From: Synechococcales cyanobacterium M55_K2018_004
GTDB lineage: Bacteria; Cyanobacteriota; Cyanobacteriia; Elainellales; Elainellaceae
Assembly (NCBI GenBank): GCA_015295905.1
Contig: DVEB01000124.1
Location: 1 to 34,850, forward strand
DNA: 34,850 nt
Direction of reading: 5' to 3'
Below the pieces are notes generated by a model. That model was given only the letters and a program-made list of their open reading frames with translations. It did not search any database and was not told the DNA's origin. Made by a program: the position numbers and the translations under genes. Within the stretch, counting starts at the first letter, position 1; the number at the start of each line of letters is the position of its first letter. Positions 1 through 34,850 of the stretch are shown piece by piece.

Positions 1-107
1 TTTATTTGGATCAAGCAATGCCAATTTTCTCAATTTTGTGGACTGGTGGACGAGTAGCGCAGGCGTTAACCACCCTACTCGCATTAGCGCTTAGGATCGT
101 TAGATCT

Positions 108-233
108 TAGCGTCAGTTCTGGTTAAGAGGGTTTTGGGGCACTAGGCCCGGCGCGGTACCCCAAAACTTTTGGTGGTCTGGGGGCGTCGCGCCCAGACCA
201 CCAAAAGTTTCAGCTTATCCTGAACCTGACTAG
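108..233 (-). repeat. Double-hairpin MITE-like element, copy 1
   Basis: The sequence starts TAGCGTCAGTTCTGGTTAAG and ends CAGCTTATCCTGAAC...TAG, the same termini, in inverted orientation, as the copies at 6655 and 29559. Inside are two adjacent inverted repeats: 131-167 (arms GTTTTGGGG / CCCCAAAAC, with a decayed GC-rich apex) and 166-208 (17-bp arms reading ACTTTTGGTGGTCTGGG and its complement). The two hairpins share a couple of bases. The element ends about 12 bp beyond the accD stop codon, so it lies in the accD 3' region and may act as its terminator. Its outer ends are more degenerate than those of copies 2 and 4, suggesting an older insertion. It encodes no protein. Confidence 0.8.
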
Positions 234-244
234 CCCCAGCCATA

Positions 245-1177
245 TTATTCGGGTGTCATTTCGGGAGTCATTGTTTTAATGGGTAGTGTATCGGGGACGT
301 GGAAGGCTGGCGTGTGGTGGTAGGGCTGGTGTAGCGAGATGAGTTGGGCCAGAGTCTTCTTGAGCTGTGGGCGCGGCACAATTGTGTCAACAAAACCGTG
401 TTCTAGCAGATATTCGGAGGTCTGGAAGTCGTCGGGGAGCTTTTCACGTAGGGTTTGTTCCACCACCCGACGACCTGCAAAACCAATGGTGGCTTTTGGC
501 TCCGCGACAATGATATCCCCTAGCATGGCAAAGCTGGCCGTCACGCCTCCAGTGGTGGGATGGGTGAGGACGGGGATATAGAGCAACCTTGCCTCGCGGT
601 GGCGTTCCAACGCCGCAGAGATCTTCGCCATCTGCATCAGACTGAGCATCCCTTCCTGCATGCGAGCACCGCCAGAGGCGCAAACAATGATGACCGGGAG
701 GCGTTCGCGGGTGGCGCGTTCGATCAGACGAGTCAGCTTTTCCCCAACCACTGACCCCATACTGCCCCCCATGAAGCGGAAGTCCATCACCCCTAAGGCC
801 ACAGGCAGCCCCTCGAGTTGCCCCAACCCAGTCAGCACCGCATCGGTGAGGCCGGTCTTATCGTGGGTCTCACGCAAGCGATCGCCATAGGACTTGCGAT
901 CCCGGAAGTTAAGCGGGTCAGTGGGGCGAATATGGTCATCGAGCGATCGCCACGTCCCCTGGTCAATCAACTGACGCACCCGCTCGTCACCAAAAATCCG
1001 CAGGTGATGACCACACTCCAGACAAACCATCTGATTGTGACGCAGGTCTTTGGTGTAGGTCAGCACGCCGCACTGGGGACACTTACTCCAGAGGCCATCA
1101 GCGATTTCTCGCTCCTGGCGGTCTTTTTGAGTCGCACCCGATTTTCGGCGATTAGCAAACCAGTCAAACAGGGACAT
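245..1177 (-). CDS. accD: Acetyl-CoA carboxylase carboxyltransferase beta subunit
   Basis: This 310-residue protein is the beta subunit of the acetyl-CoA carboxylase carboxyltransferase. With AccA it transfers the carboxyl group from biotin on AccB to acetyl-CoA, making malonyl-CoA for fatty acid synthesis in the cytoplasm. The N-terminal zinc finger is visible as Cys33/Cys36 and Cys52/Cys55 (C-X2-C-X15-C-X2-C). The crotonase-like core includes the segments [30 protein letters not shown] and [16 protein letters not shown], all characteristic of AccD. The start was set at the ATG giving [10 protein letters not shown], the usual AccD N-terminus, rather than at upstream in-frame codons that would add 28 atypical residues. 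The length is normal. AccA is not in the window, as is usual in cyanobacteria, where acc genes are scattered. The gene lies 3' to the small DUF2007-like gene on the same strand. Confidence 0.97.
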
Positions 1178-1299
1178 GAGAACAACCAGAAAAACTAAAG
1201 GGATGGGGGGAAGGCGATCGCAGTCAATCACCAAAACTGCAAAAACAGAGCATGCAGGCACGACTGCTTCTGTAGGTCTGAGATCGGCTGCAAGCCCGA

Positions 1300-1524
1300 C
1301 TACTCAGAACACTCTGCGACTTCTTCCTCCAGGGGACTGAGCAGCAACAGTGCCGTCCATCGATCTTGTGCCCGCACCTGAAGTGCTGCGGGGGAACTGA
1401 GACCAAAGTGAACCGGCACACCATGACTGACCACACGAGCGGGGATGGCATGGGCAACGAGCATTTGTTGCATCATCTCCGCTTCCCATGTGGTGTTGGT
1501 GGTTTTGAGAGTAATCCAGGTCAC
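1300..1524 (-). CDS. Small DUF2007-like protein
   Basis: This is a 74-residue acidic protein beginning [20 protein letters not shown] from a GTG codon. The pattern of an N-terminal beta strand, then a helix containing [16 protein letters not shown], then a strand with VHFGL and later [13 protein letters not shown] resembles the DUF2007 family of small putative signal-transducing proteins (ferredoxin-like fold, sometimes fused to other domains). The resemblance is by pattern only. It shares the strand of accD (123 bp downstream) and the prepilin peptidase (84 bp upstream) and could be co-transcribed with them. Nothing in the sequence shows its partner or ligand. The existence of the gene is fairly secure; the function is not. 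Confidence 0.65.
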
Positions 1525-1608
1525 GCCAACTGAGTAGGGTTGATGCGAGCTAAGGTTTGATTGTATCAGAGGGAAGGGGGGGATGAGGTGGGGGGAGAAA
1601 ACGGGAGA

Positions 1609-2418
1609 TCAGAGCGTCGGGAAGAAGATTTGCAGGTAGGCGGTGATGATGGCATTGCCATAGAAGGTAGCGATCGCCGCTCCCAGGGCCAGAAGGGGAC
1701 CAAAGGGGATGCGTTGACGCCGGTTGAGCAGGCCAAGCGCGATCGCACCACCGCCAATAAAGGCTCCAATGGCAGCGGCCAGGAAGCCGGAGAGGAGCAA
1801 GAGTTTCCACCCGAGCCAAGCCCCGATCAGGGCCGCGAGTTTGGCATCGCCTGCCCCCATCGCTTCCTGGCCAAACAGCAGAGAGCCTGCGATCGCCACC
1901 AAGTCCAGCAACCAAATACCGACCACTGCACCCACGATCCCCACCATGAGGTGCTGTGGAAAAGCCCCCGTTGAGATGCCCCAGATGCTTTGGAAGACCA
2001 ACCCAACCACCAGTCCCGATTGAGTCAGGGGATTTGGCAGGGTCTGGGTATCCCAGTCAATTAGCGCCAGGGCAAGCAGCCAGCTAAACAAGGCCCAATA
2101 GCCCAAGGTGAACAGGGACACCTGGAACTGCCAGAGCACCAGCATAAAAAGAAGCCCAGTGACAGCCTCCACCAAGGGGTAGCGCGGGGAGATGGGGCTG
2201 CGGCAAGCGCGACACTTTCCCCGCAGACGGAGCCAGCCCAAAACAGGGATATTATCCGAAGGACGGATGGCCTGGAGGCAGTGGGGACAACGGGAGGGAG
2301 GAGAGATGAGGGAGAGCTTGGCCGGGAGTCGATAGACGACCACATTCAGAAAGCTGCCAATGGAGGCTCCCGTTGCAAATGCCAGCAGACTTGTCAATGC
2401 TGCAAATAACCATTCCAT
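1609..2418 (-). CDS. pilD: Prepilin peptidase / N-methyltransferase (type IV leader peptidase)
   Basis: This 269-residue inner-membrane aspartyl protease removes the short leader of type IV prepilins and methylates the new N-terminal residue, so it is needed for type IV pili, motility and DNA uptake. The N-terminal half has the family segment GASIGSFLNVVVYRLP and a four-cysteine zinc motif (Cys44, Cys47, Cys69, Cys72). The catalytic aspartates are Asp121 in LIDWDTQTLPN and Asp191 in the GAGD motif (MGAGDAKLAALIGAW). About eight hydrophobic segments are visible. The ATG start giving MEWLFAALTS was preferred to a TTG two codons upstream. It is the first gene of a leftward group and faces the candidate origin region. 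No pilin genes are nearby. Confidence 0.93.
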   Translation of the reverse strand: MEWLFAALTSLLAFATGASIGSFLNVVVYRLPAKLSLISPPSRCPHCLQAIRPSDNIPVLGWLRLRGKCRACRSPISPRYPLVEAVTGLLFMLVLWQFQVSLFTLGYWALFSWLLALALIDWDTQTLPNPLTQSGLVVGLVFQSIWGISTGAFPQHLMVGIVGAVVGIWLLDLVAIAGSLLFGQEAMGAGDAKLAALIGAWLGWKLLLLSGFLAAAIGAFIGGGAIALGLLNRRQRIPFGPLLALGAAIATFYGNAIITAYLQIFFPTL

Positions 2419-2492
2419 GAACAATTTTGGGGCTGTTCCTGAGGCAACAAAACACTAGCTAGGCGTCCAATTCCTCCAGCCTAGCAAACATT

Positions 2493-2534
2493 GGCGACGC
2501 TCAAGGGCTAAACAATGCTCGGTTGAGCGTCGCC
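2493..2534. other. Stem-loop upstream of the prepilin peptidase gene
   Basis: A perfect 12-bp inverted repeat (GGCGACGCTCAA at 2493-2504 and its complement at 2523-2534) encloses an 18-base loop. It lies about 75 bp upstream of the prepilin peptidase start, so it could be part of that gene's 5' region or a hairpin at the edge of the origin-like region. No T-run follows on either side, so a classical intrinsic terminator is unlikely. Confidence 0.5.
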
Positions 2535-2691
2535 CTCAGTGGGGTGGAGTAGGGAGGGGTTAAATGTGAAGAAAAGTTCTTTGAACTGATCAAAATGCCA
2601 CAAAGTGCAGCGAAATGAAACCTCCCCTTGGTCACTTACTTGCCTTTCTCTGACATTTCTGATGATTTGCAATTCTTATCCTGAACACGAA

Positions 2692-2765
2692 TTTTCCCCA
2701 CCTCAATCCACAGTCTTTCCACAGTGAGTCCAGAGTTTTCCACAATTTTCTCATCGTTTTCCACA
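2692..2765 (+). other. Helically phased DnaA-box cluster, candidate chromosomal oriC
   Basis: Five DnaA-box-like 9-mers lie in the same orientation: TTTTCCCCA at 2692, CAATCCACA at 2704, CTTTCCACA at 2715, and two exact TTTTCCACA at 2736 and 2757. The start-to-start spacings are 12, 11, 21 and 21 bp, i.e. one, one, two and two helical turns. TTTTCCACA is the box form known from cyanobacterial origins such as that of Synechococcus elongatus. An AT-rich stretch follows (2815-2935, including an A8 run near 2910), which could be the unwinding element. A further palindromic pair, TGTGGATTTCCACA, lies at 3252-3265. Genes on the left run leftward and genes on the right run mainly rightward. There is no dnaN or dnaA in the window, so the origin assignment is an inference. 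Confidence 0.55.
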
Positions 2766-3138
2766 CCCTCCCCACGGCAACTCAAGCACTTCCTGGATTT
2801 TTGGGGAAATTAACCTACCTAAAGAAAATTCTGATGAAACGGGGGTGTTTGTGACGAAATGTAACAAAAAATGGCTCGAAACCCGCATTGTCTCGTGAGT
2901 CACTGATTAAAAAAAAGCATTTTGTAAATTTTCGTAGCGTTGACAACCCTCCCCCCTTCTACCGCACAATGATTCGACCAACCTATGTAAGCGTTCTGAT
3001 CAACGCTGCGGGATCCACCCTTCTAGTGGTCTAGTTCTTCCTCTAGAACCTAAGCCTGAAGGGGGCTTGTAGTCTGCGGTCTGACGCGATTTTGTAGTGC
3101 AACGCCCGTTTGACGGCACAGCGTTGTGACCTGTCGCC

Positions 3139-3245
3139 TATAGCGGTTTTCACTTGGGTGAAGTACACGGGGGTGGGGGCAGACCCCCCGCGCGGGGGGC
3201 ATCGCCCCCTGCACCCCCATACCTCACTAGCGCAAGAAACGCTAT
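3139..3245. repeat. GC-rich imperfect palindromic repeat element
   Basis: The block begins TATAGCGGTTTTCACTTGGG and ends with CTCACTAGCGCAAGAAACGC followed by TAT, which is roughly the inverted complement of its start. The centre is a perfect palindrome, CCCCCCGCGCGGGGGG, flanked by matching GGGGGTGGGGGC and GCCCCCTGCACCCCC arms. The whole can fold into one long hairpin of about 107 bases. The structure resembles dispersed palindromic repeats that I associate with cyanobacterial genomes, but only one copy is in this window, so repeat status is inferred. Confidence 0.6.
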
Positions 3246-3356
3246 GTACCTTGTGGATTTCCACAGGTTGAAACAGACGTACTATACAGGGTTGGGGCTG
3301 TATAGCTGGATATCGTTTCGTTACGCCTGTCCATTCACCCCTGATTGAGGTTCCCA

Positions 3357-3581
3357 ATGAACGCAACTGTGAGCATCCTGGCTGAAATCCCAGAAGAACT
3401 CCATGAGTCTTTGCAGGCTTACCTGGAGGGGCATCCTGACTGGGACCAGGACCGAGTGTTTTGTGCTGCTTTATCTCTGTTTCTCTTGCAAAACGGGAGT
3501 AGCGATGGTCCCGATGCGTCACGCAGCTACCGTCGTGCTGCACGGGTCTATCTCGACTCGCTGTTCAAACACGCAGTTTGA
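3357..3581 (+). CDS. DUF2811 family small protein
   Basis: This is a 74-residue soluble protein starting MNATVSILAEIPEELHESLQ. The pattern ILAEIPEELHESLQAYLEGHP, then DWDQDRVFCAALSLFLLQNG, then AARVYLDSLF matches the small cyanobacterial family DUF2811, whose function is unknown. The middle resembles a short helix-rich, ribbon-helix-helix-like segment, but DNA binding is not established. The ATG at 3357 was chosen because the conserved family N-terminus begins there; an in-frame TTG four codons upstream is unlikely. It is the first rightward gene after the DnaA-box region and is followed by about 230 bp without a gene before hemJ. Confidence 0.85.
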   Translation: MNATVSILAEIPEELHESLQAYLEGHPDWDQDRVFCAALSLFLLQNGSSDGPDASRSYRRAARVYLDSLFKHAV

Positions 3582-3813
3582 GCAATAGGGGTTAGGGCTG
3601 CCGGTTCCCCTGTGATTTTGCCCATGATGTTGTGATTTTGATGGATTGCGTGATACGTGAGATGCGAGTAGTCAGAACCAAATTTGCTAAAACTGCTGTG
3701 TTGCTCAAGGGTATTGCATTGCAAGACGACCCACACATTGTTTTCCCGGTGTTTTGCATCTCTCCATCAGGTGTCTTGGTATGATTGGAAGGGACTTGTA
3801 GAGTAGAGAACTC

Positions 3814-4416
3814 ATGAACTATCTCTGGTTCAAAGCGTTTCACATTGTGGGTGTTGTTACCTGGTTTGCTGGGCTATTCTATCTGCCCCGGTTGTTTGTT
3901 TATCACGCTGAAGCAACTGAGCAACCAGAACCAGCCCGTAGCATCCTGTTACAGCAGTACCAGATCATGGAGAAGCGGCTCTACAGCCTGATCATGACAC
4001 CAAGCCTTGTGCTCACGCTGGTGATGGCGATCGCCATGCTGATCACCACTCCCGCACTGCTGCACGATACTTGGCTGCACGTCAAGATGGCTCTTGTCGG
4101 TTTTATTGTGATCTACCACTTCTACTGTGGTCGGCTGATGAAGCAAATGGCGGCAGGGCAGTTTCGGTTTTCGGGTCAGCAGCTCCGTTGGTTTAATGAA
4201 GTACCCACGGTCTTTTTTATCCTGATCGTCATGCTGGCGGTGTTTAAGAACAATTTGCCAACAAATGCGACTGCTTGGTTAATTGTGTTGCTGATCGTGG
4301 CGATGGCTGCCATTATCCAGCTTTATGCCCGCAAACGGCGACTCGCCAGAGAACAAGCATCTGCCTCGGCAGCTCTGAACGAAAGCAGCGTCGAAGGATC
4401 AGCGTCATCGGTGTGA
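3814..4416 (+). CDS. hemJ: Protoporphyrinogen IX oxidase, HemJ type
   Basis: This 200-residue membrane protein should oxidise protoporphyrinogen IX to protoporphyrin IX, the last shared step of haem and chlorophyll synthesis. HemJ is the usual form in cyanobacteria, replacing HemG/HemY. The N-terminus carries the hallmark HIVGVVTWFAGLFYLPRLFV followed by a histidine. The second conserved region is LHVKMALVGFIVIYHFYCGR, with a likely functional Lys and His. Four or five membrane segments are visible, the last ending near residue 170, followed by a charged, Ser/Ala-rich tail of about 30 residues that is longer than in many homologues. The gene stands alone; the next gene is convergent. Confidence 0.93.
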   Translation: MNYLWFKAFHIVGVVTWFAGLFYLPRLFVYHAEATEQPEPARSILLQQYQIMEKRLYSLIMTPSLVLTLVMAIAMLITTPALLHDTWLHVKMALVGFIVIYHFYCGRLMKQMAAGQFRFSGQQLRWFNEVPTVFFILIVMLAVFKNNLPTNATAWLIVLLIVAMAAIIQLYARKRRLAREQASASAALNESSVEGSASSV

Positions 4417-4496
4417 TGGCTGGTCGCCTCGGACTGACGGGTGTCGTGGTTTATCCTCGGTGGTGAGCGTTGCTTTTTTGGAGAGTTGCCTTGTGT

Positions 4497-4531
4497 ATCA
4501 AGGGGGAGGGGGATAGCCTTTCCCTCTTGAT
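4497..4531. terminator. Probable bidirectional terminator hairpin
   Basis: ATCAAGGGGGA at 4497-4507 pairs with TCCCTCTTGAT at 4521-4531 (one G-T pair), leaving a loop of about 13 bases that can pair further. It sits between the convergent ends of hemJ (4416) and the lipoprotein gene (4562), the place expected for a shared terminator. No strong T-run follows, so the call rests on structure and position. Confidence 0.4.
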
Positions 4532-4561
4532 GCTTTGCTAGCGATCGCTCCTTGTCGGCCA

Positions 4562-5263
4562 TCAAGACTGCGATCGCTCTAGGTAAACAATCATTTCTTC
4601 GACTTTTAGATTCAGGGGAGGCAGGTTTGGGTTCGTTGAATCGTACAGCGTATCCCCCATAACGGCTTCGTATTGAGCCTTGGCCTGCTCGATCGCCTCT
4701 GCAGCAGGCGCTAACCGCAGGATCAACAAGCCATCGTAATTTGCCAGGTTGCTATTTTTCAGCACTACCGTGCCGCTATAGTCCCAGGCAAAGCCATAGA
4801 GTTGAAACGGACCGAGTTGCTGCTGGAGCGTGTCAAACGCAGTACCAATGCCAATCCCCTGGGGTGTTTTCCAGGCAGAGCCGGGGTTGCGGATGTGGTC
4901 AACCTTAGTACGGTTTTCGTCCGTCCAGACAACGGTGAAGGACTGCGTCTCGCCCAGGTTAACGACAGTACCGGGCTGGGTCTCTCCCTCACCAATGGGG
5001 ATTTCTTCATCGGTCAGACGCTCGACTCCATACCACCGCGCTAGATCGTCGCGGGTGGTTGCTGGGGTGACCGGACCGAAGCGATCGCCTGGAACCACCT
5101 GCAAGTCTCCTGGAGTGGGGATCGAAGGGGTGGCGGTAGGGGTGACACCGACCCTGGGACTAGTCTGAGGAGAAGGTTGGGCGACGGAATCAGGCACGGA
5201 AGTGGAGGTCGCACAACCAGCCAGCAGAAGGACACAAAGAGCGGCATAGCCTGACTTCAGCAT
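4562..5263 (-). CDS. Putative lipoprotein of unknown function
   Basis: This 233-residue protein begins MLKSGYAALCVLLLAGCATS, a lipoprotein signal peptide with lipobox LAGC and the lipidated cysteine at residue 17. A Ser/Pro/Thr-rich spacer of about 50 residues follows, then a globular part beginning near LQVVPGDRFGPVTPATTRDDLARWYG. That segment (a threshold phrase of the form RFGPVT...T..DL...YG, and later GIGTAFDTLQQQLGPFQLYG) resembles bacterial lipoproteins that read like SH3- or PASTA-adjacent modules, but I cannot name a family. The ATG at 5263 places the signal peptide at the N-terminus; an upstream in-frame codon would bury it. It is divergent from hisC, and the 106-bp gap must hold both promoters. 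Confidence 0.75.
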   Translation of the reverse strand: MLKSGYAALCVLLLAGCATSTSVPDSVAQPSPQTSPRVGVTPTATPSIPTPGDLQVVPGDRFGPVTPATTRDDLARWYGVERLTDEEIPIGEGETQPGTVVNLGETQSFTVVWTDENRTKVDHIRNPGSAWKTPQGIGIGTAFDTLQQQLGPFQLYGFAWDYSGTVVLKNSNLANYDGLLILRLAPAAEAIEQAKAQYEAVMGDTLYDSTNPNLPPLNLKVEEMIVYLERSQS

Positions 5264-5369
5264 GGATGGCTTCCTGATGAATAAAACGCTGTTTAGGGAA
5301 TGACGTATGCTAGGAAGAGTCGGTTTTGTCTGCGGCAAATCTTTGACCGCAGCCCCGTAAGAAAAGTCT

Positions 5370-6551
5370 ATGCTATCGTTTTTGCGTTCAGACCTGTCCA
5401 GACTCGTATCCTATACCCCGCATCCGGGGGGATCTTCCGGGCCTGGAGACGATGCGCCACAGGTGATTGATCGGCTGGACACGAACGAGTGTCCATTTGA
5501 CCTGCCGGCAGACCTGAAGCAGAAATTGAGCTGGCACTGGCAACAGATCATCGAGTCGAACCGCTACCCGGATGGCTCGCACCAGGCGTTGAAAGAGGCG
5601 ATCGCCCAGTACATTAGTGAATCTGCCGGGGCACCCACACCTTGGCTGACTACGGCCCATCTTTCGGTCAGCAGTGGCTCCGACGAGTTGATTCGCTCGC
5701 TCTTAATTGCCACCTGTCTGGGGGGTGAAGGCTCCATCCTGGTGGCTGACCCTACGTTTTCGATGTATGCGATTACGGCCAAGACGCTAGGGATTCCCGT
5801 GGTCACCATCGGACGGTCTGAGGCCAATTTTGCGATGGACGTGCAAGCGGCACAGGCGGCGATCGCCTCCACCCAAACGCCTCCCATTCGCGTGGTGTTT
5901 GTGGTACACCCCAACTCCCCCACGGCAAATGCCCTCACCGCTGCGGAGATTGATTGGCTGCGCAGTCTGCCAGAGTCGATCTTGGTCGTGATCGACGAAG
6001 CCTACTTTGAGTTCAGCGGACAGACCCTGGTAAATGACCTGCCGCAGCATCCCAACTGGGTGATTCTGCGGACTTTTTCTAAGGCATTTCGGTTGGCGGC
6101 GCATCGGGTCGGCTATGGGATTGCCCACCCCGAACTAGCAGCGACGCTGGAAAAAGTACGTCTCCCCTACAACTTGCCCAGTTTCTCCTTGGCAGCGGCG
6201 CAACTGGCAATGGCGCACCGCAATCTACTGCTACAGGTGATCCCGCAGATTGTGGCCGAGCGAGAGAAATTGTATGGAGCGATCGCCCCCCATCCCGCCC
6301 TACGCGTCTGGAAGAGTGATGCTAACTTCCTGTTTTTGCGGTTGCAGAACCCCGCTCACACGCTTTCTGAAGCCGCAGCAGAGGCAGCGCTGGATCATAT
6401 TTTTATCAGCCTCAAGCAGCAAGGCACGCTTGTTCGCAAGACCTGCGGTGGCCTGCGAATTACCATTGGCACTCCGGAGGAAAATCAGCGAACTTGGGAG
6501 CGATTGCAGAAAATTCGGCTCCCCTCTATCGAGAAAGACTCGCTCAATTGA
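5370..6551 (+). CDS. hisC: Histidinol-phosphate aminotransferase
   Basis: This is a 393-residue class I/II, fold-type I PLP enzyme. It converts imidazole-acetol phosphate and glutamate to histidinol phosphate in histidine synthesis. Recognisable segments are [12 protein letters not shown] near the N-terminus (the family LxxNENP-like motif), [56 protein letters not shown], and [15 protein letters not shown] with the PLP Schiff-base lysine at position 238. The length is slightly above the usual 350-370 residues. Cyanobacteria often carry several HisC-like paralogues, so a role with another keto acid cannot be excluded. No other his gene is adjacent. A double-hairpin element lies about 100 bp downstream. 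Confidence 0.9.
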
Positions 6552-6654
6552 GCAATTGAGGATCAACCAAGGACGCTGAGCGATTATAGCCGCTTGCGAT
6601 GGTGTGAACGATGACCTCACGACTCAATCTCTGAACCAGTACGTGAATTTAGGA

Positions 6655-6780
6655 TAACGTGAGTTCGGAATAAGCTGAAACCCTTGCTGTTCCGGGCGCG
6701 ACGCGCCCGGAACAGCAAGGGTTTTGGAGCACCGCGCCCGGCGCGGTGCTCCAAAACTCTCTTAACCAGAACTGACGTTA
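6655..6780 (+). repeat. Double-hairpin MITE-like element, copy 2
   Basis: This is a 126-bp element with termini TAACGTGAGTTCGGAATAAG and TTAACCAGAACTGACGTTA, which form an imperfect terminal inverted repeat of about 20 bp. Hairpin 1 is a perfect 23-bp stem (6678-6700 with 6702-6724) with a 1-base spacer. Hairpin 2 is a perfect 17-bp stem (6722-6738 with 6740-6756), also with a 1-base spacer. The hairpins overlap by three bases at 6722-6724. The ends begin and finish with TA, compatible with a TA target duplication. It lies between hisC and the Uma2-type gene, about 40 bp before the latter's start. Confidence 0.9.
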
Positions 6781-6819
6781 AAATAGGCTCAACGCGCTGC
6801 TGCATCAGAGCGGAGGGCA

Positions 6820-7707
6820 ATGACACAATCTTCTAGGCCGTCTATTCCTGAAGCTGGCTCGAATTTCCTCTCGGTGGGAGCGGAAGGTAACGTGCTGCAA
6901 ACGTCGCTGCCAACCATGTATGACCTGCCCAGTGAATTTCCGGAGGAGCCGGGTTTGCCTGATGAATATCACGACTTGCAGCCCCAGTTACTCAGCCGCA
7001 CATTGCGCTTGAAGGACTTTGGCCCCAAAGAACGCTTTGCTGCCTCTGACCTGAATGTGTATTATGACGTTAAGCATCCGTTGTGGCACAAACGACCAGA
7101 TTGGTTTTTGGTTGTAGGAGTGCCCCGTCTCTATGAAGGAAAAGACTTGCGCCAGAGTTATGTGGTTTGGCAGGAGCGCAAGTCGCCTAGCATCGTGATT
7201 GAATTTTTGTCGCCCAGCACCGAGCAGGAAGATTTGGGCCGATTTTACCAACCCCAGGATCAGCTGACAGAGAGTAGAGCAATAGAGACTTTGCCCCCCG
7301 CAGACGCCCCTCCCGATAAGGTGACAGTTTACGAGCGGTATTTAGGGGTCGCTTATTATTTGGTGTATAACCGCTATGCGCAAAAATTACGTTACTTCAA
7401 ACTGCATCAGGACCAGTTTGAAGAACAACCTTTGCGGAGCAGTAATCCCCTAGTGTGGTTTGACGACCTAGAGATTGGCCTAGGTATTTGGCAGGGGGAA
7501 TTTGAAGGCGTTGAGGGAGCTTGGTTGCGATGGTGTGATGCGGTGGGGCAATGGCTCTTAACCGACACTGAGCAGGAGCGACAGGCGAAGGAACAAGAGC
7601 GACAGGCGAAGGAACAAGAGCGACAGGCGAAGGAAGCGGCCCAGCAGCGTGCAGCCCGGTTAGAGCAGCGGTTACGGGAACTGGGGATCAATCCTGAAGA
7701 GGTTTAG
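6820..7707 (+). CDS. Uma2-family (DUF820) putative restriction-endonuclease-like protein
   Basis: This 295-residue protein carries the PD-(D/E)XK-like fold of the Uma2/DUF820 family, abundant in cyanobacteria. Visible core segments are VYYDVKHPLWHKRPDWFLVVG (candidate metal-binding Asp in RPDWF), then SPSIVIEFLSPSTEQED (the conserved V-E-x-LSPST motif) and VTVYERYLGVAYYLVYN. The biological role of this family is not settled; nuclease activity is inferred from fold. The C-terminal tail, residues about 250-285, contains three tandem copies of the heptad QERQAKE, predicted to be a charged coiled coil. The gene is intact, begins with MTQSSRPSIPEAG at an ATG, and starts 40 bp after the copy 2 repeat element. 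Confidence 0.85.
   Translation: MTQSSRPSIPEAGSNFLSVGAEGNVLQTSLPTMYDLPSEFPEEPGLPDEYHDLQPQLLSRTLRLKDFGPKERFAASDLNVYYDVKHPLWHKRPDWFLVVGVPRLYEGKDLRQSYVVWQERKSPSIVIEFLSPSTEQEDLGRFYQPQDQLTESRAIETLPPADAPPDKVTVYERYLGVAYYLVYNRYAQKLRYFKLHQDQFEEQPLRSSNPLVWFDDLEIGLGIWQGEFEGVEGAWLRWCDAVGQWLLTDTEQERQAKEQERQAKEQERQAKEAAQQRAARLEQRLRELGINPEEV
7573..7635 (+). repeat. 21-bp coding tandem repeat, 3 copies
   Basis: Three in-frame copies of a 21-base unit, close to CAAGAGCGACAGGCGAAGGAA, encode QERQAKE three times in the C-terminal coiled-coil tail of the Uma2-type protein. Copies 2 and 3 are identical and copy 1 differs by one base, so the expansion is recent and length variation between strains is likely. Confidence 0.9.
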
Positions 7708-8221
7708 GCGCTTTCCTACTGGCTTGACGGGTTGACAATTGACCTCCTGTGTCAAGCTTGTGTAAATCGTTGCATAGCATTGTTGGGCAACAACTCATGC
7801 CTTCAAGCAGGTGCAGGCAGTCTACAGCACTGTGCGCGTTGATTCACTACGGTACTGTGCCGCGTTTTGTCCTGAAAGAAGCGGCACACTGTCATCATCT
7901 TTAAGTTTTGATGAATGGGGAGGGAAATCTTAGTGTTTCTCCCAGATTCGGCGAAAAGTGGCGGAAATAGACTATAGCAACCATAGCGTTGAAAGTCATC
8001 GACTCCGCCCCTTGAGTATTGTCCGATGTTGGCCATGGAAATCTGTGAAGACAACTAAATTTTTTTCAAAGATCACCAGGTTCACACCAAGAACTATACG
8101 GAAATTGAGCTTTCTTAACGAAGAGTTGAGAGAGCATGGACGGCGAGATAGGTTCTCTAGCCTTAACAGGCCAGCAACAAATCTCTCTCAAATTGTTGTT
8201 CATTTAGTTGTAATGCATCTC
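7708..8221. other. Gene-free region ahead of the polysaccharide locus
   Basis: About 510 bp separate the Uma2-type gene from the most credible start of the ABC transporter. An open frame does run upstream from 8222 back to a GTG at 7958, but its residues are Arg/Ser-rich and unlike any transporter N-terminus. A 7-bp inverted repeat GCTTGAC/GTCAAGC sits at 7722-7757. The region probably holds the promoter of the locus, but I see no clear -35/-10 pair. Confidence 0.5.
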
Positions 8222-10018
8222 ATGACACAGCACTTTGCTAAGTTTCTGTACATCCTGTCAGGCAGTCGGACTCAGCTTTTACTGCTGTTAGGCATAGCAC
8301 TCTTTACGTCCTTGTTAGAGGTTCTAGGTGTTGGAGTCATTGGCCCTTTCATTGGTGTGGCTACCAATCCAGCAATGATCAATCAGACTCCTGTCTTACA
8401 GTGGGTTAGCAATCAAATCAATTTTTCATCACATACTCATTTTATTGCTGCACTTGGGCTATTTCTTATTTTCATCTTTTGCTTTAAGTCATTATTTTAT
8501 ATTCTAACCAACTTTTATATTTTTAAGTTCTGTTTCGACCAGCGTCGAGCACTGGTTAAACGACTATTTAGCTCCTATCTCAAGGCTCCTTATACATTTT
8601 TCTGGACTCGAAATTCTTCCTCTGCCATTCAAAATATTACTGCTGAGACTTCTTTATTTGCTCAGGAGTATCTGCAATCCGTTTTAAGCGGTGCAGTTAA
8701 TCTAGTGATTGTTATTGTCCTTTTAGTCCTACTTGCCCGAACCAATCTTTTGTTTCTGGTTATGGTGTTAGGAATTCTGTTGGCGGTTGCCTTTGGAGTC
8801 GGACGCTTGAGCAGACGACTCAGCGACTTGGGAAGAATTCGCTCTGAATCCGAAAAAGGTATGGTTCGGGCAATTAATCATGGCTTAGGTGGGTTTAAGG
8901 AAACGCGAGTAGTTGGCTGCGAAACTTATTTTGAGGCAGAACTCGACCATTACAGCCAGCAATGGTCTGAGGCGGTCACTTGGGGACGTTCAATCCGGAT
9001 GATTTTTCCAGTCCTCGTCCAGTCCGGGTTGATCGTAGTTGTGGTCTTGTTTATTTGCATTAGCCAGTTTCTTCCGAGTTCTAATCCCGGAGCATTAACC
9101 ACTGTCATGGGAGTGTTTGCGGCTGCCTCGTTACGGCTGATTCCTTCTGCAAATGGTTTAATCAATGCCTTTCAGAGCGTTAGGAACAACAGTTATTCCG
9201 TCGATGTAGTGTATGCAGACTTGAAAGCAATTGAACATTTGGAACGAGACCAAAAGCGGCTCAATGCTGCTGCTATGAAAGCCAAAGCTCACTCACCTGA
9301 GCGACTTAAACCACTCTCTTTCTATCGTGCGTTAGAGTTACAAGACGTGAGCTATCGCTACCCCAATGCCTCGGAAAACAGTATTCAGAATGTTTCCCTC
9401 AAAATTCAGCGGGGAGAGTCGATTGGGCTGATTGGTAAGTCAGGTGCAGGAAAAACCACACTGGTAGATATCATCCTAGGACTATTGGAACCCCAGCAGG
9501 GCAATATTTTGGTGGATGGTGAATCGATCTACGAGAATCTACGAGGCTGGCAAGACTTAGTGGGCTATATTCCTCAATTTATTTTCCTGACAGACGATAC
9601 AATCGCACGGAATGTTGCCTATGGAGTCCCTGATGCAGCCATTGATTATGATCGGCTTCAAACCGCAATCAAAGCTGCCCAGCTAGAAGATCTTGTAAAC
9701 CAGTTACCGCAGGGACTTGACACCAAAGTGGGTGAACGCGGGGTGCGCCTCTCTGGAGGGCAGCGGCAACGGGTGGGTATTGCCCGAGCGCTCTACCACG
9801 AACGTGAAGTTTTAGTGCTAGATGAGGCAACTGCAGCACTAGACAACGAGACAGAACACCTCGTGAGTGAGGCGATTCAGGCGTTGAGCGGGCAGAAAAC
9901 GCTGATCATTATTGCTCACCGACTCTCAACGATTCAGGGGTGCGATCGCATCTACCAACTGGAGCGGGGCCGGATTGTTCGCAGTGGTACCTTTCAAGAG
10001 ATAGTAGGCGTCAAGTGA
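8222..10018 (+). CDS. ABC transporter, permease-ATPase fusion (PglK/MsbA-like glycan flippase)
   Basis: This 598-residue half-transporter has an N-terminal six-helix membrane domain (residues about 15-310) and a C-terminal nucleotide-binding domain (about 350-590). Walker A is GKSGAGKTTL, the signature is RLSGGQRQR, Walker B is VLVLDEATAALD and the switch histidine is in IIAHRLST. Such exporters dimerise; the PglK type flips lipid-linked oligosaccharides across the inner membrane, which suits its position as first gene of a glycan locus. Here it would replace a Wzx flippase, which is absent. The start is uncertain: ATG at 8213 or 8222 gives a normal length, whereas the GTG at 7958 would add an implausible tail. 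The membrane part looks AT-richer than hisC or accD, which may point to horizontal origin. Confidence 0.85.
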   Translation: MTQHFAKFLYILSGSRTQLLLLLGIALFTSLLEVLGVGVIGPFIGVATNPAMINQTPVLQWVSNQINFSSHTHFIAALGLFLIFIFCFKSLFYILTNFYIFKFCFDQRRALVKRLFSSYLKAPYTFFWTRNSSSAIQNITAETSLFAQEYLQSVLSGAVNLVIVIVLLVLLARTNLLFLVMVLGILLAVAFGVGRLSRRLSDLGRIRSESEKGMVRAINHGLGGFKETRVVGCETYFEAELDHYSQQWSEAVTWGRSIRMIFPVLVQSGLIVVVVLFICISQFLPSSNPGALTTVMGVFAAASLRLIPSANGLINAFQSVRNNSYSVDVVYADLKAIEHLERDQKRLNAAAMKAKAHSPERLKPLSFYRALELQDVSYRYPNASENSIQNVSLKIQRGESIGLIGKSGAGKTTLVDIILGLLEPQQGNILVDGESIYENLRGWQDLVGYIPQFIFLTDDTIARNVAYGVPDAAIDYDRLQTAIKAAQLEDLVNQLPQGLDTKVGERGVRLSGGQRQRVGIARALYHEREVLVLDEATAALDNETEHLVSEAIQALSGQKTLIIIAHRLSTIQGCDRIYQLERGRIVRSGTFQEIVGVK

Positions 10019-10078
10019 GGGCGTAAATCGCCTATTTGTACACAACTTTAGTCTAACTTCTGTTCCAATTTTCACCCT

Positions 10079-11014
10079 ATGCAAAGTCAAATCGTCACTG
10101 GCCACAAAGACATTTCTACGAGTATCATGCCCAATTTTTTAATCATTGGGTCGGCAAAAGGGGGAACTACTTCTCTCCATTATTACCTTAACCAACACCC
10201 TCAAATTTTTATGAGTGCAGTGAAGGAGCCACGATTCTTTGCGTTGGAGGGCGAGGTCTTAAACTTTAGAAATCCAGATGCAGCAATTAATCACAACTCG
10301 GTCACCACGCTGGAAGCATATCAGGCCTTGTTCAAAGATGTCACTAATGAAATTGCAATTGGAGAAGCGTCTCCTCTATATCTCTACAGCGCTAAAGCGG
10401 TTGAACGAATTAAACATTACATCCCCCAGGCGAAGCTCATCGCAGTGCTACGAAACCCAGTTGATCGTGCTTTCTCTTGCTATACACACCTAAGAAGGGA
10501 GAACTACGAAAAACTCTCTTTTGCTGAGGGCTTGAAGGCTGAGGAACAACGCATTCAGGACAACTGGGCACACTTGTGGCACTACAAGCAGGCGGGATTC
10601 TACTATGAACAGTTGAAACGCTATTACGATGCCTTTGCCCCTGCACAAATTAAGGTCTACCTGTTTGAAGATCTCAATACCGATTCAACAGCGGTCACTC
10701 AAGATATTTGTCGTTTCTTAGGCGTCGATGACTCCTTTCAACCAGAGTTGAGTCGTCAGAATGTTTCAGGAATCCCCAAATCTCGCCTCGTGCATGATTT
10801 TTTTGCGCGGAAAAACTCTATTCGAGAGGCGATCGCCCCCTTTATCCCTAGTCATTTACGTCAACAAATCTCTCGAAAAATCAAGACCTGGAACCTTGGG
10901 AAAAAGCCTGAACTAGATCCAGTAATTCGCCAGGAATTAGTTGAACTCTATCGAGAAGACATCCTGAAGCTACAGGATCTCCTACAACGTGATCTGTCTC
11001 ATTGGCTGCACTAG
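10079..11014 (+). CDS. PAPS-dependent sulfotransferase
   Basis: This 311-residue protein belongs to the sulfotransferase family that moves sulfate from PAPS to hydroxyls, related to heparan-sulfate N-sulfotransferase-type bacterial enzymes. The 5'-phosphosulfate loop is IGSAKGGTTSLHYYL with the catalytic Lys27. The 3'-phosphate site is AVLRNPVDRAFSCYTHLRR. Later segments AGFYYEQLKRYYDAF, KVYLFEDL and DICRFLGVDDSF follow the family order. The ATG at 10079 or at 10127 (MPNFLIIGSAKGG) could be the start; the second places the loop at the very N-terminus. It is 60 bp after the ABC transporter and 31 bp before a second sulfotransferase-like gene. It probably sulfates the glycan made by this locus. 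Confidence 0.88.
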   Translation: MQSQIVTGHKDISTSIMPNFLIIGSAKGGTTSLHYYLNQHPQIFMSAVKEPRFFALEGEVLNFRNPDAAINHNSVTTLEAYQALFKDVTNEIAIGEASPLYLYSAKAVERIKHYIPQAKLIAVLRNPVDRAFSCYTHLRRENYEKLSFAEGLKAEEQRIQDNWAHLWHYKQAGFYYEQLKRYYDAFAPAQIKVYLFEDLNTDSTAVTQDICRFLGVDDSFQPELSRQNVSGIPKSRLVHDFFARKNSIREAIAPFIPSHLRQQISRKIKTWNLGKKPELDPVIRQELVELYREDILKLQDLLQRDLSHWLH

Positions 11015-11045
11015 CCCACAACATCCTGTTAGGAGTCAAATTTCC

Positions 11046-11891
11046 ATGTTTGTATCCAATCGATTGATTTATCTGCAACTGTGTAAGACTGGATGCACTC
11101 ATATTGAGTATCTATTAAAAGGATTAATGTCCTGCCAATACCACAAAAAGCATAGTCGCATTCCCCCTGACTTTGATATAAAGGGCAGGGCAATTGTCGG
11201 CTCTATCCGTAATCCTTGGGATTGGTATATCTCTCTATGGGGGTTTGGTTGTGACAGAAAAGGGGCTTTATACAAGCGACTAACGGCTCGCAAAATCAAG
11301 GGCAATGGGCTAATTGGTAGTGCTCAAAATGTCAGTTTGCAGGATCGATTCCGTGTTCTACTTGCTCAAATCAATAAGCCAATTGAAATGTGGCAGGATG
11401 TCTATTCTGATAGTCGAGATGCAGAGCGTTTTCGACGATGGCTCAAAATGTTGCTTAGCCCAGAAAATAAATACCAATTGGGAGATGGGTATGCAATCAG
11501 TCCTATCAGCTCCTATGCAGGGCTTTTAAGTTACTATTACGTCCAGCTTTTCTCGCGCAACTATTCCGATCTCTTTTCTCAAAAGGTTGGTGATTTTAAA
11601 AAACTAGAGGAATTTGATTTGGAAAATAACTTGCTTACTCACGTCATTCGCATGGAAGCTTTAGAAGACGATTTCCTAAAGGTGATGAAAGCGATTGGCT
11701 ACGAAATTAGCAACGAGCAGGAACAGGAAATTCGAGCTTCTGGTAAGACGAATTCTTCCTTCCGTGAGCGGAGTATTGATTACTACTATGATCGGGAGAC
11801 ACTTGACTTAGTTGCCGAAAAGGAAAGGTTAGTGATTCAGAAATACGGTTACCAAGCGCCGATCCTAAAGCAAGAAGCAGTGCTTCCTTAA
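11046..11891 (+). CDS. Divergent sulfotransferase-like protein
   Basis: This 281-residue protein begins MFVSNRLIYLQLCKTGCTHI. The segment CKTGCTHIEYLL matches the 5'-phosphosulfate-binding loop of sulfotransferases (K-T-G-x-T-x), with Lys14 as the candidate catalytic base. IVGSIRNPWDWYISLW matches the 3'-phosphate-binding region (RNPWD...S). The rest is AT-rich and divergent, so the acceptor cannot be told. The ATG at 11046 was chosen because it puts the loop right at the N-terminus; an in-frame codon upstream would overlap the preceding gene. Its place between a clear sulfotransferase and a glycosyltransferase supports a role in decorating the same glycan. A different nucleotide-dependent role is possible. 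Confidence 0.72.
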   Translation: MFVSNRLIYLQLCKTGCTHIEYLLKGLMSCQYHKKHSRIPPDFDIKGRAIVGSIRNPWDWYISLWGFGCDRKGALYKRLTARKIKGNGLIGSAQNVSLQDRFRVLLAQINKPIEMWQDVYSDSRDAERFRRWLKMLLSPENKYQLGDGYAISPISSYAGLLSYYYVQLFSRNYSDLFSQKVGDFKKLEEFDLENNLLTHVIRMEALEDDFLKVMKAIGYEISNEQEQEIRASGKTNSSFRERSIDYYYDRETLDLVAEKERLVIQKYGYQAPILKQEAVLP

Positions 11892-11991
11892 TTTGGGTGA
11901 AAAAATCCTAATTGATCAACAAGTCTCTTATTAAGTGGTATTAAGTGGAAAAGTTTTCAGTTCTCTCAGATGCTTACTCAAGAGCATTGCT

Positions 11992-13119
11992 ATGAAAGAC
12001 AATCCTCGCGTTAGTATTATCATCAACAACTACAACTACGCGCAGTATTTGCCGACTGCGATTGCCAGCGCTCTTGACCAAACGTATCGCCATATTGAGG
12101 TGATTGTGGTGGATGATTGCTCCACCGATGGTTCACGTGAGGTGATTCAGCGGTATGGCGATCGCATCGTTCCCATCTTCCACGACGTGAATGGCAAGCA
12201 GGGGGCGGCGCTGAACAGCGGCTTTGCCGCCAGTCAGGGCGAGATTGTGATGTTTCTGGATGCGGATGACTATCTCTTTCCTGATGCAGTTGAACGGATT
12301 GTCGCAGTCTGGAAACCGGGTATTAGCAAGGTTCACTTTCGGTTGCAGGTAGTGGATGGAGAGGGCAATCCCCTGGGCTACTGCATTCCTTCGATTGGCA
12401 ACAAGCTCCCTTCTGGAGCAATATGGCAGCAGTTGCTAGAAACCAGTAGCTACGTCAGCAGCCCCATGAGCGGCAATGCTTACTGGAAAGCGGCGATCGC
12501 CTCTGCTTTCCCCATTGCCCCCGACTATGCCACCACCGCCGACGACTACCTGATGATCTCGTCGCCCTTCTACGGCGAACTGGTCGGCATTAACGATTGC
12601 CTCGGTGCTTACCGCGTCCATACCAGCAACCAGTGGGCGTTGACGTCGGTTTCAGGCAGCCGGTTTCGTCGCTTTGTGCAGCATGACTTGCAGAACTTTG
12701 CACTGCTGCAACAACGAGCCAGGGAATTTAACCACGAGATCCCCCCCGATTTAGAATTGCGATCGCTCGGTCGGGTGTGGTCGCGGCTGGCCTCCCTGCG
12801 ACTGGAACCACAAGAACATCCGGTTCCTACTGACAACGTGACGTATTTAGTTTGTAGGGGGGTGCGATCGCTGTGGTTCTATTCTCACCACAATCGTCCA
12901 AAACGCATCCTCTACAGTCTCTTTTTTGTGTGGATTGGCTATATGCCAGTTCCGCTTGCCAAGATGGCACTTACTTACCTCTATGCCCCGCACTTGCGGC
13001 CTCAGGTGGTTGATTTGCTGTTGAAGAGACTGCGATCGCTGATGAGCAGAGACACAGGGGCCGCCAAAGCGCCAACTCAAGCAAAGACTGAAGAATCCAC
13101 TGCTGCCACTCATGTTTGA
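11992..13119 (+). CDS. Family 2 (GT-A) glycosyltransferase
   Basis: This 375-residue enzyme has a typical GT2 N-terminal domain: VSIIINNYNYAQYLPTAI, VIVVDDCSTDGS for nucleotide binding, NGKQGAALNSG, and the metal-binding DxD in MFLDADDYLFPDA. It would transfer a sugar from a nucleotide-sugar to the growing glycan at the cytoplasmic face. About 60 C-terminal residues include a weakly hydrophobic stretch (FVWIGYMPVPLAKMALTYLY) that may contact the membrane. The ATG at 11992 (MKDNPRVSIIIN) is the natural start. It ends 23 bp before the next glycosyltransferase start at 13143, indicating a single transcription unit. Confidence 0.9.
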   Translation: MKDNPRVSIIINNYNYAQYLPTAIASALDQTYRHIEVIVVDDCSTDGSREVIQRYGDRIVPIFHDVNGKQGAALNSGFAASQGEIVMFLDADDYLFPDAVERIVAVWKPGISKVHFRLQVVDGEGNPLGYCIPSIGNKLPSGAIWQQLLETSSYVSSPMSGNAYWKAAIASAFPIAPDYATTADDYLMISSPFYGELVGINDCLGAYRVHTSNQWALTSVSGSRFRRFVQHDLQNFALLQQRAREFNHEIPPDLELRSLGRVWSRLASLRLEPQEHPVPTDNVTYLVCRGVRSLWFYSHHNRPKRILYSLFFVWIGYMPVPLAKMALTYLYAPHLRPQVVDLLLKRLRSLMSRDTGAAKAPTQAKTEESTAATHV

Positions 13120-13142
13120 TCCCCAAAATCCTGAAAATCCCC

Positions 13143-14306
13143 ATGCGTGTTGCTATCCTCCGTCGTGCCCCCAAAGCTTCTGTCAGCATGGATGTCTATG
13201 CTGATGCGCTTGTGCAGGGATTAAAGACCGTCCGCCCCGATTGGTCAATCTTGGAATTTTTCCCAACGTTTGATACAGGCAGGAGTGCCACCTTCCTGGG
13301 CGGGTTCCAGAAGTATGTCCAGCGGTATTGGGCATACCCCAGGCAACTGCAGCGACAGTCGGTGGATCTCTTTCATGTGATTGACCACAGCGATGGGCAT
13401 CTTATCTACGCCCTCAAGTCCACAGGCATTCCCACGGTTGTCACTTGTCACGACATTATTAACTTGACACAACCGGAGCTCTTCAAGGGACTGGCAAACT
13501 TCCCCTGGCTTAGTAAAACCACTTGGCAGTATGCTCTGCGGGGAATGTGTCAGGCCGACCGGGTAATCACCGTCTCGGCCTACACTGCCCAGGATGTGAC
13601 GCAGTACTTAGGACTCGCCCCCGATCGCATCACGGTAGTCGCCAATGGGGTGGAAAAGATCTATCAAACTATTCCCCGCGAGGAGGCGATCGCCTTTCGT
13701 CAGCAGCAAGGCATTGCTCCAGAAACCTGCTGCTTGGTGAATGTGGGGTCTAACAATCCCCGCAAAAACATCGATACGATTTTGCAGGTGGTGCGAGCAC
13801 TGCGCGATCGCCATTTCCCGATTCACTTCTGGAAAGCCGGAGGTGATTTCAGTCCAGCACAGAAGCAATTGATTCAACAGTTGGCCCTTGCTCCCCACAT
13901 CACCTACCTAGGTCAGCCCGACAAAGCCACCTTGGTTAAGCTATATAACGCTGCCGATATACTCCTGGCGCCCTCGCTCTACGAAGGCTTTGGCATCACG
14001 GTCTTAGAAGCCATGGCCTGTGGGTTGCCCGTAATTACGTCCAATGTCTCTTCCCTGCCAGAGGTTGTGGGGGATGCCGCGATCACGACCGACCCGCTAG
14101 ATGTTGAGGCAATCTGTGCGGCAGTTAAACAGATTTTTGCGGATGGGGGCGATCGCCAAAGGTTAATTGCAAAAGGGCTGCACCGCGCCCAGCAGTTCTC
14201 CTGGGAAAAGACTGCTGAACAGGTAGCCACCCTCTACGAATCCCTACTGCCCTTACAACGTTCAGCATCCCATCGCAGCAAGACAGCACCTACCCCAATT
14301 GCGTAA
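13143..14306 (+). CDS. Family 4 (GT-B) glycosyltransferase, first of four
   Basis: This 387-residue protein has a GT4 architecture. Its N-terminal acceptor domain includes SVDLFHVIDHSDGH, and its C-terminal donor domain includes CLVNVGSNNPRKNIDTIL, ITYLGQPDKATLVKLYNAAD, APSLYEGFGITVLEAMACG (the E-X7-E motif) and PVITSNVSSLPEVVGDAA. It is retaining and metal-independent by family rule; the sugar is unknown. The start is taken at ATG 13143 (MRVAILRRAPK); the in-frame TTG at 13116 overlaps the preceding gene's end. It lies 23 bp after the GT2 gene and 66 bp before the third sulfotransferase gene. Confidence 0.9.
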   Translation: MRVAILRRAPKASVSMDVYADALVQGLKTVRPDWSILEFFPTFDTGRSATFLGGFQKYVQRYWAYPRQLQRQSVDLFHVIDHSDGHLIYALKSTGIPTVVTCHDIINLTQPELFKGLANFPWLSKTTWQYALRGMCQADRVITVSAYTAQDVTQYLGLAPDRITVVANGVEKIYQTIPREEAIAFRQQQGIAPETCCLVNVGSNNPRKNIDTILQVVRALRDRHFPIHFWKAGGDFSPAQKQLIQQLALAPHITYLGQPDKATLVKLYNAADILLAPSLYEGFGITVLEAMACGLPVITSNVSSLPEVVGDAAITTDPLDVEAICAAVKQIFADGGDRQRLIAKGLHRAQQFSWEKTAEQVATLYESLLPLQRSASHRSKTAPTPIA

Positions 14307-14372
14307 ATGGATAACTCTCAAATTCCAAGCCCATCCTCAATCCAAAATCTCAACTTTCAAATCTAAAATCCC

Positions 14373-15254
14373 ATGAGTTACCAGGTCAAAGACATCTTCC
14401 GCCTCCACGCTAGAGACTTTGTGTTTCAAACACGGTATATCCGCGAAAAACTGTTGCGGGGCAACCGTTTGAAAACACTATTTCTCTGCAACTCCTACCC
14501 TAAAAGTGGCACCCACCTGCTTTACCAGATTCTTTATTCATTACCTGGCCTAGTCAAATGGGATGACATTGTTTCAGTACAGGCGCTCTGTGGCGTGATG
14601 AACACCGCCGACCACATCCGCTGGAAGATTGGCTCGGCTCCCGATAGAGCAATCGTTCGCAGCCATCTCATGTGTACTGACGAAATTCTCGAAATATTGC
14701 AGGAGCATCATTGCAAACTGCTCTTCATTTATCGAGACCTCCGTGATGTGGCGGTGTCTCATGCTCGCTGGGTGACCAAGGAACCCCGCATCTTCCTGCA
14801 CCCAATCTACCAGCAGATGTCAGGGTTCGATGAACAGTTGATGAGTTCGATCAAAGGGGTTCCTGTTGGTTCTCCCTTTGGCTCAAATGTATCGCAACCC
14901 GATATCGGACAAGACTTTGCTCGCTGGAAAGGCTGGCTCTCACACCCCGAAACTCTAACCATCAAATTTGAAGATTTAGTGGGCGAACGGGGGGGCGGCT
15001 CTGAAGAAAAGCGGCTTTACTTAGTCGAACAAATTCTTGACCATCTTGAGATGAGTCTTCCGGCTGACCAAATCCGATCAAAATTTGCTTCAACAGCCAT
15101 GGATCCGGAGGAGTCTCACACCTTTAAGAAAGGAGGGAAGGGGAGCATTGGTGGATGGCAGACCTATTTCAAAGAGGAGCACAAGGACGCATTCAAAAAA
15201 GTTGCAGGGGATTTGTTAATTGAGCTGGATTATGAGCAAGACCTGAACTGGTGA
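14373..15254 (+). CDS. Sulfotransferase, domain-1 type
   Basis: This 293-residue protein has a clear PAPS-binding loop, SYPKSGTHLLYQILY (Lys44), followed by SHLMCTDEI, the 3'-phosphate site FIYRDLRDVAVSHARW, and C-terminal KFEDLVGERGGGSEEKRLYL and FKKGGKGSIGGWQTYF, the last like the R-K-G-x-x-G-D-W signature of cytosolic-type sulfotransferases. This puts it in a different branch from the 10079 enzyme, implying a second acceptor position. The spacer before it (14308-14372) has short AATCCAAA/AATCTCAA-like runs common in cyanobacterial intergenic DNA. It is followed by a 110-bp gap and the methyltransferase gene. Confidence 0.88.
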   Translation: MSYQVKDIFRLHARDFVFQTRYIREKLLRGNRLKTLFLCNSYPKSGTHLLYQILYSLPGLVKWDDIVSVQALCGVMNTADHIRWKIGSAPDRAIVRSHLMCTDEILEILQEHHCKLLFIYRDLRDVAVSHARWVTKEPRIFLHPIYQQMSGFDEQLMSSIKGVPVGSPFGSNVSQPDIGQDFARWKGWLSHPETLTIKFEDLVGERGGGSEEKRLYLVEQILDHLEMSLPADQIRSKFASTAMDPEESHTFKKGGKGSIGGWQTYFKEEHKDAFKKVAGDLLIELDYEQDLNW

Positions 15255-15364
15255 CCAAGTATCTCTCTGGCGTTTGAATTGACCCACTTTAAGTATATCA
15301 GTACTTCTTAACCGTCTGGACGTTACCATTTTTTTCTGATCCATAACACCTTAATGGAGTAGCC

Positions 15365-15991
15365 ATGCAATCTTACGAGTCTCTGAACGAAGTGTGTATC
15401 ACTAGTGAAACCGATCCTTTCACAGAGGAGCGCTATCACCAGTTCTATCGTTTCTTGCCAAAAGAGGTCTCAACCGTTTTAGATGTTGGCTGTAATACCG
15501 GACGGGGTGGTCGTATCTTAAAAGTACTCAATCCCAACTTACAGATTGTTGGTTTGGAATGCGTCAAGGCTCGGCTAGAACGCTTGCCTAAAGAGGTTTA
15601 TACTCGAACAATTTGTGGATATTCAACTGAGATTCCAGCAGAAGATAACTCCTTTGATGCAATCATTGCTGGTGAGTTTATTGAACATTTATATGCACAG
15701 GATGTGGATAAAACGCTTGCAGAGATGTTCAGGACTTTAAAGATTGGTGGACGACTGCTGCTGACAACTCCCAATCCCAATGACATCAAACTTAGGCTGC
15801 GCAAACAGAGTGTACTGGGTGGCGCTCATGTTTCTCAACACTTTCCCGATGCGCTGAAAATCAAACTCAAGATGATGGGCTACTCCAACGTCAAGGTCTA
15901 CGGAAGTGGCAAGACTTCCCGCTACTTGGGTTACACCTTCCCGTTGCTCAGCCTATATGGCAGTTACCTAGCGATCGCCGACAAACGATAG
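15365..15991 (+). CDS. SAM-dependent methyltransferase (Methyltransf_11-like)
   Basis: This 208-residue class I methyltransferase has motif I TVLDVGCNTGRGGRIL, an acidic strand-2 end in IVGLECVKARLE, motif II-like FDAIIAGEFIEHLYAQ, and LKIGGRLLLTTPNPN. It would bind SAM and methylate a small or glycan acceptor; O-methylation or chain capping of the polysaccharide is inferred from the neighbours. A good ribosome site is present, GGAG at 15356 before the ATG at 15365 (AATGGAGTAGCCATG). The length is short for the family, but the Rossmann core looks complete. Confidence 0.88.
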   Translation: MQSYESLNEVCITSETDPFTEERYHQFYRFLPKEVSTVLDVGCNTGRGGRILKVLNPNLQIVGLECVKARLERLPKEVYTRTICGYSTEIPAEDNSFDAIIAGEFIEHLYAQDVDKTLAEMFRTLKIGGRLLLTTPNPNDIKLRLRKQSVLGGAHVSQHFPDALKIKLKMMGYSNVKVYGSGKTSRYLGYTFPLLSLYGSYLAIADKR

Positions 15992-16044
15992 CCCATATCT
16001 CTTATCTCCTCTGACCCCGGAGCATAAACGCTAGGACTGGACTA

Positions 16045-17298
16045 ATGACACACTCAAAATTCCGCTTAGGCGTAGTTTTTACCCACCCCACGCAGCACCA
16101 TGGCCCGCTCTGGCGCAAGTTGAGCGAACAACCTGAGCTTTCGATTAGGGTGCTGTACCTTTCAAACGAAAACCAAACGACGGGCGATAGCTTGCTTGGT
16201 AATAATGCCCAGGCGTGGGATGTAGATCTGACTAGCGGCTATGACTACGAATATCTCAAAGACCTGTCGGGCAAAGTACCCACACAGCGTAGAAAAAATG
16301 TCATTAGTCCGGGACTGATTAACCAACTCACCCGCGACAACTTTGATGGCATTTTCATGCAGAGTTTCGTCAACTATTCCTATCGATTGACGGCGCTACT
16401 CTGTAAACTGCGAGGCATTCCGTTGATTATGCAGAATGATGCAACCATCATGTCGGATATGCGCTATAGCCGTAGCCGTCGGATTGTTATGTCCTTTATG
16501 TATCCCTGGATGCTGAACTTGGCGGACTACTGGCTGTCTTGCGGGGATCACAACGAAATTCACCTGCGGCACTATGGTGTGCCCGACGAAAAGATTATCC
16601 GCGGCTGTCACCCGGTGGATGGCGATCGCTTTGTCCAAACCATTGCCCAACACCCCGAAGAGGTGCAGCGCATCCGCAAGGAACTTTCCTGGGACGAGAA
16701 TACGATTCTCTATGCTTTTTGTGCTAAGTATATCGAGCGGAAAAATCCCTTTGAATTTATTGAGGCGATCGCCAAGGCCCACCACAAAGACCCCCGCGTG
16801 CGCGGCATCATGCTGGGCGGTGGCACCCTGGAACATGCGATCAACGAACGACTAGCAACTATGAACGGCGAAGTCCTGAATGTGGGGTTCGTCAACCAGA
16901 GCAAACTCCCGCTGTACTACGGAGCCGTAGATGTCTTTGTTTGCCCATCGTGGATTGACCCCCATCCCTTAGTGGTGTCGGAGGCAATGGCTTCGGGATG
17001 TGCACCAATTCTGAGCGATCGCTGTGGCAACTGGGGCTATAGCGATACCGTGCGTCACCGCTATAACGGTCTGGTTTATCCCTGCGGGAATGTAGACGCA
17101 CTAGCAGCGGCAATGCTAGAGATGACGGATAGCGAAACACGACGGATGTATCAGGAGCGATCGAAAGAAGTCTTTTCGGAACAAGACCTGTACGCAGAAG
17201 TGCGGGCTTTTCTTGAAGTTGCCAAACGCATCCAACAAAAACAACAGCCTGCCAGTAAACGCACAACAAAACCACTGTCGGGTGCAGTTTCGACATGA
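16045..17298 (+). CDS. Family 4 glycosyltransferase, second of four
   Basis: This 417-residue GT-B enzyme begins MTHSKFRLGVVFTHPTQHHG. The N-terminal domain contains GIFMQSFVNYSYRLTALLCK. The donor domain has YAFCAKYIERKNPFEFIEAI, VLNVGFVNQSKLPLYYGAVD, CPSWIDPHPLVVSEAMASG (E-X7-E replaced by D-x-x-P-x-x-V-x-x-E) and CAPILSDRCGNWGYSD. The opening segment with HPTQHHGPLWRKL is typical of a subgroup found in capsule and EPS clusters. The gap to the next gene is 43 bp. The sugar and acceptor are unknown. Confidence 0.88.
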   Translation: MTHSKFRLGVVFTHPTQHHGPLWRKLSEQPELSIRVLYLSNENQTTGDSLLGNNAQAWDVDLTSGYDYEYLKDLSGKVPTQRRKNVISPGLINQLTRDNFDGIFMQSFVNYSYRLTALLCKLRGIPLIMQNDATIMSDMRYSRSRRIVMSFMYPWMLNLADYWLSCGDHNEIHLRHYGVPDEKIIRGCHPVDGDRFVQTIAQHPEEVQRIRKELSWDENTILYAFCAKYIERKNPFEFIEAIAKAHHKDPRVRGIMLGGGTLEHAINERLATMNGEVLNVGFVNQSKLPLYYGAVDVFVCPSWIDPHPLVVSEAMASGCAPILSDRCGNWGYSDTVRHRYNGLVYPCGNVDALAAAMLEMTDSETRRMYQERSKEVFSEQDLYAEVRAFLEVAKRIQQKQQPASKRTTKPLSGAVST

Positions 17299-17341
17299 GC
17301 TTCCCCGTCTATTTCAATGCACTGCAACAAGACAAACTGCC

Positions 17342-18583
17342 ATGAAAGTGTTGATTTCGGCATATTCCTGTGAACCAGGTCGCGGCTCTGAGCGGGGGGT
17401 CGGCTGGAACGTGGCGCGAGAAGTGGCCCGACGACACGAGGTTTGGGTGTTGACTCGTCCCGACGAGAGCAAGGCGGCGATCGAGGCAGAACTGACTGTC
17501 AACCCAATTCCCAACCTGCACTTTGTCTACTTCACCCTGCCCTTCTGGCAAGACAGCCTGCGCTGGGGACAATCTGGCGCGATGCAGATCCACTACTACC
17601 TGTGGCAGATCCAGGCTTACTTTGTGGCCAAAAAGCTGCATCAGGAAATTGGCTTCGACTTGGCGCACCACGTCACCTTTGTCAAATACTCGGCGCCTAG
17701 TCTGCTCTCGCTGCTGCCCATTCCCTTCATTTGGGGGCCAGTCGGCGGTGGTGAATCGGCTCCGGCTCCCTTCTGGAAAGACTTTGGCCTAAAAGCCCGC
17801 TGCTACGAACTGGCCCGCAATGTTGTCCGGGGCATTGGCGAACACGACCCGCTGGTGCGCCTGACAGTGAGGCAAAGCGCTGTGGTGCGGGCCACCACCG
17901 AAGATACTGCCCAGCGATTGTATGCTATGGGGGCTGACACGGTGCAGATCGTCCCAGAAGTGGGTCTGCTAGACGATGAAATTGATGTGCTGTCGCAATA
18001 TCCCATCCTAGATTCTCAACCGATCCGCTTCATTAGCATGGGACGACTGCTCCACTGGAAAGGCTATCACCTGGGAATTCGCGCCTTTGCCCAGGCCAAG
18101 CTGCCAGATGCAGAATATTGGTTGGTTGGGGATGGTCCCGAAATGGACAATCTGAAGTCTTTAGCACGAGAACTGGGAGTCGAACAACAGGTAAAGTTTT
18201 GGGGGCGTTTGCCGCGCGAAGCAACGTTAGAGCAGTTGAGCCAGTGTCATGTTTTGGTGCATCCCAGCCTGCATGACTCCGGCGGCTGGGTGTGCATTGA
18301 GGCGATGGCGGCGGGTCGTCCCGTGATCTGTTTGGACTTGGGTGGTCCCAAGGTGCAGGTGACAGAAAAAACAGGTTTTCGGATCGCTGCAAACTGGCCC
18401 GAACAGTCGGTGCAAGAGATGGCGATCGCCATGCAAAAACTAGCCGCCGACCCCCTGCTGCGAGTCCAGATGGGGCAGGCGGGTCGGCAACGGGTCAACG
18501 ACCACTTTAGCTGGAAAGTCGTGGGCGATCGCCTTAACGCTCTCTACCAAGAAACTGCCCATCGCACCCCGATCACGATCTAA
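17342..18583 (+). CDS. Family 4 glycosyltransferase, third of four
   Basis: This 413-residue protein begins MKVLISAYSCEPGRGSERGV, the start of a known GT4 subgroup. The glycine-rich acceptor loop is CEPGRGSERGVGWN. The donor half contains FISMGRLLHWKGYHLGIRAF, YWLVGDGPEMDNLKSLAREL, VKFWGRLPREATLEQLSQCH, and VHPSLHDSGGWVCIEAMAAG, in which Asp stands where the first Glu of E-X7-E usually is, as in this subgroup. An in-frame start at 17213 would overlap the preceding gene by 86 bp and lacks the family N-terminus, so ATG 17342 is preferred. The sugar is unknown. Confidence 0.9.
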   Translation: MKVLISAYSCEPGRGSERGVGWNVAREVARRHEVWVLTRPDESKAAIEAELTVNPIPNLHFVYFTLPFWQDSLRWGQSGAMQIHYYLWQIQAYFVAKKLHQEIGFDLAHHVTFVKYSAPSLLSLLPIPFIWGPVGGGESAPAPFWKDFGLKARCYELARNVVRGIGEHDPLVRLTVRQSAVVRATTEDTAQRLYAMGADTVQIVPEVGLLDDEIDVLSQYPILDSQPIRFISMGRLLHWKGYHLGIRAFAQAKLPDAEYWLVGDGPEMDNLKSLARELGVEQQVKFWGRLPREATLEQLSQCHVLVHPSLHDSGGWVCIEAMAAGRPVICLDLGGPKVQVTEKTGFRIAANWPEQSVQEMAIAMQKLAADPLLRVQMGQAGRQRVNDHFSWKVVGDRLNALYQETAHRTPITI

Positions 18584-18616
18584 TCCCTCACCAACAGCCA
18601 CAGAATCCAGAAGCCC

Positions 18617-19750
18617 ATGCACGTCCTCATCCCTGTCCTGCACCGCCCCACCCACCCCACGGGGGTCTGTCGCCATGCGGCCAACTTGGCGCAGGGACTC
18701 TCAGAACGAGCAGAGGTGAGTCAGGTGACGTTGGTGACTGGGAACTGGCAGGCCGATTACTTTGAAACAGAGTTTGGCTTGCGATCGCCCAAAATCACAG
18801 TCCTGCGGATTGCTATCGCGAATCGGGCGATCGCCCGTAACCGCTGGTATCTGTTGGACTTGCCACGACTGGCCAATCAATTGCAGGCGGATGTTGTGCA
18901 TCTAGCCTTTCCTATTCCATTAATACGTCGATGGTTCAACGCTCCGGTTGTTGCCACCATCCACGACCTATATCCCTACGAATGTCCAGAAAATTTTGGC
19001 TTTCCGAAAGTTTTGTTTAACCGCTGGTTCCTAGACTGGTGTGTCAACCGCTGTGATGGGTTGTGCTGCGTTTCTCAAGGCACGCTTGAGGGACTGAAGC
19101 ATTACTTTCCCAGCATTCACCAGCACAAGCCCACGGCTGTGATTTATAACTGTGTAGACTTGAGCACAATTGCCCCTCAAATTCCCTGCGCTTTACCATT
19201 TGGGGCAGAGACTCCCTTCATCCTTTGTGTCGCTCAGCACCGCAAAAACAAGAATCTCGATCTGCTCATCCAGTCTTTTGCAAACTTGCTCCAAGATGGC
19301 AGTTTGAGTCCTGCAACCTATCTCTGTTTGGTGGGGAGTGCTGGCCCTGAAACCGAAACCCTCCTGAATTTGACGATATCCCTTGGAATACGGGATCAGG
19401 TCGTCCTGCTTTCGGGCTTGCAGGATGGCGAACTGCGCTGGCTCTATGAGCATTGTCTGTTGTTTGCGATCGCCTCTGCCACCGAGGGGTTTTGTCTACC
19501 GTTGGTAGAAGCGTTGTCCCTCGGTTGCCGCGTAGTCTGTTCCGACATCCCCATCTTTCGAGAAGTCGGCTCCTCTGCCTGCCACTACTTCACCTTGGGT
19601 GACCAAGCGGTTCCAAATCTCGTCGGTGCGATCAAAAGTGCGATCGCTCAGCCCCAACCCGATTCCACCACCATTGACTCCCGCTTTTCAAAAAGCTACG
19701 TCACTGAGCAATACCTCAAGTTCTACCGCTGCGTCGGTGTAACTACATGA
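18617..19750 (+). CDS. Family 4 glycosyltransferase, fourth of four
   Basis: This 377-residue GT-B enzyme begins MHVLIPVLHRPTHPTGVCRH. Typical segments are VVATIHDLYPYECPENFG, GLCCVSQGTLEGLKHYFPS, FILCVAQHRKNKNLDLLIQS, LSGLQDGELRWLYEHC and ASATEGFCLPLVEALSLGCR with E-X7-E intact, then RVVCSDIPIFREVGSSA. It resembles mannosyl- or rhamnosyltransferases of the WbaZ/WbdB sort, but specificity cannot be read from sequence. Its TGA stop overlaps the ATG of the ligase/polymerase gene (ATGA at 19747-19750), a sign of translational coupling. Confidence 0.9.
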   Translation: MHVLIPVLHRPTHPTGVCRHAANLAQGLSERAEVSQVTLVTGNWQADYFETEFGLRSPKITVLRIAIANRAIARNRWYLLDLPRLANQLQADVVHLAFPIPLIRRWFNAPVVATIHDLYPYECPENFGFPKVLFNRWFLDWCVNRCDGLCCVSQGTLEGLKHYFPSIHQHKPTAVIYNCVDLSTIAPQIPCALPFGAETPFILCVAQHRKNKNLDLLIQSFANLLQDGSLSPATYLCLVGSAGPETETLLNLTISLGIRDQVVLLSGLQDGELRWLYEHCLLFAIASATEGFCLPLVEALSLGCRVVCSDIPIFREVGSSACHYFTLGDQAVPNLVGAIKSAIAQPQPDSTTIDSRFSKSYVTEQYLKFYRCVGVTT

Positions 19751-21174
19751 CTTATATCCGCTCCCTCCCCAAAAACGATGGCACCCTCAGCAACACCACG
19801 ATGTTGCTCTGGAGCTTTGCAACAGCTTTTTTCCCGCGCTTGTTTACCTACTTTGGTGCGCCTGCCATCCTCAACTTTGTTCACTTTGGGATTGTTCCGA
19901 TCGCTGCTGCCATCACACTCTGGACCTCTCGTGTGCGCGATCGCAGGCAAGTCAGAGTTGCACAAGATCTGCTGTGGGCGATGGGAATTCTCTTGGGCGT
20001 GATGATCACCAGCGCCATCATCAACCAGGCCAGCGTTGTAAACGTCTTCCTTTACTTCATGTTCCTGGCAGAACCGATGATGCTCATGGCTGCTCTGATG
20101 ATGGTGGAAATGGTAGGTGAACGGCTGGAAAAATTCAGGAAGTGGGTGGTGGGGTTTGCCTTTTTTAACCTCTTTCTAGTAGTCGTCCAGTCTATCCTGA
20201 TGCCGATTGGCATCTATCCCCGCCGAGGAGGGACATTGCAGGACAACATTGCTGGAGTGTTTGCATCGGGTGGAGGCAGCGCCGGAAACTATGTCTCGGC
20301 AACCGTTTCATTTTATTTTGCCCTCTATTTCTTGCAAACTTTTAAAAACGTTCCCCTTTGGATTAGAGTCTCAACCATTCTGCTTTCGCTTTACCAGCTT
20401 CAGGTCTCCGATTCCAAACAGACCCTGGCAACTTTTCTTGCGGGTGGTGTGCTGCTGGTAATCACAAAGCTCAAACGCCCGGGTAAATTTATTGGCTACT
20501 TGATCGTTGCGGTTATTGTCCTTTATCTGCTCTACTGGGCCTATCAAAACCTGCAAGAGGTTCCCTTTGTTCAGCACATTCGCAACTGGGCGGAACGGGA
20601 TGGGTTGTATGCCCCAGATGGCGAGGGAACCCAGACAAAGCTTGCCGCCTTTCGCATTATTCCGACTCACTACAAAAGTGTCCTGAATGTTTTATTTGGG
20701 TTAGGACCGGGGCATTCCGTCAGTCGGTTGGGGGGCTGGGTGTTACGAGACTACGAATCGCTGCTAATCCCTCTAGGAGCAACAGTTCACCCTGCCTCTG
20801 CTGAAGTATTTCGTGTGGTGTCGGATGGTTGGGTCGCACAGCAGTCCACAATTTTTTTCCCGCTGTTTACCTGGGCGGGCATCTGGGGAGATTTGGGTTG
20901 GCTTGGCCTCGCCGCCTATCTCTATATGGGGTGGATCGTCTGGAGTCGAGTTTGTGTGGATGATTTTGGTCGGTTTGTTGTGCTTTCCACAGTAGTGCTG
21001 GGCTTCATCCTGACGCAGATGGAAGAGCCAGGGCAGATGTTGACGGCAGCCTGTCTACTGGCGCTGCGCTGGCATGAGCACAACAACCAGGCAAGAAAAG
21101 TGCCTTCTGCCCCAAGACCTACAGGCGTTGCTCAGTATGAGCATAACTTTTTAGATAACGTGAATTCAGGATAA
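19747..21174 (+). CDS. O-antigen ligase / Wzy-type polymerase-like membrane protein
   Basis: This 475-residue protein has about ten hydrophobic segments and the large hydrophilic loop typical of the O-antigen ligase superfamily (WaaL, Wzy and relatives), roughly residues 275-370 with VLNVLFGLGPGHSVSRLGGW. These enzymes either polymerise lipid-linked repeat units or transfer the finished glycan to an acceptor, on the outer side of the plasma membrane. Which of the two applies is not decidable here. The start overlaps the preceding stop by 4 bp. The last six codons (DNVNSG) and the stop come from the left terminus of the copy 3 repeat element, so the original C-terminus was probably replaced. 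Confidence 0.82.
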   Translation: MTYIRSLPKNDGTLSNTTMLLWSFATAFFPRLFTYFGAPAILNFVHFGIVPIAAAITLWTSRVRDRRQVRVAQDLLWAMGILLGVMITSAIINQASVVNVFLYFMFLAEPMMLMAALMMVEMVGERLEKFRKWVVGFAFFNLFLVVVQSILMPIGIYPRRGGTLQDNIAGVFASGGGSAGNYVSATVSFYFALYFLQTFKNVPLWIRVSTILLSLYQLQVSDSKQTLATFLAGGVLLVITKLKRPGKFIGYLIVAVIVLYLLYWAYQNLQEVPFVQHIRNWAERDGLYAPDGEGTQTKLAAFRIIPTHYKSVLNVLFGLGPGHSVSRLGGWVLRDYESLLIPLGATVHPASAEVFRVVSDGWVAQQSTIFFPLFTWAGIWGDLGWLGLAAYLYMGWIVWSRVCVDDFGRFVVLSTVVLGFILTQMEEPGQMLTAACLLALRWHEHNNQARKVPSAPRPTGVAQYEHNFLDNVNSG

Positions 21175-21311
21175 GCTGCGATTCTCTCACCCGGAACTGC
21201 GACGAAATCCGTCTGTAAAGTAACAGTTTGTTGTGATGTCAAACGTGCGCACAGCGCACGTTTGACATCACAACAAACCAACTCACTAACTGACAGGGTT
21301 AGCAAACGTTA
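21156..21311 (+). repeat. Double-hairpin MITE-like element, copy 3 (rearranged)
   Basis: The left terminus, TAACGTGAATTCAGGATAAG, matches copies 2 and 4 closely. After about 45 bp of unrelated sequence comes a perfect 25-bp stem (21226-21250 with 21254-21278) and a 3-base ACA loop. Its arm sequence (GTTTGTTGTGATGTCAAACG...) is unlike the other copies. The right terminus appears split: AACTGAC at 21288-21294 and GTTA at 21308-21311 are separated by 13 bases. The conserved second hairpin is missing. The left end lies inside the O-antigen ligase reading frame and supplies its stop codon. Confidence 0.7.
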
Positions 21312-21436
21312 GATTAAGAGACGCACTCCGCATCTTATCCAAACATTCATCGTTCAGGTCTGCACCCCCTCTTTTGCTGTTGGTAAGGATTAGGGTAGGA
21401 TGCGGGGCAAGAAACTCATTGATTGTCCCAAGCCCT

Positions 21437-22384
21437 ATGGGTCACTCTGATTCATCAGAACCAAACAGCGATCGCTCTACCATTGCCATAGTCTGTGCTG
21501 CGGACAACCACTATGCCATGCCCCTAGCGGTGATGGCCTGCTCGGTTCTGGCAAACTTGCCTCAGCATTTGCATCTACTGCTCTTTATTATTGATGGAGG
21601 TATTCAAGCAGCCAATCGCCAGAAAATTCTGCGATCCCTCAGCGCAGTCGGGCAAAATCGCTGCGACGTGCGTTGGCTGCCCCCTCCCGATCATCTCCTC
21701 AAACAGGTGAAGATCTCAGAGCATATTACCCTCGCTTCCTACTATCGGCTGTTTATTGCTGACCTGCTGCCCACAGATCTAGAGAAAGTCATTTACCTAG
21801 ACTGTGATCTCATCCTCAATACAAACATTGAAAACCTTTGGAACTTGGATCTGGGCAACGATTATTTGCTGGCGGTTCAGGACTATCAACTGCCAACTCT
21901 GGAAGTTGGTTTGTTGAATTGCCAACAGTTACAGCTTCCTGGCAACTGGAAGTATTTTAATGCTGGTGTGTTGCTGGTGAACCTCAGGCGCTGGCGAGAA
22001 GCAAATGTCACATCCCAGTTGCTTGATTACTTGCAAAACAACGTTGAATCGATCCGCTGGCATGACCAGGATGTTCTTAACGCAGTCTGTGCTGGTGAAT
22101 GGGGCGAGATTGATCCCCGTTGGAACCAGACTCCCTTCATCTTTACATTTCCCAGTTGGACGGAGAGTCCTTTCGACGCAGACACCTTCCAGCAAATCAT
22201 CACAGACCCCTACGTCATTCACTTTGCCTCCCAGTACAAGCCATGGAATGTGTTTCGCTATCACCCTAGCCACAAGAAACTCTTTTACCGATATGTGGAT
22301 CGCTCTGCTTGGGCCGGTTATCGGTATAGCCTGTTGACAGCAGTCAAAAAACGCATCAAGCGCTTAGCATGGCTCAAACAGTAG
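21437..22384 (+). CDS. Family 8 glycosyltransferase
   Basis: This 315-residue GT8 enzyme (the LgtC/general stress protein A/glycogenin fold) has AIVCAADNHYAMPLAVMACS at its start, ITLASYYRLFIADLLPTDLE, and the metal-binding DxD in VIYLDCDLILNTNIENLW. Later come FNAGVLLVNLRRWREA, WHDQDVLNAVCAG and VIHFASQYKPWN with the conserved His/Lys of the family. Members usually transfer galactose or glucose with retention. The ATG at 21437 gives a natural start. It is separated from the rest of the locus by the 262-bp region carrying the copy 3 repeat, so it may have its own promoter. Confidence 0.9.
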   Translation: MGHSDSSEPNSDRSTIAIVCAADNHYAMPLAVMACSVLANLPQHLHLLLFIIDGGIQAANRQKILRSLSAVGQNRCDVRWLPPPDHLLKQVKISEHITLASYYRLFIADLLPTDLEKVIYLDCDLILNTNIENLWNLDLGNDYLLAVQDYQLPTLEVGLLNCQQLQLPGNWKYFNAGVLLVNLRRWREANVTSQLLDYLQNNVESIRWHDQDVLNAVCAGEWGEIDPRWNQTPFIFTFPSWTESPFDADTFQQIITDPYVIHFASQYKPWNVFRYHPSHKKLFYRYVDRSAWAGYRYSLLTAVKKRIKRLAWLKQ

Positions 22385-22452
22385 CCCAGATTCTATATCA
22401 TGGGCGGCAGTGTGCCACCCTTCTGCCTATGAAGCGCAGCCGTTCTCAGAAT

Positions 22453-22479
22453 GCCCCCCAAAAGTTAGGGGGCGCCCCC
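22453..22479. other. GC-rich hairpin between GT8 and the DUF4912 gene
   Basis: GCCCCC (22453-22458) can pair with GGGGGC (22468-22473) around a loop of nine bases, or the second arm can instead join the overlapping palindrome GGGGGCGCCCCC (22468-22479). It lies about 70 bp after the GT8 stop. A terminator or attenuator is possible, but no T-run follows. Confidence 0.35.
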
Positions 22480-22643
22480 CACGTTGCTAATGTTTGCGCG
22501 GCCAAAATCGCCCCCTGCATCCCTGCACATCTCCTGAAAAATTTTCGTCCACCAGTAACTTCTCCCCAAAGGAAGCACTATATAATTGGCACGTTCATTG
22601 TAAAAATAAATTAAACTTCGACCTTCAGGTTGCCCTATTAAAA

Positions 22644-25600
22644 ATGCTGCGAAAATCGTTATCTTTTGCTCCCCTAATGGTGGCGATCGCCCTATCGCCC
22701 ATTCCTGGATCGCTGATCAGCTACTTCGCCGCACCGCCAACGCTGGCCCAAACTGCAACTCCATCGCCCTTTGTGCTCCCGCGGGAAATTGCCAGCGGTA
22801 CCACCCTGCGAGTCGATGGCTCCGCCAGCATGGCGCGTCCCAACGAGGACATCAAGCGGCGGTTTGAACGTCGCTATCCGGGGACGACGGTCACGCTGGC
22901 AACTGATGGGTCAGATCAGGCAATTCAGAAGCTCTTGGCGGGCGAGGTTGATGTCGCAGCAATTGGGCGACCGCTGAGCGAGGCTGAGTTGGCACAAGGG
23001 TTGGTGCAGGTTCCCATTCAGCGAGAAAAGATTGCCATTATTCTAGGGCCAGACAATCCATTTCAAGGCAACCTGACCTTTGACCAGTTTGCCCAGATGT
23101 TTCGCGGTGAAATTACGAATTGGTCAGAGGTCGGAGGGCCGGATCTGCCTGTCCGGTTTATCGATCGTCCCGACGATAGTGATACTCGGCGGGCACTGAG
23201 CACCTACCAGGTATTCAAAGGCCGTCCCTTTGAAACTGGGGCAACGGCTACTCAGGTGGCTGACGACCAAACCGCTACCGTTATTCAGGCTTTGGGGAAC
23301 AGTGGCATCAGCTATGCGATCGCAGACCAGGTCGTGGGGCAGCCGAATGTCCGCGTCCTGGTGATGCATGGCACGTTGCCCGATGATCCCCGCTATCCTT
23401 ACTCACAGCCACGGGTCTACGTCTACCGTGGCACACCGACCCCCGCAGTGCAGGGATTTTTGGCCTTTGCCACGGTTCCTCCTGGGCAAGACCCCGCCGA
23501 AGCAAGTGCGCCAGTGGGTGCTGCCTCTCCGGCCCTACCCAGTCCCACCCCTGCGAGTCCTGTGACGGCCAGCCCAGAAGCCGTTCCTCCCGCAACCGTC
23601 GCCCCCTCTGAGGCGGCTGTTCCCCCTTCTACCAATATCGAAGGAGGAATCCCAGGCTGGCTGCCCATTGTCATTTTGGGTGCGCTGGCAGGGTTAGGCG
23701 CTTTAGTGTTGAGGGGGCGGGGTGGTTCTGCACCTCCAGCCACTTCATCGGCTGCAGCGCCCTCCCCTCCAATCACCCCACCGTCTCCCGCTGCTGTGCC
23801 CCCCATTGCAACCTCTACCTCAACGCCAACAGTGAGCGCCCCAGACGCCACAGTAGCAGAGCCTTCGGGTAGTATTCCCGCTGGCGCAGCAATCGCTGGG
23901 GCGGGTCTGGCCGGGGCAGCAGTGGTGGGGGCGGCGATCACAACACCCAAAAGCCGCATTGTTTTAACCCCCCGCAACTATGCCGATGCCTATGCCTACT
24001 GGGAAGCCCCTGAGGCCCACAAAGCCGAGGTACGGGCACAGGGGGGCAAGGATCTGAAGCTAAGGATTTATGATGTCACTGGCTTAGATCCAGAAGGTAC
24101 GCTCCCTGTTGCTTACCAGGAATACGCGGTGGCTGAAGAGGATGTCGATCGCCATGTGCCCATCATGACGAGCGATCGCGATTACTTAGCCGAACTGGGA
24201 TATACCACCCCCGACCGACAGTGGTTGCCCTTAGCTCGCTCAAACTCAGTGCGGGTTTCGGCAGCTCCTGGAGTGGCGGCGATCGCCCCTGAGCCAGCAT
24301 CTACCTCGCCAGTGGAAGCACCTGCTGCCGCACCTCCCGCTGTGGCCGCTCCCCCGGCGCCACCCATCAGCCCTCTGCCTGCACCAGAGCCGGAAGTGGC
24401 GCCAGTGGCAGAGCCTCCAACTCCACAGCCAGTCGCAGAAGCAGTGGCAGAAACCGTTGACCCCAGCCTTGCGCTTGGAGCCGCTGCTTTGGCAGCCGGG
24501 GCAGGCGCAGTACTAGCCAGTCGGGATGATGAAGACGAGCAGTCGCACGTCGAAGCAGCGAAATTTGACGTTGGTCAAACCGATCTGTCGAGTGAACAGC
24601 TTGCCGATGTGGACGAGGGGCTGCCCGACCTGCCCGATGGTTATGGCGAGAGTCGCATTGTGCTGTTGCCCCGCGACCCTCAGTGGGCTTACACCTATTG
24701 GGACACTCCCAACGAGCATAAGCTAGCTTTGCGCCAGCAGGGGGGTGAGCACTTGGCACTGCGATTGATGGATGTCACGGGGATCGATCTCAACGTCCAA
24801 CACCCGCACAGCATTCAGCAATACGATTGTGATGAACTAGCGCGGGACTGGTATCTACCAATTCCGGTGAGCGATCGCGACTATCTAGTCGAAATTGGCT
24901 ACTTGGCTGCGGATGGTCGCTGGCTGCTGCTAGCCCGTTCCAATACAGTCCGCGTCCCTCCGGTCTTCCCGTCCGACTGGCATGAAGATCTGTTCATGAC
25001 GTTGAGCTGGGATGAAAGCCTGGAAGGTAGGACCTTCATCACACTGGTTCCCCCCGGCCAACGGGTCACGGATACAGGGAATCCCATTTACGACGAAATC
25101 TTTGGCCTGGCAGAATCGGCGGAGTCGCAGCGGGTTGCCGGTTCGTTGTTTGGCTCAATGCAGCACGTCCCTGGCTCCCATGTGCCCGGTTCAGCGCAGC
25201 ATGTGCCCGGTTCAGCGCAACATGTACCTGGTTCAGCGCAGCATGTGCCCGGCTCAGCGCAGCATGTGCCTGGCTCAGTGCAGCACGTGCCTGGTTCGGT
25301 GCAGCACGTGCCTGGTTCGGTGCAGCGTGTGCCCGTGTCAGTGCAGCGTGTGCCCGTGTCAGTGCAGCACGTGCCTGGTTCGGTGCAGCACGTGCCTGGT
25401 TCTGCATTTGGCTCCATGCAGATGGCCTCTGGTGCGGCATTGAGTTCTGTCCCCATTACCAGAGTTCCGCCAATCCCGGCACCTGGAATTACGCCCGTGA
25501 GTTCCTATGTCTTCCCCTCTGGGGTGGGCATGGGCGTCGTCCCGACGTTTTCGGGACTGACCATGTCGGGGGTAGGAGTCTTTGGCTCTATGCCGCCCAT

Positions 25601-25880
25601 CCGCTCACGCAAGTTCTGGCTAGTAGCGGATGCAGAACTGATTGTCTATGGGGCAACGGAACCTGATGCTAAGGTTTACATTGCAGGGCGAGAAATTCCC
25701 CTCAACCCGGATGGCACCTTCCGCTTCCAGATGTCCTTCCAGGATGGGTTGATTGATTACCCAATTCTGGCGATCGCTGCCGATGGAGAGCAGTCTCGCG
25801 CCATCCACATGAAGTTCACCCGCGAGACCCCCAACCGCAACACCAACTCTAAAGAGGACGCCAAAGAAGAGCCGTTCTAA
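22644..25880 (+). CDS. Phosphate-binding-like / double DUF4912 protein with heptapeptide repeats
   Basis: This 1078-residue exported protein carries a signal peptide (MLRKSLSFAPLMVAIALSPI, likely cut after LAQ). Domains in order: a PstS-like periplasmic-binding domain, residues about 46-280 (VDGSASMARPNEDIKRRFE, then EVDVAAIGRPLSEAEL); a Pro/Ala-rich stretch; one membrane segment near 338-358 (LPIVILGALAGLGALVL); DUF4912 domain 1, about 437-541; a Pro/Ala-rich linker and a second Ala-rich stretch near 610-630; DUF4912 domain 2, about 670-774; a tandem array of 12 QHVPGSA-type units, residues 840-921; and a C-terminal beta-rich module from about 986. The ATG at 22644 is chosen because it starts the signal peptide. 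Substrate and role are unknown. It follows the glycan locus, but a functional link is unproven. Confidence 0.85.
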   Translation: MLRKSLSFAPLMVAIALSPIPGSLISYFAAPPTLAQTATPSPFVLPREIASGTTLRVDGSASMARPNEDIKRRFERRYPGTTVTLATDGSDQAIQKLLAGEVDVAAIGRPLSEAELAQGLVQVPIQREKIAIILGPDNPFQGNLTFDQFAQMFRGEITNWSEVGGPDLPVRFIDRPDDSDTRRALSTYQVFKGRPFETGATATQVADDQTATVIQALGNSGISYAIADQVVGQPNVRVLVMHGTLPDDPRYPYSQPRVYVYRGTPTPAVQGFLAFATVPPGQDPAEASAPVGAASPALPSPTPASPVTASPEAVPPATVAPSEAAVPPSTNIEGGIPGWLPIVILGALAGLGALVLRGRGGSAPPATSSAAAPSPPITPPSPAAVPPIATSTSTPTVSAPDATVAEPSGSIPAGAAIAGAGLAGAAVVGAAITTPKSRIVLTPRNYADAYAYWEAPEAHKAEVRAQGGKDLKLRIYDVTGLDPEGTLPVAYQEYAVAEEDVDRHVPIMTSDRDYLAELGYTTPDRQWLPLARSNSVRVSAAPGVAAIAPEPASTSPVEAPAAAPPAVAAPPAPPISPLPAPEPEVAPVAEPPTPQPVAEAVAETVDPSLALGAAALAAGAGAVLASRDDEDEQSHVEAAKFDVGQTDLSSEQLADVDEGLPDLPDGYGESRIVLLPRDPQWAYTYWDTPNEHKLALRQQGGEHLALRLMDVTGIDLNVQHPHSIQQYDCDELARDWYLPIPVSDRDYLVEIGYLAADGRWLLLARSNTVRVPPVFPSDWHEDLFMTLSWDESLEGRTFITLVPPGQRVTDTGNPIYDEIFGLAESAESQRVAGSLFGSMQHVPGSHVPGSAQHVPGSAQHVPGSAQHVPGSAQHVPGSVQHVPGSVQHVPGSVQRVPVSVQRVPVSVQHVPGSVQHVPGSAFGSMQMASGAALSSVPITRVPPIPAPGITPVSSYVFPSGVGMGVVPTFSGLTMSGVGVFGSMPPIRSRKFWLVADAELIVYGATEPDAKVYIAGREIPLNPDGTFRFQMSFQDGLIDYPILAIAADGEQSRAIHMKFTRETPNRNTNSKEDAKEEPF
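25161..25406 (+). repeat. Coding minisatellite, twelve 18-21-bp units
   Basis: Twelve in-frame units encode (Q)HVPGS(A/V). Ten are 7 codons long; the first two are 6. Units read close to CAGCATGTGCCCGGTTCAGCG, and neighbouring units share third-position variants (GTGCCCGGT, then GTGCCTGGT, then two identical RVPVS units), showing spread by duplication and conversion. The array lies between the second DUF4912 domain and the C-terminal beta-rich module. Confidence 0.95.
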
Positions 25881-25910
25881 TGCGGGATGCCTGCGTTACA
25901 TAACATAATG

Positions 25911-25963
25911 AGTGTTCTGGTGATGAAGTACACACGCAACGTCCACTTCATCGCCAGAACACT
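25911..25963. terminator. Long stem-loop downstream of the DUF4912 gene
   Basis: Arms of 19 bases (25911-25929 and 25945-25963), AGTGTTCTGGTGATGAAGT and its complement with one G-T pair, enclose a 15-base loop. It begins 31 bp after the stop codon at 25880. There is no T-run, so intrinsic termination is uncertain; RNA stabilisation or a small palindromic element are alternatives. Confidence 0.45.
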
Positions 25964-26055
25964 GCTACGTTACGGGTGAATGTTGAAGGCGCACCGTCGG
26001 GTTGCCACAATCTCAAATCACACGTCCAATCCCAAGTCCAAAGAGCATTACAACT

Positions 26056-26982
26056 ATGAAATCCCTTCGCCGCTTGCTTATCTTTCCGCTTTTGATGCTG
26101 TTCACTGCTCTGCTGGTTGTGGCCTGCGCCAGCGGCGGCACTAATTCAGGTGCAACGGGTAGCAATTCTACGGCCCCGATTAAGGTCGGCTCGAAAGACT
26201 TTACAGAACAGTTCATCATTGGCGAAATGTACGCGTTGGTGCTGGAAAAAGCAGGATTTACGGTGGAGCGAAAACTCAATCTGGGGGGCACACCCGTCGC
26301 CCAGGCAGGCTTACAGAGCGGAGAAATTGATCTCTACCCCGAATACACAGGGACAGGGCTGTTGACTGTCCTAAAGCTGCCTGCCCAGAGTGATCAGAAG
26401 GCTGTTTTTGAGGCAGTCTCTAAAGGCTACAAAGAGCAATTCAATTTGGTCTGGCTTGACCCTGCCCCCATGAATAACACCCAGGCCCTTGCCATGACCC
26501 AGGAAGGGTCTCAAAAGTTTGGCGTGAAAACCATTTCTGACATGGTGGCGAAAGCCAGTGAGTTGGTTATGATTGGGCCGCCTGAATTTGAAGTGCGAGA
26601 AGATGGGCTACCGGGCATCAAAGCAAAGTATGGAGAGTTTACTCTCAAGGAGTATAAGGCCGTTGATCCGGGCCTCCGGTATAAGGGCCTGGTTGACGGA
26701 GAAGCGGATGTGGCAGTTGCCTTTGGCACCGACGGGCAGATTAGTGCTAACAATTTAGTGGTGCTAGAGGATGATAAGAAACTGTTTCCCCCCTACCAAG
26801 TTGCGCCTGTTGTCCGCCAACAAACTCTAGATGCCAACCCTGGTCTTGCCGACGCCTTGAATCAACTCGCTCCTAAGTTGACTGACGACACCATGCGTCG
26901 CCTCAACTACGAGGTTGATGGGAAACAACGGGAACCGGCTGAGGTGGCGAAGGAATTTCTGACTCAGGCGGGTATGTTGTAG
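26056..26982 (+). CDS. Osmoprotectant (glycine betaine/choline) ABC transporter substrate-binding lipoprotein
   Basis: This 308-residue lipoprotein begins MKSLRRLLIFPLLMLFTALL and has lipobox VVAC with Cys24. The mature part is an OpuAC-type binding domain: IKVGSKDFTEQFIIGEMYAL, LNLGGTPVAQAGLQSGEIDL, YPEYTGTGLLTVL, and VAVAFGTDGQISANNLVVL. These are the hallmarks of OpuCC/OsmF/YehZ-type proteins that bind betaine, choline or similar quaternary amines and deliver them to a permease. The ATG at 26056 places the signal peptide at the N-terminus; an in-frame upstream codon does not. It is followed after 141 bp by the matching ATPase gene, but no permease gene is in between or nearby. Confidence 0.92.
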   Translation: MKSLRRLLIFPLLMLFTALLVVACASGGTNSGATGSNSTAPIKVGSKDFTEQFIIGEMYALVLEKAGFTVERKLNLGGTPVAQAGLQSGEIDLYPEYTGTGLLTVLKLPAQSDQKAVFEAVSKGYKEQFNLVWLDPAPMNNTQALAMTQEGSQKFGVKTISDMVAKASELVMIGPPEFEVREDGLPGIKAKYGEFTLKEYKAVDPGLRYKGLVDGEADVAVAFGTDGQISANNLVVLEDDKKLFPPYQVAPVVRQQTLDANPGLADALNQLAPKLTDDTMRRLNYEVDGKQREPAEVAKEFLTQAGML

Positions 26983-27123
26983 ACAGGGTTGGTGATTTTT
27001 GGGGGCGTTGTGTTGTCGCTCAACGATGACACAGCGCCACACCAGCTTCCCTTCGTTCCTGGTTGACCTCAAGGTTCGCGCTTCTTTGACTGTGCCACCC
27101 TCACTGACCCATTCTCATCGCCT

Positions 27124-28080
27124 GTGACTGCTATTCAATTTGACCAAGTTTCACTACGCTTTCCGGGAACTTCTCGCTGGGCGGTTGACCACTGTAGTTG
27201 TGAGGTGGAAGCAGGAAAATTGGTGGTCATTTTGGGTCCCTCTGGCTGTGGCAAGACAACCTTGCTGAAGATGGTGAACCGCCTCTACGAACCGACGTCG
27301 GGTACGATTTACTTGCACGGTCATGATATTCGGCGGATCCAGTCCACCAAACTACGCCAACAAATTGGCTATGTCATTCAGCAGTCTGGTCTGTTCCCTC
27401 ACATGACGGTGGCTCAAAACGTGGCCGTGGTTCCCAGTCTGCTGGGGTGGTCGCGGGCCAAGATTCAGTCCCGCATTGATGAACTTCTGACTTTGGTAAA
27501 GCTGCCGCCAGAGGAGTATCGCGATCGCTTTCCGGCTCAACTTTCGGGGGGGCAACAGCAGCGAGTTGGGCTAGCTCGTGCCTTGGCAGGTGATCCCCAG
27601 GTGATGTTGATGGATGAACCCTTTGGGGCGATCGATGCCATCACTCGGGCCAGCCTCCAGGATGAAATTCTGCGACTGCAACGGCAGCTTCAGAAAACTA
27701 TCCTGTTCGTCTCTCACGATGTGGAGGAAGCGCTGCGGCTAGCCGATCGCATTCTAATCATGCGGAATGGTCAGATTGTCCAGTATGATACTCCTTTTAA
27801 CATCCTGACTCGCCCAGTCGATCGCTTCGTGCATGACTTGGTGGGAGCCGATGATATGGTGCGCCAGCTCAGTTTGCTGCGGGTTGAATCGGCCATGATC
27901 GACATGGCCGGTAACTATCCGCCATCTAACCCCACCATTACTCCCAACGACAGCTTGCGTCATGCGCTTTCCCTGATCCTGAAGACGGGCGCACAGCAGT
28001 TAACCGTCCTGGAGGATGGCGCCCCCATTGGCATTCTGACGCTGGAGCATATCCGAGATTCCGCCAGCGCCAGTGTTTAA
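27124..28080 (+). CDS. Osmoprotectant ABC transporter ATP-binding protein (OpuCA-like)
   Basis: This 318-residue ATPase should drive betaine/choline-type uptake. Walker A is GPSGCGKTTLLK, the Q-loop is in GYVIQQSGLFPHMTV, the signature is LSGGQQQRVGLARALAG, Walker B is VMLMDEPFGAID and the switch is VSHDVEEALRLADRI. The C-terminal 80 residues (NDSLRHALSLILKTGAQQLT...LEDGAPIGILTLEHI) look like a single shortened CBS-type regulatory unit, whereas many OpuCA proteins have a tandem CBS pair. Translation starts at GTG 27124. It ends 15 bp before the flavoprotein gene, implying one operon. The permease is not present here. Confidence 0.9.
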   Translation: MTAIQFDQVSLRFPGTSRWAVDHCSCEVEAGKLVVILGPSGCGKTTLLKMVNRLYEPTSGTIYLHGHDIRRIQSTKLRQQIGYVIQQSGLFPHMTVAQNVAVVPSLLGWSRAKIQSRIDELLTLVKLPPEEYRDRFPAQLSGGQQQRVGLARALAGDPQVMLMDEPFGAIDAITRASLQDEILRLQRQLQKTILFVSHDVEEALRLADRILIMRNGQIVQYDTPFNILTRPVDRFVHDLVGADDMVRQLSLLRVESAMIDMAGNYPPSNPTITPNDSLRHALSLILKTGAQQLTVLEDGAPIGILTLEHIRDSASASV

Positions 28081-28095
28081 CCAAGAGAGGGCAGG

Positions 28096-29550
28096 ATGAG
28101 CGTTGAGTATGACTTGGTGATTGTGGGCGGGACGCGGGTTGCACGGGAGGCCGCGATCGCAACTGCTGTCCGTAAAGCGCGAGTTGCCCTAGTGGATCCT
28201 ACTCTGCAACCCAACTCCTTGGATTGGAGTGCACCACCACCGCTAGTCACCCAGGCACTCGTTGAAATCGTTAATAAAGCACACCAGGCGCGACGGCTCA
28301 GTCAGACGGGATTGATCCGACCCATCACCCAGGGGGTGTCCTGGCCTGCCGCATGGGACTGGGCACGGCACACGGCGGAACAGGTCTGGCGGGAGCGATC
28401 GCTGACTCAACTGGCCACCAGTGGCGTGGATGCGATTGCCGCTAGGGGTGAGTTTGTCCGCCGTCCTCGTCTGGCGTTTGTGGCTGGCGATCGTCTGCTG
28501 CGATCGCGCACGTTTCTCCTAGCTCCCGCTTGGGCTACCCAAATTCCTAGCATTGATGGACTGGCCACAGTCTCTCCGTGGACGCCAGCAACCCTGTGGG
28601 CCGCTCCTACCGCGCCGCCTCTGCCGCAGACATTAGTCGTGCTAGGAGAAGGTGCGATCGCCCTGGAACTGGCTCAAACGTTCAATCGGTTAGGTAGTCA
28701 AGTCACCCTTGTGACGACTGGAGAACGGCTTTTGCCCCAGGCAGACTTGGACGTGAGCCACTTGCTGCAGGCCCAATTGGAGGCGGAGGGAGTGACCATC
28801 CTCAGCCACACCCCTATTACCCAGGTGCGATCGCTGGAGGGAAAAAAGTGGATGCAGGTTGGCCCGCGTGCCCTGGAAGCTGATGAAATCCTGATCGCCA
28901 ATTGGTCTGCGCCACAGCTTGAGGGACTTAACCTGGAAGGGGCAGAGGTGCAACACAGTGCCACGGCCATCGTCGTCAACTCCCGACTGCAAACGACAAA
29001 TCCCCGCATTTATGCCTGTGGCAGCAGCGCCAGCCGGGCGTTGTCCGAGGCGATTGCCCAGGCAGAGGTTCACACCATCCTCCGCAACGCCCTGTTTTTG
29101 CCGCTGTTTTCCTTTCGGGAGAAGGCCTTCGCTCATTTTGTTGCTACCGATCCTCCCTTTGCCCAGGTGGGCTTGACCGCAGCCCAGGCGAGCCAACAGT
29201 TGGGGCGAGACTTGCAGCCTGTGAACATTCCCCTCAAGCAGGTGGGGATCGCTCAGCTCCGCAATGAAATCACCGGATTTTGCAAGCTAGTAGTTGACCC
29301 ACGCGGATACCTGCTGGGGGCACAGGTTGTGGGATCTCAAGCTAGGGAAATTGCCGAGTTGTTGGCGGTCGTCATGCGATCGCGTCAAACAATCACGACC
29401 TTAGAACAAGTCTCCGGTGGCACGTCTTCCTTTGCCAGTATGCTCCAGATGGCAGCGATCGCATGGCAGCAGCAGGAACTAAAGCGCGATCGCACCTGGC
29501 AAGACTGGCTAGAGGGATGGTTCGACTTTCGCCGTGCCCGTGCCCGTTGA
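28096..29550 (+). CDS. Disulfide-reductase-like flavoprotein lacking redox cysteines
   Basis: This 484-residue protein has the two-dinucleotide-binding layout of the pyridine nucleotide-disulfide oxidoreductases (mercuric reductase, lipoamide dehydrogenase). Regions: N-terminal FAD site YDLVIVGGTRVAREAAIAT, the NAD(P)H site VVLGEGAIALELAQTFNRLG, FAD site 2 IYACGSSASRALSEAIAQA, and a dimerisation domain with VGLTAAQASQQLGRD and GYLLGAQVVGSQAREIAEL. The N-terminal CxxxxC is missing, and the usual C-terminal His-Pro...Glu base is replaced by VSGGTSSFASML; only two cysteines occur in the whole protein. A strong ribosome site, GAGAGGGCAGG, precedes the ATG. The enzyme must use another chemistry or act in a non-catalytic role. 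Confidence 0.85.
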   Translation: MSVEYDLVIVGGTRVAREAAIATAVRKARVALVDPTLQPNSLDWSAPPPLVTQALVEIVNKAHQARRLSQTGLIRPITQGVSWPAAWDWARHTAEQVWRERSLTQLATSGVDAIAARGEFVRRPRLAFVAGDRLLRSRTFLLAPAWATQIPSIDGLATVSPWTPATLWAAPTAPPLPQTLVVLGEGAIALELAQTFNRLGSQVTLVTTGERLLPQADLDVSHLLQAQLEAEGVTILSHTPITQVRSLEGKKWMQVGPRALEADEILIANWSAPQLEGLNLEGAEVQHSATAIVVNSRLQTTNPRIYACGSSASRALSEAIAQAEVHTILRNALFLPLFSFREKAFAHFVATDPPFAQVGLTAAQASQQLGRDLQPVNIPLKQVGIAQLRNEITGFCKLVVDPRGYLLGAQVVGSQAREIAELLAVVMRSRQTITTLEQVSGGTSSFASMLQMAAIAWQQQELKRDRTWQDWLEGWFDFRRARAR

Positions 29551-29558
29551 GTGCTCAC

Positions 29559-29684
29559 TAACGTGAATTCCGGATACGCTGAACCTCTTGCTTTTTCCTG
29601 CATGTCATGCAGGAAAAAGCAAGAGGTTTGGGGCGCCGCGCACGGCGCGGTGCCCCAAACCTCTCTTAACCAGAACTGACATTA
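29559..29684 (+). repeat. Double-hairpin MITE-like element, copy 4
   Basis: This is a 126-bp copy, the same length as copy 2, with termini TAACGTGAATTCCGGATACG and TTAACCAGAACTGACATTA. Hairpin 1 is a perfect 23-bp stem (29582-29604 with 29606-29628) with a 1-base spacer. Hairpin 2 (29622-29641 with 29645-29664) has one G-T pair. The segment 29622-29628 takes part in both stems, so they cannot both form fully. The element fills the 135-bp gap between two convergent genes: it begins 9 bp after the flavoprotein stop and ends 1 bp before the amidotransferase stop. Confidence 0.92.
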
Positions 29685-29685
29685 A

Positions 29686-30402
29686 CTAGGCTGCGGATCG
29701 TTCCAGTCGTTGATCCCGGCCTAACCAATGGGGCAAAAACTGACGGAGCCAGCGTTCCACGGTTAAACCATACCGCTCGTGCTGTATCCGTTGCTCCGAT
29801 ACAGGTTGGGCCTCAGGCCGTTTTAGGTGGTCTGCCGCAACCGTCGTCCAGCGTTCCATCATCTCACGGGTCATCTCAGGGTGAAACTGCACCCCATACG
29901 CCGAATCGCCGTAACGATAGGCTTGGTTCTCGAAGGGATCGCCAACCGCAAGCCGCACTGCTCCGTGGGGGATCTCAAATCCTTCCCGGTGCCAGTGGTA
30001 GACCGATTGCAACCGCCCAAACTCGGCCTCGCCTGCGGAGGTAGGCTGAATTGGACGGTAGCCAATCTCCATAATGTCGTCAGGATGGGGAGCTACCTTT
30101 GCCCCCAGCACTCGTGCCAGCAGTTGTGCGCCTAAACAAATGCCTAGGTAAGGCTTACCAGATTCTAAGGCCGTGGGAATCCAGTCTAGCTCAGTGCGAA
30201 TGAAGGGAAGGGTTTGGTCATCGTTTGCACTCATGGGGCCGCCAAAAACGATGGTGGCGCAATGGTGGTCAAGGGTGTCGGGGAGAGCATGACCGATCCC
30301 CGGACACCGGATGTCCAATTGATAGCCTTGCTCTCGCAAGACTTGCCCGATCAGTCCGGGGGTTGAGGTGGCTTGGTGGACAATAATCAGAACCTGTTTC
30401 AC
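29686..30402 (-). CDS. Class I glutamine amidotransferase-like protein
   Basis: This protein of about 238 residues belongs to the GMP-synthase/PuuD-type glutamine amidotransferases. The nucleophile elbow is YLGICLGAQLLA with Cys89, and the catalytic His-Glu pair is in VQFHPEMTREMMERW. An oxyanion-side motif TIVFGGPMSANDD is also present. It releases ammonia from glutamine for a partner synthase or acts on small gamma-glutamyl compounds; the partner is unknown. The start is not an ATG: GTG at 30402 is preferred, TTG at 30411 is possible. The stop codon abuts the copy 4 repeat element. It ends convergently against the flavoprotein gene. Confidence 0.85.
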   Translation of the reverse strand: MKQVLIIVHQATSTPGLIGQVLREQGYQLDIRCPGIGHALPDTLDHHCATIVFGGPMSANDDQTLPFIRTELDWIPTALESGKPYLGICLGAQLLARVLGAKVAPHPDDIMEIGYRPIQPTSAGEAEFGRLQSVYHWHREGFEIPHGAVRLAVGDPFENQAYRYGDSAYGVQFHPEMTREMMERWTTVAADHLKRPEAQPVSEQRIQHERYGLTVERWLRQFLPHWLGRDQRLERSAA

Positions 30403-30605
30403 GCTGTGCAATGGAGATCACGGAATCCTTAATGATTGTACGTAATACCTTGGCGTAAATTGGCGCTGTCCGGAGTGGCGATCGCTACCAAATTGACATT
30501 GAGGCCAAATTGCACGAAAACGATCGCGATGCAAGGCATTCCCATGACTTTCGCCCTTTCAACCAGCAGCGCTACACAAGTCGTGAAATCAGGCCAAAAT
30601 CTAGA

Positions 30606-30899
30606 CTACAGGTACTGACTAATGTCTTCGCCACAGTCATCTGCTAAGTAGCAGAGTGCTCGATAGCGAAGAGCCACAAACTCGTCGTAGAAGGGATTGA
30701 GCTTACACAGGGGAGGAATATGAGCGACCTTGTGGCCAAACACTTTGATATCACGTTCAAAGGGACACTGGGCTGGGATCCATTTGACGATCCAGTGTGC
30801 TCTTGATGGGCTGGCTATAGGTAGGTTGGCAAGCCACTGTCGGACAGGGTGCAGTGGATGGAAGCAACCAGAACCATGAAATGAAGTTGAGAAATTCAT
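30606..30899 (-). CDS. Mo-dependent nitrogenase C-terminal domain protein
   Basis: This 97-residue protein matches the Mo-dependent nitrogenase C-terminal domain family. Key segments are PVRQWLANLPIASPSRAHWI, IPAQCPFERDIKVFGHKVAH, IPPLCKLNPFYDEFVALRYR and ALCYLADDCGEDISQYL. The conserved CPFERDI and PPLCKLNP motifs are intact, with four cysteines in order. Stand-alone proteins of this family are common in cyanobacteria, and their function is not established. The presence of this gene does not by itself prove nitrogen fixation; no nif genes are in the window. It lies on the minus strand, 203 bp upstream of the amidotransferase start. Confidence 0.85.
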   Translation of the reverse strand: MNFSTSFHGSGCFHPLHPVRQWLANLPIASPSRAHWIVKWIPAQCPFERDIKVFGHKVAHIPPLCKLNPFYDEFVALRYRALCYLADDCGEDISQYL

Positions 30900-31154
30900 A
30901 CGCTCGTAGGCTGGAGCGATCGGACATCGCTCTACGCATTGAAGGTTCTAAGCACAAGATACAGACAGAACTGTAATGAATCGGTAAAGCAAACTTGGGA
31001 GAAGGTGTTTTTTTACCGAACTTGAGGATGTCTTTGGGATCAGAGGTGATCCCCATGCAGCGTTTCCATCCAAGCTACAGGAATATTGACTCACAGAGCT
31101 ACTGATCTAAAGGATGCACGTTGAGATGAGAGTGACAAGGTGTGCAATTCTCAT

Positions 31155-31395
31155 CTAAAAATGTATTCCCAGATCAAGCAGTGCCAATGCCATGCAGACA
31201 GACAACCAACGTACTAGAATCCAGAATTGATAGCGGGGATCAAGAATTTTGGTCGATCTGAAGGAAGGAAACGAATCGATGAACAACAAGATGAAAATGA
31301 TGTTGAGCCGTGTTTTTTGGCAGAGGAGCGCGTTGAAGGGCAAGAACACCCAATAGCATCAGAGTGAGCGTGACCGCGTTCTTGATTCGTTGCAT
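31155..31395 (-). pseudogene. Frameshifted small membrane protein (HpsJ-like?)
   Basis: A good ribosome site, GGAGGGTAGTCG, precedes ATG at 31395, opening MQRIKNAVTLTLMLLGVLAL, a hydrophobic N-terminus. That frame continues to SFLQIDQN and stops at 31240. The adjacent frame then continues as TKILDPRYQFWILVRWLSVC followed by MALALLDLGIHF and a stop at 31155. Removing one base near 31255 would join the two into a protein of about 80 residues with two hydrophobic segments. The DPRYQFWILVRWL part recalls small cyanobacterial HpsJ-like proteins from memory only. It could be a decayed gene or a sequencing error. Confidence 0.35.
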
Positions 31396-31891
31396 TCGAC
31401 TACCCTCCAGGAACTTGGCGATCGCTTGCTACGGGTTGAAGTCGCAAACACGACAATCCTACCGTTGTCAGCAGAAAGTTGCTTCATCCGATAGTGCTAT
31501 CCAACTAGAGGACGTGACGCTCTGCTCAAGGACTGAGTTCCTCCAAATCAACATAAGGAAGATAGATGTTGAATCGTCTCCCTCTTTATTATCGTCAATA
31601 GAATCCAGGACTGTCTAATTCAAAAACGTGAAGACCCGACACAGCCAAGCTTATATGACTGATGAATTAGGTCGTCCACAATGACTAATACCTTTGATAA
31701 ACACCAATGATGAACGCCAACATGACATTATTCGATAGAACTGAAATCACAGCAACCAGAATTTAAACATTCGATTTAAACAATCGATCTGTTGATTAAA
31801 CAGCCCATGAGTCCTTCCCTGTATATGGCGCTACGCACTCATGACGTCACACGCGTTTTGTGGGTACATGTCATGTTTGAGATGCTCGGCT

Positions 31892-31918
31892 CCCCTGTTC
31901 CCAAGTTGGGAGCAGGGG
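31892..31918. terminator. Hairpin in the acnB 3' region
   Basis: CCCCTGTTCCCAA (31892-31904) pairs with TTGGGAGCAGGGG (31906-31918), with one G-T pair and a single-base spacer. It lies 52 bp beyond the acnB stop on the transcript. The palindrome resembles CCCCTCTCCCAATTGGGAG-type repeats found between cyanobacterial genes. No T-run follows, so termination is inferred from position. Confidence 0.45.
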
Positions 31919-31970
31919 CTGGGGGATGAGGGCCCGCAAAGGTGACATGCTCTCAGCTTTATCCCTGTTC

Positions 31971-34562
31971 TCAACTGACCGAAGAGAGCAGTTTGAGCTC
32001 CTCTTCTTTCGAGAGAACGCGGCCCTCATCCTCGAAGCCAGCAATCTGGTCAAAGTTAAGGTAACGATAGAGTTCACTCGCGAAGGGATCAATCTTCTTC
32101 GTCACAATCTCCAAGTATTCTTCCACCGTTGGGATGCGTCCTAGCAATGCACAGACCGCTGCTAGCTCTGCAGACCCTAGGTAGACTTGAGCACCCTTAC
32201 CCATGCGGTTATTAAAGTTCCGAGTCGAGGTCGAGAACACAGTCACACCATCCTCAACTCTGGCCTGGTTACCCATGCAGAGCGAACACCCTGGCATCTC
32301 TGTGCGTGCCCCCGCAGCCGCAAAGATGCCATAGTATCCTTCCTCCCGCAGTTGCTTTTCATCCATGCGGGTGGGGGGAGCAATCCACAGACGTACCTTA
32401 GCTGGCCCTGCCCCTTCCAGCACCTTTGCAGCAGCGCGGTAATGTCCAATATTGGTCATGCAGGAGCCAATGAAGACCTCATGAATGGGATCGCCCGCAC
32501 ACTCCGACAGTAACTTGATGTTGTCGGGATCATTCGGTGCAGCCACCAGAGGTTCTTTAATTTGGTCGAGATCCACCTCAATAATATCTGCGTATTCTGC
32601 ATCGGGGTCTGCCGACATCAACGATGGGTTGGCCAACCATTGCTCCATCTTGGCGACACGACGCAGGATCGTCCGGGCATCACCATAGCCCCGCGCCACC
32701 ATGTTCTTCAACAAGGCCACGTTCGAGCGTAGGTATTCCGCCACTGTGTCGATACTTAGTTTAATCGTGCACCCCGCAGCAGAGCGCTCGGCGGTTGCAT
32801 CAGTCAGTTCAAACGCTTGCTCTAGCTGCAGGTCAGGCAATCCCTCCATTTCAATGATCTTGCCGGAGTAAACATTCTTTTTGTTCTCCTTAGCAACCGT
32901 CAGCTTCCCCTGTTGAATGGCGACGTAGGGGATCGCATTCACAATATCTCGCAGAGTGACACCGGGTTGCAGCTTGCCCTTAAAGCGCACCAGCACAGAT
33001 TCCGGCATATCCAGAGGCATGACCCCCAGTGCTGCGGCAAAAGCAACCAGGCCAGAACCCGCCGGGAATGAAATTCCCAACGGAAATCGGGTGTGGGAGT
33101 CGCCGCCAGTCCCAACCGTATCAGGCAATAGCATGCGGTTGAGCCAGGAGTGAATGATGCCATCACCAGGCCGGAGGGAAACACCGCCCCGTTGGATGAT
33201 GAAATCGGGTAGTTCCTTCTGCGTTTTAATATCGACTGGTTTGGGGTAGGCCGCAGTGTGGCAAAAGCTCTGCATTACCAAGTCGGCACTGAACCCTAGA
33301 CACGCTAGTTCCTTCAGTTCGTCGCGGGTCATAGGGCCAGTGGTGTCTTGGGAACCCACAGTGGTCATGATGGGTTCACAGGAGGTGCCAGGACGGACTC
33401 CTGGCAAACCACAGGCTTTGCCCACGATCTTCTGGGCCAGCGTAAAGCCCTTACCGGTGTCAGCGGGCATTTGAGGTCGCACAAACAGTTCACTGGGGGG
33501 CAGACCGAGCGCTGCTCGAGTCTTATCTGTCAAGGTGCGCCCAATTAAGAGGGGAATCCGTCCGCCCGCCCGGACCTCATCCAGGATTGTGTCCGGCTTC
33601 AGTTTAAAGGTGGAGATGACTGCTCCGGCTTCGTTTTTGATTTCCCCTCGGTAGGGGTAGATGGTGATCACATCACCCGTTTCCATTCCAGTGACATCAC
33701 ACTCGATTGGCAGAGCACCGGAGTCTTCCGCGGTGTTGAAGAAAATAGGTGCAATCTTGCCGCCCAGGATGTAGCCACCGGAGCGTTTGTTAGGAACGAA
33801 GGGAATATCCTGTCCAATGTGCCACAGCACGGAGTTAATGGCAGACTTCCGCGAAGAGCCAGTGCCAACCACGTCGCCCACATAGGCCACGGGATGACCG
33901 TTTTGTTTTAATTGGGCAATTGTTTCCAGAGAACCCGGCTGGCGTGTCTCAAGCATCGCCAGCGCGTGCAGGGGGATATCGGGGCGCGTGGTGGCGTGGG
34001 TTGCCGGAGAGAGGTCGTCGGTGTTGGTCTCACCAGGCACCTTGAAGACAGTGACTGTGATGGCCTCTGGCAGTTTGGGCCGCTGGGTAAACCAGTCGGC
34101 ATCGGCCCAGGCATTCATCACCTGTTGAGCATAGGGGTTGCCTGCCTTCGCCAGTTCCTCAATGTCGTGGAAGGCATCATAGACTAGCAGAATTTTGCTC
34201 AGGGCAGTGGCAGCGGCACTGGCGATCGCCCTATCCTCTACAGACAGTAGATCGATCAGCGATCGCACATTGTAGCCGCCCATCATCGTGCCTAGTAGTT
34301 CTACGGCTTCAACTGGCGTAATGAGGGGACTGGACGCTTCCCCGTGGGCGATCGCCGTCAGAAAACTGGCTTTTACATAGGCGGCCTGGTCTACACCGGG
34401 AGGAACGCGATCGCGCAACATTTCCAGTAGTGCAGCAGACTCCTCAGCCGGCGGATGCTGCAACAGCTCACACAGGACAGAGGTTTGCTCCGCAGACAGG
34501 GGGAGCGGCGGAATTCCTAAAGCAGCCCGCTCTGCAACATGTTGACGATAAGCTTCCAGCAT
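31971..34562 (-). CDS. acnB: Aconitate hydratase B (bifunctional 2-methylisocitrate dehydratase type)
   Basis: This 863-residue AcnB enzyme, close to the usual 865, interconverts citrate and isocitrate through cis-aconitate in the TCA pathway and supplies 2-oxoglutarate for nitrogen assimilation. The order is the AcnB one: an N-terminal HEAT-like domain ([20 protein letters not shown]), the swivel domain early ([39 protein letters not shown]), then the catalytic domains with [39 protein letters not shown] and the [4Fe-4S] cysteines in [13 protein letters not shown] and [17 protein letters not shown]. The ATG at 34562 is chosen over an in-frame codon 11 residues upstream. It is transcribed leftward. 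A further copy of the repeat element begins about 260 bp upstream. Confidence 0.97.
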
Positions 34563-34819
34563 TTTTGCGCGTCTCCAGGCACCAGTAATGATCACGGATA
34601 GAAATCACTGAATTGACTACTGAATTGATTAATGATTTGCCCTTCCTTGTCATTGATGATCTGTGCAGAAGGTACAGCTTCAGGTCTCAACTCAGCATGC
34701 TTGGATAAGCCTCTGATCAATAGGCGATCGTCGATCAATCCAATATTTTCTATACGACTATACCCCTACAGTAGCGCGCCGCAACGTTCCTCGTGAACAC
34801 CGATTGGGCGTTGTTGATT

Positions 34820-34850
34820 TAACGTCAGTTCTGGTTAAGCGGGTTTTGGG
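34820..34850 (-). repeat. Double-hairpin MITE-like element, copy 5 (cut by window end)
   Basis: The last 31 bases begin TAACGTCAGTTCTGGTTAAG and continue CGGGTTTTGGG, the same as the terminus and first stem of copy 1 in the same orientation. The rest lies outside the window. It is about 260 bp upstream of acnB, so unlike the other copies it is not seen at a gene's 3' end within this window. Confidence 0.85.

Follow-up and report, generated by a model that had tools for sequence, protein, structure and literature searches.

The best described counterparts of the element reported here are the IS982-derived MITEs, such as MITECca01 of Cardinium (PMC9769881). Like them, it occurs in many copies, lacks a transposase gene and ends in terminal inverted repeats of the IS982 type. 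It differs in its length (124 bp, compared with about 240 bp for MITEs of the MITECca01 type), in having two long palindromes inside it, and in that a parental IS982 is found only in relatives and not in the host genome. The REPINs of the REPIN/RAYT system (PMC3116915) are also small repeated hairpin elements, in which compensatory changes are common and have been interpreted as selection. However, REPINs carry REP tags, where the present element has IS982 ends and target duplications. REPIN/RAYT identity was rejected, the Y1 transposase (PF01797) having no match in the host genome and a match in 5 of 14 control genomes.

The mutational behaviour of palindromes has been described elsewhere. 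In quasipalindrome template-switch mutation in E. coli and yeast (PMC7202029, PMC8604942), arms are perfected from each other and the spacer is reverse-complemented, including the change GAA to TTC, all of which is also found here; what differs is that here the mobile palindromes are replicated hundreds of times in each genome and show a three-way covariation over two overlapping hairpins. In rRNA hairpins (PMC8794818), one template-switch event has likewise been proposed to explain both compensatory changes and loop inversions, but there the combination of the two is extremely rare, and the evidence on maintenance was called circumstantial. In the present family both signatures are common.

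The small dispersed repeats (SDR) of Nostoc, reportedly described by Elhai et al. in 2008, are said to be 21-27 nt long, to show compensatory changes in a predicted hairpin, and not to be IS-ended. On this description they are set apart from the 124-bp MITE, being shorter and without IS ends.

Organisation of the element

The window (the whole stretch of DNA analysed) comprises 34,850 nucleotides of contig DVEB01000124.1 of Synechococcales cyanobacterium M55_K2018_004. The family pattern of the ends matches eight times within it, compared with 0.4 expected. The features are as follows.

109-232, minus strand: second full copy, 124 bp, palindrome 1 paired at 22/23
6640-6658, plus strand: degenerate additional left-end fragment adjoining the copy at 6656, 3 mismatches
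6656-6779, plus strand: 124-bp copy of the IS982-type MITE; its ends fit the family pattern, and it is in the set of 65 gapless aligned copies
6656-6677, plus strand: left end, terminal inverted repeat AACGTGAGTTCGGAATAAGCTG, matching in type the left ends of the IS982 copies L190 and L176
6678-6724, plus strand: palindrome 1 (hp1), 23-bp arms, centre base A at 6701; covariation and centre inversion
6718-6760, plus strand: palindrome 2 (hp2), its two arms flanking the central base, C at 6739
6761-6779, plus strand: right end, reverse complement AACGTCAGTTCTGGTTAAG, matching in type the right ends of IS982 copies
21157-21178, plus strand: left-end fragment alone, 22 nt, no full copy
21226-21278, plus strand: 25-bp palindrome of the unrelated repeat family B, loop ACA
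29560-29683, plus strand: third full copy, 124 bp, with different arms (AACCTCTTGCTTTTTCCTGCATG) and a perfect hp1
34821-34850, minus strand: copy of which the contig end leaves only the right end

The left end sequence of the copy at 6656-6779 is also given as AACGTGAGTTCGGAATAAG. The interior of the element, which has no transposase gene, is filled by the two palindromes. Palindrome hp1 is 47 bp long, with 23-bp arms flanking one base, and it overlaps hp2, whose 5' edge (6718-6724) is the outer part of the hp1 3' arm. The stems at 6678-6700/6702-6724 and 29582-29604/29606-29628 are perfect over 23 bp, as originally predicted, while the stem at 164-186/188-210 pairs at 22 of 23 positions.

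The original prediction listed four copies, at 108, 6655, 21156 and 29559, two of them exactly 126 bp long. Three of these are full copies, the one at 108 being on the minus strand at 109-232, and the length of 126 bp consists of the 124-bp element plus one flanking base on each side. The sequence at 21156 was rejected as a family member: it is a 22-nt left-end fragment beside a hairpin whose perfect 25-bp stem (21226-21250/21254-21278) is real, but belongs to family B. This second family consists of CGGAATCCGCCTATAAAGTAGCAGTT followed by a stem of 24-26 bp, with arms that are variable yet paired, and is found at 21200-21310 of the window and on L104, L054, L109, L117 and others.

All three full copies lie outside the neighbouring genes, whose Pfam matches are to carboxyl transferase, aminotransferase, Uma2, pyridine nucleotide-disulphide oxidoreductase and glutamine amidotransferase. 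A search of the window against Rfam at the gathering threshold gave no match. The window also contains 21-bp tandem repeats (25137-25430 and 7570-7635) within the open reading frames at 22494-25880 and 6820-7707.

Family size and relationship to IS982

All genomes compared are drafts. In the genome of the host (G000, 5.0 Mb), the end pattern has 661 + 641 matches (about 1,300), compared with 5 + 5 for the reversed pattern. A full reading covered 1.21 Mb of the 5.01 Mb and found 167 two-ended elements, 65 of them exactly 124 nt long and gapless. Because draft contigs often end inside the element, as at 34821-34850 of the window, the assembly-based copy number is a minimum. Shortened forms of 83/82, 79/80 and 48 bp recur. 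Repeats rich in GCGATCGC also occur in this genome, and truncated copies often have next to them a further, third hairpin repeat (TAGGTTAGGA...GTGGGAAAC...GTTTCCCAC; L047 15817, L085 3904, L099 3174, L122 4436).

Target duplications of 4-7 bp are present in G000 (for example aatcgt, atgtct, atgtcag and gaatt), and also at the copies in the relatives G015 and G003. G015 carries the same element at 83-85% identity, in about 140 copies as judged from the left-end pattern. G003 has a 124-bp version in which the arms are largely different, and the layout of two hairpins in 124 bp is kept in three genera. It had been predicted that the ends would be conserved and the hairpin different. Within G000 this is overstated, mean identity to the consensus being about 0.87 for the arms and 0.89 for the ends, while between genera it describes the data better: G000 and G003 are identical at 36/41 positions of the ends and at 9/17 of the outer hp1 5' arm.

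The MITE shares its type of ends with the IS982 copies L190 (AACGTGAGTTCGGGATAAG / AACGTCAGTTCGGGTTAAG) and L176. L176 is 969 bp long with an intact 292-aa ORF, and L125 is 968 bp long and encodes a transposase matching NF033520 at 247.5 bits. An intact IS982 copy is present in the relative G021, and copies in G015 exceed the profile cut-off. In G000 itself no parental IS982 was found over the cut-off of 130 bits, the best match to the IS982 profile scoring 26.5 bits. On its sequence, the element is a non-autonomous IS982-type MITE, with putative mobilisation by an IS982 transposase. No description of this 124-bp family was found in the literature searched. Searched against plasmids, the window copy gave no match, and the G015 copy gave only short matches at its ends.

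Nostoc and Lyngbya (L335, L336, L343, L344, L362, L363, L371, L372 and L376) have elements of 124 bp that share these ends and lack long hairpins, and others of 102-103 bp. Several of the 124-bp elements carry target duplications, so that mobility with these ends seems not to need the hairpins. The steps between the lengths of 124, 103 and 83 each amount to about two turns of the helix, which may be a coincidence. The relative G009 has a different, 164-bp IS982-ended MITE with several hairpins (e.g. L142 3505-3669 and L144 2714-2877), the first of which has the centre AA or TT.

Covariation of the palindrome arms

Covariation was analysed in the 65 gapless 124-nt copies from G000, for which no choice of alignment is involved. 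The ten column pairs with the highest mutual information, out of 7,626, are all partners in hp1 or hp2. In hp1 there are 108 compensated double cells, whereas exchanging entire 3' arms at random between copies gives 24 (maximum 36); an independent count on a MAFFT alignment of the 65 copies gave 146 double-changed paired cells, with 39 expected from shuffling. Of 500 shuffles, none reached the observed value for any one of the five measures, and the signal is abolished when partners are displaced by a single column. Partner sites have a mean r2 of 0.21 (up to 0.83), compared with 0.019 for non-partners within 10 nt and 0.015 for those farther apart. The original prediction that arms differ between copies and yet stay complementary is thereby confirmed, and the condition that it set for refutation, unpaired or identical arms in most genome copies, did not hold: arms vary and are paired well above chance.

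Only one other pair of columns is strongly linked, namely 24 and 100 (0-based), with an r2 of 0.29. These are linked because both are outer copies of the segment shared by hp1 and hp2 (24/66/100), where 14 cells form consistent triples. A change therefore passes into all three strands, even though the middle one can pair with either outer partner but not with both at once. Sites 31 and 33, only two bases apart, are in linkage equilibrium (r2 0.03), whereas partners 24-28 bases apart have r2 of 0.75-0.83. This suggests either exchange between copies or recurrent change.

Single changes that leave G.U in the stems (138 cells) and those that leave A.C (125 cells) are about equal in number, so that no RNA strand is favoured. 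An RNA-level fold was rejected on this lack of a G.U excess, together with the Rfam result. Unpaired changes rise with decay of the ends, which was used as a measure of age (rho 0.40, p 1.5e-5), while compensated doubles do not rise in older copies (rho 0.12, p 0.22). Pairing thus belongs to intact or active copies. Stem cells are not independent events, and some pairs are counted in both hp1 and hp2, whose sequence is shared. The claim made here therefore rests on young relatives and on the palindrome centres.

Compensated pairs in young copies and inversion of centres

Of 43 copies in G015, 12 are identical, and most of the rest are a few letters away. In each of three haplotypes a single compensated pair (31/59, 37/53 or 40/50) is the whole difference from the common sequence. 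In total there are 9 compensated pairs in G015 (two within one triple), compared with 0.107 expected from independent mutation; the maximum in 20,000 simulations was 3. G003 has 5, compared with 0.114 expected. The sequences of these near-identical copies show arms homogenised in one step.

The centres behave in a related way. Among intact stems in G000, the hp1 centre is T in 26, A in 26, G in 1 and C in 2, and the hp2 centre is C in 25, G in 15, T in 2 and A in 1. Seven G015 copies match the 12 identical ones except at the hp2 centre, where T is replaced by A, and all four combinations of centres are present in that genome. The hp2 loop of G003 is GAA in 28 copies and TTC in 10, and in copy L159 the change from GAA to TTC is the sole difference from the consensus. 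An older subfamily in the same genome has the hp2 loop AAC in 2 and GTT in 3, and hp1 AAA in 2 and TTT in 2. The different IS982-ended element of G009 has the centre AA in 72 and TT in 13, with neither AT nor TA (a hand tally from a listing). Even the unrelated family B has loops TGC/GCA, TGT/ACA and, on identical arms, TAC/GTA. Compared between copies in this way, the loop letters show that hairpin centres are inverted to their reverse complement. Inversion of the centres by the assembly is unlikely in drafts, k-mers longer than about 26 nt fixing the centre by its flank.

Origin of the paired arms

These observations indicate that selection alone does not keep the arms paired, and that DNA copying rewrites one arm from the other. 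Probably, polymerase template switching at intact palindromes, likely during host replication, rewrites the arms and inverts the centres. A DNA polymerase would meet an extruded hairpin and switch template. By folding back onto its own nascent strand it would copy a mutation of one arm into the other, and by jumping to the opposite strand and back it would invert the centre. Template switching is known to yield arm homogenisation and spacer inversion, including GAA to TTC in yeast strains, and spacer inversion requires a between-strand switch (PMC8604942). Mutations of an intact palindrome would often either disappear or be carried over into the partner arm, which lets the arms drift yet stay complementary. 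Old copies lose pairing, presumably because the hairpin forms too poorly. The two palindromes would compete for their shared segment, and slippage between short direct repeats across the hairpins would yield the deletion forms of 83, 79 and 48 bp. Since the unrelated family B inverts too, host DNA synthesis is the most likely agent, rather than the transposase.

Because compensated doubles do not rise in older copies, switching is no steady process across all resident copies, and a steady-rate correction in all of them was not supported. It would operate either only while a palindrome is intact or only during the phase of transposition. No insertion shared by two genomes was found: G021, of the same genus as G003, had no match to the G003 element; G015 is the sole genome of its genus among those compared.

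Template switching within a copy leaves the near-zero linkage between non-partner sites unexplained. That feature would follow if the rewriting and inversion occurred in the element's own replicative transposition, with switching between copies: the family would then be continuously shuffled, and the palindromes would be by-products of copying. We regard this as unlikely. The same low linkage (mean r2 0.015-0.019) suggests inter-copy exchange, each stem pair being its own locus, and could be taken to favour co-conversion of the arms, whether through mismatch repair acting on the stems of extruded cruciforms or hairpins, or through ectopic gene conversion between dispersed copies. However, mismatch repair alone is unable to invert the centre of a paired hairpin, and gene conversion should bring flanking differences, of which the one-pair haplotypes of G015 show none; this account appears quite improbable.

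Selection on the fold would suppose that transposition or a host function depends on a hairpin, formed by RNA or by single-stranded DNA, and that compensatory mutations are fixed singly. It fits with stems that are paired in active lineages and lost with age, with the layout retained in three genera, and with the way in which the common compensatory changes of REPIN hairpins have been read (PMC3116915). However, selection keeps or removes variants and cannot make doubles so fast (9 and 5, compared with 0.1 expected in each case), nor does it predict inversion of the centre. The near-equality of G.U and A.C argues against an RNA fold, although it weighs little alone, as most single changes may be decay after insertion. 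The Nostoc elements of 124 bp with the same ends carry target duplications without long hairpins. Given these elements and the decay of pairing in old copies, selection on the fold is not needed, and we consider it very improbable. The original prediction had offered selection on the fold and rewriting of one arm from the other as alternatives, and the one-step pairs and inverted centres favour the second. Chance or subfamily structure, for which it might be said that stem pairs 31/59 and 33/57 are common to many copies and that cells are not independent, has next to no probability, in view of the shuffles and the top-ranking pairs given above and of the independent events in G015 and G003.

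The mechanism of template switching is already known; what is new, as far as could be found in the literature searched, is to see it, in unusually clear form, across mobile palindromes replicated by the hundred. When both sides of a stem change in a compensatory way, this is routinely taken as proof of structural selection, whereas here the covariation appears to be largely mutational, the inverted centre being a built-in tell-tale of that origin. This calls for caution in covariation tests on repeated palindromes such as REPINs, SDRs and MITE-derived RNAs. The family is also a natural recorder from which the rate of template switching could be measured, a process for which the evidence in RNA stems was earlier called circumstantial (PMC8794818).
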